Made by a program: the position numbers and the translations under genes. From Massilia frigida (GTDB taxonomy: Bacteria > Pseudomonadota > Gammaproteobacteria > Burkholderiales > Burkholderiaceae_D): a stretch of DNA of 64,000 nt. Shown here piece after piece: positions 1-64,000 of the stretch. Below the pieces are notes generated by a model. The model was not told where the DNA came from. It saw only the letters and a list, made by a program, of their open reading frames with translations, and did not search any database. Each line of letters opens with the position of its first letter. Position 1 is the stretch's first letter. The stretch is taken from contig NZ_WHJG01000022.1 in assembly GCF_011682175.1 (NCBI RefSeq), positions 1 through 64,000 on the forward strand. The letters are read 5' to 3'.

Positions 1-32
1 AGCGACGCGGTGTTGGTGTTGATGACGCTCAT
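1..32 (-). CDS. fliC: Flagellin, N-terminal start only (truncated by window edge)
   Basis: Only the first 10 complete codons are inside the window. They read MSVINTNTAS followed by the first two bases of a Leu codon, which is the typical flagellin N-terminus (the D0 helix that packs in the filament core). A strong ribosome-binding site, AAGGAG, lies about 8 bases upstream on the minus strand. The gene is transcribed leftward out of the window, the same direction as the sugar-nucleotide/glycosyltransferase operon that starts at 11699. Family assignment is confident because this N-terminus is highly characteristic. Which flagellin paralogue it is cannot be told. Confidence 0.88.
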   Translation of the reverse strand, partial: MSVINTNTAS

Positions 33-217
33 GATATTACTCCTTGCTGATACTACCTATTCATGTTGGCAACGTGCCTTCGCTTTGGTCTGCCCCTTCG
101 GTCCGGGACAATCACACCGCAGTCCTTCTATGTAACGGGTTACCTCGCGGAAAATTTAATGAAATTAGGCAAGTATATTGTCGATCTCGCCCCTCAAGCC
201 GGCTCCGCTCGCGGCGC

Positions 218-244
218 TTGACGACCGCCGCGGCCGAAACTTGA
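218..244 (-). promoter_or_regulatory. Candidate sigma-28 (FliA) promoter of the flagellin gene
   Basis: On the minus strand TCAAGTTT (237-244) is followed after 11 bases by GTCGTCAA (218-225). The FliA consensus is TAAAGTTT-N11-GCCGATAA, so the -35 half is good and the -10 half matches 5 of 8 positions with the right spacing. It would give a leader of about 180 bases before the flagellin start. The -35 box sits in one arm of a 10-bp inverted repeat (189-198 and 240-249). Assignment is by motif and context only. Confidence 0.4.
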
Positions 245-335
245 GGGGCAAAAAAAGAGTTTTCACCCCTGTTTTCACGGCGCGACGCGGGGGCGGACCG
301 GCCCCGGCCGATCTGTTCTGGATAAAATGCTATTT

Positions 336-397
336 CCATACAACATTGTATTTATGGGGAACGGGTAAAATCCCGCCTGACATTGCCATACAACATT
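336..397 (+). repeat. Pair of 12-bp direct repeats upstream of the 417 gene
   Basis: CCATACAACATT occurs at 336-347 and again at 386-397, exactly 50 bases apart, in the AT-rich stretch before the start at 417. The spacing is close to five helical turns, which would suit a regulator binding as a pair, but no regulator is known. The rest of the 33-416 intergenic region holds the candidate flagellin promoter and nothing else I can support. Confidence 0.45.
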
Positions 398-416
398 ACC
401 AATTTCGGAATACTCA

Positions 417-1403
417 ATGGATTACAGCGACAATCCGCCGGACCAGACGGTCGCGCGCCTGGACCTTCTTGCCAATATTGCATTGGCTGCAGGTTTGCTC
501 CTGCCCCTGTGGGCGGCCATGAGCGGCAGCGGCGACGCCTACGCGGCCGGGCGTTTCATCGGTGGCAGCGTGTTGGCGGTGTTCATCATCCTGGCGCTGC
601 TCAAAGGCATCTTGAAGACCCACCCGCCGCTGCGCATGGCGTGCGCCAAGCTGGCGGTCGGGATCGTCCTGATACTGCTATCGCTGGGCAAGGTGGGCGC
701 GATGAAGCGCGACATCGGCGCGATCCGCGCGGCCGGCCAGCAATTGGTGGCGACCATGAACGAGAAGGGCGATGCGGCCGGCCCGGCGGCGGCTCCGGCC
801 GCCAGTGAAGAAGCGCGCCAGGTGGTGGCCTTCGTGAATGGCGCCGGCGCGCTGCTGAAACGCCAGGTGGCCGAGCGCGAGTTGCTGGACAAGCAATTCG
901 AGACGCTCGACATGAGCACCTTGCTGACGCCGGAGACGCTCACCTCGCGCAAGGCGATTGCCGCATCGCGCGCGAAGATGGCGCGCTACAGCGAGCTGGT
1001 CGACCAGCGCGACAAGATGATCATCGCCTCCGTCGAAGAAGGACGCGCCTACGTGCGCACGGCGAACGTGCCGGAACACTATCGCGGCAGCGAACTGGGT
1101 GCCGGCGCGCGGGTGGCTGAAGAGACGCTCAAGCTCAATGCGCAATTGACGGCGGTCGGGAAGGAATTCATCAAGAGCGTCGGAGACGTGCTCGACTTCG
1201 CCCAGTCGCAACTCGGCAAAGCCAAGTTCCAGAACGGCAAGCTGATGTTTGCCAGCGAGCGCGACGTCGCCACCTTTCGCGCCCTGTCCAGGGAGATGGA
1301 AGAGATCGGCCTGCGGGAATCGGCGGTGGTCGACAGATTCAACGCGCATGTGGAAAAAACCAAGAAAGACGCCACCCGCCAGCTGGCGCCCGCCAAGCGC
1401 TAA
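417..1403 (+). CDS. Hypothetical membrane-anchored protein (paralogue of the gene at 1682)
   Basis: A 328-residue protein I do not recognise. The first 100 residues hold about three hydrophobic segments (around 17-35, 50-64 and 78-91) separated by short basic loops. A short Gly/Ala/Pro linker (about 120-130) follows, then a mostly helical, charged domain of about 190 residues that looks coiled-coil rich and should sit in one soluble compartment. It has no catalytic motif that I can name. The next gene downstream encodes a clear paralogue with the same layout; shared stretches include LTPE(T/S)(L/V)TSRK and GVLDFAQS. The ATG follows a weak GGAA. Upstream there are two direct copies of CCATACAACATT (336-347 and 386-397). 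Confidence 0.7.
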   Translation: MDYSDNPPDQTVARLDLLANIALAAGLLLPLWAAMSGSGDAYAAGRFIGGSVLAVFIILALLKGILKTHPPLRMACAKLAVGIVLILLSLGKVGAMKRDIGAIRAAGQQLVATMNEKGDAAGPAAAPAASEEARQVVAFVNGAGALLKRQVAERELLDKQFETLDMSTLLTPETLTSRKAIAASRAKMARYSELVDQRDKMIIASVEEGRAYVRTANVPEHYRGSELGAGARVAEETLKLNAQLTAVGKEFIKSVGDVLDFAQSQLGKAKFQNGKLMFASERDVATFRALSREMEEIGLRESAVVDRFNAHVEKTKKDATRQLAPAKR

Positions 1404-1681
1404 GGCGCCCGGCACCAGCGTTGATTCCGAATAACATGGTCGGACAATCGAAGGCCCTGGCTCAGACCTCCTACCACCGGGGTCAGAGCTCTGATTAGAA
1501 ACATTGTTAAATCTCGGGCCGCCCCGGGCAGCGGCACCGCCGGCATCATGCAAAAGTCATATGACGTTCAGAAAACTACCTAGGCGCGTTCATTTGCGTG
1601 CCGAGTGCTTTCCGCGCGCAGGCTGGATGCGCTCATCGCCGCCATGCGTGGCGTTTCACTTATCAATTTCAACAATTCAAT
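1404..1681. other. Intergenic region with one GTCAGAGCTCTGA element
   Basis: About 280 bases separate the two paralogous genes. The only recognisable element is a GGGGTCAGAGCTCTGATTAG copy at 1479-1498, which contains the palindrome CAGAGCTCTG and belongs to the same family as the repeat cluster at 2711-2871. I see no convincing promoter or terminator. Confidence 0.4.
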
Positions 1682-2661
1682 ATGCATATCGATGACAAGG
1701 CGCCGGAAACGCCGGAGCGCATCGTCAACAGCGTTGCCAACCTGACGCTTGCGGCTGCGATTTTCCTGCCGCGCCTGGCCAGCCCCGGCGGGCAAAATCA
1801 CGCGCAAATGGCCGGGCAATTGTTTGGCCTCGTGCTGGCGGCCGCCATTGTGCTGGGCGCACTCCGGTTGTTCCTGAGAAGGCGCCCTGCGCGCCAGATG
1901 GTCAAGGCCAAGTTCGTGGTGGCGTCTCTGTTGTTGCTGGCTGGCGTGGGCAATATCGTGGGAATGCACAAGGACGAGGCGGCAATCCACTCTGCCAGCG
2001 GCAACTGCTTGCGATTATGAACCAGACGGGGGAGCAAGGCAGCGTGCCGGCGCCCGTCGCTGCCAGCGAAGATGCGCGCGCGCTGGTTGCGTTCCTGGAT
2101 GGGCTTGGCACAGTGCTCAAGCGCCAGATGGTCGACAACGAACGCTTGGACAAGGAGTTCGGAAAGCTTGCCCTGAACGCGCTGACGCCGGAAAGCGTGA
2201 CGTCGCGCAAGGGTATTGACGCTGCGCGGGTGCAGATGTCGCGATTCAGGCAACTCATCGAGCAGCGCGACGCGTTGGCCAAGGCGTCCATCGAGGATGG
2301 CCGGGAATATCTGCGTACGGCGCGCATCCCGGGACGCTACAGCAATATGCAAATGAGCAACGTGGTGCGGATTGGCGAGAAGACGCTTGAACTCAACGCG
2401 GAGTTGTCTGCGGTGCAGAAGGAGCTGATCGACGGCATGGGCGGGGTGCTCGATTTCGCCCAGTCCCGGCTTGGCAACATGCAGCTTCACCAACAGACGC
2501 TGCTCTTTTCCAGCGATGCCGATCTTGCCACCTACCGCCGGCTGTCCGCAGTACTGGACGATGCAGGAACGCGGGAAGCGGCGGTGATTGAGAAATACAA
2601 GGCCCACCGCCAACGTATCAGGAGTGAGGCGACCACGACCGTATCGGCTGGGCTGCACTGA
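1682..2661 (+). pseudogene. Frameshifted paralogue of the 417 membrane protein (two overlapping ORFs)
   Basis: The N-terminal part (1682-2020, 112 residues, start MHIDDKAPETPER) holds the hydrophobic segments. The C-terminal part (2017-2661, 214 residues, start MNQTGEQGSV) matches the soluble helical domain of the 417 protein. In the intact paralogue these two parts are one chain joined through AAGQQLVATMN. Here the sequence near 1999-2016 reads S-A-S-G and then shifts frame; LLAIMNQTG continues in the next frame, as expected from a small net deletion. The two ORFs overlap as ATGA (2017-2020), an arrangement typical of translational coupling, so both halves might still be made as separate proteins. 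A sequencing error is the other explanation. Confidence 0.6.
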
Positions 2662-2710
2662 CACCGTGGTCAAGCTCGCAAAATGACGACGGCCGCAGTT
2701 TGCGGGACTG

Positions 2711-2871
2711 ACATGTTTCGAGTCAGAGCTCTGACCCCGATTAAGACATGACCCCGATTAAGACATGTTTCGAGTCAGAGGTCAGACCCCGGTTAACGAG
2801 TCAGAGGTCAGACCCCGGTTAAGAAATTCGATTAAGACATGTTTCGAGTCAGAGGTCAGACCCCGGTTAAG
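2711..2871 (+). repeat. Cluster of short GTCAGA..GACCCCGGTTAA repeats
   Basis: Four to five imperfect copies are packed here, of the form ACATGTTTCGAGTCAG followed by AGGTCAGACCCCGGTTAAG. They lie at about 2711-2745, 2746-2762 (truncated), 2763-2797, 2798-2823 and 2836-2871. The first copy carries the perfect 14-bp palindrome GTCAGAGCTCTGAC (2722-2735); later copies carry GTCAGAGGTCAGAC instead. The cluster sits between convergent genes (ends at 2661 and 2879). Such GACCCC repeats are commonly scattered through genomes of this family and resemble REP-type elements. No transposase is nearby. Confidence 0.75.
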
Positions 2872-2878
2872 CAGTCTT

Positions 2879-3526
2879 TTAGAGCCGGAAGAAATCCTCG
2901 GTCAGGCGCCGTTTCGATGGCTTGACGGCCAGTTCGCCCGCCGTGCCTGCGAACACCATGCAGTTGCCCGGCGTGTCGCGGTTGATCACGCCGGTGCCCT
3001 GCGAGACCGTGGTGTTGTCGCCAATCCGGCAACGGCCGATGATGGCGCTGTTGGGGTACAGGATCACGCCTTCCCCCAGCACCGGCGCCACGCCGTGGTT
3101 CTTGCCGACCGTGGAATTCTGATACAGCACCAGGTAGTTCCCATACGTCGCCTTGGCCAGCACGATGCCCACCGAGTGCCCGATGAAAAACACCTCCGGC
3201 AATGCGATCTCGTAAAACACATCGATGCCGTTGAGCGCCTTGTTGAGCAGGAACAGGCGCGTCGCCACGCCCAGCGCTTCCTCGCTGCGGTCTTCGCGCC
3301 ATATCGTATTCGACAGGAAATATAAATACTGGCAATACTGGCTTGAATTGAGATAGTTGAATTGCCCCCGCGGCCACATCGTCACCTTGTCGATGCAAGC
3401 TTGCAGCCGTGCCATCGCGGTGTCCCAATGCGTTGCGATAACGCGCTGCAGCACGGCCGCTTCCATCCCCGGGAAAAACGTCGTGACCTGCCGGCACGTG
3501 TAAGCGATCAAGTGTTCGTGGGCCAT
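2879..3526 (-). CDS. Left-handed beta-helix acyltransferase (serine acetyltransferase-like)
   Basis: A 215-residue protein whose C-terminal half (from about residue 110) contains hexapeptide-type turns such as SAIIGRCRIGDNTTVSQGTG, the fold used by CoA-dependent O- and N-acyltransferases. The N-terminal half is helical, as in CysE-like enzymes. It is the last gene of the sugar operon and starts 6 bases after the GNAT gene. In this context it probably acylates the nucleotide-linked or transferred deoxysugar rather than serine, but the substrate cannot be read from the sequence. Confidence 0.75.
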   Translation of the reverse strand: MAHEHLIAYTCRQVTTFFPGMEAAVLQRVIATHWDTAMARLQACIDKVTMWPRGQFNYLNSSQYCQYLYFLSNTIWREDRSEEALGVATRLFLLNKALNGIDVFYEIALPEVFFIGHSVGIVLAKATYGNYLVLYQNSTVGKNHGVAPVLGEGVILYPNSAIIGRCRIGDNTTVSQGTGVINRDTPGNCMVFAGTAGELAVKPSKRRLTEDFFRL

Positions 3527-3532
3527 GCGCGC

Positions 3533-4165
3533 CTACGCCGCTGCCTGGTAGCGCATGTACACCAGCGCCGGCGCATCGCTGCCAGCCGCCGGATCTTCCA
3601 CCCAGGTGACCTGGCCATCCGCGCTGCTGCTGGCCAGTGGCACGCGTTTGACCTCGCCAAAGCCCGCCTTCTGATAAAACGCCAGCGCCGGGTTGTCCGA
3701 ACGCACCCGCACCCAGGCGTCGTCCAGCCCCAGGCCCACGCGCGCCCAGTGCAGCAAGGCCTGCAGCGCGAGCGTCATCAAGCCCTTGCGGCAGTCGCCG
3801 CCCCGCACAATGGCGTCCGCTTCCACATAGCCCTTGTCCCAGTCGATGAATCCCAGCCCCACGTGGCCGACCGAGCGGCCGTCGAGGGTGTCGACCATGA
3901 ACAGGATCTTGCCGTTATCGCGCGCCACCGCAGTCGCCAGCCAGTTGGCGGTGCGCGTTTCATGCGAGTCGAATTCGGTCAGGAAGGATTTGACGAAGCG
4001 GTTGCGCCACTCGCTGAGCAGGCGCGCGTCGTCCAGGTTGATGTGGGCGCTGGCCGTGGCGATCGGACGCAGCAGGGCTTCGACCGGCTGGCCCACCGGG
4101 ATCACCAGGTCGGACCCGGCGCCGGCCGCCTGCTTGTAGGCGGCGAACATGGCTTGCTGGCTCAT
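3533..4165 (-). CDS. GNAT-family N-acyltransferase
   Basis: A 210-residue protein with the GNAT fold. The C-terminal signature SDNPALAFYQKAGF is the usual acetyl-CoA-binding/alpha-4 region, and the acceptor side (INLDDARLLSEWRNR) looks like the sugar/antibiotic-acetylating branch. The start at 4165 (MSQQAMF) is chosen because it overlaps the aminotransferase stop as ATGA (4162-4165); a longer in-frame start exists but only adds low-complexity sequence. Directly downstream of a sugar aminotransferase, the likely job is N-acylation of the new amino group (inference). Confidence 0.78.
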   Translation of the reverse strand: MSQQAMFAAYKQAAGAGSDLVIPVGQPVEALLRPIATASAHINLDDARLLSEWRNRFVKSFLTEFDSHETRTANWLATAVARDNGKILFMVDTLDGRSVGHVGLGFIDWDKGYVEADAIVRGGDCRKGLMTLALQALLHWARVGLGLDDAWVRVRSDNPALAFYQKAGFGEVKRVPLASSSADGQVTWVEDPAAGSDAPALVYMRYQAAA

Positions 4166-5337
4166 GCCGGTATCCCCGCGACGGCTTTCCCGGCGGCCGG
4201 CGTCCCGGCGGCCGGCGTCCCGGCGAAGTACAGGCCGATCTGGCGGCACACTTCATCGACCAGTGCCAGGTCCATGCGCGAGTGCAGCGGCAGGGACAGG
4301 ATTTCATTGCCGACCCGGTCGGTCACGCTCAGGTCGCCCGCGCGGCAGTTTTTCCAGAGCGAAAACCAGTGCCCCGGCTGCCAGTGGATGCCGGTGTCGA
4401 CGCCGTTTTCCTTCAAGAACTTGCGCAGCGCATCGCGGTCCTCGGCCGGCACGCGGATGTAGTACAGGAACGGATTCACATCGGCGAAGTCGGTCAGCGG
4501 GGTACGCACCTGCGTCACGCCGGCCAGCAGCGCGTTGTATTTGATGCAGGCGTCGCGCCGGCTGCTGGCGATCAGCGCCAGCTTGGACAGCTGCGCCAGC
4601 CCGATGGCGGCGTGCATATTGAGCATGTGGTAGCGGTAGCCGACGCGTTCGACGTCAAACGTCCAGGCACGCTGGTTCTGGTACATGACCGCGGCCGGCT
4701 GCTGCATGCCGAGCAGGCGCAGTTCGTGCACCATGGCCAGTTCTTCCCTGGTTTTCACCACAATCGTGCCGCCGTCGAGGCAGGTGATGGTTTTCACCGG
4801 ATCGTGGCTGAACACGCAGATGTCGGAAAAGCTGCCGACCGGCTTGCCCTTGTATCTGGACCCGAAGGAATGCGCGGCATCGTGGATCACGCGCAGCTGG
4901 TGGGTGGCGGCAAATTCGGCGATCTCATCATGATCGCAAAGGATGCAATCGTAATCCATGACGATGATGGCTTTTGTCTTCGGCGTGACGAGCTTGGCCG
5001 CCTGCTTCATGTCGATCGCCAGGGTGTCGTCGAGGCAGTCGCAGAAGACAATCTCGGCGCCCACCCAGGAAATGGCCTGGAAGTCGGCCGAGCAGTTAAA
5101 GGAAGACACGATGACTTCATCGCCCGGACCGACCCCGGCGATGAGCAAGGCCACGTGCAGCCCGGCGGTACCGGTACTCAAGGCGGCCACGTAGCGCTCT
5201 TCCGTGCCCAGGATTTCCTTGACCTTGTTTTCAAAACCGGACACGTAGCTGCCCATGCCGAGCCAGCCCATTTCGAGCGATTCGCGGCTGGCGTCGATTT
5301 CTTCTTTTTCGATCAGCGGCTTAAATACGGGGATCAT
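4162..5337 (-). CDS. DegT/DnrJ/EryC1/StrS-family sugar aminotransferase
   Basis: A 391-residue PLP enzyme of the nucleotide-sugar aminotransferase family. Visible landmarks are the phosphate-binding STGTAGLHVALL region near residue 54, IHDAAHSFG with the cofactor-contacting Asp153, and SHDPVKTITCLDGG carrying the expected Schiff-base Lys182. Lys182 argues for a true aminotransferase and against an RfbH/ColD-type dehydrase, where a His replaces it. The C-terminus ends in a repetitive Gly-Thr-Pro-Ala tail encoded by a GC-rich micro-repeat (about 4171-4220). AAGGA precedes the ATG. It likely aminates the CDP-4-keto-6-deoxysugar made by the genes upstream in the operon. Confidence 0.88.
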   Translation of the reverse strand: MIPVFKPLIEKEEIDASRESLEMGWLGMGSYVSGFENKVKEILGTEERYVAALSTGTAGLHVALLIAGVGPGDEVIVSSFNCSADFQAISWVGAEIVFCDCLDDTLAIDMKQAAKLVTPKTKAIIVMDYDCILCDHDEIAEFAATHQLRVIHDAAHSFGSRYKGKPVGSFSDICVFSHDPVKTITCLDGGTIVVKTREELAMVHELRLLGMQQPAAVMYQNQRAWTFDVERVGYRYHMLNMHAAIGLAQLSKLALIASSRRDACIKYNALLAGVTQVRTPLTDFADVNPFLYYIRVPAEDRDALRKFLKENGVDTGIHWQPGHWFSLWKNCRAGDLSVTDRVGNEILSLPLHSRMDLALVDEVCRQIGLYFAGTPAAGTPAAGKAVAGIPA

Positions 5338-5358
5338 GGCAGTCCTTCACAAAGCTGG

Positions 5359-5919
5359 TTAAAGGTTCAGGGTCAGGGCGAGGGTGCGCGCGGCCAGGGT
5401 CGGCCATGCCCGGTCATTGGCGGAGATCTTGCGCGCTGCGCACGCGGGCCAGGGAATGTTCAGCGCCGGATCGTCCCAGCGCAGGCCGCGTGCGGAGGCG
5501 GGGCGGAACGGCGTACTCATCTGGTACAGGACTTCGGTGTCCGCTTCCAGGCTCTGGAAGCCATGCGCCATGCCGGCGGGAATATACAACTGGCGCCGGT
5601 TCCCCGCCGACAGTTCGGTATGGAATGCCTTGCCGTAGCTCGCAGAGCCCGGCCGCAGGTCGACGATGGCGTCGAAGATGGCGCCGCGCGTTACCCGCAC
5701 CAGCTTGACTTCCTGGTCGGGCGCGCTCTGGAAATGCAGCCCGCGCAGGGTGCCCGGGTGCGGATTCCAGGATACGCTTTGCTGCACAAACCGGCCCGCC
5801 AGGCCGTGCCGCGCGAACTCTTCCTCGCAGACGGTGCGGGCGAACAGGCCGCGCTCATCCTCCACCGGCTCGATATCGATCAGGAAGGCGCCGGCCAGCG
5901 AGGTGGGGGTCAATTTCAT
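5359..5919 (-). CDS. rfbC: dTDP-4-dehydrorhamnose 3,5-epimerase family protein
   Basis: A 186-residue cupin-type sugar epimerase. Family landmarks: the N-terminal DERGLFARTVCEEEFARHGL, the active-site region with NPHPGTLRGLHFQ, IFDAIVDLRPGS, and YIPAGMAHGFQSLE. The start overlaps the methyltransferase stop by one base (TGATG). The pathway partners here make a CDP- and not a dTDP-sugar, so the real substrate is probably a CDP-4-keto-6-deoxyhexose or its C-methylated form. The symbol marks the family, not a proven rhamnose role; rfbA, rfbB and rfbD are not in the window. Confidence 0.87.
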   Translation of the reverse strand: MKLTPTSLAGAFLIDIEPVEDERGLFARTVCEEEFARHGLAGRFVQQSVSWNPHPGTLRGLHFQSAPDQEVKLVRVTRGAIFDAIVDLRPGSASYGKAFHTELSAGNRRQLYIPAGMAHGFQSLEADTEVLYQMSTPFRPASARGLRWDDPALNIPWPACAARKISANDRAWPTLAARTLALTLNL

Positions 5920-7160
5920 CAGGCCACCACGTGAATGTGCGGGTTGGCCAGCAGGAATTGCCCGCCCCAGTCGCGGATGCCGGCCATCTGGGTCATCAAT
6001 TCTTCCTTGATGTTCCACGGCAGGATCAAGAGGTAGTCGGGACGCGTTTCGAACACGGCTGCGGGCGCACGCACGGGAATGCGGCTGCCGGGCAGCAGCC
6101 GGCCTTGCTTGGCGGGATTGCTGTCGACCACGTAATCGATGATGTCGGCGCCGATGCCGCAGTAGTTGAGCAGGGTGTTGCCCTTGGCGGCGGCGCCGTA
6201 GGCGGCAATCGTCTTGCCTTGATCCTTGACGTCGATCAGGAAACGCTGCAGCGCGCGTTTGGTGGCGCGCATGCGTTCGCCGAAGCCGGCGTAGGTGTCC
6301 AGGCGCGCCAGGCCGGCTTCCTGTTCCAGGGCCAGGCAAGCTTCCACCTGCGCCGTGGTGCGGTGCGCCGCCGTTTGCAGGCAGGCGTACACGCGCAGGC
6401 TGCCGCCGTGGGTCGGAAGATGCTCGATGTCGAACACGCGCAGGCCGGCGCGCACGAACACGGGCATCAGGGCCAGCAGGGACAGGTAGGAATAGTGTTC
6501 GTGGTAAATCGTATCGAACTGCTGGTCGGCGATCAGGCGCAGCAGGTGGGGAAATTCCAGGGTCACCACCGCCTCCGGTTTCAGCACGGCCGGCATGGCG
6601 CCCAGAAAATCGTTGAGGTCGGGCACGTGGGCCAGCACGTTATTGCCCAGTAAAAGGTCGACCTGTTCGCCCTGGGCCGCGAGCGTGGCGGCGGTGGCGC
6701 GGTTGAAGAACAGTTCGCGCGTGTCGATGCCGCGTGCGCGCGCCGCCGCCGCCGTGTTGCCGCTCGGTTCGATGCCCAGGCAGGCAATGCCGGCCTGCTG
6801 GAAATACTGCAAGAGATAGCCATCGTTGCTGGCGATTTCCATCACGCGGCTCGATTGGTTCAGGCCGAGGCGCGCCGTCATCTGTTCCACGTAGGCGCGC
6901 GCGTGGGCCAGCCAGCTGCTGGAAAACGAGGAAAAATACACGTAGTTGGCGTGGAAGTGCAGCTCGGCGCGGGTGGCGTCGGCCAGTTGCACCAGCCAGC
7001 ACTGGGCGCAGACCATGGCGTGCAGGGGATAGAACATCTCGCCCTCGGCCGCCTGGTCCGGCTCGACAAAGGCGTTCGATACAGGCGACAGGCCCAGGTC
7101 GGCAAAGCTGTGGTGAAGAGCGGCGCCACAGGCGCGGCAGGAGCGGGCGGGGCTGTTCAT
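5919..7160 (-). CDS. NDP-hexose C-methyltransferase (SAM-dependent, zinc-binding)
   Basis: A 413-residue protein with the three-part layout of sugar C-methyltransferases such as TylC3/NovU. An N-terminal putative zinc motif (CRACGAAL near residue 8, and VCAQCW near 52) is followed by a Rossmann SAM domain (VMEIASNDGYLLQYF, CLGIEPSGNTA) and a C-terminal domain (IAAYGAAAKGNTLLNYCG). These enzymes add a methyl group to carbon 3 (or 5) of keto-deoxysugars. Its stop overlaps the epimerase start by one base and its start overlaps the rfbG stop as ATGA, so it is part of one operon. A branched, C-methylated sugar product is inferred. Confidence 0.88.
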   Translation of the reverse strand: MNSPARSCRACGAALHHSFADLGLSPVSNAFVEPDQAAEGEMFYPLHAMVCAQCWLVQLADATRAELHFHANYVYFSSFSSSWLAHARAYVEQMTARLGLNQSSRVMEIASNDGYLLQYFQQAGIACLGIEPSGNTAAAARARGIDTRELFFNRATAATLAAQGEQVDLLLGNNVLAHVPDLNDFLGAMPAVLKPEAVVTLEFPHLLRLIADQQFDTIYHEHYSYLSLLALMPVFVRAGLRVFDIEHLPTHGGSLRVYACLQTAAHRTTAQVEACLALEQEAGLARLDTYAGFGERMRATKRALQRFLIDVKDQGKTIAAYGAAAKGNTLLNYCGIGADIIDYVVDSNPAKQGRLLPGSRIPVRAPAAVFETRPDYLLILPWNIKEELMTQMAGIRDWGGQFLLANPHIHVVA

Positions 7161-8218
7161 GCGCAGAAATGTTCCAGTTGCTGTTCGGTAAAGGCGCGCG
7201 CGCCGCCCGGGTCGCGCGCGGCCGCGGCGTACCAGGCGGCCGTCTGTTCGATGCCGGTCGCCAGCGGCCAGCGCACTTGCCAGTCGAGCTCCTGGCGCGC
7301 CTTGCTCGAATCGAGGTAGAGCAGGGCGGCTTCCTTGGCGGCGTGCTGTTCGCCATCGAGGCGCCAGGCCAGTTGCGGCCAGTGCGCCTGCAAGCCGCCC
7401 AGCAAGGTGGCGACCGACAGGTTGTCGGCGGCGTCCGGGCCGAAATTGTAGGCGCCGGCGCAGGCCGTGTCGCCAGCGAGCAGGCGCGCCGCCAGCAGCA
7501 GGTAGCCGTGCAGCGGTTCGAGCACGTGCTGCCAGGGGCGGGTGGCGTGTGGACTCCTCACTGGCAGCGCGTTGCCCTGTTGCATGGCGCGCACGGCGTC
7601 GGGAATCAGGCGATCAAGACTCCAGTCGCCGCCGCCGATGACATTGCCCGCGCGCGCGGTGGCAAGCAGCGGGCCGCCGGCGGCAAAAAAACTGCTGCGG
7701 TAGCTGTGTGCGACCAGTTCGGCGCCGGCTTTGCTGGCGCTGTACGGATCGTGTCCGCCGAGGCGGTCGTTTTCACGGTAGCCCCACGGCCAGTGCTGGT
7801 TTTCGTAGCATTTGTCGGTGGTCACCACCAGCGCCGCCCGTGCATCGGGGCAGGCGCGCAGCGCTTCGAGTACGTGCACGGTGCCCATCACATTGGTCGA
7901 CCAGGTGGTCACCGGATCGGCGTAGCCGTGGCGTACCAGCGCCTGGGCCGCCAGGTGCAGTACCAGCTCGGGCGCGGCATCGGCCATGGCGCGCGTCAGC
8001 GCGGCCTGGTCGCGCACGTCGGCGATGTGGTGGCGCTCCAGGGTGTCGCTCACCCGCGCCAGCTCGAACATGGTGGGCGTGCCGGACGGGGCCAGGGAAT
8101 AGCCGGTCACGCGCGCTCCCAGCCGCGCCAGGAACAGGCACAGCCACGCGCCCTTGAAGCCGGTGTGACCGGTGACGAACACGCGCCGCCCCTTGAAGGC
8201 GTGCGCGAGCGCATCCAT
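7157..8218 (-). CDS. rfbG: CDP-glucose 4,6-dehydratase
   Basis: A 353-residue SDR-family enzyme that converts CDP-glucose to CDP-4-dehydro-6-deoxyglucose. Seen in the sequence: the NAD-binding FVTGHTGFKGAWL near the N-terminus, the catalytic Tyr-Lys in DPYSASKAGAELVAHSYR, TTDKCYENQHWPWGYREND (a strong RfbG signature), and RAGNVIGGGDW. The ATG at 8218 lies 5 bases after the rfbF stop; an in-frame GTG at 8227 is possible but would overlap that stop. Together with rfbF it fixes the nucleotide as CDP. Confidence 0.95.
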   Translation of the reverse strand: MDALAHAFKGRRVFVTGHTGFKGAWLCLFLARLGARVTGYSLAPSGTPTMFELARVSDTLERHHIADVRDQAALTRAMADAAPELVLHLAAQALVRHGYADPVTTWSTNVMGTVHVLEALRACPDARAALVVTTDKCYENQHWPWGYRENDRLGGHDPYSASKAGAELVAHSYRSSFFAAGGPLLATARAGNVIGGGDWSLDRLIPDAVRAMQQGNALPVRSPHATRPWQHVLEPLHGYLLLAARLLAGDTACAGAYNFGPDAADNLSVATLLGGLQAHWPQLAWRLDGEQHAAKEAALLYLDSSKARQELDWQVRWPLATGIEQTAAWYAAAARDPGGARAFTEQQLEHFCA

Positions 8219-8223
8219 GCCGC

Positions 8224-8997
8224 TCACGCCCACACCTTCCACGGCGCCGTGCCCGATTGCCACATTTCTTCGAGCATGTTCTTTTCGCGCAGGGTATCCA
8301 TCGGTTGCCAGAAGCCGGCGTGTTCGTACGCCATCAACTGATTCTGTGCCGCCAGCGCTTGCATGGGTTCCACTTCCCAGCTGCAATCGTCGCCGTCGAT
8401 CAGGTCGACCACGTCCGGTTGCAGCACGAAAAAGCCGCCATTGATCCAGCCGCCATCGCCCTGCGGCTTTTCCATGAAGGCGGTCACGGCATCGCCCTGG
8501 CGCACCAGCGCGCCGTAGCGCCCGGGCGGCTGCACGGCGGCCACCGTGGCCAGGCGCCCGTGGGCGCGGTGGAAGGCGATTTCGGCCGCGATGTCGATGT
8601 CGGCCACCCCATCGCCATAGGTGAAGCAGAATGGCTTGCCCGGTTCCAGGTATTCGCGCACGCGTTTCAGGCGCCCGCCGGTGAGGGTGTCGGCGCCGGT
8701 ATCGACCAGGGTCACGCGCCACGGTTCGGCGTGGCGTTCATGCACTTCCATGCGGTTGTTCTGCATGTCGAAGGTGACGTCCGACATGTGCAGGAAGTAG
8801 TTGGAAAAGAATTCCTTGATCAGGTAACCCTTGTAGCCGACGCAGATGATGAATTCGTTCACGCCGTGGTGCGAAAAGACTTTCATGATGTGCCAGAGCA
8901 TCGGTTTGCCGCCGATTTCAATCATCGGTTTCGGCTTCAGATGGCTTTCTTCGAGAATGCGGGTGCCCAGGCCCCCGGCCAGGATGACGGCTTTCAT
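8224..8997 (-). CDS. rfbF: Glucose-1-phosphate cytidylyltransferase
   Basis: A 257-residue nucleotidyltransferase that makes CDP-glucose from glucose-1-phosphate and CTP. The N-terminal MKAVILAGGLGTRILEES is the nucleotide-binding loop. KPMIEIGGKPMLWHIMK, FCFTYGDGVADID (metal-binding Asp) and GGWINGGFFVLQP are typical of RfbF. Length matches the family. The start overlaps the stop of the TPR glycosyltransferase gene as ATGA (8994-8997). It commits the operon to CDP-deoxysugar chemistry. Confidence 0.95.
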   Translation of the reverse strand: MKAVILAGGLGTRILEESHLKPKPMIEIGGKPMLWHIMKVFSHHGVNEFIICVGYKGYLIKEFFSNYFLHMSDVTFDMQNNRMEVHERHAEPWRVTLVDTGADTLTGGRLKRVREYLEPGKPFCFTYGDGVADIDIAAEIAFHRAHGRLATVAAVQPPGRYGALVRQGDAVTAFMEKPQGDGGWINGGFFVLQPDVVDLIDGDDCSWEVEPMQALAAQNQLMAYEHAGFWQPMDTLREKNMLEEMWQSGTAPWKVWA

Positions 8998-11699
8998 GGC
9001 AGCGCTCCTTGATTGCTGGTTTTGCACCACTGTTCCCACATGCCCCGGTACGCCTGTTCCAGGTGGCGCGTGAAGCGCGCCATGTCCATCAGCGGACTGG
9101 CGCGGGTGCGCTCGCGCAAGCCGGTGCGCAGCTGGCGCAGGCGGGCCGGGTCGAGCGCCAGGCCGGCGGCGATGCGGATGTAGGCTTCGCCGTCGGCGGC
9201 GATCAGCTCGTCGAGCCCGCCGTTGTGCAGGATCGTCACGCCCAGGCGCGAAATGAAATTGCTGCCGGCCAGGGTGACGAAGGGCACGCCCATCCACAGG
9301 GTGTCGAAGCTGGTGGTGCCGCCGTTGCAGGGGAAGGGGTCGAGCGCGATGTCGATGCGGTTGTACAGCACGAACTGGTTCTTGCGGTCGTTGGCGATCA
9401 GGATCAGGCGCGCCGGGTCGATGCCAAGGCGCGCGAAGCGCGCTTCGACGCCATCGCGCATGCCGGGGTTGTCCAGGCCGAGGATTTCCAGCATCAGGCG
9501 CGAGTCCGGCACCTCGCGCAAGATCGCGGCCCACAGCACGATGGTCGGGTCGCTCACCTTGGCGTAATTGTTGAAGCAGCCGAAGGTGATGTAGCCATTA
9601 TCCTCGTGCGGCGGATGGTCGATCACGGCCGGGCTGTTCGGATGCGCGGCGTAGCAGCAAAATACTTCCGGCAAGCGCCACAGGGTTTCCACGTTGAAGT
9701 GTTCGCTCAAGCCCGGCGGTTCGGCAAAGGCGTCGGTGAGGCGGTAATCCATGCTGCTCAAGCCCGTGGTGGACGGGTAGCCGATGTAGGTCAGCTGCAC
9801 CGGCGCGGGTTTGCGCGCGAACGCCAGCAGGCGGTTGCCGGCCGTGTGGCCGGCCAGGTCGACCAGGATGTCGATGCCGTCGGCGTGGATACGTTCAGCC
9901 AGCTGCTGGTCGGACATGCCCCGGCAGGCAATCCAATGGTCGCTATCTGCGCGGATGCGGGCCGTGAATTCATCCTCGATCACGTGGCTGTAGTAGCAGT
10001 ACACCTCGACCTGCGCCTTGTCGTGCTGCGCCAGGATCGGTTCGATGAAAAACGCGACCGCGTGGCGCCGGAAGTCGGGCGAGACATAGCCGATTTTCAG
10101 GCGCCGGCCCGGATCGAGGCCGGGCGCGTGCCGGAAACGCTGGGCCGCCAGGGCGGGCTCGAACTGGGCGGCGAAGCGCAGGTGCAGCGCGAATAATTGT
10201 TCCTGGGTGATGCCGGCCGCGTACTGCATCGACAGCAGCAGGTTGTTGTGGGCCGCCGCATAGTCGGGCGCCAGCGCGATGGCTTGCTCGTACATCTGGC
10301 GCGAGGCGTCCGGCTTGCCCTGGTCTTTCAGCGCGCTGCCCAGGTTGTTGAAGGCTTCGGCAAAGCCGGGGCGCAGGGCGATGGCTTGCTCGAAGCAGGC
10401 GACCGCTTCGTCGTAGCGGCCCTGTTCCTTGTAGGCCACGCCGAGGTTGTTCCAGGCGTCGGCAAACTCGGGCTTGCGCGAAATCGCCTCCTCGAACGAG
10501 GCGATCGCCTCGTTCAGGCGGTTCATGTTGGCGAACGCCACGCCCAGGTTGAAGTGGGCGGCGGCGCTGTCGGGCCACATGGCCAGGGTCTTTTCGCACC
10601 AGGCCAGCGCTTGCACGTGCCGTTGCAGGTCGGCGTTGGTGAGCGCCAGCATGGCGTACGGGTCGGCGTAGCCGGGTTTCAGGTGCACCGCGTTCTCGAA
10701 GCAGATCAGCGCTTCCTCGAGCCGGTAGCTGGCCTTGTAGGCGATGCCGAGGTTGCAGTAGGCCTCGGCATAGTCCGGGCGCACCGTGACGGCGTGCTGG
10801 AAGTGCTGGATCGCCGTCTCGACCTGCTTCTGTTCCAGCAGGGCGCCGCCGAGGTTGTTGAGCGCTTCGGCAAAATCGGGCGCCAGCGCCAGCGCGGCCT
10901 GGTAGGCGGCAAGCGCCTCGTCGAGGCGGCCGAGTTCCTTGAGGGCGATGCCCATATTGTTGTACGGCAGGACAAAGCGCGGGTCGATGGCCAGCGCGCG
11001 CCGGTAGCAGGCCACGGCGTCGTCCAGCGCGCCCTGGGCCTGGCGCGTGACGCCGAGGTTGTAGTGGGCCGCGGCCAGCTCAGGCCGCTGGCCGACGGCG
11101 GCCTCGAAATGATCGGCCGACAAGGTCCACTGTTCTTGCTGCTGGTACAGCTCGCCCAGGTTGTTGTGCACTTCGGCAAAGCCGGGCTGCAATTCGAGCG
11201 CCCTGGCGTAGCAGACCTGGGCTTCGTCCAGGTTGCCCATCAGTTTCAGGGTGTCGCCCAGGTTGCTGTAGGCCTCGGCGTGGTCCGGTTGCAGGGCCAG
11301 CACGGCCAGGTAGCTGCCCAGGGCATTCGGCAACTGGCCGCCGTCGCGCAGGGCGTGGCCGAGTTGCAGGTGGGCTTCGGCATTCTCCGGCGCCAGTTTC
11401 AGCAGGCGCTCGTAGCTCGCTTGCAGCTCGGGCAGCATGTGCAGGGCGCGGCAGCTGGCGTCGAGCGCGAAATAATAGGCGGGGTTGGCCGGGGCCTTGT
11501 CGATCGCGCGCCCGAGGGCGTCGATGGCTTCCTGGTGGCGTCCGCGCTGCTGGTGGAGCAGGCCGAGCAGGTGGAGGGCATCGGCCCTGCCATCGAGTTT
11601 GCGGTACAGCGCTTCCGCCTGGTCCAGCCGTCCCGCCCGGTGATGCTGCATGGCGATATCCAGGGGGGAGGGCGGGGCGTAGGAAGCGGGTTTTTTCAT
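8994..11699 (-). CDS. TPR-repeat O-GlcNAc-transferase-like glycosyltransferase (GT41)
   Basis: A 901-residue protein. Roughly residues 10-490 are tandem TPR repeats of 34 residues, about 13-14 copies (recurring pattern AYSNLGDTLKLMGNLDEAQ). Residues about 500-890 are the GT41/SPINDLY-type catalytic region: LKIGYVSPDFRRHAVAFF, DILVDLAGHTAGNRL, VQLTYIGYPSTTGLSSMDYR and DPFPCNGGTTSFDTLWMGVP. No signal peptide or membrane segment, so it is cytoplasmic. Relatives in bacteria attach sugars to flagellin or other proteins before export. As first gene of the CDP-sugar operon, in the same direction as the flagellin gene at the left edge, it is the best candidate for the transferase using the sugar. The acceptor is inferred. 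Confidence 0.9.
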   Translation of the reverse strand: MKKPASYAPPSPLDIAMQHHRAGRLDQAEALYRKLDGRADALHLLGLLHQQRGRHQEAIDALGRAIDKAPANPAYYFALDASCRALHMLPELQASYERLLKLAPENAEAHLQLGHALRDGGQLPNALGSYLAVLALQPDHAEAYSNLGDTLKLMGNLDEAQVCYARALELQPGFAEVHNNLGELYQQQEQWTLSADHFEAAVGQRPELAAAHYNLGVTRQAQGALDDAVACYRRALAIDPRFVLPYNNMGIALKELGRLDEALAAYQAALALAPDFAEALNNLGGALLEQKQVETAIQHFQHAVTVRPDYAEAYCNLGIAYKASYRLEEALICFENAVHLKPGYADPYAMLALTNADLQRHVQALAWCEKTLAMWPDSAAAHFNLGVAFANMNRLNEAIASFEEAISRKPEFADAWNNLGVAYKEQGRYDEAVACFEQAIALRPGFAEAFNNLGSALKDQGKPDASRQMYEQAIALAPDYAAAHNNLLLSMQYAAGITQEQLFALHLRFAAQFEPALAAQRFRHAPGLDPGRRLKIGYVSPDFRRHAVAFFIEPILAQHDKAQVEVYCYYSHVIEDEFTARIRADSDHWIACRGMSDQQLAERIHADGIDILVDLAGHTAGNRLLAFARKPAPVQLTYIGYPSTTGLSSMDYRLTDAFAEPPGLSEHFNVETLWRLPEVFCCYAAHPNSPAVIDHPPHEDNGYITFGCFNNYAKVSDPTIVLWAAILREVPDSRLMLEILGLDNPGMRDGVEARFARLGIDPARLILIANDRKNQFVLYNRIDIALDPFPCNGGTTSFDTLWMGVPFVTLAGSNFISRLGVTILHNGGLDELIAADGEAYIRIAAGLALDPARLRQLRTGLRERTRASPLMDMARFTRHLEQAYRGMWEQWCKTSNQGALP

Positions 11700-11735
11700 G
11701 GGGCGCGGTCAGTCATCCTGGGTAAGGGAAGGTGC

Positions 11736-13337
11736 TCAGTCGGCCACCACGACGCGGTTCTTGCCGGTTTGCTTGGCCTGGTACATGGCTTTGTCGGCGC
11801 GCCGCACCAGGCTGGCCTGGTCTTCGTTGGGCGCGCGCAGGGCCACTCCGGCCGAGAAGGTGATCAACACTTTCTCGTTATCGTGCAGGAAAAAATGCTT
11901 GGTCAGGTCGCGCTGCAGGCGCGTCATGGTTTGCGACGCCGCTTCGACGTTGGTTTCCGGCAGCAAGATCAAGAATTCCTCGCCGCCAAAGCGGGCGATC
12001 ACATCCATCGAGCGGATGGTTTCCTTGACAATCTTGACCAGGTGCTTGAGGGCGTTGTCGCCCGCCTGGTGGCCATAGGTATCGTTGAGGCGCTTGAAAT
12101 CGTCCAGGTCGAGCATGGCGATGCACAGGGGCGTGCCGCGGCGGTCGGAGCGGGCCGTTTCGCGCTCGAACACATCGTCCAGGCCGCGCCGGTTCAGGCT
12201 GCCCGTGAGCTGGTCTTCGCGCACCAGTTCGCTCATATGCTGGAGCTTGGCCTCCAGGGTGTGGATGCGCTGCTCGGCTTCCTGCACTTCCTGGCGCGCC
12301 AGCACCATGCGGTCGCGCGACTTGAGCGCTTCGGTCTGCACCAGGCGGGTTTCACGCAGCACGTCGTCGAGGATCACGTTCAATTCGGCGATATTGTCGG
12401 TGTGGCTGATCTTTTCGGAAAAGCTGCCGATTTTTTCGTGGAAGTCGCCGGTCGTGGTCGCCACGGAACTGAGGCGGTCGATGAAGGTGAGCATCATGTT
12501 CTTCACCGTCAGCTTGACGTCCGACAGGCTGTGCTTGAGCTGGCCCTGCTTGTAGATCACTTCCTTCAGGCTGCGGGTGGCGTCTTCCAGGGCGCGCTGG
12601 TTGATCGGGCCGGCGATCAGTTCCTGCACCGAATCGATCTGGCCGCGCAGCCAGCTATCGTCGTCGAGCAGTTCGGTGACGTTTTCCAGCAGCAGCTTGA
12701 ACAGGCGCAGCAGCAATTCCTGCTGTTCGCCGACGTCGCCGCTTTTAATGTCGATCTGGTAACACAACTGCTTGAGGCGCACGCTGACCTCGTTCAGGGC
12801 TTCCTCGCTGGCGGCGACCTTGACGGCCGCGCCCAGCGCTTCGGCCTCGGCCATCAGGGCGGGCGCATCGGCCAGCAGGGAGGCGACCGCGACGCTCAGG
12901 GTGCGGCTGAGCAGGTCGCGCAGGATCTTGGCGTCCGGCTCGTCGGACATGGCCGACAGCGCCGACAGTTCGATCCCGCCGCTTTTGCGGACATGTTTCT
13001 CGACCAGCTGGGTCAGGTTGCGCGCGTAGCCATCCCAGTCGCGCATCTTGAGCGCGCGCGCGAAACGGCGGCCGAAGTCGGCCAGCTCGCCCGGCGTTTC
13101 GCTCAGCTTGGCCGCGAAGTCGCCCAGCACGTTTTCGGCGCCCGTGTCAGGAGCCGCCTCGGGCGCGGCCGGCGCCGCCTCGGGCGCGGGCGGCGTGGCG
13201 GCGATGCCGGCGATCTCGTTATAGATCTCGCGGTACGCTTCCGGGGTTGGCGCGATGCGGCGCGTGGCCAGGCGCCGGAACGCCTCGCGCGCGATCTCGG
13301 CGGGATTCTGGGCGGCGGGGTTGGGCGTTGTGGACAT
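11736..13337 (-). CDS. Cytoplasmic GGDEF diguanylate cyclase with coiled-coil N-terminus
   Basis: A 533-residue protein. The C-terminal 165 residues are a GGDEF domain with DQLTGSLNRRGL at its start, a GGEEF active-site motif (RFGGEEFLILLPE) and DLDDFKRLNDTYGHQAGD, so it should make c-di-GMP. The N-terminal about 360 residues are helical and charged with a predicted coiled coil just before the cyclase and a Pro/Ala/Glu-rich spacer around residues 50-65. No membrane segment and no receiver domain are visible, so the activating input is unknown. It ends 36 bases before the TPR glycosyltransferase gene on the same strand and could be cotranscribed with it. Confidence 0.92.
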   Translation of the reverse strand: MSTTPNPAAQNPAEIAREAFRRLATRRIAPTPEAYREIYNEIAGIAATPPAPEAAPAAPEAAPDTGAENVLGDFAAKLSETPGELADFGRRFARALKMRDWDGYARNLTQLVEKHVRKSGGIELSALSAMSDEPDAKILRDLLSRTLSVAVASLLADAPALMAEAEALGAAVKVAASEEALNEVSVRLKQLCYQIDIKSGDVGEQQELLLRLFKLLLENVTELLDDDSWLRGQIDSVQELIAGPINQRALEDATRSLKEVIYKQGQLKHSLSDVKLTVKNMMLTFIDRLSSVATTTGDFHEKIGSFSEKISHTDNIAELNVILDDVLRETRLVQTEALKSRDRMVLARQEVQEAEQRIHTLEAKLQHMSELVREDQLTGSLNRRGLDDVFERETARSDRRGTPLCIAMLDLDDFKRLNDTYGHQAGDNALKHLVKIVKETIRSMDVIARFGGEEFLILLPETNVEAASQTMTRLQRDLTKHFFLHDNEKVLITFSAGVALRAPNEDQASLVRRADKAMYQAKQTGKNRVVVAD

Positions 13338-13473
13338 GGTAAAACAGTGCCTCAGTCAGGTTTGGCGTTGATGTGCCAATGATAAGCGAGTTTGTTTCCT
13401 GCCATCTCTAGAAAAGAGGCAGGTAAAGCATCTTACTCCAGAGCATTAACCTGGCGCGCGGCGCGCGAAAAAC

Positions 13474-14121
13474 TTATTCGATCAACTGGTTTTTGATCGC
13501 ATAGTGCGTCAATTCGGCACTGTTCTTCAGTTTCATCTTGACAAGCAGGCGCGAGCGGTATTCGCTGATCGTCTTCACCGACAGCGACAATTCCTTGGCG
13601 ATCGCCCCCACCGTCTTGCCGGAAGCGATCATGGTCAGGGTCTGGTATTCGCGGTCCGACAGGGTGTCGTGCAGCGGCGTATCGTGGTTTTCGCCGACCG
13701 CGCTGGCCAGTTCCTGGGCCAGCGCCGCGCTCACATATTTTTGCCCGGCGGCCACCTGGCGGATGGCGGTCACCAGTTCGCGCGGCGCGCTCTGCTTGGT
13801 CAGGTAGCCGGCCGCGCCAGCCTTGAGCGAGCGGATCGCGTACTGGTCTTCGCGGTGCATCGACAGCATCAGCACAGCCAGCTCGGGATGCTCCTTCTTG
13901 ACCAGCTTGAGCACCTCGATGCCGCTGCGGTCGGGCAGGGAGATGTCGAGCAGCATGACGTGGCACCTGGCCTTGCGCACCTGCTTGATCGCCTCGATCC
14001 CGTCTTCGGCTTCGCCAGCGACGATGATGTCGGGCGACTCGGCCAGGATTTGTTTCAAGCCTTCGCGCACGATCGCATGATCGTCGGCGATGAAGACCCG
14101 GATGATGGCTTTGTCGGTCAT
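13474..14121 (-). CDS. NarL/FixJ-family response regulator
   Basis: A 215-residue two-domain regulator. The receiver domain has IADDHAIVREGLKQIL, the phospho-acceptor Asp in MLLDISLPDRSG, and the Lys in GYLTKQSAPREL. The LuxR-type DNA-binding domain has LSDREYQTLTMIASGKT and AIAKELSLSVKTISEYRSRL. It overlaps the histidine kinase gene as ATGA (14118-14121), so the two are a cognate pair. The targets are not visible; candidates are the adjacent RTX genes or the flagellar/glycan genes (inference). Confidence 0.93.
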   Translation of the reverse strand: MTDKAIIRVFIADDHAIVREGLKQILAESPDIIVAGEAEDGIEAIKQVRKARCHVMLLDISLPDRSGIEVLKLVKKEHPELAVLMLSMHREDQYAIRSLKAGAAGYLTKQSAPRELVTAIRQVAAGQKYVSAALAQELASAVGENHDTPLHDTLSDREYQTLTMIASGKTVGAIAKELSLSVKTISEYRSRLLVKMKLKNSAELTHYAIKNQLIE

Positions 14122-15311
14122 TGCTGCTTCTTACTCGTTTCGGTTGGCGCCGGGCGCCGGGGGGCAAGCGGGGCCGGCGTGTGCGGTCCTGCGCTGTCAT
14201 GCTCGTGTGTTTCATCCGCCATTATCCTCGCTCTGGCGGAACTGAGTTTAATTTTGATGCTCACCACCGTGCCGCCGCCGGGGGCGTCGGCCAGGGCCAT
14301 GGTGCCGCCCAGCGCCTGGGCCCGTTCGCTCATGCCGCGCAAGCCGAACGATTGCGGCTTCTGGCGGTCGGCCAGGGCGATGCCGGCGCCATTGTCGGCA
14401 ATCGTCAAGACGATGTGCTGGCGCAGCAATTGCAGGCGCACCCCGACCCGGCTGGCGTGCGCATGCTTGGCGATATTGGTCAGCGCTTCCTGGAAGATGC
14501 GGAACAGCGCCGTCGCATGGTCCAGGTGCAGGTCGATGTCCTTGTCCGGACAGGCGAAGCTGCAGGCGATGCCATTCTGCTTCTCGAATTCCTTGACCTG
14601 CCATTCGAGCGCGGCGACGATGCCGAAGTCGAGCATCGAGGGGCGCAGGTCGAGCGAAATGCGGTGCACCGCGTCGATGGTGCGGTCGACCAGCGCATCG
14701 ACATAGGCGGCGCGCTCGGCCAGCTGGGGCTGGTCGGGCGGCAGGCGCTGGGTCAGCATCATCAGGGCCATCTTGATGGCGGTCAGGTTACCGCCCAGGT
14801 CATCGTGGATTTCGCGCGCGATGCGGGTGCGTTCCTGTTCCTTGACGTGTTCCATGTGGGCCGCCAGTTCGGCCAGGCGGGCGCGCGAGCGGGTCACTTC
14901 CAGCTGTTCGAGCTTGCTGGCCGTGATATTGGTCATCAAGCCTTCCCAGTGCACGCTGCCCGGGTGGTCGGGCATGGCGCGCGGGGTGGAACGCAGGTTG
15001 ATCCATTTCTGGTCCTTGTACTCGTGGATCCAGACCCGGCCTTCCCAGTTCCAGCCGGACAGGCTGGCGGCCGAGGCGTGCATGGCGTCGAGGTAGCTCT
15101 TGCGGTCTTCCGGCAGGATCAGTTCGATGAAGCGCCCGGGTTCGGCCTGCAGTTCGGCGGCGGACAGGCCGAGCAGGGCGGCGCAACCCTCGCTCAGGTA
15201 GGGAAAGGCCACCCGGCCGTCCGCATGCAGCTCGAACTGGTACACCAGCGCCGGCGTGTTGCTGACGAACGGCTTCATGGTGTGGGCGATGGTGGGTGGA
15301 ACTGGGCTCAT
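14118..15311 (-). CDS. PAS-containing NarL-type sensor histidine kinase
   Basis: A 397-residue kinase with no obvious membrane span, so probably cytoplasmic. An N-terminal PAS-like domain (about 10-130, VYQFELHADGRVAFPYLSEG) is followed by a HisKA_3 dimerisation domain with the phospho-accepting His in ERTRIAREIHDDLGGNLTAI and an HATPase domain with ADNGAGIALA and FGLRGMSERAQALGG. The tail is Pro/Ala-rich. The start is ATG 15311; an in-frame GTG at 15314 is equally possible and neither has a clear ribosome-binding site. The first 20 codons and the upstream region are duplicated at 20095-20220. Confidence 0.9.
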   Translation of the reverse strand: MSPVPPTIAHTMKPFVSNTPALVYQFELHADGRVAFPYLSEGCAALLGLSAAELQAEPGRFIELILPEDRKSYLDAMHASAASLSGWNWEGRVWIHEYKDQKWINLRSTPRAMPDHPGSVHWEGLMTNITASKLEQLEVTRSRARLAELAAHMEHVKEQERTRIAREIHDDLGGNLTAIKMALMMLTQRLPPDQPQLAERAAYVDALVDRTIDAVHRISLDLRPSMLDFGIVAALEWQVKEFEKQNGIACSFACPDKDIDLHLDHATALFRIFQEALTNIAKHAHASRVGVRLQLLRQHIVLTIADNGAGIALADRQKPQSFGLRGMSERAQALGGTMALADAPGGGTVVSIKIKLSSARARIMADETHEHDSAGPHTPAPLAPRRPAPTETSKKQQ

Positions 15312-15464
15312 CACAGGTCGGCGGAGGAATAATGCCTGGAATCATACGGGAAAAACGGCGCGCTCTGCGGTCCCTTTGCGTGCCCCGGGACCACGGCCCC
15401 GGGCAGGTGCCGCGCTGCCGTCAAACGGAATAGATACTTTTATAACTAAATGTAAGCATCAAAC

Positions 15465-15493
15465 TTGACGCCCCATAATTATTTCTATAAAAC
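15465..15493 (+). promoter_or_regulatory. Candidate promoter of the first RTX gene
   Basis: TTGACG at 15465-15470 is followed by an AT-rich stretch with TATAAA (15486-15491) or TAAAAC (15488-15493), giving spacers of 15 or 17. The block AATTATTTCTATAAAACAAT is conserved in the second copy at 20308-20340 although flanking bases have changed. That conservation is the main evidence. Confidence 0.5.
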
Positions 15494-15524
15494 AATGTAT
15501 TGACAAATTTTATAGGAAAGTTTC

Positions 15525-18500
15525 ATGGCAAATTCGATCGTCGGCGATAACGGTAACAATAACTTGCCTGGTACCTGGGGTGATGATTTCATGGAGGGCA
15601 AGGGCGGCGCTGACGTGCTGTTCGGCAGTGAGGGCAACGATACCCTGGTCGGCGGCACTGGCGACGACACCATCGATGGCGGCGTGGGCAGCGATACCGC
15701 AGTGTTCAACCGGGGCGACGGCCAGGATACCCTGCGTGCCTTCGGCACCATGCCCGGCATGCACGACCGGCTGCTGTTCGGCGACGGCATCGCGCCGGCC
15801 GACATCTATCTGCAGCGTCTCGGCGGCAGCCTCTACATCGAGCTGCGCGGCAGCATGGACCGCATCCTGGTCGAGCGCTTCTTCGATCGCCCGCTGGACA
15901 ATAACGGCATGCTGGTGCAGCAGGGCGCCATCGAGCAGATCGTGTTCGCCGACGGCATGCAGTGGAACCGCGAAGCCATCCTGACCCGGCTGGCGCTCGA
16001 TACGATGCCGCTGGTCACCCTGGGCGAGCAGGACGACCGCTTTTTTGCCAGCACCAATGTGGACGCGGGCGCCGGCAACGACACGGTCGATGGCTACGCC
16101 GCCTACATGGCCGGCGGCGCCGGCGACGATGTCCTGACCAGCATGAGCGGCCCGAATGGCGCGCTGCTGGGCGGCGCCGGCAACGACCGCATCCAGGCCG
16201 GCCCCAGCGACGACATCATCGACGGCGGCAGCGGCAACGATAGCCTCGATGGCGGCGCCGGCAACAATACCTATCTGTTCAGCCGCGGCTGGGGCCAGGA
16301 CCGCCTGCAATTGGCGCCGTCCCAGGGCTGGGAGCCAAGCCGCCACGATATCGTGCTGAGCGACGTGCTGCCCGGCGGCATCGCACTGACGCGTTCCGCG
16401 CAAGGCACGGGCAACGATTTGCTGATCACGCTGCGCGGCGCCAGCGACAGCCTGACCGTGGCCGACTATTTCCCGAACCGTGGCGGCACCTCCATCACCT
16501 TTGCCGACGGCACCGTCTGGAACGTCCAGCAGATCGAGCAGGAAAGCGTGCGCCCGGTGATGCCCGACATGCTCGGCACGAGCGCATCGGACAGCCTGTA
16601 CGGCAGCCCGGAAAGCGACATGCTGTCCGGCGGCGACGGCAACGACCACTTGCAGGGCATGGATGGCAACGATGTCTTGATCGGCGGCAACGGCGACGAC
16701 TTCCTGGCCGGCGGCAATGGCGACGACACCCTGATTCCCGGTGCCGGTTTCGACCATCTCGAACCCGGCGCGGGCAACAACATGATCCTGTTCGGGCGCG
16801 ACAATGGCATGACGGTCATGCTGCCCGGTCCCATCAACGATGCCCACAACACGATCATGATGGCGGCCGATGTGCGTCCGGCCGATGTGAGCCTGTCGGC
16901 GCAAAACCCGTACCAGATACAGGTACGCATCGCCGGCAGCGCCGCGACCCTGCAAATGGACCTTCTTCCGGAACCCCTCCCGACCGGACCCGGTCAGTTG
17001 CGCTTGCCGGCCCAGATCCAGTTCAGCGACGGCACGCGCTGGGATAGCGACAAGCTGATCGCGCTGAGCCTGACCCAGAACGGTGACGAGGGCAATAACG
17101 TGCTGCAGGGCTACCCCGAGCGCAACGACCGCCTCGACGGCAAGGGCGGCGACGATATCCTCAACGGCTGGAGCGGCGACGACCTGCTCAGCGGCGGCAA
17201 CGGCAACGATCAGCTCGACGGCGGCGACGGCAACGATAGCCTCGACGGCGGCGCGGGCGACGACCTGCTGTTCGGCGGCGCCGGCAACGATCTGCTGCGC
17301 GCCGGCTCGGGCAACGATTATCTGTTCGGCGGCGCCGGCAACGATACCTATGTCTTCGCCCTCGGCGACGGCGTGGCGATTGTCGACGAACTTGCCTACA
17401 ACGGCGGACCGGGCAATGTGCTGCGCTTCGGCGCCGGCATCGCGGCCGCGGACCTGCGCGTGGTCACGGCGGGCAGCGAACAGCACATCTATTACGGCGC
17501 GACCGGCCAGATCAAGCTGTTCGGCGGCGGTGCCGGCTTCGAGCGCATCGAATTTGCCGATGGCAGCGTCGCCAGCCTCAGCCAGATGAGCCCGCACGCC
17601 CCGGTGCTGCAAACCCCGCTCAACGACGCCGACGCCAGCCCCGGCACAGCGTTCACGATGCAGGTCAAGCCGGGCATTTTCACCGATGCCGACGCGGGCG
17701 ACGTGCTCAGCTACCAGGCCGCGCGCGCCGATGGCGGCGCCTTGCCTTCCTGGCTGCATTTCGACATGGCCAGCGCCACCTTCAGCGGCACCCCGGGCCA
17801 CGCCGACAGCGGCAGCGTCGAGGTGCGCGTCACCGCCACCGACCGCACGGCCCTGTCGGCCACCGACACCTTCAAGTTGACGGTGGCCGCAGTCAACGTG
17901 GCGCCGACCGTCGCGGCGCCCGCGAATGGCACCAGCGTGGCGGAAGGCAAGCCATTCGTGGTCAACGCACCGCTGTTCGTGGATGCCAACCCGAACGATG
18001 TGCTCAGCGTGGTGCTCACGCGCGCCGACGGCAGCCCGCTGCCGGCCTGGATGGCGTACAGCGCGGCGACGGCCAGCATCAGCGGCACGGCTGGCTACGA
18101 CGATAGCGGCAGCTATGCGCTCAAGGCGGTCGCGACCGACAAGGGCGGCCTGTCGGCATCGAGCCTGTTCAATATCACCGTCGCCAATACCAACCGCGCG
18201 CCGGTGCTGGCGACGCCATTGGCGGCCAAGACCCTGGTCGACGGCGTGGCCTTCTCCTACAGCGTGGCGGCGGGAACCTTTGCCGATCCCGACGCCGGCG
18301 ACAGCGGCAGCTACAGCGCCAGCGCGCTGCAGGCATGGCTGTCGTTCAATGCGCAGACGCGCACCTTCAGCGGTACCCCGGCCCTCAGCGATGCCGGCAG
18401 CAGCAACGTCGTCGTGCGCTACACCGACGCCGGCGGCCTGGCGGCGACCGCGATCCTGGCGCTGACCGTCACCCAGACCCCGAGCCTGACCCTGACCGGC

Positions 18501-19814
18501 AGCGCCGCTGCCGACATCCTCACCGGCAAGTCGAACAATGACACCTTGTACGGCCTGGGCGGTGACGACAAGCTCGACGGCGGCCTGGGCGCCGACACCC
18601 TGGTCGGCGGCGCCGGCAACGACAGCTACGTGGTCGATCAAGTAGGCGACGTGGTGACCGAAAGCGCTGCCGCCGGCACCGATACCGTCCACAGCAGCGT
18701 GAGCTACAGCCTGCCCCTGAACGTCGAACACCTGACCCTGAGCGGCGGCGCCGCCCTGAATGCCACCGGCAACACGCTCAACAACACGCTGACCGGCAAT
18801 GCCGGCGCCAACGTGCTCAATGGGGGTGCGGGCGGCGACGTCATGATCGGCAACGGCGGCGACGATATCTATTACGTCGACAGTACCAGCGACGTGGTGA
18901 CCGAATCCGCGAACGGCGGCGTCGATCAGTTGTTCAGTTCGGTGAACAGGACCCTGTCCGCCAACCTCGAAGTGCTGACCTTGACGGGCACGCTGGCGGT
19001 CAACGGCAGCGGCAATAGCGGCAATAACCTGATCCAAGGCAACAGCGTGGCGAACGCCCTGAACGGGCTGGCCGGCTTCGACCTGCTGTTCGGCGGCGCC
19101 GGTAACGATGCGCTGTCCGACAACTCGACCGAGGCTAATCTGTTCAGTGGCGGCAGCGGTGCCGATTCGCTGACCGGCGGCGCCGCCAACGAGTTGTTCA
19201 TCGGTGGGGTGGGCAACGACAGCGTCAATGTGCAGGGTGGCGTGGATCTCCATGCCTTCAACCGTGGCGATGGCCAGGACGTGGTGACGGCCTTCGGCGG
19301 CAACGACGACACGGTCTCGCTGGGCCACGGCATCGTGTTCGCCGACCTGGCCCTGAAAAAGGTCGGCGCCGAGCTGATCCTGACGACGGGCGCGGGCGAC
19401 CAGATCACGTTCAAGAACTGGTACGGCAGCGGCGGCGGCAGCGTATCGACCTTGCAGGTGGTCACCGCCGGCGGCAGCGATTACCAGCCCGGTTCGGCCA
19501 GCATCATCAATGATAACAAGGTCGAGCTGTTCGACTTTGCCGGCCTGGTCGGCCAGTTCAATCAGGCGCGCCTCGCCAACCCGGCCTTGACCAGCTGGAA
19601 CATGGCGCAATCGCTGGCGGCATTTTCGCGCGGCGGCAGCGACAGCGCGGCCATCGGCGGCGACCTGGCTTACCACTACGCGGTCGATGGCGACCTGTCG
19701 GCAGTGGGCATGAATGCGGCGCTGGCCATCATCGGCAGCGCGAGCTTTGCCAGCGCCACGCAAACCTTGCTGGCCGCCGGTGCGCTGGCCGACGGTACGC
19801 CGCTGCTGTTCTAA
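15525..19814 (+). CDS. Large RTX (hemolysin-type calcium-binding repeat) protein with Ig-like domains
   Basis: A 1429-residue secreted-type protein. It opens directly with RTX nonapeptides (GGADVLFGSEGNDTLVGGTG). Four blocks alternate RTX repeats with the beta-rich hemolysin-associated domain (FADGMQWN, FADGTVWN, FSDGTRWD). About 690-985 holds three putative Ig/dystroglycan-like domains (SYQAARADGGALPSWLHFD, ATFSGTPGHADSGS). Further RTX blocks follow to about 1310, then a distinct C-terminal region of about 110 residues (VELFDFAGLVGQFNQARLA) that probably carries the type I secretion signal. There is no Sec signal peptide. No ABC exporter or fusion protein is encoded in the window. AGGAAAG precedes the ATG. 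Confidence 0.9.
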   Translation: MANSIVGDNGNNNLPGTWGDDFMEGKGGADVLFGSEGNDTLVGGTGDDTIDGGVGSDTAVFNRGDGQDTLRAFGTMPGMHDRLLFGDGIAPADIYLQRLGGSLYIELRGSMDRILVERFFDRPLDNNGMLVQQGAIEQIVFADGMQWNREAILTRLALDTMPLVTLGEQDDRFFASTNVDAGAGNDTVDGYAAYMAGGAGDDVLTSMSGPNGALLGGAGNDRIQAGPSDDIIDGGSGNDSLDGGAGNNTYLFSRGWGQDRLQLAPSQGWEPSRHDIVLSDVLPGGIALTRSAQGTGNDLLITLRGASDSLTVADYFPNRGGTSITFADGTVWNVQQIEQESVRPVMPDMLGTSASDSLYGSPESDMLSGGDGNDHLQGMDGNDVLIGGNGDDFLAGGNGDDTLIPGAGFDHLEPGAGNNMILFGRDNGMTVMLPGPINDAHNTIMMAADVRPADVSLSAQNPYQIQVRIAGSAATLQMDLLPEPLPTGPGQLRLPAQIQFSDGTRWDSDKLIALSLTQNGDEGNNVLQGYPERNDRLDGKGGDDILNGWSGDDLLSGGNGNDQLDGGDGNDSLDGGAGDDLLFGGAGNDLLRAGSGNDYLFGGAGNDTYVFALGDGVAIVDELAYNGGPGNVLRFGAGIAAADLRVVTAGSEQHIYYGATGQIKLFGGGAGFERIEFADGSVASLSQMSPHAPVLQTPLNDADASPGTAFTMQVKPGIFTDADAGDVLSYQAARADGGALPSWLHFDMASATFSGTPGHADSGSVEVRVTATDRTALSATDTFKLTVAAVNVAPTVAAPANGTSVAEGKPFVVNAPLFVDANPNDVLSVVLTRADGSPLPAWMAYSAATASISGTAGYDDSGSYALKAVATDKGGLSASSLFNITVANTNRAPVLATPLAAKTLVDGVAFSYSVAAGTFADPDAGDSGSYSASALQAWLSFNAQTRTFSGTPALSDAGSSNVVVRYTDAGGLAATAILALTVTQTPSLTLTGSAAADILTGKSNNDTLYGLGGDDKLDGGLGADTLVGGAGNDSYVVDQVGDVVTESAAAGTDTVHSSVSYSLPLNVEHLTLSGGAALNATGNTLNNTLTGNAGANVLNGGAGGDVMIGNGGDDIYYVDSTSDVVTESANGGVDQLFSSVNRTLSANLEVLTLTGTLAVNGSGNSGNNLIQGNSVANALNGLAGFDLLFGGAGNDALSDNSTEANLFSGGSGADSLTGGAANELFIGGVGNDSVNVQGGVDLHAFNRGDGQDVVTAFGGNDDTVSLGHGIVFADLALKKVGAELILTTGAGDQITFKNWYGSGGGSVSTLQVVTAGGSDYQPGSASIINDNKVELFDFAGLVGQFNQARLANPALTSWNMAQSLAAFSRGGSDSAAIGGDLAYHYAVDGDLSAVGMNAALAIIGSASFASATQTLLAAGALADGTPLLF

Positions 19815-20017
19815 CCGGGCAGCGGCAGCGGCCCGGGCGAACGCCGTCGCGTCAGGCACCGCCCGGCGCCCGGGCACGCTCGCGCCTGCCGCGCAGTACC
19901 ACCAGGGACGGGCGACAGTCCGTCCCGCTTCCCACAACTGAAATCAACCCGAAACCGGGGCCGGCCCGCCACGGCATGGCCCCGCACGGCCATCCTGGCG
20001 CCTTCGCGCTTCGCGCG

Positions 20018-20040
20018 CCGGCCCTTGCGGGCCGGTTTGT
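20018..20040 (+). terminator. Candidate hairpin terminator after the first RTX gene
   Basis: CCGGCCC (20018-20024) and GGGCCGG (20029-20035) form a 7-bp stem with a 4-base loop, followed by TTTGT. It lies 200 bases past the RTX stop. The stretch 19815-20017 otherwise shows only a weak CCGGGC/GCCCGG pair right after the stop codon. Confidence 0.45.
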
Positions 20041-20094
20041 CGAGCTCTCCAAAAATCAACTTAACAACATTGACAGCAACTAAATTTGACTATT

Positions 20095-20156
20095 GCCGGA
20101 GTGTTGCTGACGAACGTCTTCATGGCGTGGGCAATGGTGGGTGGAACTGGGCTCAT
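20095..20156 (-). pseudogene. Duplicated 5' fragment of the histidine kinase gene
   Basis: Read on the minus strand from 20156 this encodes MSPVPPTIAHAMKTFVSNTP, nearly the same as the kinase start at 15311 (MSPVPPTIAHTMKPFVSNTP). Similarity ends at 20095. It is a remnant carried along by the tandem duplication that produced the second RTX gene and cannot encode a kinase. Confidence 0.85.
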
Positions 20157-20307
20157 CAAGGGGCGGCGGAAGAGTCATGCTTGGAATCATACGGGAAAAC
20201 CATCGAGGTCTGCTGTCCCCTTGCGCCGGGATCGCGCGACCGGCCCGGGCTCGTTTCAATGCCGACAAGCTGATTAAATCTTTTTGCAACTAATATAAGA
20301 ATTAAAC

Positions 20308-20334
20308 TTGACGATTGGTAATTATTTCTATAAA
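20308..20334 (+). promoter_or_regulatory. Candidate promoter of the second RTX gene
   Basis: TTGACG (20308-20313) and TATAAA (20329-20334), 15 bases apart, align base for base with the element upstream of the first RTX gene. The conserved block runs to about 20342; the bases between it and the ATG have diverged. Confidence 0.5.
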
Positions 20335-20367
20335 ACAATGTATTACATAATTTACAGGATCAAGTTC

Positions 20368-23300
20368 ATGGCAAATTCGGTGGTCGGCGATAATGGAAAC
20401 AATTTCTTGATTGGTAGCCCGGGTGACGACGTCCTGGACGGCAAGGGCGGCGCTGACATGCTGCGTGGCATCAATGGCAACGATACCCTGATCGGCGGCA
20501 CCGGCGACGACACCATCGACAGCGGCGTGGGCAGCGATACCGTCGTGTTCAACCGGGGCGACGGCCAGGATACCGTGCGTACATACTTCAACTTGCCCGG
20601 CATGCACGACCGGCTCGTGTTCGGTGACGGCATCGCCCCGGCCGACATCTACCTGCAGCGCCTCGGCACCGGCCTGTCCGTTGAAATCCGCGGCAGCATG
20701 GACCGCATCCTGGTCGAGCGTTTCTTCGACTTTCCCCAGAGTAACGGCGTGCCGGCGCAACAGGGCGCCATCGAGCAGATCGCGTTCGCCGACGGCATGC
20801 AGTGGAGCCGTGAAACCATCCTGACCCGCCTTGCGCTCGACAGCATGCCGCTGACGACCCTGGGCGAGCTGGACGACCGTTTTTACGCAAGTATGAACGT
20901 CGACGCCGGCGCCGGCAACGACACGGTGGACGGCCACGCCGCCTATATGGCCGGCGGCGCGGGCGATGATGTCCTGACCAACATCGGCGGCCCGAATGGC
21001 GCGGCGCTGCTGGGCGGCTCCGGCAACGACCGGATCCAGGCCGGCCCCAGCGACGATATCCTCGACGGCGGCAGCGGCAACGATAGCCTGGACGGCGGCG
21101 CCGGCAACAATACCTATCTGTTCAGTCGCGGCTGGGGTGAGGATCGCCTGCAAGTGGCGACGCCACAGAGCGGGGAGCAGGCCCGCCACAACATCGTGCT
21201 GGCCGACGTGCTGCGGGGCGGCGTTGCGCTGGTACGTTCCGCACAAGGCACGGGCGACGATTTGCTGATCACCCTCAGGGGCGGCGGCGACAGCCTGACC
21301 GTGGCCGGCTTTTTCTCGAACCGCGGCGCCACCACCATCACCTTTGCCGACGGCACGCTATGGAGTTCCGAACAGATCGAGCAGGCAAGCATACGCTCCA
21401 TCATGCCCGAGGTGGTCGGCAGCAGCGCGCGGGACACGCTGTATGGCAGCTGGGAGAGCGACATGCTGTCCGGCGGCGACGGCGACGACTCCCTGTATGG
21501 CATGGATGGCCACGATGTCCTGATTGGCGGAAATGGCAACGATGTCCTGATCGGCGGCCCCGGCGACGACACCCTGATTCCCGGCCCCGGCTTCGACGAG
21601 CTCATCCCGGGGGACGGCAGCAACATGATTTTGTTCGGGCGCGACAATGGCCAGACGGTCATGCTGCCCGGCTTGTCCGTCGATACCCTCAACACGGTAT
21701 TGATGGCGGCCGATGTGCGTCCGGCCGATGTCAGCGTGTCTTCCTCAAGCCCTTATCTGGTGCTGCTGCGTATTGCCGGCAGCGATGCGACCCTGCAAAT
21801 GAACCTGTTAGTCCAACCCGTCCCGTCCGGACCGGAGGAGTGGCGCTTGATGGCGCAGTTGCAGTTCGCCGACGGCACCCGCTGGGACAGCGCCAGGCTG
21901 ATCGAGATGAGCCTGACTCGGACCGGCGACGACGGCAATAACACGCTGGCGGGTTACGCCGAGCGCAACGACCGGATCGACGGCAAGGGTGGCGACGACT
22001 GGATCGTCGGCCGGAGCGGCGACGACCTGCTCGCCGGGGGCGACGGCAACGATCGCCTCGACGGCGACGATGGCAACGATACCCTCGACGGTGGCGCGGG
22101 CGACGACATGCTGTTCGGCGGCGACGGTAACGATCTTTTGCGCGCCGGCGCGGGCGGCAATGTCATGGCCGGCGGCGCCGGCGAGGATACGTATGTCTTC
22201 GCCCTCGGCGATGGGATGGCGCTGCTCGACGAAATGTCCCACAACGGCGGGCAGGGCAATGTGCTGCAGTTCGGCGCCGGCATCACGGCCGCCGACCTGG
22301 ACTTTGTCGCGGCGGGCAGCGAACAGCACATCTTTTACGGCGCGGCCGGGCTGATCAGGCTGGCCAATTACGGCGTGGGTTTTAACCGCATCGACTTTGC
22401 CGACGGCACGTCGACCACCATCGACGCGCTGAACGGACACGCGCCGGTGCTGCAGACCCCGCTGAACGATGCTGATGTCCTCACCGGCAACCCGTTCATC
22501 ATGGAAATTAAGCCGGGCATCTTTACCGATGCCGATGCGGGTGCGGGTGACGTGCTCACCTACCGGGCCGAGCGCGTGGGCGGCGGCGCTTTGCCGTTCT
22601 GGCTGCATTTCGACGCGGCCAACGCCATCTTTGTCGGCATGCCGCTCAGCACCGACGTGGGCAGCTTCGAGGTGATCGTCACCGCCACCGATAGTACGGC
22701 GCGCTCGACCACCGACACCTTCCGCGTGACGGTCGGCGCCGCCAACGTGGCCCCGACGGTCGTCTGGTCGGGTAATGTCACGCTCCGGGAAGGGGAGGCT
22801 TTTCACCAGCGCTTGCCGGACTTCAAGGATGCCAATCCGGGCCACGTGCTGAACACTGCGCTCTCCAGCGCGGACGGCAGCGCCCTGCCGACATGGATGG
22901 GGTTCGATGTCGCCCAGTATGGCTTCTGGGGCAGCGCCGGCTACGACACGGCCGGCACCTACGGCATCCGGGTCACGGCAACCTACCCGGGCGGCCTGCT
23001 CGCCGTCAGCACGTTTGACGTGATCGTGAGCGACGTCAACCGCGCCCCCATGCTGGCCAAGACGCTGCCGGACGCGGCCGCGAGCGCCGGCACGGCCTTT
23101 GCGCTGGCCATCCCCGCCGGCAGCTTCACCGACCCGGACCAGGGGGATGCGCTGGCGCTGACGGCCACGCTGGCCGGCGGCGCGGCGCTGCCCTCATGGC
23201 TCAAGTTCGACGCCGCCAGCGCCACCTTCAGCGGCACGCCCGGCCACGCCGATAGCGGCGTGCTCGACATTGCCGTGAGCGCCACCGACAAGGGCGCCAT

Positions 23301-25260
23301 GGCGGCAAGCGACGTGTTGCGCCTGACGGTGGCCGACGTCAATGTGGCGCCAAGCGTCTCCGCACCGGGCAATGGCGGCAGCGTGGCCGAAGGCAAGGCA
23401 TTCTCGGTGTCCGCACCGGTTTTCCAGGACGCCAATCCGAACGACGTGCTCAGCATCGTCGTCACGCGCGCCGACGGCAGCGCGCTGCCGGCATGGATGG
23501 CGTACAGCCCGGCGAAGCTCACCATCAACGGCACGGCCGGCTACAACGATAGCGGCAGCTATGCGCTCAAGGCGGTCGCGACCGACAAGGGCGGCCTGTC
23601 CGCATCGAGCCTGTTCAGCATCAATGTCGCCAATACCAACCGCGCACCGGTGCTGGCAACGCCACTGCCGGCCAAGACGCTGGCCGACGGCGTCGCCTTC
23701 AGCTACAGCGTGCCGGCGGGGACCTTTGCCGATCCCGACGCGGGTGACACCGGCAGCTACAGCGCCAGCGCGCTGCCGGCGTGGCTGTCGTTCAATGCGC
23801 AAACGCGCACCTTCAGCGGTACCCCGGCGCCTGCCGACGCCGGCAGCAGCAGCGTCATCGTGCGCTACACCGATGCCTGCGGCCTGGCGGCGACGGCGAC
23901 CCTGGCGCTGACGATCACCCCGGTCCCGAGCGTGACCCTGACCGGTACGGCCGGCGACGACATCCTGACCGGCAAGACCAACAACGATACCTTGTTCGGC
24001 CTGGACGGCAACGACCGTCTCGACGGCGGCCATGGTGCCGACACCATGGCCGGCGGCAACGGCAACGATAGCTACGTGGTCGGCCACGCGGGCGACGTGG
24101 TGACCGAAGAGGCGGGGGCGGGCACCGACAGCGTGACGACCGGCATCAGCTACGTGCTGCCGGCCAACGTGGAAAACCTGACCCTGACCGGCGCCGCCGT
24201 GATCAATGGCACCGGCAATGCGCTGAACAATGCGATCGCGGGCAATGCCGTCGCCAACGTGCTCGACGGTGGCGCGGGCGCCGACACCCTGGCCGGCAAC
24301 GGCGGCAACGATACGTATTATGCCGACCACGTGGGCGACATGATTACCGAATGGGCCGGCAACGGCTTCGACCAGCTGTTCAGTTCGGTGACCAAGACGC
24401 TGGGGCAAAACGTGGAAGTGCTGATCCTGACCGGCACGCAAGCCATCAACGGCACGGGCAACCAGGGTAATAACCTGATCAAGGGCAATGGCGCGGACAA
24501 TACCCTGAACGGCACCCTGGGCTACGACATCCTGCTGGGCGGCGCAGGCAACGACCGGCTCATCGACACGTCGAAGGAATCGAACCTGTTGCATGCCGGA
24601 GCGGGTAACGACAACCTGTCCGGCGGGGGTGCCAGCGAACTGTTTATCGGCGCTACGGGCAACGACAATATCGAGGTCGGGACCGGGGTCGACGTGCTTG
24701 CCTTCAACAAGGGCGATGGCCAGGACCGGGTGCTGGCGACCGGCGGCAACGACGACACGCTCTCGCTCGGCCACGGCATCGCGTATGCCGATCTGGCGCT
24801 GGAAAAAGTCGGCGCCGCGCTGGTGCTGACGATGGGCGCGAGCGACCAGATCACCTTCGCCAACTGGTACGGTTCCGGCGGCGGCAGCGTGAAGACCTTG
24901 CAGGTGGTGAGCGCGGGCGGGGCCGATTACGTGCCCGGTTCGGCCAGCGTGATCAACGACAACAAGGTCGAGCTGTTCGACTTTGCCGGCCTGGTCGGCA
25001 AGTTCGACCAGGCGCGCGTCGCCGACCCATCCTTGACCAGCTGGAGCATGGCGGCATCGCTGGCGGCGTTTGCGCGCGGCGGCAGCGATACTGCGGCCAT
25101 CGGCGGCGACCTCGCTTACCACTACGCGCTCGATGGCGACCTGTCGGCAGTGGGCACCAACGCCGGGCTGGCCATCATCGGCAGCGCGAGCTTTGCCAAC
25201 GGCGTGCAAACGCTGCTGGCCGGCAGCGCGCTGGCCGACGGTTCGCCGCTGCTGTACTAA
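20368..25260 (+). CDS. Large RTX protein with Ig-like domains (paralogue of the 15525 gene)
   Basis: A 1630-residue paralogue. The start MANSVVGDNGNNFLIG is set by alignment with MANSIVGDNGNN of the first copy; an in-frame ATG 60 bases upstream lies inside the promoter block and is less likely. Domain order is the same (RTX and hemolysin-associated blocks, Ig-like domains, RTX, conserved C-terminus VELFDFAGLVGKFDQARVA), but there are about two more Ig/dystroglycan-like domains (for example PSWLKFDAASATFSGTPGHA). Expected to bind calcium, fold outside the cell and leave through a type I system encoded elsewhere. Function (adhesion, matrix or enzyme scaffold) cannot be told; no catalytic domain is visible. 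Confidence 0.9.
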   Translation: MANSVVGDNGNNFLIGSPGDDVLDGKGGADMLRGINGNDTLIGGTGDDTIDSGVGSDTVVFNRGDGQDTVRTYFNLPGMHDRLVFGDGIAPADIYLQRLGTGLSVEIRGSMDRILVERFFDFPQSNGVPAQQGAIEQIAFADGMQWSRETILTRLALDSMPLTTLGELDDRFYASMNVDAGAGNDTVDGHAAYMAGGAGDDVLTNIGGPNGAALLGGSGNDRIQAGPSDDILDGGSGNDSLDGGAGNNTYLFSRGWGEDRLQVATPQSGEQARHNIVLADVLRGGVALVRSAQGTGDDLLITLRGGGDSLTVAGFFSNRGATTITFADGTLWSSEQIEQASIRSIMPEVVGSSARDTLYGSWESDMLSGGDGDDSLYGMDGHDVLIGGNGNDVLIGGPGDDTLIPGPGFDELIPGDGSNMILFGRDNGQTVMLPGLSVDTLNTVLMAADVRPADVSVSSSSPYLVLLRIAGSDATLQMNLLVQPVPSGPEEWRLMAQLQFADGTRWDSARLIEMSLTRTGDDGNNTLAGYAERNDRIDGKGGDDWIVGRSGDDLLAGGDGNDRLDGDDGNDTLDGGAGDDMLFGGDGNDLLRAGAGGNVMAGGAGEDTYVFALGDGMALLDEMSHNGGQGNVLQFGAGITAADLDFVAAGSEQHIFYGAAGLIRLANYGVGFNRIDFADGTSTTIDALNGHAPVLQTPLNDADVLTGNPFIMEIKPGIFTDADAGAGDVLTYRAERVGGGALPFWLHFDAANAIFVGMPLSTDVGSFEVIVTATDSTARSTTDTFRVTVGAANVAPTVVWSGNVTLREGEAFHQRLPDFKDANPGHVLNTALSSADGSALPTWMGFDVAQYGFWGSAGYDTAGTYGIRVTATYPGGLLAVSTFDVIVSDVNRAPMLAKTLPDAAASAGTAFALAIPAGSFTDPDQGDALALTATLAGGAALPSWLKFDAASATFSGTPGHADSGVLDIAVSATDKGAMAASDVLRLTVADVNVAPSVSAPGNGGSVAEGKAFSVSAPVFQDANPNDVLSIVVTRADGSALPAWMAYSPAKLTINGTAGYNDSGSYALKAVATDKGGLSASSLFSINVANTNRAPVLATPLPAKTLADGVAFSYSVPAGTFADPDAGDTGSYSASALPAWLSFNAQTRTFSGTPAPADAGSSSVIVRYTDACGLAATATLALTITPVPSVTLTGTAGDDILTGKTNNDTLFGLDGNDRLDGGHGADTMAGGNGNDSYVVGHAGDVVTEEAGAGTDSVTTGISYVLPANVENLTLTGAAVINGTGNALNNAIAGNAVANVLDGGAGADTLAGNGGNDTYYADHVGDMITEWAGNGFDQLFSSVTKTLGQNVEVLILTGTQAINGTGNQGNNLIKGNGADNTLNGTLGYDILLGGAGNDRLIDTSKESNLLHAGAGNDNLSGGGASELFIGATGNDNIEVGTGVDVLAFNKGDGQDRVLATGGNDDTLSLGHGIAYADLALEKVGAALVLTMGASDQITFANWYGSGGGSVKTLQVVSAGGADYVPGSASVINDNKVELFDFAGLVGKFDQARVADPSLTSWSMAASLAAFARGGSDTAAIGGDLAYHYALDGDLSAVGTNAGLAIIGSASFANGVQTLLAGSALADGSPLLY

Positions 25261-25301
25261 GCGGCGCCCTGCGGCAGGGGGAATTGCCTTACACTGGAGC
25301 G

Positions 25302-26012
25302 ATGAAAAAACTCCTGTTCTCCCTGTTTGTTTTCCTGTGTGCCACCTTGTGCCAGGCGGCCGACACCCGTTTCACGGTGGTGACGGTCGACCCTGCGCGC
25401 CAGGAGCTGCGCCTGTTTCTCAATGACGAGACGGGCCAGCCCTTCAAGAGCTTTGGCCGCCTGCAGGATTGGCTGCTGGAGCGCAAGCAGCGGCTGGTGT
25501 TTGCCGTCAACGCCGGCATGTACCATCCGGGTTTCGCACCGGTGGGTTTGCATGTGGAAAATGGCAAGCAACTGGCGCCACTGAACCTGGATGATGGCCA
25601 GGGTAATTTCTTCCTCAAGCCGAATGGCGTTTTCTTCGTGAGCAAGAGCGGGCCGCAGGTGCTCGAGTCGACGGCTTACGCGGCGCAGGCGGCCGAGGTG
25701 CGGCTGGCAACCCAGTCCGGCCCCATGCTGGTCATCGATGGCAGGATGCATTCGCGCTTCGAGGCCGACTCGCGCTCGCGCCACGTGCGCAATGGCGTCG
25801 GCGTGCTCGACGGCAAGGCGATTTTTGTGATCAGCAACGTGCCGGTCACCTTGCACGAATTCGCCGCCTACTTCCGCGATACGCTCCATTGCAAGAACGC
25901 ACTGTATCTGGACGGCTCGATATCGAGCCTGTTCTCGACCGACCTGGGGCGCGCCGACTTCGGCCCGCCCCTGGGCCCGATCCTGGGCGTGGTGGAGCCG
26001 GCCCCGCGCTAA
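25302..26012 (+). CDS. Exported phosphodiester glycosidase (NAGPA-like/DUF2233) family protein
   Basis: A 236-residue protein. MKKLLFSLFVFLCATLCQAAD is a Sec signal peptide. The mature part matches the phosphodiester-glycosidase/NAGPA-type fold: VFAVNAGMYHPGF, KPNGVFFV, QSGPMLVIDG, RHVRNGVGVL and ALYLDGSISSLFS, with the conserved Asp/Gly-rich loops. The ATG at 25302 is preceded by TGGAG; it lies 41 bases after the second RTX gene. Its last about 150 bases are copied at 27740-27888. Substrate unknown; a surface polysaccharide is a reasonable guess. Confidence 0.82.
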   Translation: MKKLLFSLFVFLCATLCQAADTRFTVVTVDPARQELRLFLNDETGQPFKSFGRLQDWLLERKQRLVFAVNAGMYHPGFAPVGLHVENGKQLAPLNLDDGQGNFFLKPNGVFFVSKSGPQVLESTAYAAQAAEVRLATQSGPMLVIDGRMHSRFEADSRSRHVRNGVGVLDGKAIFVISNVPVTLHEFAAYFRDTLHCKNALYLDGSISSLFSTDLGRADFGPPLGPILGVVEPAPR

Positions 26013-26044
26013 GGCAGGCGCTGGCGCCTGCCCCGGCGCCTGCC
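26013..26044. terminator. GC-rich hairpin between convergent genes
   Basis: GGCAGGCGC (26013-26021) can pair with GCGCCTGCC at 26024-26032 or with the copy at 26036-26044. It lies in the 36-base gap between the glycosidase stop and the convergent PEP-CTERM stop, so it may terminate both. The same structure is repeated at 27892-27923. No T-run follows. Confidence 0.45.
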
Positions 26045-26048
26045 TGCG

Positions 26049-26804
26049 TCAGGCCTGGCGCGCTTTCCTGCGCGCCGCGCCGATCACCAGCAGGCCGGCC
26101 GCCAGCATGCCGTATGTTGCCGGTTCAGGTACCGGCGAGGTCGGGGTGCCGGAAAAGTAGGACAACTGGACCGAGGCATCGGCACTGAGCCTGCCCCTGC
26201 CGACCGCCCTTCCCGTCTCGAGCACGCCTTGCAGCAGTTGGCTGCGCTGTCCATGCGTGTTGGTCAGGTTCATGGTAAACGCGTCGCGACCCGACACCCC
26301 ATTGATGTAGGTCGTTAAATCGCCGCTGATGCCGGCGATCGACAGTGCCTTCGTGAGCCCGTCCTGGTCCATGAACGTATCGGCCCGGGCCGAGAACGTT
26401 AGCCGGGTCGATGGCGACAAGGTAAAGTTCGAGTACTGGTATGTGTGGGAACTGACTCCAAGGGGATCGGGCAGCGTGTCCGCGTGCGCTTCGGCGTACA
26501 TGCTGGTGGCTGCGTTGCTCAGGCTGACGCCACCACTGGGGACGGTCCGGCTGATTGCCCCGTAGCTCGCTATATGATCCACGGGACTTGGTTCACCCAA
26601 AGCGGAGTAGTAGAAGGCGCCGCCGATCACCTGGTAGGTGAAAGTAATGCTCGGGCTGATATTGTCAGTCAAGTCCAGGTCGGTCAGGACGAACTCGATA
26701 TTGCTCAGGCTAGCGGTGGCCTTGGCATGACCCGCATGGGCCGGGGCGCAGGCCAGGATGCCGGCTGCAAACAGGCCGGCGACGATCTTCAATGGGTGGA
26801 GCAT
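26049..26804 (-). CDS. PEP-CTERM sorting-domain protein (type A, copy 1)
   Basis: A 251-residue exported protein. Signal peptide MLHPLKIVAGLFAAGILACAPAHA, a beta-rich passenger with TDLDLTDNISPSITFTY and NFTLSPSTRLTFSA, and a C-terminal PEP-CTERM tail: VPEPATYG, a hydrophobic stretch (MLAAGLLVIGAA) and RRKARQA. Such tails are processed by an exosortase, which is not in this window. An upstream in-frame ATG at 26879 overlaps the previous gene's stop as ATGA, but its extra 25 residues would bury the signal peptide, so 26804 is preferred. Homologous to the three neighbouring PEP-CTERM proteins. Confidence 0.88.
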   Translation of the reverse strand: MLHPLKIVAGLFAAGILACAPAHAGHAKATASLSNIEFVLTDLDLTDNISPSITFTYQVIGGAFYYSALGEPSPVDHIASYGAISRTVPSGGVSLSNAATSMYAEAHADTLPDPLGVSSHTYQYSNFTLSPSTRLTFSARADTFMDQDGLTKALSIAGISGDLTTYINGVSGRDAFTMNLTNTHGQRSQLLQGVLETGRAVGRGRLSADASVQLSYFSGTPTSPVPEPATYGMLAAGLLVIGAARRKARQA

Positions 26805-26875
26805 GGTGGACTTTCGATCAGGATGGTGGTTCGCGGTCGTGCCGACCGGACGTGGATGCGCAGTGGCGGCGGTGT

Positions 26876-27637
26876 TCATGCCGCTTGGCGGGCGACTGCC
26901 TGGCGTCGGCGGCGCGCCAGCGCGCCCACTAAACATGTTCCGGCCAACAGCATTGCGTAGCTCGACGGTTCGGGAACGGAGGGGATCGGCGTGATCGGCG
27001 CGGAAAGAGAAACGGCGGTCTCCAGGGAGAATTGGCCCTGGCGCGCCTGGGCGTCCGACATCAGCATCCCGTACAGGTTGATGGTGCCTGCCCCGTAGTT
27101 GGTATGGTAGGACTTCTCGAACGTACTCGTCCAATCAGCTTCGACCCCCAGCGTGCCTTGCATTTTGATACGACTGTCAGAGTAATCAAACTTCTGCACG
27201 AGTTGTTCGGACAGCCTGGCCACACCGGTAAGTATCAGCCGGGTATTGGGGCTGAGGGTGAACGAGGCGGAATAAGCGTTGCTGTTCCCGTACTTGTGCT
27301 TGACGCCATCGGCGGGAACGGGGAAGTTGACGCTTGCCGTGGACGACATGGTGCCGCGCGAGAGCGTGCTGCCGGAGGTGCCGAATGCGGTCACGATCGA
27401 GGTGGTTCCGGGCGCAGCGAGGCTCTGGTGCTGGCCCGCCCCGTAGGTCTCGCTCGACCAGCGCTCGTCGGCGAAGATGATCGATGGGGAAATGCCGTCG
27501 GCCAGGTCGAGGTCGACGAGCTGGTACTGGAAGTGGTCGATGCTGGCGGCCACCGTGCTGCTCGCCGCCTGGGCGGGCGCCCACGCGGCGGCCAGCGCCA
27601 GTGCGCAAAGAGAAAATTTGTTCAGGTGCGGGTACAT
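26876..27637 (-). CDS. PEP-CTERM sorting-domain protein (type B, copy 1)
   Basis: A 253-residue exported protein with signal peptide MYPHLNKFSLCALALAAAWA.., passenger motifs VDLDLADGISPSIIF and SFTLSPNTRLILTG shared with the type A proteins, and the C-terminal anchor VPEPSSYAMLLAG with an Arg-rich end. It lies 71 bases upstream of the type A gene and probably shares its transcript. AAGG precedes the ATG. The promoter region contains an element conserved in copy 2. Function unknown; PEP-CTERM proteins in this group usually belong to extracellular-matrix or surface layers. Confidence 0.88.
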   Translation of the reverse strand: MYPHLNKFSLCALALAAAWAPAQAASSTVAASIDHFQYQLVDLDLADGISPSIIFADERWSSETYGAGQHQSLAAPGTTSIVTAFGTSGSTLSRGTMSSTASVNFPVPADGVKHKYGNSNAYSASFTLSPNTRLILTGVARLSEQLVQKFDYSDSRIKMQGTLGVEADWTSTFEKSYHTNYGAGTINLYGMLMSDAQARQGQFSLETAVSLSAPITPIPSVPEPSSYAMLLAGTCLVGALARRRRQAVARQAA

Positions 27638-27739
27638 TTGTGCCTTTGGGAGGTTGACTGTCGCGTATGGACAGACTATTGACTAGAATACATGACATTT
27701 GGTTAATATGCCATGTAAAGCAATAATCTGTTCAAGATG

Positions 27740-27888
27740 TCGCCGCCTGCTTCCGCGAGACGCTCCATTGCAAGAACGCACTGTATCTGGACGGCTCGAT
27801 ATCGAGCCTGGTCTCGACCCAACTGGGGTGCGCCGGCTTCGGCCCGCCCCTGGGGCCGATCCTGGGCGTGGTGGAACCGGCCCCGCGC
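27740..27888 (+). pseudogene. Duplicated 3' fragment of the NAGPA-like gene
   Basis: About 150 bases match the end of the gene at 25302-26012, including the part encoding ALYLDGSISSL and the terminal GPILGVVEPAPR, where the stop codon TAA has become CAA. About ten substitutions separate the copies. There is no start or signal peptide. It is a relic of the tandem duplication; the rest of 27638-27927 is the upstream region of the type B gene and a copy of the GC-rich hairpin. Confidence 0.85.
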
Positions 27889-27927
27889 CAAGGCAGGCGC
27901 TGGCGCCTGCCTTGGCGCCTGCCTGCA

Positions 27928-28677
27928 TCAGGCCTTGCGCGCTTTCCTGCGCGCCGCGCCGATGACCAGCAGGCCGGCCGCCAGCAAGCCGTACGTTGCC
28001 GGTTCAGGTACCGGCGAGGTGGCGCCAGAGTGGACCAAGCTGATCGTGGTGCTGGCGGAAAGTGTTCCTCTGGCGACGCCCGCTCCCGAACTGAGCGCGC
28101 CTTCCAATAAGCGGCTGCCCTTTCCCTCCTTGCTATCGAGGGCCGTGTGAAAATCGCTGAATCCATCCACCCCGTTGATAGTCGAATACAAGCTGCCGCT
28201 CATACGGGCAGTCGACGATGCCCGATCGATCCCCTTCTGGTCCAGGAAAGCATCGGCTTGTGCCGAGAACATCAGCCTGGTCGAAGGCGACAGGGTGAAG
28301 GAGAGGCTTTGCGCCGTGTGGACCTGCACCGAAAGGCTCGACGGGACCGAATTCACATGCGCTTCCACATGCAAGCCGGTGGGCGCACTGGTCGCGCTGG
28401 CGCTGCCAGTCGCGTAAGCGCCGCTGATCGTCCCGTAATCCGGCAAGTAGCGCGTGCCACCCTGCTTGCCGGAAAGGAAGGTGAGGTAGCCGTCGAATTG
28501 CGTGAAGTTGAACGTGATGCTCGGGGTGATATTGTCAGTCAGGTCCAGGTCGATCAGCTGAAACTGGAAGTTGTTCAGGTTGGCCGATGCATGGCTATAA
28601 GCGGCTTGGGCCGGGGCGCACGCCAGCATGCCGGCTGCAAGCAGGCCGGCGACAAGCTTGGATGGAAGGACGGGCAT
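27928..28677 (-). CDS. PEP-CTERM sorting-domain protein (type A, copy 2)
   Basis: A 249-residue exported protein with signal peptide MPVLPSKLVAGLLAAGMLAC.., passenger motif IDLDLTDNITPSITFNF and C-terminal VPEPATYGLLAAGLLVIG followed by RRKARKA. The sorting tail is almost identical to copy 1 at DNA level, while the passenger between about residues 60 and 215 is clearly diverged. As in copy 1, an alternative in-frame ATG (28752) overlaps the upstream stop as ATGA. Confidence 0.88.
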   Translation of the reverse strand: MPVLPSKLVAGLLAAGMLACAPAQAAYSHASANLNNFQFQLIDLDLTDNITPSITFNFTQFDGYLTFLSGKQGGTRYLPDYGTISGAYATGSASATSAPTGLHVEAHVNSVPSSLSVQVHTAQSLSFTLSPSTRLMFSAQADAFLDQKGIDRASSTARMSGSLYSTINGVDGFSDFHTALDSKEGKGSRLLEGALSSGAGVARGTLSASTTISLVHSGATSPVPEPATYGLLAAGLLVIGAARRKARKA

Positions 28678-28748
28678 GGAAGTCTTTCGGTGATGGTGGC
28701 TGTGTCCGGGCGTGGCGAGCGGGTGGGGAAGCGCAGTGGAGGCGGCGT

Positions 28749-29510
28749 TCATGCCGCTTGACGGGCAACTGCCCGGCGTTGACGGCGCGCAACGGCGCCT
28801 ACCAGGAACGTGCCCGCAAGCAGCATGCCGTAGGTAGACGGTTCGGGAACGGGGCTGGTGAGCGGCTCCGCAAGAATCGCGTAGGTGTGCAGCGAGAGAT
28901 GGCCCTGTCCCGCCCGTTCATCGGTACGCAATTGCCCGTACAGGTTCATGCTGGTCGAGCCTGCCTGGGTGCGGTACTCGGACCTGAATTGCTGGGTGTA
29001 TCCCCCCGGCTCGCCCCACATATACCCGTCCATGCCGATAAAACTGGATGCCTGGCGGAAATAGCCTGCGCGCTCCTGCGAGACCGTGCCGACGCCGGTA
29101 AAAATCAACAGGGTATGCGGGCTGAGCGTGAACGCGGCGGTGCGAAAGTTTTCATTTTTGAAAGACTGGTAGCTGTTATCAAGCGGCACGGAATGATCGA
29201 GGCTGGCCGCGGACACCATTGTGGTGTCGGACAGCGTGCCGCGGGCCGACCCGAATACGTTCTCCAACAAGGTGGTTCCGGCTTCGTCGAGGGTCTGGCG
29301 TTGCCCCGCTCCCTGGGTGTCGTTCGACCAGGCCTGCTCGGTAAAGGTGAGGGATGGCGTAATACCATCGGACAAGTTCAAGTCGATGAGCTCGTAGCGG
29401 AAATGCGCGATCGCGGCTGTCGCTGTACTGGTCGCTGCATGGGCGGGCGCCCACGCGGCCGCCAGCAAAGTCAGTGCGCAGAGAGAAAATCTGGGAAAGT
29501 GCGCGTGCAT
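28749..29510 (-). CDS. PEP-CTERM sorting-domain protein (type B, copy 2)
   Basis: A 253-residue exported protein. MHAHFPRFSLCALTLLAAAW is the signal peptide start, with AAGG upstream at the right distance; a longer in-frame start at 29567 falls in the promoter region. Passenger motifs IDLNLSDGITPSLTF and AFTLSPHTLLIFTG match the other three paralogues. The C-terminus is VPEPSTYGMLLAG plus an Arg-rich tail. It heads the two-gene unit with the type A gene 71 bases downstream. Confidence 0.88.
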   Translation of the reverse strand: MHAHFPRFSLCALTLLAAAWAPAHAATSTATAAIAHFRYELIDLNLSDGITPSLTFTEQAWSNDTQGAGQRQTLDEAGTTLLENVFGSARGTLSDTTMVSAASLDHSVPLDNSYQSFKNENFRTAAFTLSPHTLLIFTGVGTVSQERAGYFRQASSFIGMDGYMWGEPGGYTQQFRSEYRTQAGSTSMNLYGQLRTDERAGQGHLSLHTYAILAEPLTSPVPEPSTYGMLLAGTFLVGAVARRQRRAVARQAA

Positions 29511-29552
29511 ATATGCCTTATGGAAAGTTGACCGTCGCCTATCGACAGATCG

Positions 29553-29580
29553 TTGACTAGAATACATTTCATTTAGTCAA
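29553..29580. promoter_or_regulatory. Inverted repeat upstream of the second type B PEP-CTERM gene
   Basis: TTGACTA (29553-29559) and TAGTCAA (29574-29580) form a 7-bp inverted repeat, 43 bases upstream of the start at 29510. The left arm and the following GAATACAT are kept upstream of the first type B gene (around 27675-27690), but the right arm is changed there (GGTTAA). Could be an operator or part of the promoter. Confidence 0.35.
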
Positions 29581-29626
29581 TATGCCATATAAAGCAACAG
29601 GATTGTTCCGGATGTCACTTCACTGC

Positions 29627-30979
29627 CTACCGGAACGACCGCAGGCGCACCTCGACACCGCATCCCTTCCCATGCAGGCCAGAGATGATCCGCACGCTTC
29701 CGCCCGCGCGCGCGGCGGCTTGCCTGACGATCGCCAGGCCCAGGCCAGAGCCGGGGGTATCGTGCCCGCGTCCCCGGTAAAAGCGCTCGAAGATGTGCTC
29801 GCGCTGGTCTTCCGGAATGCCGGGGCCGTCGTCGGCGAACGACAATATCAAGGCCGTCTCGTCGCTACGCAGGCGGACCAGCACGCAGCCGCCCAGCGGC
29901 ACGTAGCGCAGGCTGTTGTCGAGCAAATTCGTGACGATCGATTGAAAAGCGGCCACTTCCACAGGCCAGCGCAATGTGTCGGGTGCATCGAGCGACAGGT
30001 CCATGCGGCGCGCCAGTACCCCGGGCACCTGTTGCGCCAATAGCTGGCGCACGATGTCGGCGACGTCGACGGTCGCGAATGTGGCGGGCTCCATTTCATC
30101 GAGCGTTGCAAGCTCAAGCAGCTGGCGGGTCAGGTGCGAGGCGCGCGCAATGGCCAGGTTGAGATGCTCTTGCGCCTGCTGGCGCTGGGCCGGATCGGCG
30201 GCCCGCGCAATGACATGGGCTTGTGTCGATATCACCGCCATCGGGGTTCGCAATTCGTGCGCCGCATCCTGAATGAACGCGCGTTCGCGCTGCGCCTTGC
30301 TGCGCAACTTGGCAAGCAGATCCTCGAAGGCCGCCACCAGCGGCCGCAATTCGCTATATTTCGGATCCATCCCGATCGGTGACAGGTCGTCATGCTGGCG
30401 CGCCGCGATGCGTTCGGCCAGCAGCCGCAATGGCCGCAATCCCTGGTGCACGGCGAGCCACAAGGGCAGCACCACGCAGGGCAGGGAAATGAGCAGATAG
30501 GGAATCAGTCCGCGTCCCAGCCCGCCCAGGGTGTCCGAGCGTTCCGGCTTGGGTTCGGCGATGCGCAACGACCAATCGGGCGCGTCGCGCTGGTATATCC
30601 AGTAAGCGCCGTGGCCGGCCTGGCGCGCCAACCTTGCCGGAGGACGACTGCCCGCTGCGCTCGACGAATACACCAGGTGGCCCGCGCGGTCGCGTAGCTC
30701 GAACACTAGATCGTCAGGCAATTTGTTCGCATCGTGACGCACTTGATTGAGCCAGATCGCCGTGGTGGCGACGGCCGTTTGTACCTGCTCCGGGCGCTCG
30801 AGCCGGATGAGCGCCGCATACAAGGCCGCACCGATTTTTTGCATGCCTGAATTCTGGTCCGATTCGTGTTTGAACTGGATGTATTCATACCCGAGCAGCA
30901 TGCCCCACACCAAAAGGAAGGCCATGCCGAGCGCGGCCATGACGCGCCGCACCAGTGTCGGCCGCCGCCATGGCCTCAT
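29627..30979 (-). CDS. Membrane sensor histidine kinase (OmpR-type partner)
   Basis: A 450-residue kinase. Two membrane segments (about 12-30 and 163-182) flank a periplasmic sensor of about 130 residues. Then a linker, a HisKA domain with the phospho-accepting His in QDAAHELRTPMAVISTQAH, and an HATPase domain with TNLLDNSLRYVP, SFADDGPGIPEDQ and GSGLGLAIVRQAA. The layout resembles QseC/PmrB/TctE kinases. It overlaps the response regulator gene as ATGA (30976-30979). The signal sensed is unknown. Confidence 0.92.
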   Translation of the reverse strand: MRPWRRPTLVRRVMAALGMAFLLVWGMLLGYEYIQFKHESDQNSGMQKIGAALYAALIRLERPEQVQTAVATTAIWLNQVRHDANKLPDDLVFELRDRAGHLVYSSSAAGSRPPARLARQAGHGAYWIYQRDAPDWSLRIAEPKPERSDTLGGLGRGLIPYLLISLPCVVLPLWLAVHQGLRPLRLLAERIAARQHDDLSPIGMDPKYSELRPLVAAFEDLLAKLRSKAQRERAFIQDAAHELRTPMAVISTQAHVIARAADPAQRQQAQEHLNLAIARASHLTRQLLELATLDEMEPATFATVDVADIVRQLLAQQVPGVLARRMDLSLDAPDTLRWPVEVAAFQSIVTNLLDNSLRYVPLGGCVLVRLRSDETALILSFADDGPGIPEDQREHIFERFYRGRGHDTPGSGLGLAIVRQAAARAGGSVRIISGLHGKGCGVEVRLRSFR

Positions 30980-31632
30980 GGCACCAGCACGTAGCCGATG
31001 CCGCGCGCGGTGTGAATGCGTTCGGCCCCGATCTTGCGGCGCAAATTCGACATATGGACTTCGATCGTGGCGAAATCGACCGGTTCACCGAGCGGATCGA
31101 GTCGTTGCGAGAGGGTGCCCTTGGCGACCACCGCACCGGGTTCGCGTGCCAGTTCCAGCAAGAGCTGGAATTCACGCGGCGACAGCTTGAGCGTGTCATC
31201 GCCCAGCCGCGCCAGATGACGGCGCGGCTCGATCGTCAAGGCGCCGATCACCCATTGCTCGCTGGCCTGGCGCGCATAGCGCCGCAGTACCGCGCGGATG
31301 CGCGACATCAGTTCCTCGGTCGCGAACGGCTTCACGAGAAAATCGTCGGCGCCGCCGTCCAGGCCAGTGAGCCGGTCCTGGAGTGCGGAGCGTGCCGTCA
31401 TCACGATTACCGGCACCGTGCTGGCGCCGCGCCGCCAGCGCGCCAGCAAGTCGAAACCGCAGCCATCGGGCAGCGACAGGTCGAGCAGCACGCAGTCAAA
31501 TGGCGTGTCGTGAAAACCCTGCGGTGCGTCGCCGGCGCGGCGCAGCCATTCGCTGCTGATGCCTTCGGCCTTGAGGGCGCCTTGCAAGGCGCGCCCGAAA
31601 TCGAGGTCATCTTCAATGAGTAGTAGGTGCAT
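30976..31632 (-). CDS. OmpR/PhoB-family response regulator
   Basis: A 218-residue regulator. Receiver domain with LLIEDDLDFGRALQGAL, Asp in CVLLDLSLPDGCGF, and DDFLVKPF carrying the conserved Lys; winged-helix DNA-binding domain with LSPREFQLLLELA and FATIEVHMSNLRRKIGAERI. First gene of a two-gene operon with the kinase. The 31633-31783 gap to the divergent lipoprotein gene should hold both promoters, but I see no clear consensus there. Confidence 0.93.
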   Translation of the reverse strand: MHLLLIEDDLDFGRALQGALKAEGISSEWLRRAGDAPQGFHDTPFDCVLLDLSLPDGCGFDLLARWRRGASTVPVIVMTARSALQDRLTGLDGGADDFLVKPFATEELMSRIRAVLRRYARQASEQWVIGALTIEPRRHLARLGDDTLKLSPREFQLLLELAREPGAVVAKGTLSQRLDPLGEPVDFATIEVHMSNLRRKIGAERIHTARGIGYVLVP

Positions 31633-31783
31633 CGCCCGATTATACCGAGCCGATTCTTAAGGCCAGCCAAAGGCCGCGGCGTCGGTCTTTGGCAAACCCG
31701 AAGCTTGGCGTTTGCATAATGCCGATGCTGCTCCCGCCCGGCAATCGGCAGGCCAGCAATTGTGATCATCCACCGGAGGCCTC

Positions 31784-33298
31784 ATGCCAAACGCAATCCC
31801 ATCTATCCGATTCCTGACTCTCGGCGCCGCGCTGGCCGTTCTATTGACCGGCTGCGGCGGTTCGCCAGCCAGCCAGGGCCCGGCCGATACAGCGGCCGGG
31901 CGCGGCGCGCTGCTGCGCAATTCGCCGACGCGCCTGTTGTCGCTCGACGCGGCCGGCGTCGGCACGCAATTGAACAAATTCGGCACCCAGTTGCTGGTGG
32001 TCGCCGGCGCGCCCAAGTGCGGTATCAACTTTCATCATGTCGAGTACAACACGGTCGGCGCGGCGGGCGAACCGACGACGGCATCCGCCGCACTGCTGGT
32101 CCCGACCGGCGCCATTCCGGCCTGTGGCGGCAAGCGCCCGGTCCTGTTGTACGGGCATGGCAGTTCGTTCCAGCGCAAGCTGAACATGGCCGACATCAGC
32201 GATGTCACGAACGAAGGAGCGGGCAGGGTCGGCACGCCGGCCGCCATGTATGCCGCCCAGGGCTATATTGTCGTCGCGCCCAATTATGCCGGTTACGACA
32301 CCTCGCGTTTGAACTACCATCCGCACCATATCGCCGATCAGCAATCGAAAGACATGATCGACGCGCTCGCTGCCGCGCGCACCGCGCTTGCGGGGCTGGC
32401 GCATCCGGCCGGCGAGAACGGCAAGCTGTTTATCACTGGATATTCGGAAGGCGGCTATGTCGCGATGGCCACCCACCGCGCCATGCAGGCGGCAGGCATC
32501 AAGGTGACGGCGTCGGCGCCGCAAAGCGGCAGTTATGCGGAGAGCCTGGACTACGAGGCCCTGGGCAGCAGCGGCGCGTTTGACGACCCGCGCGCTTTTT
32601 CGCTGTCGACCCAGCTCCAGCTCGTGATGCAGATAACGGCGTGGCAGAAAGCGTATGGCAATCTGTATGCGACACCATCGGAAGTCTATTCCGGCAGCTA
32701 CGCCGGTGCGATGGAAACCCTGTTGCCGACCACCACGCCATTGACTACGCTGATGGCCGAGGGAAAATTCCCGATGTATTTCCTGAGCCAGGACATGGCC
32801 AATTACGCCGCACTGAGCGCCACTCAACAGGCCTACTTCGGCACGCCCGCGCACAGCCTGATGAATGCAGGCTACCTGGGCCGCTTGCTGGCCGATATCG
32901 CCGCCCATCCCTGCCCGGTGAGCTCGCCCGAGGCGCCGCTGGCCTGCGCGCCGGCCCATCCGATGCGCGCCGCATGGTTGAAAAACGACTTGCGCACCTG
33001 GGTGCCAAGTGCCCCGATGTTGCTGTGCGGCGGCAATGGCGATCCCGAAGTCGGTTTCGCTCATGCGCGCCTGACGCAGGCCTATTTTCTAGCCCACGGC
33101 GGCGCGGCGCAGCTGCTCGACGTCGATTCGCCTGTCACGCAGAACGATCCGTATGCGCGCTCGAAAACCATCTTCGCGACAATCAGGCAAGCGGTGATCG
33201 ATAGCGGCGACGACCCCACGACGGTCGACAATTATCATGGATTCATGGCGAACGTCGCGTGCGAAGTTGCTGCGCGTGATTTCTTCAGCCGGTTTTAA
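31784..33298 (+). CDS. Lipoprotein alpha/beta hydrolase (secreted lipase-like)
   Basis: A 504-residue protein with a lipoprotein signal: hydrophobic stretch then LLTGC with the lipidated Cys24. The mature part is an alpha/beta-hydrolase. RPVLLYGHGSSFQ marks the oxyanion region, GYIVVAPNYAGYD follows, and GYSEGGYVAMA carries the nucleophilic Ser. Several Cys residues (CGINFHH, PCPVSSPEAPLAC) may form disulfides. GGAGG lies 4 bases upstream of the ATG. Probably an outer-membrane-anchored lipase or esterase; substrate unknown. Confidence 0.85.
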   Translation: MPNAIPSIRFLTLGAALAVLLTGCGGSPASQGPADTAAGRGALLRNSPTRLLSLDAAGVGTQLNKFGTQLLVVAGAPKCGINFHHVEYNTVGAAGEPTTASAALLVPTGAIPACGGKRPVLLYGHGSSFQRKLNMADISDVTNEGAGRVGTPAAMYAAQGYIVVAPNYAGYDTSRLNYHPHHIADQQSKDMIDALAAARTALAGLAHPAGENGKLFITGYSEGGYVAMATHRAMQAAGIKVTASAPQSGSYAESLDYEALGSSGAFDDPRAFSLSTQLQLVMQITAWQKAYGNLYATPSEVYSGSYAGAMETLLPTTTPLTTLMAEGKFPMYFLSQDMANYAALSATQQAYFGTPAHSLMNAGYLGRLLADIAAHPCPVSSPEAPLACAPAHPMRAAWLKNDLRTWVPSAPMLLCGGNGDPEVGFAHARLTQAYFLAHGGAAQLLDVDSPVTQNDPYARSKTIFATIRQAVIDSGDDPTTVDNYHGFMANVACEVAARDFFSRF

Positions 33299-33325
33299 AC
33301 AGCGCCTGTCTGCGCAGGCCAGGCC

Positions 33326-33919
33326 TCAACGGCGGCGGGCGCGCCACATGGCCGCGAAACGGCGCAGGATGCGGGTCGGGCGCATGCTGTGGCGGCCGCC
33401 CCGTCCGCGCCGCCGGAACGCCTTGACCGCCCTGCGCAGGCGGCCGCGCAACGCGAGCGCCGTGCGGCTGGTGCGCTGGTAAGCCAGGGTGCCCTTGAGC
33501 TTGCCTACCCACTTGTCCTTGAACGCCATGAACACGGCATGCCAGCGGGCGAACCACGCCAGGGTCAGCAGGCTGGGCAGGGTCAGCGAGTACAGGCGCG
33601 TGACCGCCGCCGCGCCGCCGATCTTGGCCAGCAGGATCACCATCACGCCCGTCACAGGATGCCCGTTGGCAATTGCGATCAGGGCCAGCAGCTTGACCGG
33701 AAACAGCAGCACAGCGGGCAGGGCGAACGCGCCCAGCGCCCAATAGGGCGGCAGCGCCCGGATGCGCGCATCGAACTCGCGCACCGGCGGCCAGCGCGCA
33801 ATCACGGCGCCGACGCGGGTGCCGATATCCCACAGCCATTCTTCCAGCAGCAGGATCAGCGCCGCCAGGTACACCAGCGGGGCGAGCAGTCGATAGCGGC
33901 GTCGCTTGGCTTGTGTCAT
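33326..33919 (-). CDS. Small membrane protein of unknown function
   Basis: A 197-residue protein I do not recognise. Two hydrophobic segments (about 10-30 and 60-95) are followed by a very basic Arg-rich C-terminus (last 40 residues, ending MWRARRR) that should stay in the cytoplasm. The start at 33919 has a strong GGGAGGACC ribosome-binding site; an upstream in-frame start would run into the greB leader. It is convergent with the lipoprotein gene (27-base gap) and divergent from greB. Confidence 0.72.
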   Translation of the reverse strand: MTQAKRRRYRLLAPLVYLAALILLLEEWLWDIGTRVGAVIARWPPVREFDARIRALPPYWALGAFALPAVLLFPVKLLALIAIANGHPVTGVMVILLAKIGGAAAVTRLYSLTLPSLLTLAWFARWHAVFMAFKDKWVGKLKGTLAYQRTSRTALALRGRLRRAVKAFRRRGRGGRHSMRPTRILRRFAAMWRARRR

Positions 33920-34016
33920 GGTCCTCCCTTTGGTTTCATGATACGTGAAAACCCCGGCGCCGCTTAAATCGGGTATCGCCCGGACAGGAAGCGCGCGCGC
34001 CATTACAATGAGACGC

Positions 34017-34580
34017 ATGAATAAAGCATTTGTCAAAGAAGCCGATAACGACGACGAGGAAGCCATCGCGCTGGCGCAAGCCATTCCCGCGGGCGCCAAG
34101 AATTACATCACGCCGGCCGGCTACCAGCGCATCAAGGATGAGCTGCTGCAACTGATCGATGTCGAGCGGCCCGAGGTGGTCAAGGTGGTGCACTGGGCGG
34201 CCTCGAACGGCGACCGTTCCGAAAACGGCGACTATATCTACGGCAAGCGGCGCCTGCGCCAGATCGACGGGCGCATCCGCTTCCTGACCAAGCGCATGGA
34301 TTCGGCCGCCGTGGTCGATCCCAGCGTCCAGCATGGCAACGACCAGATTTTCTTCGGCGCCACCGTCACCTATGCCAACAGCGCGGGCGAGGAACACACC
34401 GTCACCATCGTCGGCATCGACGAGCTGGACCCGCTGAACGGCAAGATCAGCTGGGTCTCGCCGGTGGCGCGCGCCCTGACCAAGGCCAGGGAAGGCGATC
34501 TGATCACCTTGCAGACGCCACTCGGCCCGGATGAGCTGGAAGTGCTCAGCGTGCACTATCCGGCCCCGGCCGCGGATTGA
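34017..34580 (+). CDS. greB: Transcription elongation factor GreB
   Basis: A 187-residue factor that enters the RNA polymerase secondary channel and stimulates cleavage of backtracked RNA. The N-terminal coiled coil carries the acidic tip with SNGDRSENGDYIYGKRRLRQ, and the C-terminal FKBP-like domain has VGIDELDPLNGKISWVSPVA. The extra about 25 residues before YITPAGYQRIKDELL are longer than in E. coli GreB. Start chosen at ATG 34017 (MNKAFVKEADND). Confidence 0.92.
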   Translation: MNKAFVKEADNDDEEAIALAQAIPAGAKNYITPAGYQRIKDELLQLIDVERPEVVKVVHWAASNGDRSENGDYIYGKRRLRQIDGRIRFLTKRMDSAAVVDPSVQHGNDQIFFGATVTYANSAGEEHTVTIVGIDELDPLNGKISWVSPVARALTKAREGDLITLQTPLGPDELEVLSVHYPAPAAD

Positions 34581-34603
34581 TTTTCCATTTTAGCGAGTTA
34601 GCG

Positions 34604-35947
34604 ATGTCGATTTCCCATGCCACTTTCAACCACGCCTTGCGCATACCGCTGGCGGCCGAAGTCCATTCGCGCCCGTCGCTGCGCCTGAACGGCCCCGAAA
34701 CGCTGACCCACCTGGCGGTCTACGCGCGCGACGAGGGTGATGCCGATGCGCATCAGCTGGCGTGCCAGAACCAGTTGCTGGCCGGGCTGTGCCGCTATTT
34801 CGGGGTGGCGCCGCCGCACCCGGAAGCGCGCTATTTTTTCCACGATTTCGGCAATTTTCGCCTGCAATGGGAGTCGCATACCGAGTTTTCCACCTACACT
34901 TTCGCCGAACAGCGCGCCCAGCCTGTCGCGGCCGAGCACGCGTTCGAGCAGGTGCCGCTGCGCCATGTTCCCGATGAGTGGCTGCTGAGCCTGGAAGGCA
35001 AGGTGATGGCCGCCACCCACGTGACCTTGCAGCAGGTGAGCGCGTCGCTGACCGAGATGCGCCACGTGTTTGGCGGCAATCTGCTGGTTGGCTGCGACAG
35101 CCAGAATTTTGCCAAGGTCTGGACCGATTTCGCGATCGCGCCCGATGGTTTCGGCAGGGTCGTGATCCAGGACCTGGGCATGCAGTACCAGCAGGCCGGG
35201 CGCCTGGTGCAGCGGGTGCTGGAAATCGAAACCTACCGCATGATGGCGCTGCTGGGCTTGCCGCAAGCGCAGCTGGCCGCGCCCGTGCTCAACGGCATCG
35301 AGGCCGACCTGGCGCGCCTCTCGGCCGGCATGACCGATGCGAGCGATGCGATTCCCGATACGCCGGATGCGCCCGACGGCGAGCAAGTCTTGCTGCAAAA
35401 AATCACGGTGCTGGCCGCGCGCATGGAAAAGCTGGCGCTGGAAAACAGTTACCGTTTCGCCGCTTCAAAAGCCTATTACCGGCTGGTGCAGGCGCGCATC
35501 GAGGAGTTGCGCGAAGCGCGCATTCCGGGCGTGCCGACCATCCGCGAATTCATGGACCGGCGCCTGGCCCCGGCCATGAACACGTGCGAGTCGACCGTGC
35601 GGCGCCAGGAAGCGCTGGCCGAGCGCATCGGCCGCACCAATGACTTGCTGCGCACGCGCGTGGGCATCGTGCAGGAACAGCAAAACCGGCGCATCCTGGA
35701 GTCGCTCAACGCGCGCGCGGCCCAGCAGCTGCGCTTGCAGCAGGCGGTCGAGGGGCTGTCGGTGGTGGCCATTTCCTACTATTCGATCGGGCTGATCGCG
35801 TATGCGGGCAAGGCCATGAAGGCGGCTGGCGTGCCGATCAATCCGGACATGGTGACCGGCGCCGCCATGCCGGTGATGCTCGCCATTGTCTGGCTGGGGT
35901 TGCGCCGCATGCATCACCATGTGAGCCGCCAGGCTATTCGGTCTTGA
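34604..35947 (+). CDS. DUF3422 family membrane protein
   Basis: A 447-residue protein of the DUF3422 family, which is found in many proteobacteria and has no known function. Recognisable parts are the N-terminal RIPLAAEVHSRPSLRLNGPE, FFHDFGNFRLQWESHTEFST and GQDLGMQ-like region RVVIQDLGMQYQQAGRLVQR, then a long helical segment and two C-terminal membrane helices (about 385-405 and 420-440). Start at ATG 34604; it lies 23 bases after greB. The 3' end overlaps the convergent gene by 14 bases. Confidence 0.88.
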   Translation: MSISHATFNHALRIPLAAEVHSRPSLRLNGPETLTHLAVYARDEGDADAHQLACQNQLLAGLCRYFGVAPPHPEARYFFHDFGNFRLQWESHTEFSTYTFAEQRAQPVAAEHAFEQVPLRHVPDEWLLSLEGKVMAATHVTLQQVSASLTEMRHVFGGNLLVGCDSQNFAKVWTDFAIAPDGFGRVVIQDLGMQYQQAGRLVQRVLEIETYRMMALLGLPQAQLAAPVLNGIEADLARLSAGMTDASDAIPDTPDAPDGEQVLLQKITVLAARMEKLALENSYRFAASKAYYRLVQARIEELREARIPGVPTIREFMDRRLAPAMNTCESTVRRQEALAERIGRTNDLLRTRVGIVQEQQNRRILESLNARAAQQLRLQQAVEGLSVVAISYYSIGLIAYAGKAMKAAGVPINPDMVTGAAMPVMLAIVWLGLRRMHHHVSRQAIRS

Positions 35948-37322
35948 GTGTGGCGCGGCCCGGCTGCTGGTCGACTGGCTTGCCTGGGGCGAAGATCCAG
36001 GACGTGGTGGAAAAGGCCAGGTCCGACCAGCTCATGCCGTTGTCGCGCGACTCGCTGCGCAGCACGGCGCTGACCGTGCAGACGGGCGGCCTGATGTGGC
36101 GCGGGTCGCTGCCGCCGCAGCCCTCCGGTACGACCGGATATTCCAGCGCAAGCACGTTGTTGCGCCGGGTCACTGCGGCAGGCGGTTCGGTTTGCTCGCC
36201 CCAGGTCAGGTCCTGGCCCTTGAGCGACTCGTTGATTTGGCGCGGCAACTCGCCCGGATACCAGATCTTGTCCGGATACGTCAATTGGGTGAAGCGCTTG
36301 CGGTCCCGGTCGAGCATGGTGATGCCGATGTAGGGAACGCCATTCGCAAGGCCGGCGGTCCCGCAGACCTCGTCGAGCTTGGGACGCGGCACATCCGCCA
36401 GGAACCTGAGCCTGGACAGTTCGGGTTCCACGTCGATGGCGGCCCGGCCGGGCGCGGCGACATAGGCAATCGAGACCAGCTGCACGAAAACCGACCTTTC
36501 GCCGCCCCATTCGCGCTTGAGTTCTTCGTCACTCGGCTGCTTGCCGGAGAGAATGAATTCGGAGTGATCGGGCAGGCGGCAACGCATCGTCAGCGGCTTG
36601 CCCTGCGCCAGCACATTGCGCCGGTCGCGGCGTTTGTCTTCGGCGGGCGCAAAGCGTGGCCTGGCGGCGTCCGGCTGGTCCAGCGCCGGTTTGCCGATGG
36701 TGAACAATCTGGACGCGCTGGTGAGAACTGGCGCGCTCCATGTATCCCCCTGGTCGCTCGATTGCATTTGCAGCACGTGCGACAGTGGCGCGCGGTGAAC
36801 ATCGGCATCGGCGTAGTGGCCCCGGTAGCGGCGCGTGAACGCTTCTTCAAGCACCCATGTGCCGCCGAGCTCCACCATGCGGCTGTAGCCGCTATAGTTC
36901 AGGGCCTCGCGCGGGGATTGGCGATTGGCCTGTGTTTCCACCTCTTCATTGTCTGGGCGATGCGCTTGCACGGAGGCGACCTGGCCCCTGGCGATGCTCC
37001 GGTACTGCCCATCGTCGGAGGCGGGGGCATGGACGCTGTTGCCCCTGGCATAAAACCGGGCGCACATTGCTGCTGGCGTAGCCGAGTCGTCGGGCTTGTC
37101 CAGCGATGTCTCGCCCAGCTCGACCGGTGCGCCGCCGCCGGGTGCAAGGTAGCGTGTGTCGTATCGGGAATCGCAGTCCCCACTCACGCCGGCCGGCGCC
37201 TTGCAGTGTGCCTCCATCACAATGCGGCCGCCCTGGGGCAGCACGCATTCCAGGCTGTCGCGGGCAAAGCCGGACCGGGCATGCAGGCCCAGCACCAGCA
37301 CGGTCACAAAGGCGATGTTCAT
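35934..37322 (-). CDS. Exported protein with two Asp-box modules (pair member Y, copy 1)
   Basis: A 462-residue protein, not recognised. MNIAFVTVLVLGLHARSGFA is the signal peptide. The mature chain looks like two tandem copies of one module. Copy 1 begins LECVLPQGGRIVMEAHC and ends with QSSDQGDTWSAP and FTIGKPALDQPDAARP. Copy 2 begins MRCRLPDHSEFILSG and ends with SESRDNGMSWSD and IFAPGKPVDQQPGRA. SxDxGx(T/S)W is the Asp-box/BNR motif. A mid-module Cys (AAMCARF, LDEVCGTAGL) is conserved. The start overlaps the upstream gene as ATGA. Last gene of a four-gene operon. Confidence 0.8.
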   Translation of the reverse strand: MNIAFVTVLVLGLHARSGFARDSLECVLPQGGRIVMEAHCKAPAGVSGDCDSRYDTRYLAPGGGAPVELGETSLDKPDDSATPAAMCARFYARGNSVHAPASDDGQYRSIARGQVASVQAHRPDNEEVETQANRQSPREALNYSGYSRMVELGGTWVLEEAFTRRYRGHYADADVHRAPLSHVLQMQSSDQGDTWSAPVLTSASRLFTIGKPALDQPDAARPRFAPAEDKRRDRRNVLAQGKPLTMRCRLPDHSEFILSGKQPSDEELKREWGGERSVFVQLVSIAYVAAPGRAAIDVEPELSRLRFLADVPRPKLDEVCGTAGLANGVPYIGITMLDRDRKRFTQLTYPDKIWYPGELPRQINESLKGQDLTWGEQTEPPAAVTRRNNVLALEYPVVPEGCGGSDPRHIRPPVCTVSAVLRSESRDNGMSWSDLAFSTTSWIFAPGKPVDQQPGRATLKTE

Positions 37323-38095
37323 TCGGTGCATTTGGTCTGGCATGGCTGCTCGTCGCGGTTGCGGTAATTGCGCAGGCTGCGCGCGGAAGGGTGGGCGATG
37401 CCGGTTTGCCGCGCGAGCGCGATGCCGGTGTCGAAAAAGTAGGGCGCGGTTTCGATGCTGGCCGGCTGCCAGGTGTCGCCCCGGTCGCTTGAGGTCATGC
37501 GCAGCACGGCGCTTACTGGGCATTGCTGGGCGTCGGGTTCGGCGCAGGCGGGAGCGTCGGCCGCGTACAAGGGCAGCTCCTGCACCAGCTTGCCCTGGTG
37601 GATGGCCAGGGCGCTGTTTTTCCCCATCACGCGCAAGCCGCGCTGCGTTAACAGTGCATCGATACGGCGCTGTTCCTGTTTGTCGAGATTGTCCTTGCCG
37701 GTGCGCGCAGGCACCCAGAAGCGTTTTTCTCCCGGCATGCGCAGGGACAGGCCGGTACCCGGCTGGCCCAGGTGGTGGCCCAGGCGGGAGCACAGGACTT
37801 CCAGGTTCGGCCGTTGCTGCAAATTCAGGTATGCCAGGCTGGCGCCCGTGTATGCCAGATTGCCGGTGCCGCGCGCGCGGTAGTACACCTTGAAATCTTG
37901 CTGGTCAGCGCGGTTGGCGCGACGGCGCGTGAGCTCATTCGGAAACGCCCAGTCATGTTGTGCCTGCAGGATGAAAGCGCTGCCGTCGGCCAGTTCGCAT
38001 TCGACGGTTTCGGTGAGCTCGACGGCGCAGGCCTTGCCCATGAAGGCGGCGGCAAGGCAGAAGGAGAGCGTGTGCAGAAAACGGCGATGTCGCAT
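37319..38095 (-). CDS. Exported protein with one Asp-box module (pair member X, copy 1)
   Basis: A 258-residue protein with signal peptide MRHRRFLHTLSFCLAAAFMG and a single copy of the module seen twice in its neighbours: VECELADGSAFILQA at the start, LEVLCSRLG in the middle, and CPVSAVLRMTSSDRGDTWQ then FFDTGIALARQTGIAHPSA at the end. Two more Cys lie at the C-terminus (QPCQTKC). The start at 38095 lies 37 bases after the previous gene. Asp-box motifs mark beta-propeller or BNR-type folds, but one copy alone cannot make a propeller. Function unknown. Confidence 0.8.
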   Translation of the reverse strand: MRHRRFLHTLSFCLAAAFMGKACAVELTETVECELADGSAFILQAQHDWAFPNELTRRRANRADQQDFKVYYRARGTGNLAYTGASLAYLNLQQRPNLEVLCSRLGHHLGQPGTGLSLRMPGEKRFWVPARTGKDNLDKQEQRRIDALLTQRGLRVMGKNSALAIHQGKLVQELPLYAADAPACAEPDAQQCPVSAVLRMTSSDRGDTWQPASIETAPYFFDTGIALARQTGIAHPSARSLRNYRNRDEQPCQTKCTE

Positions 38096-38132
38096 GGAGT
38101 TGCTTCCGGAAAGGTGATGGAGGAGGGCGGGC

Positions 38133-39512
38133 TTAGCGGCGTTGCAGCGTGGCGCGTCCGGGCTGCTGCTCCAGTGGCTTGCCGGGCGTGAAGATCCAGG
38201 ATGCTCTCGAGAAGGCGAGATCGGACCAGCTGGCCCCGTTGTCCTGCGATTCGCTGCGCAGCACGCCGCCAACCGGACAGACGGGAGCCTTGTCGACCCG
38301 GCCAGCGCTGGCGCATTGCCGCGATACGAGCGGGTATTCCAGCCCGATCAGCTTGCCGCGACGGCTGAGCGCAACGTTGTAGCCCATAATCAGGTCCTGA
38401 CGCATCAGCAATTCGCCGAGCTGGCGCGGCGGGTGGCTCGGAAACCAGATCTTGTCCGGATACGCGAATCGGGTGAAGCGCTTGCCATCCTGGTCGAGCA
38501 TGGTGATGCCGATGTAGGGAACGCCGTTGGCCAGGCCGGCGCTGTTGCAGACCTGATCCTGCAGGGGACCTGCGGCGCTCGTCGGCAAGCCCGTGAGCAT
38601 GGCCATGTCGCCATCGACGTCGATGGCGGCCCGGCCCGGCGCGCCGACATAGCTGATCGAGACGAGCGGCACGAAGGGCGGCAGTTCGCCGGCGGATTGA
38701 CGCTGGAGGTCTTCCTCGTTCGGCAGCATGCCGGAAAGCACAAACTCGGATTGATCGGGCAGGCGGCAACGCAGTACCAGTTGCTTGCCCCGTGCCATCA
38801 GCGCGCGCCGTTCCAGGCGCTTGTCGGCGATGCTGACGGCGCCGGGCCTGGCGGCGTCCGGCTGGTCCAGTGCCGAGGTGCCGATGGTGAACAAGCGGGA
38901 CGCGCTGGTGATGAGCGGCGCGCTCCAGCTCTTGCCCTGGTCGGTGGACAGCGTTTGCGACACCTGCGAGACCGGCTGCCGGTAAAAATTGGCATCGGCA
39001 TAGTGGCCCCAGTGCCAGCGCGTCAGCGCTTCTTCGAGCACCCAGGTGCTGCCTTGCACCGCCATGCGCGTATAGCCGGGATCGCTCAGCGCGTGGCGCG
39101 CCGATTCGCGGTTGGCCTCGGCTTCGACGGCTTTATCGTAACGGGGCTTGGCGGTAATCGTTGCGACTTGTCCCTTGGCGAGCATCCGGAAATGCTCCGA
39201 GTCGGTGCCGGGCGCATGCACGGTGTCACCCTTGACATAAAAATGGGCGCACATCTCGGCCGGCGTGCCGGAGTCGTCGGTGCGGCGCAGCGAGGTGATG
39301 CCCAGATCGACCTGCGCGGCGCCGTCCGGTCCCAGGTAGCGCGTGGCGTAGCGCGTATCGCAGGTTTCCGGACGATTGCCGTAGGGGGCTTCGCAGCTGC
39401 CCTCCATCACGATCCGGCCGCCCTGGGGCAGCAGGCATTCCAGGCGGTCCTGGGCAAAGCCGGACTGGGCGTGCAGGCTCAGCACCATTGCGGTCACCAG
39501 CGTAGTTTTCAT
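38133..39512 (-). CDS. Exported protein with two Asp-box modules (pair member Y, copy 2)
   Basis: A 459-residue paralogue of the 35934 gene product. Signal peptide MKTTLVTAMVLSLHAQSGFA; module 1 from LECLLPQGGRIVMEGSC to LSTDQGKSWSAP and FTIGTSALDQPDAARP; module 2 from LRCRLPDQSEFVLSG to SESQDNGASWSD and IFTPGKPLEQQPGRATL. The start at 39512 overlaps the upstream stop as ATGA; three in-frame ATGs lie close together and the signal-peptide start is the best. Confidence 0.8.
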   Translation of the reverse strand: MKTTLVTAMVLSLHAQSGFAQDRLECLLPQGGRIVMEGSCEAPYGNRPETCDTRYATRYLGPDGAAQVDLGITSLRRTDDSGTPAEMCAHFYVKGDTVHAPGTDSEHFRMLAKGQVATITAKPRYDKAVEAEANRESARHALSDPGYTRMAVQGSTWVLEEALTRWHWGHYADANFYRQPVSQVSQTLSTDQGKSWSAPLITSASRLFTIGTSALDQPDAARPGAVSIADKRLERRALMARGKQLVLRCRLPDQSEFVLSGMLPNEEDLQRQSAGELPPFVPLVSISYVGAPGRAAIDVDGDMAMLTGLPTSAAGPLQDQVCNSAGLANGVPYIGITMLDQDGKRFTRFAYPDKIWFPSHPPRQLGELLMRQDLIMGYNVALSRRGKLIGLEYPLVSRQCASAGRVDKAPVCPVGGVLRSESQDNGASWSDLAFSRASWIFTPGKPLEQQPGRATLQRR

Positions 39513-40306
39513 TCGGTGCATTCCTTCGGACATGGCTGCTCAAGCGGTTTGGCGCCGTTCTCGTCGCGGTGACGGTAATTGCGCAGGCTGCGCGCGGAAG
39601 GGTGGGCCACGCCGGCTTGCCGCGCGAGCGCCATGCCGGTCTTGAAGAAATAGGGCGCCGTTTCGATGCTGGCCGGCTGCCAGGTTTCGCCACGATCGCT
39701 TGAGGTCGTGCGCAGCACGGCGCTCACCGGGCACTGCTGGCCGTTGCGTTCGGCGCAGGCCGGCGCCTTGGCCGCGTACAAGGGCAGTTCCCGCACCAGC
39801 TTGCCCTGGCGGATGGCCATGGCGCTGTTTTCATCCATCACGTGCAAGCCGCGCTGCTTCAACTGCGCATCGACGCGCTGCTGTTGAACCTCGTCGCGCT
39901 TGCCTATGACGCGGGGCGCCGGTACCCAGAAGCGTTTTTCTCCCGGCATGCGCAGGGAAGCACCGGTGCCCGGCTGGCCTTCGTACAGGCCCAGGCGGGC
40001 GCACAGGACTTCCATATTGGCGCCTTGCTCCAGATGCTGATGTTCCATTTTCGCGCCCGCGTCCACCAGTTCTGCGGCGCCGCGCGCGCGGTAGTACACC
40101 TTGAAGTCATCCTGGTCCTCGCGCGCGTTGGCATGGCGCGCGAACACCGCCAGCGGGATCCAGCTATGTTTGGCCTGGAGGACGAAGGCGCTGCCATCGG
40201 CCAGCTCGCATTCGACGGTTTCGGTGCGCTCGACGGCACTGGCGTTCCCCATGAACGCAACGGCAAGGCAGAAGGGGAGCGTGTTCGCAAAACGGCGATA
40301 TCCCAT
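39509..40306 (-). CDS. Exported protein with one Asp-box module (pair member X, copy 2)
   Basis: A 265-residue paralogue of the 37319 gene product and first gene of the four-gene operon. Signal peptide MGYRRFANTLPFCLAVAFMG; module landmarks VECELADGSAFVLQA, MEVLCARLG, CPVSAVLRTTSSDRGETWQ and FFKTGMALARQAGVAHPSA; C-terminal Cys pair (QPCPKEC). The 40307-40514 gap upstream is AT-rich (around 40380-40440) and probably holds the operon promoter, but I cannot assign boxes with confidence. Confidence 0.8.
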   Translation of the reverse strand: MGYRRFANTLPFCLAVAFMGNASAVERTETVECELADGSAFVLQAKHSWIPLAVFARHANAREDQDDFKVYYRARGAAELVDAGAKMEHQHLEQGANMEVLCARLGLYEGQPGTGASLRMPGEKRFWVPAPRVIGKRDEVQQQRVDAQLKQRGLHVMDENSAMAIRQGKLVRELPLYAAKAPACAERNGQQCPVSAVLRTTSSDRGETWQPASIETAPYFFKTGMALARQAGVAHPSARSLRNYRHRDENGAKPLEQPCPKECTE

Positions 40307-40514
40307 GAAGTGCTTCCTGAGAGGTGGTAAGGGCAGGTACTGGTGCTGGATCCGGGCGTGATGTTAACACGCGCGCGCCGATGAATAAAATATTAATGTT
40401 GATTATTTGAAATTTTCTGAAGCGAAGTTGAATCCGAAATCATGCAGCCGCCGATGAAGGAATGCGCCGCGATTTTGTCTATGCGCCTCTCGCTTTTTCA
40501 CGACAGGCCTGCCC

Positions 40515-41600
40515 ATGCACGACTACCGACTCGTACGCCATCCTTTGAGCGCCTTGCTGCTGGGCGCCGCGGCCGTGGTCCACGCCGGCGAGCCGCTGCA
40601 AGCCTTGCCGCACGTGGTGGTGGCCGCCTCGCGCATGAGCCAGTTGGGGGGGCGATTCCGCCAATGCCGGCGTGCTCACCCAGCAGCAACTGGCGGCGCG
40701 CTCGGCGTACCGTCCCGGCGAACTGCTGGAAGCGACGCCCGGCCTGATCGTCAGCCAGCACAGCGGCGAAGGCAAGGCCAAGCAGTTTTACCTGCGCGGC
40801 TTTAACCTCGACCATGGCACCGGCCTGCGCACCACGGTCGACGGCATGCTGGTCAACCAGCGCAGCCACGCCCACGGCCAGGGCTGGACCGACCTGAACT
40901 TCCTGATTCCCGAACTGGCCAACCGGCTCGACTACCGCACGGGGCCGTACTACGCCGACGAAGGCGACTTCGCCGCCGCCGGCGCGCTGGCGGTGCGCTA
41001 CGCCGACACGCTGCCGGAAGGCATCGCCAGCCTGGGCTTGGGCCAGAATGGCTACCGGCGCGCGCTGCTGGCCGATTCGCCCGTGCTCGGCAAGGGCAAG
41101 CTGCTGTAGGCGCTCGAATCGTTCCATCACGATGGGCCGTTTACGCGCGGCGACGATTACAACAAGCTCAACGGCGTGCTGCGGTTCAGCCAGGGCGACG
41201 CCGCCACCCGTTTCGACCTCACGGCCATGGCTTACCGGGGGCGCTGGAACGCCAGCGACCAGATTCCCCGGCGCGCGTGGCCTCGCTGGCGCTGGCGCTC
41301 GACAAGCTGGGGCCGTGGTCCGGGGCGTTGCAGCTGCGTTATGTCGGCCCGCGTCCGTTGATCGAAGACAACAGTGTGCGCTCGCAGCCGGCCACGACCC
41401 TGAACGGGCGCATCGGCTACAAGCGGGGCAAGCGCCTCAAGCTCGAACTGGAAGGCTTCAACCTGGCCAAGCGGCGCAGTTCGGCGATCGATTATTTCTA
41501 CGCATCGCGCCTGCAAGGCGAGCCCGGGGCGGTCGAGGACATCCATTTCCACCCGACCGAAGCGCGCTCGTTCCGGCTGACGCTGAGTTCCTCATTTTGA
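40515..41600 (+). pseudogene. Degraded TonB-dependent outer-membrane receptor
   Basis: The reading frame begins MHDYRLVRHPLSALLLGAAA (signal peptide) and shifts at a run of seven G around 40647-40653. The next frame continues with a plug domain: PGELLEATPGLIVSQHSGEG, FYLRGFNLDHGTGLRT and VNQRSHAHGQGW. An in-frame TAG stands at 41107-41109, after which the same frame reads ESFHHDGPFTRGDDYNKLNG. Near 41270 most of the beta-barrel is missing and a shifted frame picks up the barrel end (NGRIGYKRGKRLKLELEGFN .. FRLTLSSSF). About 360 residues remain of a usual 650-800. Several independent lesions argue against a simple sequencing error. Confidence 0.85.
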
Positions 41601-41708
41601 GGCGTGCGCAGCAACAAGACTGATAGACTGTGATGAACATGCCTTACAGAACAGGAAGAATCTATCAATCAACATCCCAACCGCGCGCATGCCGACGCAC
41701 TGAGCGCG

Positions 41709-42251
41709 TTGCGCATCGCCACGGCCGACCGTCATGCCGTGCTCGACGCCGGCATGCCGCTGGCCCAGCCGGACGCCGGCTTGCAGCACTACAGCGACCA
41801 TTTGCACATGCTGCGCCGCTGGTTGTCTCCCCTGGAAGCCTGGCTGGCGCCTTACAGCGATGGTCCGCAAGGCGAGGCCAGCTTGCCGGCGGTGGCGCGG
41901 GTTGCGCTGATCGATGCCGATCTGGCCGATCCGGCGCTGGGCGGGGTGCGTGCCGATCCGCGCCCTGACGACGACACCGTGTGGCCGAGTGCCGCCAGCG
42001 CGGCGTACCGCTGGGGCGTGACGTATGTGATCGAAGGCTCGCAACTGGGCGGGGCGGTGCTGTATCAGCGCCTGGCGGGGCCGCTGGCGCCGCATCCGCT
42101 GCGTTATCTGCGCAGTGGGGCGCAGGGGCCGGGTCCGCGCTGGCGCAGCTTCATGCTGGCGCTGCGGGAGGGCGTGAAAAGCGAAGGGGAGATTGCCGAG
42201 GCGTGCAGAGGGGCTTGCGATGCGTTCGACCGGATTTTGGCGATGAGGTAG
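41709..42251 (+). CDS. Biliverdin-producing heme oxygenase (start uncertain)
   Basis: A cytoplasmic all-helical enzyme that opens heme to biliverdin, iron and CO. Seen: LRIATADRHAVLDA with the proximal heme-ligand His, and YVIEGSQLGGAVLYQRL, the distal-helix signature. No ATG lies in frame; the annotated start is TTG 41709 (180 residues). The frame extends upstream as TEQEESINQHPNRAHADALS to a point just after ATG 41639, which is out of frame by one base, so a single inserted C near 41642 would explain the missing start. It stands next to a broken TonB receptor, suggesting a former heme-uptake locus. Confidence 0.78.
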   Translation: MRIATADRHAVLDAGMPLAQPDAGLQHYSDHLHMLRRWLSPLEAWLAPYSDGPQGEASLPAVARVALIDADLADPALGGVRADPRPDDDTVWPSAASAAYRWGVTYVIEGSQLGGAVLYQRLAGPLAPHPLRYLRSGAQGPGPRWRSFMLALREGVKSEGEIAEACRGACDAFDRILAMR

Positions 42252-42260
42252 GGGCAGTAT

Positions 42261-42300
42261 CGTCATTCCCGCAGCAAGGCGGCACTCGGCGGGAATGACG
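42261..42300. terminator. 12-bp inverted repeat between convergent genes
   Basis: CGTCATTCCCGC (42261-42272) and GCGGGAATGACG (42289-42300) are perfect inverse copies with a 16-base loop, between the heme oxygenase stop and the convergent spoT stop. Likely a bidirectional terminator or a single REP-like element related to those at 45644, 49506 and 53660. Confidence 0.5.
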
Positions 42301-42340
42301 GTTTGGGGGATAGCGAAAAGGTCAGCGCAAACGAAGCAAA

Positions 42341-44590
42341 CTAATTGCGCTCGCGTTCCACCCTGGTTACGCCCACCACGCGCCGCAGATTCCTGATCAG
42401 ATGCGCCAGATGCACGCGGTCCTTGATCTGGATCGTAAACCGCAGCTGCGTCATGACGTGTTCTTCATCCTCGTCCATGCCCACATACGAAATGTTCGCA
42501 TCCGATTCGCCAATCTCGGCCGCCACGCGCGCCAGGATGCCTTTTTCATTATTGATCAGCAGCCTGATCCGGCAGTCAAAGCGGCGGTTCAATTCCCCGC
42601 CCCACTGCACGGCGATCCAGCGATCCGGTTCCTTGCCGCGCAGCCGCTTGGCGCCGACGCAATCGCTGGTATGCACGATCAAGCCCTGGTCGCGCCGCAG
42701 TTGCCCAATGATCTGGTCGCCCGGAATCGGCAGACAGCATGGCGCCAACTGCACCGACACGCCTTCGCTGCCATAAATCGTGACCGGATCGAGTTCGCCC
42801 GGCGTCGCATTCGGATTGGCCGGCAGGCTCACCAGATCGTCATCGACCAGGCCGAAAATATGCCGCGCCACCAGCGCCGCCATGCGCTTGCCGATGCCGA
42901 TGTCCGCATACAGCTCATCCATCGACTTGGCCGACGATTCATTGAGCAGCTTCTCGACCGTGGGCTCGGGTAAATCCGGCTGGATATTCAGTGCCGTCAA
43001 TGCTTGCGCCAGCAACTCGCGTCCCAGCTCGACCGATTCGTTCAGGTTGATGGTGCGCAAATGGTGGCGGATCGCCGAACGTGCCTTGCCGGTGCGTACG
43101 AACGCCAGCCACGTCGGGCTCGGCCGCGAATCCGGATTGGTAACGATCTCGACAATGTCGCCATTGCGCAGCTCGGTGCGCAGCGATGCCGCTTCGTTGT
43201 TGATCTTGACCGATACCGTATGGTCGCCGATGCCGGTGTGAATCGTGTACGCGAAATCGAGCGCCGTGGCGCCACGCGGCAGGGCGATGATCTTCGACTT
43301 GGGGGTGAACACGTACACCGAGTCGGGGAACAGGTCGACCTTGACGTGCTCCAAAAACTCGGCCGAGTCGCCGGTCTGCTGCTGGATGTCGAGCAGCGAC
43401 TGCAACCAGGCGTGGGTCTTTTGCTGCAAGTCCGACAGGTTCGACTCGCCATTCTTGTACAGCCAGTGCGCAGCCACGCCGGACTCGGCGGTGCGGTGCA
43501 TTTCCTGGGTGCGGATCTGGAACTCGACCGGCGTGCCGTACGGGCCGATCAGGGTCGTGTGCAGCGACTGGTAGCCGTTGAGCTTGCGAATCGCGATGTA
43601 ATCCTTGAACTTGCCCGGCATCGGCTTGTACAGGCCGTGCAGGGTCCCCAGCGCCACGTAGCAATTGGCGAAGCTGTCGACCACGACCCGGAAGCCGTAC
43701 ACATCGAGCACCTGCGAGAACGACAGATGCTTGCTGCGCATCTTTTTATAGATGCCGTACAGGGTTTTTTCGCGCCCGTAGACTTCGGCCGGCAGCTCGG
43801 CGATGGCGAGCGTGTTCTTGACCGATTCGAGGATCTTCTTGACCACTTCGCGGCGGTTGCCGCGCGCCGCCTTGACGGCCTTGGACAGGGTGCGGTAACG
43901 CACCGGATACAGGTGCGAAAACGCCAGGTCCTGCAATTCGCGGTAAATATTGTTCAGGCCCAGGCGGTGCGCGATCGGCACGTACACTTCCATGGTTTCG
44001 GATGCGATGCGGCGCTTCTTGGCCGGCGTCATGTGCTCCAAGGTGCGCATATTGTGCAGGCGGTCGGCCAGCTTGATGAGAATGACGCGCACGTCCGACG
44101 CCATGGCCAGCAGCATCTTGCGGAAGTTTTCCGCCTGCGCTTCGATCAGGGTCTGGAATTCGATTTTTTCGAGCTTCGACAGGCCGTCGACGAGGCTGGC
44201 GACGGGGGCGCCGAAGCGCTCGATCAGCTCATCCTTCTTGACATCCTGGTCTTCCATCACATCGTGCAGCAGCGCGGCCATGATGGCCTGGGCGTCGAGC
44301 TTCCAGTCGGCGCAGATTTCAGCCACGGCGATGGGATGGGAAATATACGGTTCGCCCGACTTGCGGACTTGTCCAAGGTGCATCTCGTCGGAAAAACGAT
44401 ACGCTTCCTTGACCTTCTTGAGTTCGGAGGGAGTGAGGTACTCGGTCAGCTTGGCCGACAGCTGGGAGACCGATGCCACGCCCGGTGCGGGAGCGGCAGG
44501 GACTGCGGCCTCTTGCGCCTTGGTGGCGGCGCGCGAAGACCGGGTCTTGGGTGTGCCTGAGAGTGTCGTATCCGGAGGAGTCAGATTCAT
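42341..44590 (-). CDS. spoT: Bifunctional (p)ppGpp synthetase/hydrolase SpoT
   Basis: A 749-residue stringent-response enzyme. Order: HD hydrolase domain with ISHPIAVAEI, LLHDVMED and KLADRLHNMRTL (all intact, so hydrolysis is expected); synthetase domain with FKDYIAIRKLNGYQSLHTTL; TGS domain (VYVFTPKSKIIALPRGATAL); helical/zinc-finger region (PCCLPIPGDQIIG); and a C-terminal ACT domain. Start at ATG 44590; a TTG four codons upstream is less likely. It lies 77 bases after rpoZ, in the common gmk-rpoZ-spoT order. Confidence 0.96.
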   Translation of the reverse strand: MNLTPPDTTLSGTPKTRSSRAATKAQEAAVPAAPAPGVASVSQLSAKLTEYLTPSELKKVKEAYRFSDEMHLGQVRKSGEPYISHPIAVAEICADWKLDAQAIMAALLHDVMEDQDVKKDELIERFGAPVASLVDGLSKLEKIEFQTLIEAQAENFRKMLLAMASDVRVILIKLADRLHNMRTLEHMTPAKKRRIASETMEVYVPIAHRLGLNNIYRELQDLAFSHLYPVRYRTLSKAVKAARGNRREVVKKILESVKNTLAIAELPAEVYGREKTLYGIYKKMRSKHLSFSQVLDVYGFRVVVDSFANCYVALGTLHGLYKPMPGKFKDYIAIRKLNGYQSLHTTLIGPYGTPVEFQIRTQEMHRTAESGVAAHWLYKNGESNLSDLQQKTHAWLQSLLDIQQQTGDSAEFLEHVKVDLFPDSVYVFTPKSKIIALPRGATALDFAYTIHTGIGDHTVSVKINNEAASLRTELRNGDIVEIVTNPDSRPSPTWLAFVRTGKARSAIRHHLRTINLNESVELGRELLAQALTALNIQPDLPEPTVEKLLNESSAKSMDELYADIGIGKRMAALVARHIFGLVDDDLVSLPANPNATPGELDPVTIYGSEGVSVQLAPCCLPIPGDQIIGQLRRDQGLIVHTSDCVGAKRLRGKEPDRWIAVQWGGELNRRFDCRIRLLINNEKGILARVAAEIGESDANISYVGMDEDEEHVMTQLRFTIQIKDRVHLAHLIRNLRRVVGVTRVERERN

Positions 44591-44667
44591 ACGCAAAGTC
44601 AATCAGCCGAAATGTGAAAAAAGAAAATCAGGATGGCTTGTTGACACCGTTCGGGCACGAAAAACAC

Positions 44668-44871
44668 TTACATCGGAACCTTTTTCAGCATCTCGATACC
44701 GACCTTGCCGGCTGCGATTTCACGCAGGGCGACGACGGTTGGCTTGTCTTTGGCTTCCACCTTCGGAGTGTGGCCTTGCAACAACTGACGCGCGCGATAG
44801 GTCGCGGCCAGGGTCAGCTGAAAGCGGTTAGGGATGTGCTTCAAGCAATCTTCAATGGTAATGCGGGCCAT
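44668..44871 (-). CDS. rpoZ: RNA polymerase omega subunit
   Basis: A 67-residue protein starting [20 protein letters not shown] and containing YRARQLLQG and [16 protein letters not shown], which are diagnostic for omega. Shorter than the 91 residues of E. coli but usual for this group. It assists assembly of the beta-prime subunit and, with ppGpp, forms one effector site. It lies 32 bases after gmk. Confidence 0.97.
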
Positions 44872-44903
44872 GTAATTTCCTCAATATGACGGTGTGTGCC
44901 GTG

Positions 44904-45551
44904 TCACGATTGTTGCGCATGGATACCCAGTTGGGCAAATAGCGAGGCGTTACGCGCAGCTTGTTGGGCAAATCGGCTGCGTGTCGCTCTGACAATCGCG
45001 CTCATCTCTGACAAGGCGACGTTGAACTCTTCATTGATAATAACATACTCGAACTCCGGAGCGTGAGCGATCTCGCCGCCGGCGGCCAGCAGGCGCCGTT
45101 CGATGATGTGCGGTTCGTCCTGGCCGCGTTTGTTCAGGCGCTCGGACAAGGCCGCGATCGAGGGCGGCAAAATGAAGATCCCGGCGGCCTGTGGAAACTG
45201 CTTGCGCACCTGGCGCGCGCCCTGCCAGTCGATCTCGAGCAGGATGTCGGTGCCCGCTTTCATTTCCTTTTCGACCATCAGGCGCGAGGTGCCGTAGTAA
45301 TTGCCGTGCACTTCGGCCCATTCGAGGAATTCCCCGCGGCCGGCGCGCTCGACGAAGTCCGCGGCGGTGGTGAAATGGTACTCGCGGCCGTCCTGCTCGC
45401 CGGGGCGGGGCGGGCGCGTGGTGGTCGAGATCGACAGCTTGATGCCAGGTTCCTGCGCGAGCAGGGCGTTGACCAGGGTCGACTTGCCGGCACCGGAAGG
45501 CGCGGCGACGACGAACAGGCTGCCTGAAAAACCGAAGGTAGGAGTGGGCAT
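44904..45551 (-). CDS. gmk: Guanylate kinase
   Basis: A 215-residue enzyme phosphorylating GMP to GDP. P-loop [21 protein letters not shown]-binding [19 protein letters not shown]; lid and base region [15 protein letters not shown]. Normal length. Upstream, before yicC, lies the inverted repeat pair at 45644-45730. Confidence 0.97.
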
Positions 45552-45643
45552 GGGTGTCTTTCTCGGATACGTGTTGGTGCGTTATTGCGGTTAAAAACGA
45601 TAAAAATACAGGTTGCGCCTGCTCGTTGCGCCACCCCCAAAGC

Positions 45644-45730
45644 GTCGTTCCCGCGAAGGCGGGAACCCAAGTTGATTGCGCAGCCAATGGCTACGTGACG
45701 AACTTGGGTTCCCGCCTGCGCGGGAACGAC
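45644..45730. repeat. 30-bp inverted repeat pair (REP/BIME-like)
   Basis: Positions 45644-45673 begin GTCGTTCCCGCGAAGGCGGG and continue to AACCCAAGTT; 45701-45730 is its inverse complement with one mismatch, and 27 bases lie between. Each arm also contains its own CCCGC/GCGGG hairpin. The core recurs at 53660-53760 and in weaker form at 49506 and 42261. It lies between yicC and gmk. Confidence 0.75.
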
Positions 45731-45783
45731 GGGCTAGCTGGAACGACGGGCTAGCGGGCGGCGGTGAGGGTGTCGGCTAAAAA

Positions 45784-46686
45784 CTACTCCAGATTCTGCA
45801 CCTGCTCCCGCATCTGTTCGATCAGCAGCTTCAATTCCATCGACGCATCGGCCAGTTCCTTCACCGACGCCTTGGCGCCCAGGGTGTTGGCTTCGCGGTT
45901 CAGTTCCTGCATCATGAAATCGAGGCGCTTGCCGACCTGGCCACCCTTTTTGAGGATATGCCGGGTCTCGGTCAGGTGCGCGGACAGGCGCGACAGCTCC
46001 TCCGACACGTCGATTCGGATCCCGTACAAGGTCACTTCCTGGCGAATCCGCTCGAACGCTTCCTGGCGCGTCAGGGTCGACGGCGTGCCGTGCCCGGCCA
46101 ACCCCAATGCATCCTGCATGCGCTCGACCGCCTTTTGCTGGAATTGCGCGATCACTTGCGGAATCAGCGGCGTGATGCGCTTGACAATCACGTCCATCGC
46201 ATCGATGCGCGATACCAGCATTGCCTCCAGGGCCGCGCCTTCGCGCCGGCGGCTGTCGACAAACGCCGCCACGGTGGTGGCCGTGAGCGCGGCCACGTCG
46301 GCCTGCAGCGACTCCTGGCCAACCTGGGCTTCCTCGATCACGCCGGGCCAACGCAGCAACTCGGCCACCGTCATCAACGGCGCCGAGACGAAATGCTTGG
46401 TCACTTCGGTCTGCAAACGGGCCAGATCGGCCAGCAAGGACGCATTCAGGGCCTGCGAACCGCCGGCGACCTTGCGTCCGAAACTCAGGCGTGCCTCGAC
46501 CTTGCCGCGCGTGATGGCGGCCATGATCGCGGCGCGCAAGTCCGGTTCGAGTGCGCGCAGCTCATCGTTGATGCGGAACTGCAGGTCCAGAAAGCGCGAA
46601 TTAACGCTCTTGATTTCAATTGTAAGGGTGCCCGCCGCGCCTTCGCTGGTGGCCACCGCGTAACCTGTCATGCTAGAAATGCTCAA
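45784..46686 (-). CDS. yicC: YicC family endoribonuclease
   Basis: A 300-residue protein of the YicC/YloC family, described as an RNA-degrading endonuclease. Family landmarks are the N-terminal SSMTGYAVATSEG, IEIKSVNSRFLDLQFR, and the C-terminal GKRLDFMMQELNREANTLGAKA. Family members have only a few residues before SMTGYA, which fits a TTG start at 46686 (MSISSMTGYA); the ATG at 46671 would cut into the conserved motif. It precedes gmk in the same direction. Confidence 0.9.
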   Translation of the reverse strand: MSISSMTGYAVATSEGAAGTLTIEIKSVNSRFLDLQFRINDELRALEPDLRAAIMAAITRGKVEARLSFGRKVAGGSQALNASLLADLARLQTEVTKHFVSAPLMTVAELLRWPGVIEEAQVGQESLQADVAALTATTVAAFVDSRRREGAALEAMLVSRIDAMDVIVKRITPLIPQVIAQFQQKAVERMQDALGLAGHGTPSTLTRQEAFERIRQEVTLYGIRIDVSEELSRLSAHLTETRHILKKGGQVGKRLDFMMQELNREANTLGAKASVKELADASMELKLLIEQMREQVQNLE

Positions 46687-46768
46687 TGGAGTCCCCGGTA
46701 TTTTTATCTTTTCTTTACAAAGCCGTGATTTATCCACACAATCGCCGTGTTAAGCAAGGAACACACAG

Positions 46769-47764
46769 ATGGCTGCACAAAATAACGCTCCCCTGCCCGA
46801 TGGTCTTGAAATTGCCGGATATCGCATTGTAAAGAAAATTGCGTCCGGTGGGTTCAGTATTGTATATCTCGCTTATGACGCCGAGGGGAACGCGGTCGCC
46901 ATTAAAGAGTACCTGCCGAGCTCCCTCGCTTTGCGGCAACCTGGCGAGCTCGTTCCGGTGATTTCACCGCCCAATCTGCCGGTGTTCCGCATCGGCTTGA
47001 AGTGCTTTTTCGAGGAGGGACGGGCGCTCGCGCTGATCTCCCACCCGAACGTGGTGCGGGTGCTGAACTTCTTCCGCGCCAACGATACGGTGTACATGGT
47101 GATGGGCTATGAATCGGGCCACTCGCTGCAGGAACACATCGCCCGGCTCGGCAGCAAGGGCAGCCGCTTGTCCGAAGCCTTCATCCGCCAGATTTTCCTG
47201 GGCGTGTGCGGCGGCCTGCGCGAGGTGCACGCCAACAAGCTGCTGCACCTGGACCTCAAGCCCGCCAATATCTACCTGCGCACCGATGGTTCGCCGATCC
47301 TGCTCGACTTCGGCGCCGCGCGCCAGACCATCAACGCCGATATCCCGAAGCTCACGCCGATGTACACGCCGGGCTTCGCCCCGCCGGATTTGTACTCGAA
47401 AACGGCGGCGCTGGGACCATGGTCGGATATTTACAGCATCGGCGCCACCATCTTCGCCTGCATGGCGGGGGCGCCGCCGCAGCCGGCCGACCAGCGCAAG
47501 ACCGAAGACAAGATGCCGGGCTATTACGCCAAGCTCGAAGGCAGTTTTTCGCCGGCCTTGATCAGCATGGTCAAGAACTGCCTCGACATGGACCCGCTGG
47601 CGCGGCCGCAAAGCCTGTTCGCGCTGCAAAAGGAACTGGCGCTGCCGCCACCGAAGAAGTCGGAAGCGCCGCGCGGTCTGGAAAAGCTCGGCGGCCAGGT
47701 CCGCGGCCTGGTCGACCGTTTGGGTAGTCTCGGCCGCAAAAAAGTCAACGATAAAAACACCTGA
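46769..47764 (+). CDS. Serine/threonine protein kinase (Hanks type)
   Basis: A 331-residue soluble kinase. Glycine loop KIASGGFSIVYLA, catalytic-Lys region NAVAIKEYLPSSL, HLDLKPANIYL with the catalytic Asp, LLDFGAARQ (DFG), TPGFAPPD in place of the APE motif, and WSDIYSIGATIFACM. A short basic C-terminal tail has no membrane segment or PASTA repeats. AAGGA lies 8 bases before the ATG. It is followed 15 bases later by a PP2C phosphatase, forming a kinase/phosphatase pair. Substrates unknown. Confidence 0.93.
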   Translation: MAAQNNAPLPDGLEIAGYRIVKKIASGGFSIVYLAYDAEGNAVAIKEYLPSSLALRQPGELVPVISPPNLPVFRIGLKCFFEEGRALALISHPNVVRVLNFFRANDTVYMVMGYESGHSLQEHIARLGSKGSRLSEAFIRQIFLGVCGGLREVHANKLLHLDLKPANIYLRTDGSPILLDFGAARQTINADIPKLTPMYTPGFAPPDLYSKTAALGPWSDIYSIGATIFACMAGAPPQPADQRKTEDKMPGYYAKLEGSFSPALISMVKNCLDMDPLARPQSLFALQKELALPPPKKSEAPRGLEKLGGQVRGLVDRLGSLGRKKVNDKNT

Positions 47765-47779
47765 TCCAGAAAGATATCT

Positions 47780-48730
47780 ATGCAATTTTCCGTTTATCAG
47801 GAAAGCCAGCTCGGCGGCCGCAAGGTCAACCAGGACCGGATGGGATACAGCTTCACGCGCGATGCGCTGCTGCTGGTCCTGGCCGACGGCATGGGCGGCC
47901 ATCTACGCGGCGAAATGGCCGCGGCCATCACCCTGCAAACCATGTCGAGCATGTTCCAGCAGCATGCCACGCCGTATGTGAGAAAGCCCGAACGCTTCCT
48001 CGAAGAGGCGTTCCTCGAAGCGCACGACGAGATCCACCGCTACCGCATCGCCAACAACATGCCGGACACGCCGCGCACCACGGTGGTGGCTTGCCTGATC
48101 CAGCACAACACGGCGATCTGGGCCCACTGCGGCGATTCGCGCCTGTACTGGCTGCGGCGCGGGCAGATTTTGGGACGCACGCGCGACCACTCGCACATCG
48201 AGCATTTGATCGCCCAGGGCCTGGCCGATCCGGCCGAACGCGCGACCCACCCGGACCGCAACAAGCTGTATAACTGCATCGGCGCGAGCTCCCTGCCGAA
48301 GATCGAAGTGTCGCGCCAGGTCAGCCTGCTGACCGGCGACGTGGTCATGCTGTGCTCCGACGGCTTGTGGTCGATGCTGCCGGACGAGGAAATCGTCCAT
48401 CGCCTGTCGACCCAGACCATCGTGCGCGCCATTCCCGACATGATCAGCACCGCGATCACCATCGGCGGCGAGACGTGCGACAACACGACCGCGCTGGCGA
48501 TCATGTGGCAAGGTTCGCCCGAAGTGGAGACGGCGGGCGTGAACACGGACGGCAGCGCGGCGGTCATTTCGACCATGATGCTGCCCGAGAACCTGGTCAG
48601 CACCACGATCCTGAGCGCCCCGGAGCCGGAGCAGCCGCTCGAAATCGACGCCTTCAACGACGACGAGATCGAAAAGGCGATCGCCGAGATCCGCGACGCC
48701 ATCGAAAAATCATCCCAGGTTCTTAAGTAA
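47780..48730 (+). CDS. PP2C-family serine/threonine phosphatase
   Basis: A 316-residue phosphatase. Metal-binding motifs are present: [41 protein letters not shown] and [13 protein letters not shown]. The last about 75 residues (after position 240) are acidic and outside the catalytic fold. Immediately downstream of the kinase gene, it most likely reverses that kinase's phosphorylations. Confidence 0.94.
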
Positions 48731-48752
48731 GGCCTGCTTTTACAAGGTAATC

Positions 48753-49481
48753 ATGACATTTGAATCACGTCCGAGCGGCCGCGCCGTCGACCAGCTGCGC
48801 GACATCGTATTGACGCGCCAGTACACCAAGCATGCCGAAGGATCGGTCTTGATCGAGTGCGGCGACACCAAGGTCATTTGCACGGCCAGCATCGAAGAGA
48901 AGGTGCCGGGCTTTTTGAAGGGCAAAGGGCAGGGCTGGCTGACGGCCGAATACGGCATGCTGCCGCGTTCGACGCACACGCGCATGGACCGCGAAGCGGC
49001 GCGCGGCAAGCAAAGCGGGCGCACGCAGGAGATCCAGCGCCTGATCGGGCGCTCGCTGCGCGCAGCGTTCGACCTGGAAGCGTTCGGCGAGCGTACCCTG
49101 AACCTCGATTGCGACGTGATCCAGGCCGATGGCGGCACGCGCACGGCGTCGATCACCGGTGCGATGGTGGCGGCGTATGACGCGTTCAGCAAACTGGTGG
49201 CCAGCGGCGCGATTCCGGCAGTGCCGGTGAAGAGTTTTGTGGCGGCGATTTCGGTCGGCGTGTACAAGGGCATGCCGGTGCTGGACCTCGATTACGTCGA
49301 AGATTCGGGCTGCGACACGGATATGAATGTGGTGATGACCGAAGCCGGACACTTTATCGAAGTGCAGGGCACGGCCGAAGGCGCCGCGTTCGACCGCGCG
49401 GGGATGAACCGTTTGCTGGATCTGGCGCAGGCGGGGATTGCGGACATTATCGCGTTGCAGAAGAAAGCGCTGGGACTTTAA
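48753..49481 (+). CDS. rph: Ribonuclease PH
   Basis: A 242-residue phosphorolytic exoribonuclease that trims tRNA 3' ends. [67 protein letters not shown] and [19 protein letters not shown] are all intact, and the length is standard. It follows the phosphatase by 22 bases. Confidence 0.97.
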
Positions 49482-49505
49482 TCGCTCCCCCGTTATCCTC
49501 CACCT

Positions 49506-49558
49506 GTCGTTCCCGGCCTTGGGTTCCCGCCAAGGGGGCCGCCAAGGCCGGGGACGAC
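49506..49558. terminator. 17-bp inverted repeat after rph
   Basis: GTCGTTCCCGGCCTTGG (49506-49522) pairs with CCAAGGCCGGGGACGAC (49542-49558) with one mismatch. It lies between the convergent stops of rph and the DUF3616 gene, so it may serve as a bidirectional terminator. The outer bases match the REP-like family of 45644. Confidence 0.5.
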
Positions 49559-49578
49559 GGTTTCAAATTTACGAGTAC

Positions 49579-50532
49579 TTACAGCGCCACCGTAATACTC
49601 CGGAACGTTTGCTCCTCCTCCGGCATCTCCTTCACATGCGATCCGCCGTCATCGCTCAAGATCTGCACCTTGCGCGTCCCCGGAATCGCAAACAGCGCCT
49701 CCGGCCGCACATCGTCAAGATCCTCATGCACCAGCTGTTCCGGCGCATCGTCCTTCTTGCCTGACCAGCGATACAGCGCAAACTCCCCATGATCGGCCGG
49801 CGGCCCGGCCACGATCATGTACGCCAGCCCCACCAGCTCCATGCTGCGGATCGCCAGGCCGCCCAGATCGAGCTCGAACGCCTCGCCAAACTCGGCCCGC
49901 TCGCCCTCGATCACCTTCTGCGGGTTCAGCAAATGCACCACCAGCGCCTTGCCTTCCGGAGCGGGATTGCGCAACCCGATCAGCAAGGTCCCTTCCGGCG
50001 TGGCCGCCAGTCCTTCGATGTTGAAAGCGCCATCGGCTTCCGGCGTCTTTCCGGACGCCTGCGCAATCGGATATTTTTTCAGCTGTTCGGACTCGATCAT
50101 ATCGTCCAGCAGGCCGCTGTAGGCCTTGCCGACCGGTTCCAGGCGCGCTTTTCCTTTGCCATTCGCCTTGCCCGCCTCGGTCGCAAAGAAGCGGAAGCGG
50201 CGTTCCTGCACCTCGCCCTTCTTGTTGCGCCCGTGCGAGGTAATCCAGTAAATCCGCTCGCCGATGGTAGCCGCGCCTTCCAGGTCCGACTCCTTGTTCT
50301 TCTTGGTGCCCAAGAACTCCGACAGGTCGACCACGTCCACCGCATCGGCTACGCCGCGCTGGTAGATCTTCAGCTGGTTGCGTTCGTCGTTGGCGACCAC
50401 GAACAGGTCTTCCCCGAGCGCGGCGGCGGCCGAGGCATCGCACATGCCGCGATAAACGAAATGATCTTCCAGTTTGGCGTGCAGCGCGTCCGCGATCAGG
50501 GTTGCGCTGGCCGGTTCCCGGTGTTTGCTCAT
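49579..50532 (-). CDS. DUF3616 family protein
   Basis: A 317-residue protein of the DUF3616 family (function unknown, probably beta-propeller-like). Recognisable segments: AAAALGEDLFVVANDERNQL, DLEGAATIGERIYWITSHGR, FNIEGLAATPEGTLLIGLR and DVRPEALFAIPGTRKVQILSD. No signal peptide. Start at ATG 50532. It stands with the ZntB-like gene between rph and rdgB and is transcribed against them. Confidence 0.85.
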   Translation of the reverse strand: MSKHREPASATLIADALHAKLEDHFVYRGMCDASAAAALGEDLFVVANDERNQLKIYQRGVADAVDVVDLSEFLGTKKNKESDLEGAATIGERIYWITSHGRNKKGEVQERRFRFFATEAGKANGKGKARLEPVGKAYSGLLDDMIESEQLKKYPIAQASGKTPEADGAFNIEGLAATPEGTLLIGLRNPAPEGKALVVHLLNPQKVIEGERAEFGEAFELDLGGLAIRSMELVGLAYMIVAGPPADHGEFALYRWSGKKDDAPEQLVHEDLDDVRPEALFAIPGTRKVQILSDDGGSHVKEMPEEEQTFRSITVAL

Positions 50533-50573
50533 ACTGTTCTCCGCTGCGTTTGTCAAAAACGCCATGATAGAGG

Positions 50574-51635
50574 CTAACGCAGGCGCCGTGCCGCGCGCGT
50601 GACGAGCCAGCCCGCCACCACCGTGAAGGTGGCGATGACGGCCGCGATGATCCAGAAACCGGCCGGGTGGTGCGACAGCGGAATGCCGCCCACGTTCATG
50701 CCCAGCATGCCGGCGATGATGTTGATCGGCAGGGCCAGCACAGTCACGATGGTCAGGATGAACAGGCTGCGGCCCGTCTCTTCGCTGACGCGCGCGGCGA
50801 TTTCTTCCTGCAGCAGCTTGATACGTTCCTGCAGCGACGACATATCGCTCAGCACCACCGAGAATTCCTCGGTCGCCTCGCGCAGTTCCTGGGTGTCCAG
50901 GTCGGCCATCCACGAGGGCGGGCGTTGCAGGAGTCGGAACAGGGCGGCCGGCTCGGGCGCCAGCAGGCGTTGCAGGCGCACCAGCACGCGCCGCATGGCG
51001 CCGAGGTCTTCGCGCCTGGCGGTAGGGCGGTCGGCCAGCAGCTTGTCTTCGATATCGTCGACCCGTTCGACGGCGTCGCGCACGATCTTGACCAGTACGT
51101 CGGCCTGGTCGCGCAGCAGGTGGATCAGCAGTTCGACCGAGGAGCGTACCGGCTCCCCTTGGCGCACGGCCTGGCGCACGCGTTCGATCGACTGCAAGGG
51201 CTTCCTGCGCGCGCTGACGACGACATTGCGTGCCACGCTGACCCACAGGGTCGAAATGTCCGACTCTTCGAACGAAAAATTGTGCAGCACATCGTTGACC
51301 ACCGCGATCAGGGTGTCTTCGGCCAGTTCGATGCGGGTCGAGCGCGAGCCGGTGTGCAGCGTTTCGTAGAATTCATCGGCCAGGTTGGCGTGCGTAGTCA
51401 GCCACTTTTCGCTGGCGGCGTTGGACAGGTTGAAGTGCAGCCAGATGAATTGCGATGGATTGTTGGCCGCGTGGTCGCGCATCCAGGCCAGCGCCGCCGC
51501 CGAATCGATAGCCAGCGCTTCCGGACTGACACCGAACAGATAGCCCCACACCAGCCCCGAAGGATCGGAACCGTAGCTCACTTCGACCTTGTCGATATCA
51601 AGCAAGGCAGCCCCCGGGGCGCATGCTTGCGTCAT
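50574..51635 (-). CDS. CorA/ZntB-family divalent cation transporter
   Basis: A 353-residue protein. A large cytoplasmic N-terminal domain (residues 1-290, ending in the long stalk helix) is followed by two C-terminal membrane helices with the family motif GMN in AGMLGMNVGGIPLSH, more ZntB-like (zinc efflux or uptake) than CorA-like. ATG 51635 (MTQACAPG) is preferred; a longer frame runs into the rdgB promoter region. The metal is not certain. Confidence 0.9.
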   Translation of the reverse strand: MTQACAPGAALLDIDKVEVSYGSDPSGLVWGYLFGVSPEALAIDSAAALAWMRDHAANNPSQFIWLHFNLSNAASEKWLTTHANLADEFYETLHTGSRSTRIELAEDTLIAVVNDVLHNFSFEESDISTLWVSVARNVVVSARRKPLQSIERVRQAVRQGEPVRSSVELLIHLLRDQADVLVKIVRDAVERVDDIEDKLLADRPTARREDLGAMRRVLVRLQRLLAPEPAALFRLLQRPPSWMADLDTQELREATEEFSVVLSDMSSLQERIKLLQEEIAARVSEETGRSLFILTIVTVLALPINIIAGMLGMNVGGIPLSHHPAGFWIIAAVIATFTVVAGWLVTRAARRLR

Positions 51636-51816
51636 AGTCGGATTGTGCTGCTGTCGCCATCGGGTTTCCTCCGTCAATTCAGGATGCCGATATAGTACAG
51701 TGTTTGCCCCGCAAAATCCCGCGAAAGCGCCGCTCGCGCCAGCCGGGCGGCCAATGGCGCTAAAATACGCACTTGCGGATGCCGCTGGCATCCATCACCC
51801 GCCAGACCAGACTCTT

Positions 51817-52401
51817 ATGACCCAACGCCTCATCCTCGCTTCCAACAACGCCGGCAAACTCAGGGAGTTTGGCGAAATCCTCGGCCCGATCGGCTTTACC
51901 CTGCATGCGCAGGGCGAATTCGACGTGCCCGAAGCCGACGAGCCGTTTGCCACGTTTGTTGAAAACGCGCTCGAAAAGGCGCGTCACGCATCGCGCCTGA
52001 CCGGTTTGCCGGCGCTGGCCGACGATTCGGGCGTGTGCGTCAACGCCCTGGGCGGCGCGCCTGGCGTATGGTCGGCACGCTTTGCCGGCGAACCCAAATC
52101 GGACGCGCGCAACAACGAGAAGCTCATCGCCGACCTGGCCGCCCACACCGACAAGTCGGCATACTACTACTGCGTGCTGGTGTTCGTGCGCCACGCCGAC
52201 GACCCGCAGCCGGTCATCGCCGACGGCCGCTGGCACGGCGAAATCGTCGCGCAGGCGCGCGGCACGGGCGGTTTCGGCTACGATCCGCATTTCTGGATTC
52301 CGTCGCTGGGCAAATGCACCGCCGAATTGACGCCGCTTGAAAAGAACGGGCTGTCGCATCGCGGCCAGGCCCTGCGCGCGCTGGTAGAGAAACTGAAATG
52401 A
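51817..52401 (+). CDS. rdgB: dITP/XTP pyrophosphatase (RdgB/HAM1)
   Basis: A 194-residue house-cleaning enzyme that hydrolyses non-canonical purine triphosphates. ILASNNAGKLREF, PEADEPFATFVENALEKARH, LADDSGVCVNALGGAPGVWS and GTGGFGYDPHFWIP are the substrate and metal motifs. It overlaps hemW as ATGA (52398-52401). Confidence 0.96.
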   Translation: MTQRLILASNNAGKLREFGEILGPIGFTLHAQGEFDVPEADEPFATFVENALEKARHASRLTGLPALADDSGVCVNALGGAPGVWSARFAGEPKSDARNNEKLIADLAAHTDKSAYYYCVLVFVRHADDPQPVIADGRWHGEIVAQARGTGGFGYDPHFWIPSLGKCTAELTPLEKNGLSHRGQALRALVEKLK

Positions 52402-53636
52402 TTCCGATCAAAGTCGCCGGCAGCGCCGTCAAGACCGAGCCGCGCTCGCCGGCCGCCAGCGCCCTGCAATACCTGCAACCGGGCGCGTTGAACCTGGCCG
52501 CGCTGCCGCCGCTGTCGCTGTACATCCATTATCCGTGGTGCGTGAAGAAGTGCCCTTATTGCGACTTCAATTCGCACGAGGCACGCGGCGAACTGCCGGA
52601 AGAGGCATACCTGGACGCGCTGCGGCTCGACCTGGAGCAGTCGCTGCCCCTGATCTGGGGCCGCAAGATCTACACCATCTTCATCGGCGGCGGCACCCCG
52701 AGCCTGATGTCGGCCAAGGGGCTGGACCGCCTGATGTCGGACGTGCGCACCCTGCTGCCGCTGGACGTGGATGCCGAAGTGACGATGGAAGCCAATCCGG
52801 GCACGTTCGAGGCCGAGAAGTTCAAATCGTTCCGCGCCAGCGGCATCAACCGCCTGTCGATCGGGATCCAGAGTTTCAGCGGCAAGCACCTCAAGGCGCT
52901 GGGCCGGATCCACGACGACAACGAGGCGCGCCGGGCGGTCGAGATCGCGCATGCGAACTTCGACAATTTCAATCTCGACCTGATGTACGCCTTGCCGTCG
53001 CAGACCCTGGAAGAAGCGCGCCACGACCTGGAAACGGCGCTGTCGTTCGCGCCGCCGCATTTGTCGCTGTACCACCTGACGATGGAGCCGAACACGCTGT
53101 TCGCCAAGTATCCGCCGGCACTGCCGGACGACGATGCCAGCGCCGACATGCAGGACATGATCGCGCTGGAGACGGCGGCGGCCGGGTATGGGCATTACGA
53201 AGTGTCGGCGTATGCGCAGCCGGGACGGCGTGCCAAGCACAATGTGAATTACTGGGAGTTTGGCGACTATCTCGGGATCGGCGCGGGTGCGCACTCGAAG
53301 ATCTCGTTCCCGCACCGGGTGCTGCGCCAGGCGCGCTACAAGCAGCCCAAGGCGTTTATCGAGGCGGCGCGGGCCGGCAATCCGGTGCAGGAAGAACGCG
53401 AGATCGGGCGCGCGGATATGGGGTTCGAGTTCATGCTCAATACCTTGCGCCTGACCGAAGGGTTTTCACCGAATTTGTTCGGCGAACGCACCGGCATGGG
53501 GATCAACGCGATCGAGCAGACGCTCAATGCGGCCGAAGCCAAGGGCTTGATTTACCGCGACCACAAGATCATCCGGCCGACGGAGTTGGGGCAGCGCTTT
53601 TTGAATGATTTGCAGGAGATGTTTTTGTCGGCGTAA
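52398..53636 (+). CDS. hemW: Radical SAM heme chaperone HemW
   Basis: A 412-residue radical SAM protein, formerly called oxygen-independent coproporphyrinogen oxidase-like. The cluster-binding motif is YPWCVKKCPYCDFNSH (CxxxCxxC). IFIGGGTPSLMS, RLSIGIQSFSGKHLKALGR and the HemN-type C-terminal region (IGAGAHSKIS, FEFMLNTLRLTEGF) are present. Translationally coupled to rdgB, as in many betaproteobacteria. Confidence 0.95.
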   Translation: MIPIKVAGSAVKTEPRSPAASALQYLQPGALNLAALPPLSLYIHYPWCVKKCPYCDFNSHEARGELPEEAYLDALRLDLEQSLPLIWGRKIYTIFIGGGTPSLMSAKGLDRLMSDVRTLLPLDVDAEVTMEANPGTFEAEKFKSFRASGINRLSIGIQSFSGKHLKALGRIHDDNEARRAVEIAHANFDNFNLDLMYALPSQTLEEARHDLETALSFAPPHLSLYHLTMEPNTLFAKYPPALPDDDASADMQDMIALETAAAGYGHYEVSAYAQPGRRAKHNVNYWEFGDYLGIGAGAHSKISFPHRVLRQARYKQPKAFIEAARAGNPVQEEREIGRADMGFEFMLNTLRLTEGFSPNLFGERTGMGINAIEQTLNAAEAKGLIYRDHKIIRPTELGQRFLNDLQEMFLSA

Positions 53637-53659
53637 GCTGCGTCGTTCCACCCAGCCCC

Positions 53660-53760
53660 GTCGTTCCCGCGCAGGCGGGAACCCAATTTCGTACCGTAGC
53701 CAGTAGCGGATTAACGAACTTGGGGGGGAACGCATGCATTCCCGCCTGCGCGGGAACGAC
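53660..53760. repeat. Imperfect inverted repeat pair (REP-like)
   Basis: GTCGTTCCCGCGCAGGCGGG with AACCCAA (53660-53686) faces its inverse TTGGGGGGGAACGCATGCAT plus CCCGCCTGCGCGGGAACGAC (53720-53760), which carries a small insertion. Further partial copies of GGGAACGACGG follow up to about 53805. It lies between the convergent hemW and chemoreceptor genes. Confidence 0.65.
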
Positions 53761-53812
53761 AGAGGTAATGGGAACGACGGGGGCAGTGGGAACGACGGCG
53801 ATGGGATGGAGC

Positions 53813-55281
53813 CTAGGCCGCCAATTCCAGCGGCATCTTGCCCACCACCCGCTGCCGCCGGCCAGTCGACGTGGCCGCCAGCGTGAACCCGTCCGCCACA
53901 GCGGCCAGCCGCGCCGCCTGTTGTTCCAGGCTCCCGGCTGCCGCTGCCGCTTCTTCCACCAGCGCCGCATTCTGCTGCGTGACCTGGTCCATCTGCGCAA
54001 TCGCTTCGTTGACCTGGTCGATCCCCACGCGCTGCTCGTGACTAGCGGCGGTGATCTCGGACATGATGTCGGTCACGCGCGCCACGCTGTCGACCACGTC
54101 GCCAATGGTGGTGCCGGCTTCCCGTACCAGGCGGGTGCCGTTGCTGACCTGGGCCACCGAGTCGCCGATCAGCCCCTTGATTTCCTTCGCCGCGCCGGCC
54201 GAGCGCTGGGCCAGGGTGCGCACTTCGGCGGCGACAACCGCAAAACCGCGCCCCTGTTCTCCGGCGCGCGCCGCTTCCACGGCCGCATTGAGCGCGAGAA
54301 TATTGGTCTGGAACGCGATGCCGTCGATGACGCCGATGATGTCGACGATCTTGCGCGCCGACGCTTCGATCGAACCCATGGTGTCGACCACCTGGCTGAC
54401 GATCACGCCACCCTTGCGCGCCACCTGGGACGCGGCCAGCGCGAGCTGGTTGGCCTGGTGCGCATTGTCGGCGTTCTGGCGCACGGTGGAGGTCAGTTCT
54501 TCCATCGAGGCGGCGGTTTCTTCGAGCGAGCTGGCTTGCTGCTCGGTGCGGGCCGACAGGTCCAGGTTGCCGGCTGCGATTTCGGTCGAGCCGATGGCAA
54601 TCGCCTTGGTGCCGCTCTGGACTTGCGACACCACGCGCGTGAGCGCGTCGTTCATCGCCTGCAGGGCGCGCATCAAATCGCCGATTTCATCGCGCGCGGC
54701 GTGACCGAACTCGGTGCTCAGGTCGCCGCTGGCCACCGTGCCGGCCACCGCCACGGCGGCCTTGAGCGGGCCGGTGATGGAGCGCGTGATCAGCAAGGCG
54801 CACACGGCGCCGGTCAGCACGGCCAGGGTACCGAGCAGCAGGAGTAGGCCGACAGTGCGGCTGTTGGCTTGTTCGATGGCGATGGCGGTGTCGTCGATGC
54901 TCTTGCGCTGCATCGCCAGCATGGCCTGGATGCTGTTCTGGTAGGCGCTGGCGGCGGGCAGGAAGGTCGCGTTGAAGGCCAGGCCGGTGGCGGCGCTGTC
55001 GCCCGCCTTCTTGGCGGCCATGACGTTTTCCTTGGCCGCCTGGTAGGTCGCGCGCTGGGCCAGGATGGCCTGCATCGTCGCCTTTTCTTCGTCGCTGGTG
55101 AGGAGCGGCTCGATCTGCCTGATCAGCTCCGTGCTGCGTTTGACGCTGTCGGCAATGGTTACCGCGAACGTGGTCGAGAGCGTGTCGTCGGTGCTGCGGG
55201 CGATCAGGGCAGGATGGACAGGACCAGCACGATGGCGAAACCGATCGCAAGGCGGGATCCGATGCGGACGTTGGGGAACAT
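53813..55281 (-). pseudogene. Methyl-accepting chemotaxis protein with deleted/frameshifted N-terminus
   Basis: The C-terminal parts are intact: a second membrane helix ([20 protein letters not shown]), HAMP, and the signalling hairpin with [20 protein letters not shown] and methylation helices. The start at 55281 reads [20 protein letters not shown], a normal chemoreceptor TM1, but meets a TGA after LSILP. The downstream frame resumes at [15 protein letters not shown], so about 50 residues of the sensor domain seem lost together with the reading frame. A shortened protein from an alternative start (55348 in the downstream frame) would lack TM1. Either a pseudogene or an assembly artefact. 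Confidence 0.7.
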
Positions 55282-55724
55282 GGTGTTTTCCTGACAGTTG
55301 AGAAGTTAATAATTCTGGCGGGCAATTATCCTCTGCGTCAGGAAACACAGCCAGTTAACGTTTCTCGGAGTGCAATTTTTCTCTCTAATGTTGTTTGCGG
55401 CAACGAATTCCAGCTGAGCCGGGAACTTTTTCAAGAGAATGTGGCAATCTCGGCCACTTTGTTGTCATCTTCGAATGATTCCTCTACGCGGGATGTCGAC
55501 CGGGCCGCCCATGCTGGTGCTGGCGCCGTTGCCGCGATTGTCCGATCAGCGCAACTTTTTGCGCGAACGTACAGTGGCAACCGGCGCTTGCATGCAGGCA
55601 TCCCATCCGACTAGAATGAATGTCAGGGCGCTAACATGGCGCGCCGGGCAAGATGCTGCGCAATCGCAAGGAACTGCGGCCGCATGGGCATGCCGGAGCC
55701 TGATTTCCCTTGACCGGAGGGTCG
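55282..55724. other. Divergent intergenic region
   Basis: About 440 bases between the chemoreceptor start and the hybrid kinase. The part from 55340 to 55450 is AT-richer and may hold promoters for both directions. I see no convincing boxes, repeats or small gene; short open frames here look like chance. Confidence 0.4.
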
Positions 55725-58700
55725 ATGTTCAGCACGCAAACGCTTGCCAGCCGTCTTCTCTACACCATGCTGCCGTGGTATTTGCTGCTGTCGGTCAGCA
55801 TGACGTTGTTGCAGTTAGGAATACAGTATGTCGCGGTCAGCCGCGCCATCGCCGATGACCTGGCCTCGCTGGGCCGCACCGTGGAACCGGGCGCGGCGCA
55901 GGCGCTGTGGGAACTCGATACCGCCCGCCTGGCGGCCGTGGCGCGCGGTGTGCGCCAGAATGCCATCGTCACCGGCGTGCGCATCACCAACGCGGATGAC
56001 GACGAGCTGGTCGGCGACGGCGACCTTCCCGGCCTTCGCTCCAGTCCGACAGCCCAGGCATCGCGCCAGTACCAGCAGGATACGGTGGCCCTGCACTACA
56101 CGGAACGCGACAACAAGCAGCGCCTGATCGGCTACCTCGAACTGTATGCCAACGGAGATGTGTTGTGGGACCGCATCAAGTCCAGCTTCTTTGTGGTGCT
56201 GCTCAATTCCGTACTCGGCAGCACTTTCTTGTGGCTGATCGTTTCCTGGACCATCAGCTACCGCCTGTCGCACAGCGTGACCGAGGTGGCGCGTGGGGTG
56301 GCGCACTGGCGTAGCTTGCGCGGCGAGAGCACGGGCGGGGAACTGTCTTACCCCTACCATGACGAACTCGGCCAGCTAGTGGGCGCGCTCAACGATAGCC
56401 ATGCGCAGCTTTATGAATCGCTGCAACAACTGAAGGATATCAACCAGAACCTCGAAGCCAGCGTGGCCGAACGCACTTGCGAATTGCAGCAAGCCAAGGA
56501 TGCCGCCGAGGCAGCCAACCTGGCCAAGGGACAATTCCTGGCCAATATGAGCCATGAAATCCGCACCCCCATGAACGCGGTGCTGGGCATGCTGTACCTG
56601 GCCCTGAAAACCGAGCCGGCGCCGGCGCTCCAGAATTACCTGGGCAAGGCCCAGAGCGCCGCGTTGTCGCTGCTGGGCATCATTAACGATATCCTCGATT
56701 TCGCCAAGATCGAAGCGGGCAAGCTCGACATCGAAAACATCCCGTTCACCCTCGACGCCGTCCTGCAACAACTGACCGACGCGGTCGCGTACCAAGCCGA
56801 GCAAAAGGGGGTGGAATTCCTGATCCGCTACGACCCGGCCATGCCGGCCGAGCTGGTGGGCGACCCGATGCGCCTGGGCCAAATCCTGCTGAACCTGTGC
56901 GGCAACGCGATCAAGTTTACCGAGCAGGGCGAAGTCGAACTGAGCTTTCGTGCGGTGGCCGCCAGCGACAGCGATGTCACCATCGAGATGGCGGTGCGCG
57001 ACACTGGCATCGGCATGTCGCCGCACGTGCAGCAGACCTTGTTCGCCAAGTTCACCCAGGCCGACCAGAGCACCACGCGCCGTTTCGGCGGCACCGGACT
57101 GGGCCTGGCCATCAGCAAGGAGCTGGTCGAACTGATGGGCGGGCGCATCTGGATTGGGTACTCGGCGCCGGGCCAGGGCAGCACCTTGTGCTTCGAACTC
57201 ACCCTGGCGCGGCCCGCGCCCGATGCGCAGGCAGCGCAGGCGCTGGTCGATCCGGTCGGCCCCCTGCTCAAGGGAATCCGGGCGCTGGTGGTGGACGACA
57301 GCGAATCGGCGCGCGAGATCATGGCCGACATGCTGCGCTTCCTCCAGCTTGACGTGACCGTGGCCGCCAGCGGGGTGCGGGCGCTGGCCACGCTGGCCGC
57401 CTCGAACGACCAGCCGTTCGACCTGGTCATGATGGATTGGCGCATGCCCGGCATGAACGGCGACGAAGTGATCCGCAATATGCGCGCCGACAGCCGCATC
57501 GCCTTCGCGCCCAAGGTGGTCATGGTCACCGCCTATGGCCGCGAAGATGTGTTCCGGCTGGCCGAGCAAGCGGGCGTGGACGGTTTCCTGATCAAGCCCG
57601 TCTCGCCGTCGACCTTGCTCGATTCGGTGCTCTCGGTGCTGGGCCGCAAACGCATCCTGGACCATGACGGGCAGCGCCGCCCGGCCCTGCGCCTGCGCAC
57701 CTCGGGCTTGGCGGGCGCGCGCCTGTTGCTGGCCGAGGACAATGACATCAACCGCGAATTTGCAAGCGAACTATTGCGCAGCGAGGGCATCCTGGTGGAC
57801 GAGGCGGTCAATGGCCGGCAAGCCGTCGATATGGTGCGCAGCGGGAACTACGACGGCGTGCTGATGGATATCCAGATGCCGCTGATGGATGGTTTCGAGG
57901 CGGCGCGCCGGATCCGCGCCATGGCCGCCATGGATGATGGCGAACGCTTCGGCACGCTGCCCATCATCGCCATGACCGCCCTGGCGATGGCCCATGACGC
58001 CGAGCAGAGCCGCGCCGCCGGCATGAACGACCATGTGACCAAGCCGATCGCGCCCGAACGGTTGATGGCCACCCTGGCGCGCTGGATCCGGCTGGCGCCG
58101 CAAGACATCGCGCTGCCCGCACCGGCGCCGGCGCCGATCCGCTTCCCCGCGGATTTGCTGGCGCTCACCAGCCTGGACGTGCGTGAAGGCATCCGCCGCA
58201 TCGGCGGCAAGGCCGACGCCTACCGCAGGCAATTGCTGCGCTTCCGCGACCATTACGGTGACGCCGGCGCGCAACTGGCATCCATGCTGGCGCTGCCCGA
58301 CTACCAGGCCGCCGACGCGTACTGCCATCTCCTGCTTGGCGTGACCGGCAATCTGGGGGCGACCGCCTTGTTTGCCCGGCTGGGTGCGATCAATAGCAAG
58401 CTCAAGAAGGGCGAGCCTCCCGCCGCGGCCGACCTGGAATCGATGCAGGACTTGCTGGCCGCGCTGCTTGCCGAGCTTGGCGGCATGGCCGCCGCCAACG
58501 CGGAGGCGGACGCAAACGCAGCCGCCGGCGCGGCCTTGCCGGCCCCCACCCTGATTGCCTTGCTCGACCAGCTGGCAAACGCACTCGACTACGATCTGGG
58601 GCAGGCCGCCTCCTTGCTGGCGGAATTGCGCGCGAGCGCAGTCGGCACCAGCGCCGCCGCCGCCATTGCCGAGATCGCCGCCTGTGCCGACGCGTTTGCG

Positions 58701-58811
58701 CTCGAGCAAGCGGTGGCGCTGGCCCAGGCCTTGCGCCTGCGCCTGAGCCAGGCCAGCCACGACCATGCCGAGCCGTCGCCGCAGGCCGACAGCCCCCTCC
58801 GCCAGCAGTAA
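55725..58811 (+). CDS. Hybrid sensor histidine kinase (HisKA-HATPase-REC-REC-HPt)
   Basis: A 1028-residue inner-membrane kinase. TM1 (about 12-33), a periplasmic sensor of about 115 residues, TM2 (about 151-172), HAMP-like linker and coiled coil, HisKA with His277 ([20 protein letters not shown]), HATPase ([32 protein letters not shown]), receiver 1 with Asp571 (MMDWRMPG), receiver 2 with Asp715 ([11 protein letters not shown]), and an HPt-like end with His868 ([13 protein letters not shown]), where the usual Lys after HxL is Leu. GGAGG at 55716 supports ATG 55725. Only 14 bases separate it from the c-di-GMP gene. Confidence 0.94.
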
Positions 58812-58825
58812 CCCGGAACCCATCC

Positions 58826-61378
58826 ATGAGCCGATTCAACCGACCCCGCCCGCGTATCCTGATCGTCGACGACGTGCACGAAAACCTGCATCTCTTGATG
58901 AATATCCTGAGCGCGAACCACACGATGACGGCCGCCACGTCGGGCGACAAGGCGCTCGAACTGGCACGCCGCAGTCCGCAGCCGGAATTGATTCTGCTCG
59001 ACATCAAAATGCCGGGCATGGATGGCTATACCGTCCTGTCGCGCCTGAAATCGGACCCGGCCACCACCCATATTCCCGTGATCTTCGTCTCCTCCCTGGA
59101 CGACGCGGCCGACGTCGCCGGCGGCCTCGAACTGGGCGTGGCCGACTACATCACCAAGCCGGTCGATCCGGAATTGCTGCTGCTGCGCGTGAGCACCCAG
59201 CTGACCTTGCAGCGCTACCGCGAGGACGCGGCCCTGTTCGACGCCGACCATGGCGCCGAGCCGGCCAGCGCGCCGACCGTGCTGCTGGTCGACGACGTGC
59301 CCCAGAACCTGCACGGGCTGCTGGACGCATTGCGCGACGATTACCGCATCCTGATCGCCGCTTCGGGCGCGAAGGCGCTGGAGATGGTGCGCAGCGAGGC
59401 GCCGCCCGACTTGATCTTGCTCGACATCATGATGCCCGGCATGGGCGGCCATGAGGTGTGCCAGCACCTCAAGTCGCTGCCCGAGCATAGCCGCATCCCG
59501 ATCATTTTCGTCACCGTGGCCGACAGCCGGCAGGACAAGCTCAAGGGCTTCGAGCTGGGCGCGGCCGACTACATCACCAAGCCGTTCGACATCGAGGAAG
59601 TGCGCGCCCGGGTGCGCATGCACCTGGAGCTGGGCCGCCTGCGGCGCCAGCTCGAACGCCTGGTCGCCCAGCGCACCGCCATGCTCCAGAAAAGCGAAGA
59701 GAAATACCGCATCCTGGCGGACTACTCGCCCAACTGGGAATACTGGCTGGGTCCGGACGGCAGCTACCAGTACGTCTCGCCCGCGTGCAGCACGGTGTCG
59801 GGCTATGCGCCGGCCGACTTTTTCACCGACCCGGGCTTGATGGAAAAGATCATCGACCCGGCCGATCTGGCGGCCTGGGCCGAGTTCGGGCCGGCCAGCG
59901 GCCTCGACGAGCTGGGGCCGTTCGCCTGCCGCATCCGCGCCCGCGACGGCAGCGAACGCTGGGTCGAGCATGTGGCCAAACGGGTATTCGACGCCGAGGG
60001 CAAGCCACGCGGCTGGCGCGGGTCGTATGCGAATATCACGCAAAGGCGGCAGGCCGAACAACAGCTCGATTTCGTCACCCGCCGCGATCCCCTGACCGGC
60101 TTGTCCAACCGCGCCCTGTTCGGCGAATTGCTGGTGCACGCCGTGACGCAGGCCGGGCACGCGCAATCCGAGTTTGCGCTGCTATTCGTCAACCTCGACA
60201 ACTTCATGACCATCAATGAAAGTCTGGGACACAGTGCCGGCGACCGCTTGCTCACCGAGGTGGCGATGCGCCTGCGCGCGCTGTTGCCCGGGGTGGATGC
60301 GATCGCGCGCGTGGGCGGCGACGAGTTCAATATCGTGCTCGAGCGCGATACGAACGCGCCCGGCGTCGACCTGGTCGCACAGCGCATCATCGACGCCCTG
60401 TCCCTGCCATACCAGCTGGACGGCACCAGCGCCTACGTCGGCGCCTGCGTCGGCATCGCCCTGTATCCGGCCGACGGTGCCGATGTGGGTAGCTTGCAAA
60501 GCAATGCCGCCGCGGCCCTGCACCAGGCCAAGGCCAAGGGCCCGGGCAGCTTGCGCTTTTTCTCGCCGGAAATGAGTAGCCGCGCCAGGGAAAGGCTGGC
60601 ACTGGAAGCGGACTTGCGCGGCGCGCTCGAACGGCGCGAGTTTTCGCTGCATTACCAGCCCCAGCTGGACTTGCGCAGCGGCGAACTGGTCGGCCTGGAA
60701 GCGCTGATCCGCTGGACCCATCCGGTACGCGGGGAGGTGGCGCCGGTCTCGTTTATCCCGCTGGCCGAGGAATGCGGCCTGATCGTCGAACTGGGCGACT
60801 GGGTCTTGAAAACGGCTTGCCAGCAGATCCGGCGCTGGAGCGACGCCGGGCTGGCGCCGCGCCACACGGCGGTGAATATCTCGGCGGTGCAGCTCAGCCG
60901 CGGGCGCTTGCTGGAGTCGGTCAAGTGCGCGCTCGACGAGGCCGGCATCGCCCCGCAACAGCTGGAACTCGAAATCACCGAAAGCTTCGTGATGCTCGAA
61001 CGCGAGCTCGCGTTCCAGTCGCTGGCCGACTTGCGCGCGCTCGGGGTGCGCCTGTCGATTGACGATTTCGGCACCGGCTACTCGTCGCTTGCCTATCTGC
61101 AGCAACTCAAGGTCCACAAGCTCAAGATCGACATGTCCTTCGTGCGCGACATGATGAACAATAGCGGCAACGCGGCCATTGTGCGGGCCGTGATCGCGCT
61201 CGGGCAAAGCCTGGGGCTGGAAGTGATCGCCGAGGGCGTGGAAGAGGCCGGACAGGCGCGCTACCTGCGCGACCTGGGCTGCGACGTGATGCAGGGCTAT
61301 CTGTTCAGCCGGCCCTTGATGGGCGACGCCACCAGCGCCTTCCTCGCCGATTTCAGTACCCGCCACGTCACTTTTTAG
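58826..61378 (+). CDS. REC-REC-PAS-GGDEF-EAL c-di-GMP signalling protein
   Basis: An 850-residue cytoplasmic protein. Receiver 1 with Asp59 ([12 protein letters not shown]), receiver 2 with Asp200 ([12 protein letters not shown]), coiled coil, PAS (about 290-405), GGDEF domain with intact GGDEF at 497-501, and EAL domain with EAL at 625-627, [15 protein letters not shown] and VIAEGVE all present. Both cyclase and phosphodiesterase chemistry look possible. Cotranscribed with the hybrid kinase, whose HPt or receivers could pass phosphate to these receivers. The end overlaps the convergent gene by 11 bases. Confidence 0.94.
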
Positions 61379-62147
61379 GCGAGCGCTTGGGCTGAATGCT
61401 GAGTTTGGCCTTGAGTCTTTTCACATCGCCCGATGCGATCAAGAGGTCGACGATGGCGTTCATTTCCTCCACGGAAATGGGGCCATCTTTCCTGACCAGG
61501 TTGGACAGCTCGACCTGCGAGTCGTAGCGCCCGGCCACGATCACTTGCTGGCGCACCTTGGGGTCGTTCAGGTACTTCGCCATGATGACTTCGGGCACGA
61601 TGCCGATATCGGCATGGTCGGCCAGCACGAAGCGGATCACGCTTTCATTGGAGTCGACCAGATACGCCTTGAAATTTTTCTTGATATAGGTTTCGTCGGG
61701 GTTGTTGTTGAATAGCTGGTAATGATAGCCGCGCACCCCGGCTACCGTGGGCACGGTCAGATCGTCGAACACCTTGTGCCCGCCGAAGCGGTTGGCGCGG
61801 CGCGCGAAATAGATATCGCCGCTGGTGAAGATGGTCTTGGTCGGCAGCAAGCCGAGTTCCGGCCTGGTCCACGCGGTGGTGCGCAAGGGATACACGTCGG
61901 CTTCCTTGTCGATGAAGACGCGGTCGAGGCGCAGGCGCGGGTAAATGATCAGTTCGAAATGAAACTTGTCCTGCACGTCGTTCATCCGGTTGACGAAATC
62001 GGCCAGCTCGCCCTTGGGCACCTTGCGACTGTCCAGGTACATGAGCTGGGCCCATGAATCGGTGGCGACGATGACCTTGATGCGGGCCTGCGCGCCAGCG
62101 GCGGCGAGCGCCAGGCACGAGGCCAGCAAGGCGGACTTCAGCAGCAT
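61368..62147 (-). CDS. Periplasmic substrate-binding protein (SBP family 3-like)
   Basis: A 259-residue exported protein. Signal peptide [21 protein letters not shown], then a two-lobed binding-protein fold ([52 protein letters not shown]). No permease or ATPase gene is nearby, so it may serve as a sensor partner of the neighbouring signalling genes rather than in transport (inference). ATG 62147 lacks a ribosome-binding site; an in-frame GTG at 62162 has GGAG upstream and may be the real start. Confidence 0.8.
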
Positions 62148-62272
62148 TCGATAGTGGCTCACCGTGCACTCGCTCCAGGAGAAGATCTTGGTACAGGATA
62201 CCGCGAAACAAGATTTCCATCCAATACAGCGCGCGCCGATTGCCACGGCGCTGTGTGTTTTGCCGCTCGCCT

Positions 62273-63235
62273 TTAGCGGGCCTGGATCATCCCCTGGATG
62301 ACGCTGGCCATGCCTTCGACCACCTTGCCCATGCTGGCGTAGTCGAGTTTGTCGGGGGTGTCGCTGCCACGGTGATAGTGCGGATAGCGCATGGTCGCGG
62401 TATCGGTAATCATGACCGCGTCGTAGCCCTCCTTGTTGTAGGAAGTGTGATCGGACCAGGTGACGCCCTTGACGAACGATGGCGCGGCCAGCGACTCGGC
62501 TGGGAAGGTGGAGGCCTTGCGGAACGCCGCCACGGTTTTGCGTACCAGCCCGGTCGAGCCGAGCGTGCCGACAAAGGCGATGAAATTGCCCTGGTCCGGG
62601 TAAAAGGCGGACACGCCGGGTGGATAGCGCTGGCTGTTCTTGTCGCTGGAGTAGTAGCCGATGGTTTCCAGGACCAGTGCCGCCTCGACACGCTCGCCGC
62701 GCGCCTTGAGCGCCCTGGCGTGATGGCGGCTGCCCATGCCTTCGCCGCCGAAATACGGCGGTTCCTCGTTGACAAACAGGACAAACCTGAGTTCGTTACC
62801 GGGGGCGGGGATCACGCGCTTGAACATGCGCGCCAGTTCGAGCACGGCGGCGGTGCCGCTGCCGTTGTCGTTGGCGCCCGGCGTGCCCGGCGCGGAATCG
62901 TAATGCGCGCCGACGATATAGACGCGCTCCGGCCGCTTGCCCTTGGCAATATTGGCGATCGACACTTCCAGGTTGCGCACGCGCTGGCCGTCATAGGCAT
63001 ATTCGTCGCGCCGCACCGCGTAGCCCTGGGCGGCGAGGGTGGCTTCGAGGTACAGGGCGGCTTTTTCGAGCGCGGCCGGGGTGCTAGTGTTGTGTTCGCT
63101 TGAAGCGATGTGGCGCACATGGGCGGCCAGGCGGGCGGGCAGGTCGGCTTGCGGCGCGGCAGCGGCGGGAGCGGTCAGCGCGGCGGCCAGCACGGCCATG
63201 GTGGTGTTGAACAGCGTGCTCATTCGAATGCGCAT
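62273..63235 (-). CDS. Exported M28-family zinc metallopeptidase
   Basis: A 320-residue aminopeptidase-type protein. Signal peptide MRIRMSTLFNTTMAVLAAAL..; zinc ligands and catalytic residues in VYIVGAHYDSAPGTPGANDN (His, Asp and bridging Asp), FVNEEPPYF (Glu-Glu), LETIGYYS, and the final His in MRYPHYHRGSDTPD. Probably periplasmic or secreted. The 62148-62272 gap to the binding-protein gene shows nothing notable. Confidence 0.9.
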   Translation of the reverse strand: MRIRMSTLFNTTMAVLAAALTAPAAAAPQADLPARLAAHVRHIASSEHNTSTPAALEKAALYLEATLAAQGYAVRRDEYAYDGQRVRNLEVSIANIAKGKRPERVYIVGAHYDSAPGTPGANDNGSGTAAVLELARMFKRVIPAPGNELRFVLFVNEEPPYFGGEGMGSRHHARALKARGERVEAALVLETIGYYSSDKNSQRYPPGVSAFYPDQGNFIAFVGTLGSTGLVRKTVAAFRKASTFPAESLAAPSFVKGVTWSDHTSYNKEGYDAVMITDTATMRYPHYHRGSDTPDKLDYASMGKVVEGMASVIQGMIQAR

Positions 63236-63318
63236 TGTGGCCCCGGGATCGGTAGACAGGATGAATGGCCGTGAAGTTCCCGGCCAGGCGGAGTGACGAC
63301 AAGCGCGATTGTACAGCC

Positions 63319-63349
63319 GGGGCCGGGTCTGGATGCCAGACCCGGCCCC
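63319..63349 (-). terminator. 14-bp perfect hairpin downstream of the efflux gene
   Basis: GGGGCCGGGTCTGG (63319-63332) and CCAGACCCGGCCCC (63336-63349) are exact inverse complements with a 3-base loop, 15 bases past the stop of the efflux gene and before the M28 gene on the same strand. No T-run follows, so termination strength is uncertain. Confidence 0.6.
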
Positions 63350-63364
63350 GTCGGGGAGAGGGAT

Positions 63365-64000
63365 TTATTGCGCAGCGGTCCAGCCGCCGCCGAGCACGCG
63401 GTACAAGGTGACCTGGTTTTGCAGCCGCTGCAAATTGGCTTGCACCGCCGCCTGTTCGGCGGAAAACAGCGAACGCTGGGCGTCGAGCAAATCGAGGTAG
63501 CTGGAGGCGCCGCTGCGGTAGCGCAAGTCCGACAGCTTGAAGCGCTCGGCCTCGGCCTGGGCCACCGAACGCTGGGCGCGCAGCTGCTCGCCGAACGCGG
63601 CCTGGCCCGCCAGCGCGTCCGATACTTCGCGGAATGCCGTCTGCACCGATTTTTCGTACTGCGCCACGGCGATGTCGCGCCCCGCCTTGGCGCTGCCCAG
63701 GTTGGCGTTGTTGCGGCCGTAGTCGAAGATCGGCAGCACCATCTGCGGCGCAAAGCTCCAGCCGTAGGAAGCGCTCTTGAACAAGCCGCTCAGCTCCTTG
63801 CTGGCGCTGCCGGCGCTGCCCGTGAGCGTGATGCGCGGGAAGAAAGCCGCGCGCGCCGCGCCGATGTTGGCATTGGCGGCGATCAGCTGCTGCTCGGCGG
63901 CGCGGATGTCCGGGCGCACCGTCAGCAAGTCCGACGGCAAGCCGGCCGGCAATTCGCTCAGCGACATCGCCGCCAGCGTGGTGCTGGTATCCGGCCCGGC
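63365..64000 (-). CDS. RND efflux outer-membrane factor (OprM/NodT family), 5' end outside window
   Basis: The last about 211 residues of an outer-membrane channel protein; the frame is open to the window edge. LLTVRPDIRAAEQQLIAANA, GAARAAFFPRITLTGSAG, PIFDYGRNNANL, and LRYRSGASSYLDLLDAQRSL are typical of the second half of TolC-like NodT lipoprotein channels. It ends VLGGGWTAAQ, the usual family terminus. The partner RND pump and fusion protein would lie to the right, upstream in the operon. Confidence 0.9.
   Translation of the reverse strand, partial: AGPDTSTTLAAMSLSELPAGLPSDLLTVRPDIRAAEQQLIAANANIGAARAAFFPRITLTGSAGSASKELSGLFKSASYGWSFAPQMVLPIFDYGRNNANLGSAKAGRDIAVAQYEKSVQTAFREVSDALAGQAAFGEQLRAQRSVAQAEAERFKLSDLRYRSGASSYLDLLDAQRSLFSAEQAAVQANLQRLQNQVTLYRVLGGGWTAAQ

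Follow-up and report, generated by a model that had tools for sequence, protein, structure and literature searches.

An X-Y-X-Y operon of predicted exported Asp-box module proteins in Massilia frigida as a candidate toxin-less polyimmunity locus

Organization of the operon and its flanks

The window (the whole stretch of 64,000 nucleotides of Massilia frigida DNA analyzed here) contains four genes in the order X-Y-X-Y on the minus strand between positions 35934 and 40306. As the initial annotation had described, the two genes of each pair are coupled by ATGA, in which the stop of X overlaps the start of Y (39509-39512 and 37319-37322). Y1 is separated from X2 by 37 bases. The X genes encode predicted exported proteins with one module each, X1 (39509..40306, an ORF of 265 aa) having its Asp-box, SSDRGETW, at residues 202-209 (39680..39703) and X2 (37319..38095, 258 aa) at 37469-37492. 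The Y genes encode predicted exported two-module proteins. Y1 (38133..39512, 459 aa) has an N-terminal module with approximate limits 38820..39452 (Asp-box 38925-38948) and a C-terminal module at approximately 38136..38801 (Asp-box 38226-38249); the corresponding modules of Y2 (35934..37322, 462 aa) lie at approximately 36615..37262 (Asp-box 36738-36761) and 35937..36605 (Asp-box 36027-36050). The signal peptides previously assigned to all four proteins, including the N-terminal one of X1, were recognized again by eye inspection of the N-termini.

The left flank on the plus strand is a gene presumably of the DUF3422-like type (34604..35947), its end overlapping that of Y2 by 14 bases. The right flank, also on the plus strand, is a TonB-dependent receptor gene (40515..41600), whose segment 40672-41106 matches the Plug domain at E=4e-12. 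This gene is shortened and out of frame in the window and encodes 676 aa in G148, G111, G181, G138 and G159.

The Asp-box module

The boxes S-x-D-x-G-x-x-W start at residue 202 of X1 and X2, residues 189 and 422 of Y1, and residues 188 and 425 of Y2, giving one module in each X and two in each Y, as claimed earlier. X1 and X2 match each other at E=1e-129, X2 matches the C-terminal half of Y1 at E=7e-13, and X matches the N-terminal halves of Y at E=3e-7 to 3e-5, while a profile (A2) made without any Y N-terminal half recovers both of them at E=6e-15 and 3.5e-14. By sequence comparison, the six modules are homologous beyond chance, the halves of Y to each other included. Two cysteines per module, one at the LEC/LRC start and the mid-module one already pointed out, are invariant in alignments A1-A4 and may be joined by a disulfide. 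The start pattern proposed for the module, C-x-L-x-(D/Q)-(G/H)-(S/G)-x-(F/I)-(I/V)-(L/M), holds for five of the six modules and fails for the C-terminal module of Y1, which reads C-R-L-P-D-Q-S-E-F.

Neither X nor Y has a Pfam or NCBIfam family above cut-off, in agreement with the earlier statement that the module belongs to no named family. Similarly to the BNR/Asp-box repeat proteins (PF02012, PF13088), it has an Asp-box motif; unlike in those proteins, the box, placed at the module end at a spacing of one per about 200 residues as first observed, is not repeated within a module, and the best scores of the two models stay below the Pfam cut-off (15.5 vs. 27 bits and 16.6 vs. 31.4 bits). Foldseek with the structure model of X (pLDDT 71) gave no match at E <= 0.001; because this model is of middling quality, the missing match should not be taken as evidence of a new fold, and a kinship with propellers is conceivable. 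The model of Y, built from five rows (pLDDT 42, pTM 0.28), is too poor for a comparison of its halves. With BNR below cut-off and no Foldseek match for a middling model, a sialidase or glycan-binding propeller was not the first choice.

Distribution and evolution within the genus

The X-Y operon is accessory: it is present in 6 of the 17 genomes of the genus, in all six at one fixed site between the DUF3422-like and TonB-receptor genes, and the site is empty in both relatives checked (G159 and G094). Two X-Y pairs are found in G000 and G148 and one in G192, G111, G181 and G138, this comparison being between different species. The question of whether X and Y co-occur in relatives was answered by the eight X genes of these six genomes, each of which is followed by a Y. 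Between G000 and G148, the dN/dS of the X-Y genes is 0.36-0.54 vs. 0.02-0.24 for six flanking genes; over all pairs, X ranges over 0.30-0.63 and Y over 0.27-0.61, the flank control being from that one pair alone.

All six module matches in the window's genome fall in X-Y, and none adjoins an Rhs gene, while the same genome has 18 Rhs-core matches. The Rhs core motif, searched as one strict pattern, is absent from the window and from 20 kb of sequence surrounding each of the five remaining X-Y loci, and neither the Het-C domain nor DUF6765 was matched in any of the six genomes. At a second site, the genus has single-module genes, three of them intact and a fourth truncated, with no Rhs core motif within 17-20 kb.

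Single-module relatives and their putative toxin neighbors

Profile and sequence searches from X and Y led to single-module genes for predicted exported proteins, the form found at all seven loci outside the genus. Several such searches, on overlapping genome sets, scored the best 4-6 candidates per genome; the profile search covered 378 genomes, and the contig scan used a single peptide pattern, by which 34 stretches matched and seven were confirmed. Repeat matches to one gene were merged by location before counting. A match in G255 (E=1.7e-4) was dropped, as it lies in a frame taken to be chemotaxis-receptor-like and is not among the matches of the 378-genome search, in which the inclusion of G255 is uncertain.

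At four of the seven loci, the module gene is preceded by an Rhs gene in the same orientation and starts 2, 4, 13 and 16 bases after its stop, distances that depend on start codons picked by hand or by the gene finder. All four upstream genes contain the Rhs core motif, and the two that were scanned score above cut-off for TIGR03696; one, in G604, is apparently split across two frames, and two of the four loci come from a single metagenome-assembled genome. The C-terminal domains of all four carry HxD followed by HxxxDxxxHxNxx[DE], a pattern composed after viewing these domains and present in none of 1285 stop-to-stop frames of at least 100 codons from 12 other stretches. They agree with the Tox-HET-C signature in the available text of PMC3482391, and all four are below the cut-off of the Pfam Het-C model. 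A search of 12 genomes with the toxin domain returned four loci in three genomes, each adjoining a module gene, which is not a free test because the genomes were picked for holding the module. At two further loci, the module gene lies 2-5 kb behind a toxin-like gene with a DUF6765 domain (E=3e-18 and 2e-19) carrying HxxxDxxxH, so that the toxin link comprises four loci if counted strictly and six if counted loosely. The module gene of the remaining locus is part of an integron-like array. No Rhs core motif was found near the module locus of G030.

Searches of mobile elements were negative within their scope: X (P0001) as the phage query had no match; single-module relatives from G030 and Azoarcus, one toxin domain and an extra Asp-box protein, as the plasmid queries, had none either; and among viral contigs, two stretches matched the module-profile peptide pattern and 12 that of one toxin domain, none being confirmed.

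Proposed function

Rhs immunity genes sit just behind their toxin gene, and Het-C domains are known both from toxin systems of bacteria and from incompatibility in fungi. The single-module relatives behind Rhs toxin genes point to immunity rather than to a glycan or sialidase role; four of the seven outside loci have the gene directly downstream of the toxin, and the window's own genes do not. These neighbors were missed by the initial annotation, whose six-fold module and lack of a named family both stand. Here it is proposed, with a probability of roughly 0.6, that the module is a periplasmic immunity family against Het-C-type Rhs toxins and that the operon of the window is a toxin-less polyimmunity locus. 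A Sec-exported module protein, as the signal-like N-termini judged by inspection suggest, would bind and block in the periplasm the C-terminal Het-C-type domain of an Rhs protein, a putative toxin resembling zinc phospholipase C/S1-P1 nucleases. At several loci outside the genus, the module gene would be the neighbor of its own toxin gene; in the lineage of the window, an X-Y unit, located between the DUF3422-like and TonB-receptor genes, would have been duplicated and retained without any toxin as a homogeneous polyimmunity locus with Y members as polyimmunity proteins. The present-day use of X-Y-X-Y would be protection from Rhs toxins that other strains deliver, a shield being the most likely role because the single module adjoins a toxin gene in some other bacteria.

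Three other readings can be considered. The family may be of immunity descent, with X-Y recruited to another envelope function in which no toxin is neutralized; the identity between X and the toxin-linked module proteins is only about 20-28%, so the function of X may have shifted, and the constant pairing of X and Y, the identical site in six genomes, and the failure of Het-C and DUF6765 to match in any of them would suit such a role. It is nevertheless rather unlikely, since the patchy presence, empty sites, lost pairs and an evolution faster than that of the flanks fit a defense reserve better than housekeeping. Less probable still is an exported Rhs accessory, such as a second effector, a chaperone, or a factor for processing or anchoring. 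Export would suit a protein that acts on Rhs outside the cytoplasm, and at four loci the module gene neighbors an Rhs gene of the same orientation; however, the module is tied to a single kind of C-terminal domain (Het-C-like, or the second HxxxDxxxH domain), stands beside none of the Rhs-core matches of the window's genome, and has no Rhs core motif nearby at X-Y, in G030 or at four further loci in the genus. A glycan-binding or sialidase-related protein, to which the Asp-box itself points, is very improbable given the low BNR scores, the single box, and the toxin loci in which the relatives are set; the Foldseek result for the middling model also counts against it.

The wider claim, that this is the first recognized periplasmic immunity family for Het-C-type Rhs toxins and has spread next to toxins, as an integron-like cassette, fused to ankyrin and, in the window, as a toxin-less X-Y-X-Y shield containing proteins of two domains, is put forward at about even odds. 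The available text of the 2012 polymorphic-toxin survey (PMC3482391) gives no immunity protein for Het-C domains, no Het-C immunity partner was found in the accessible parts of the literature on Het-C toxins, immunity and Rhs, and none was found linking the Asp-box with an immunity protein. A locus that pairs a candidate immunity gene with its toxin opens Het-C toxin activity, and the inhibition of that activity, to direct testing. If the immunity reading is true, the Asp-box would occur outside a glycan setting, and X-Y would be a clear case of immunity genes retained without a toxin at a fixed chromosomal site.

Comparison with known immunity systems

In the available text on Serratia (PMC10539506), the RhsI gene lies directly downstream of the Rhs toxin gene and toxin-less copies can protect against foreign toxins. 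The module gene likewise follows the Rhs toxin gene outside the genus and exists in toxin-less copies in the window; the Serratia toxins described there are NADases, whereas those linked to the module are of the Het-C type and the module proteins look exported. The rAID orphan immunity genes, as far as the text of PMC12247911 was available, are similar to X-Y in being toxin-less and fast-evolving, and differ in their SUKH domains and recombinase, X and Y having no Pfam domain above cut-off and no recombinase gene having stood out at their site. The polyimmunity loci in the accessible portion of PMC3482391 are tandem paralogues on the same strand with short gaps, no toxin, variable copy number and multi-domain members. 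The Asp-box module is not among the families described in that portion, and X and Y look exported. The X-Y-X-Y tandem corresponds to homogeneous loci of this kind in its single strand, its two 4-base overlaps and one 37-base gap with no toxin between, and in a copy number that varies among relatives (species here, strains too in that paper), and Y corresponds to their multi-domain polyimmunity proteins.

The operon and its module

The four open reading frames of the window occupy the minus strand in the order X-Y-X-Y (X1, Y1, X2 and Y2), X carrying one Asp-box module (about 200 residues ending in one S-x-D-x-G-x-x-W box) and Y two. This order, the Asp-box count of six and the ATGA overlap inside each pair were borne out by the sequence as described in the initial annotation, and BLAST and profile matches show all six copies to be homologous, as proposed. 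The C-terminal half of Y1 matches X2 (E = 7e-13), and the N-terminal halves of Y were recovered at E = 6e-15 and 3.5e-14 by a profile made without them. Two cysteines are invariant across the module alignments A1-A4, as are the Asp-box residues S, D, G and W across A2-A4. The earlier remark that the module could not be matched to a named family also held, with Pfam giving only BNR matches below threshold and NCBIfam no match for X or Y. Elsewhere in the window (26049-29468), four exported proteins in tandem, with VPEP.. ends that we take to be PEP-CTERM-like, adjoin an apparent two-component system.

Association of the module with toxin genes

The module is rare. Of 378 genomes of the family, 10 have it, 7 of these from the genus; in the order it is present in 3 of 399 and in the phylum in 1 of 398, the window's own genome being included in each count. 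Outside the X-Y pairs it was found at 11 loci, four within the genus and seven beyond it: G308, G604, two in the metagenome-assembled genome G621, G188 (Duganella, without the Asp-box half), Azoarcus sp. L1K30 and G030. The four genus loci (G159, G181 contig C122, G111 contig C8 and G192, the last a C-terminal part only) adjoin a presumably chemotaxis-receptor-like gene, and a motif search found neither the Rhs core motif nor the HxxxDxxxH toxin-type motif near any of them.

At four of the seven loci beyond the genus (G308, G604 and the two in G621), the module gene lies directly behind an Rhs gene on the same strand, with gaps of 2, 4, 16 and 13 bases, respectively, and the Rhs proteins end in a Het-C-like C-terminal domain. 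On these four domains Pfam Het-C stays below cut-off (E = 0.0055 to 0.097), and VWA7_N, the better match (E = 4e-8 to 7e-5), is above cut-off in one. All four contain H ... HxD ... HxxxDxxxHxNxx[DE], against 0 of 1285 control frames. Such residues are given for Tox-HET-C in the available text of a 2012 survey (PMC3482391), which predicts an active site like those of zinc phospholipase C and S1-P1 nuclease and, in that text, lists no immunity protein for it. Two other papers, in the portions available, also describe Het-C domains of unknown function within VgrG proteins from Acinetobacter and Stenotrophomonas (PMC6838775, PMC13055248). The toxin domain occurs at four loci in 3 of the 12 genomes searched, each time with a module gene beside it. 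According to gene calls, the G604 Rhs gene is apparently split into two overlapping frames (L110 10726-10801).

DUF6765 domains lie upstream of the module in G188 (E = 2e-19, 4.8 kb), as the end of an Rhs protein, and in Azoarcus (E = 3e-18, 1.7 kb), in a gene with no Rhs core motif by motif search. Both contain HxxxDxxxH, and we infer that DUF6765 and Het-C belong together. A toxin-motif search of 17 loci matched the four Het-C and two DUF6765 loci and none of the other 11. Beta-helix genes lie between the DUF6765 and module genes in both genomes (Pfam Beta_helix E = 5e-12 in Azoarcus); the beta-helix-like exported proteins behind these toxin-like genes (L054 6143-10187, L066 6423-7577) are perhaps another immunity type.

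Both G621 modules are joined to ankyrin repeats in one protein (Ank_2 E = 2e-23 at the locus scanned, the other judged by similar sequence), and ankyrin is among the immunity domains named in the survey text (PMC3482391). A second exported protein behind a G621 module gene (L069 2808-3653) starts with LRCPLSDGSFFEL and has two Asp-box-like motifs; hhalign links it to the family at its start only, and Pfam BNR is below cut-off.

Predicted immunity function

Rhs immunity genes are described, in the text available, as immediately downstream of their toxin genes, and orphan copies are able to confer protection from foreign toxins (PMC10539506, PMC12247911). The window's operon fits the features listed in the survey text for homogeneous polyimmunity loci, and Y those for polyimmunity proteins (PMC3482391). 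Here it is proposed, with a probability of roughly 0.6, that the module is an immunity family and the window's operon a toxin-less polyimmunity operon; this replaces the initial reading of an unrecognised Asp-box module, whose underlying observation stands. X and Y would leave the cytoplasm by export, carry a disulphide in their folded form and bind toxin domains of the Het-C type arriving in the periplasm.

The window's genome has 18 Rhs-core matches, all above cut-off (loci L111-L120). Searches of this genome for Het-C, which detect G308, G604 and G621, and for DUF6765, which detect G188, gave no match, and a motif search found no Rhs core within the window; thus X-Y stands without a visible toxin.

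Distribution and evolution of the X-Y pairs

Profile A3 matches 7 of 17 genomes of the genus (15 at least 90% complete), six of which have X-Y pairs (the window's genome, G148, G192, G111, G181 and G138). The co-occurrence check suggested initially yielded eight pairs, with Y after every X. All six genomes have the same flanks: a TonB-dependent receptor gene on one side and, on the other, a gene that we take to be DUF3422-like. The empty-site check covered two genomes, G159 and G094, where these genes are directly adjacent and no tblastn match of X or Y to the stretch is better than E = 0.1, so the site is empty in both. The G159 DUF3422-like gene contains two stops. The window's receptor gene (40515-41600) is truncated with a broken frame, through decay or an assembly fault; the relatives' version has 676 aa.

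Copy-1 and copy-2 clades appear in both trees (support 96/97 for X, 100/100 for Y); G138 has only a copy-2 pair, and G111, G181 and G192 have copy-1 pairs. These clades and single-pair genomes indicate that the two pairs are old and that one was lost in some lineages. The last ~64 columns of G192 Y are nearer copy 2 (0.74 and 0.64 vs 0.66 and 0.43), a copy-2-like end that suggests recombination between pairs. Between the window's genome and G148, dN/dS is 0.54 (X1), 0.39 (Y1), 0.42 (X2) and 0.36 (Y2), and 0.09, 0.09, 0.24, 0.02, 0.16 and 0.16 in six flanking genes; judged from these ratios, which do not prove positive selection, selection on X and Y is purifying but loose.

In G030, the module gene is one of several small genes spaced by repeats (L050 3500-14000), with 13 copies (at least 64% identity) of a 30-base unit (reference GTCCGGGTTGAGCGACGAGTTAAATCTATT) and copies 78-80 bases long that have a GCCGCGAAGCGGC stretch at their centre; we take these repeats to resemble integron attC sites. 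A presumably IS3-like transposase gene lies upstream.
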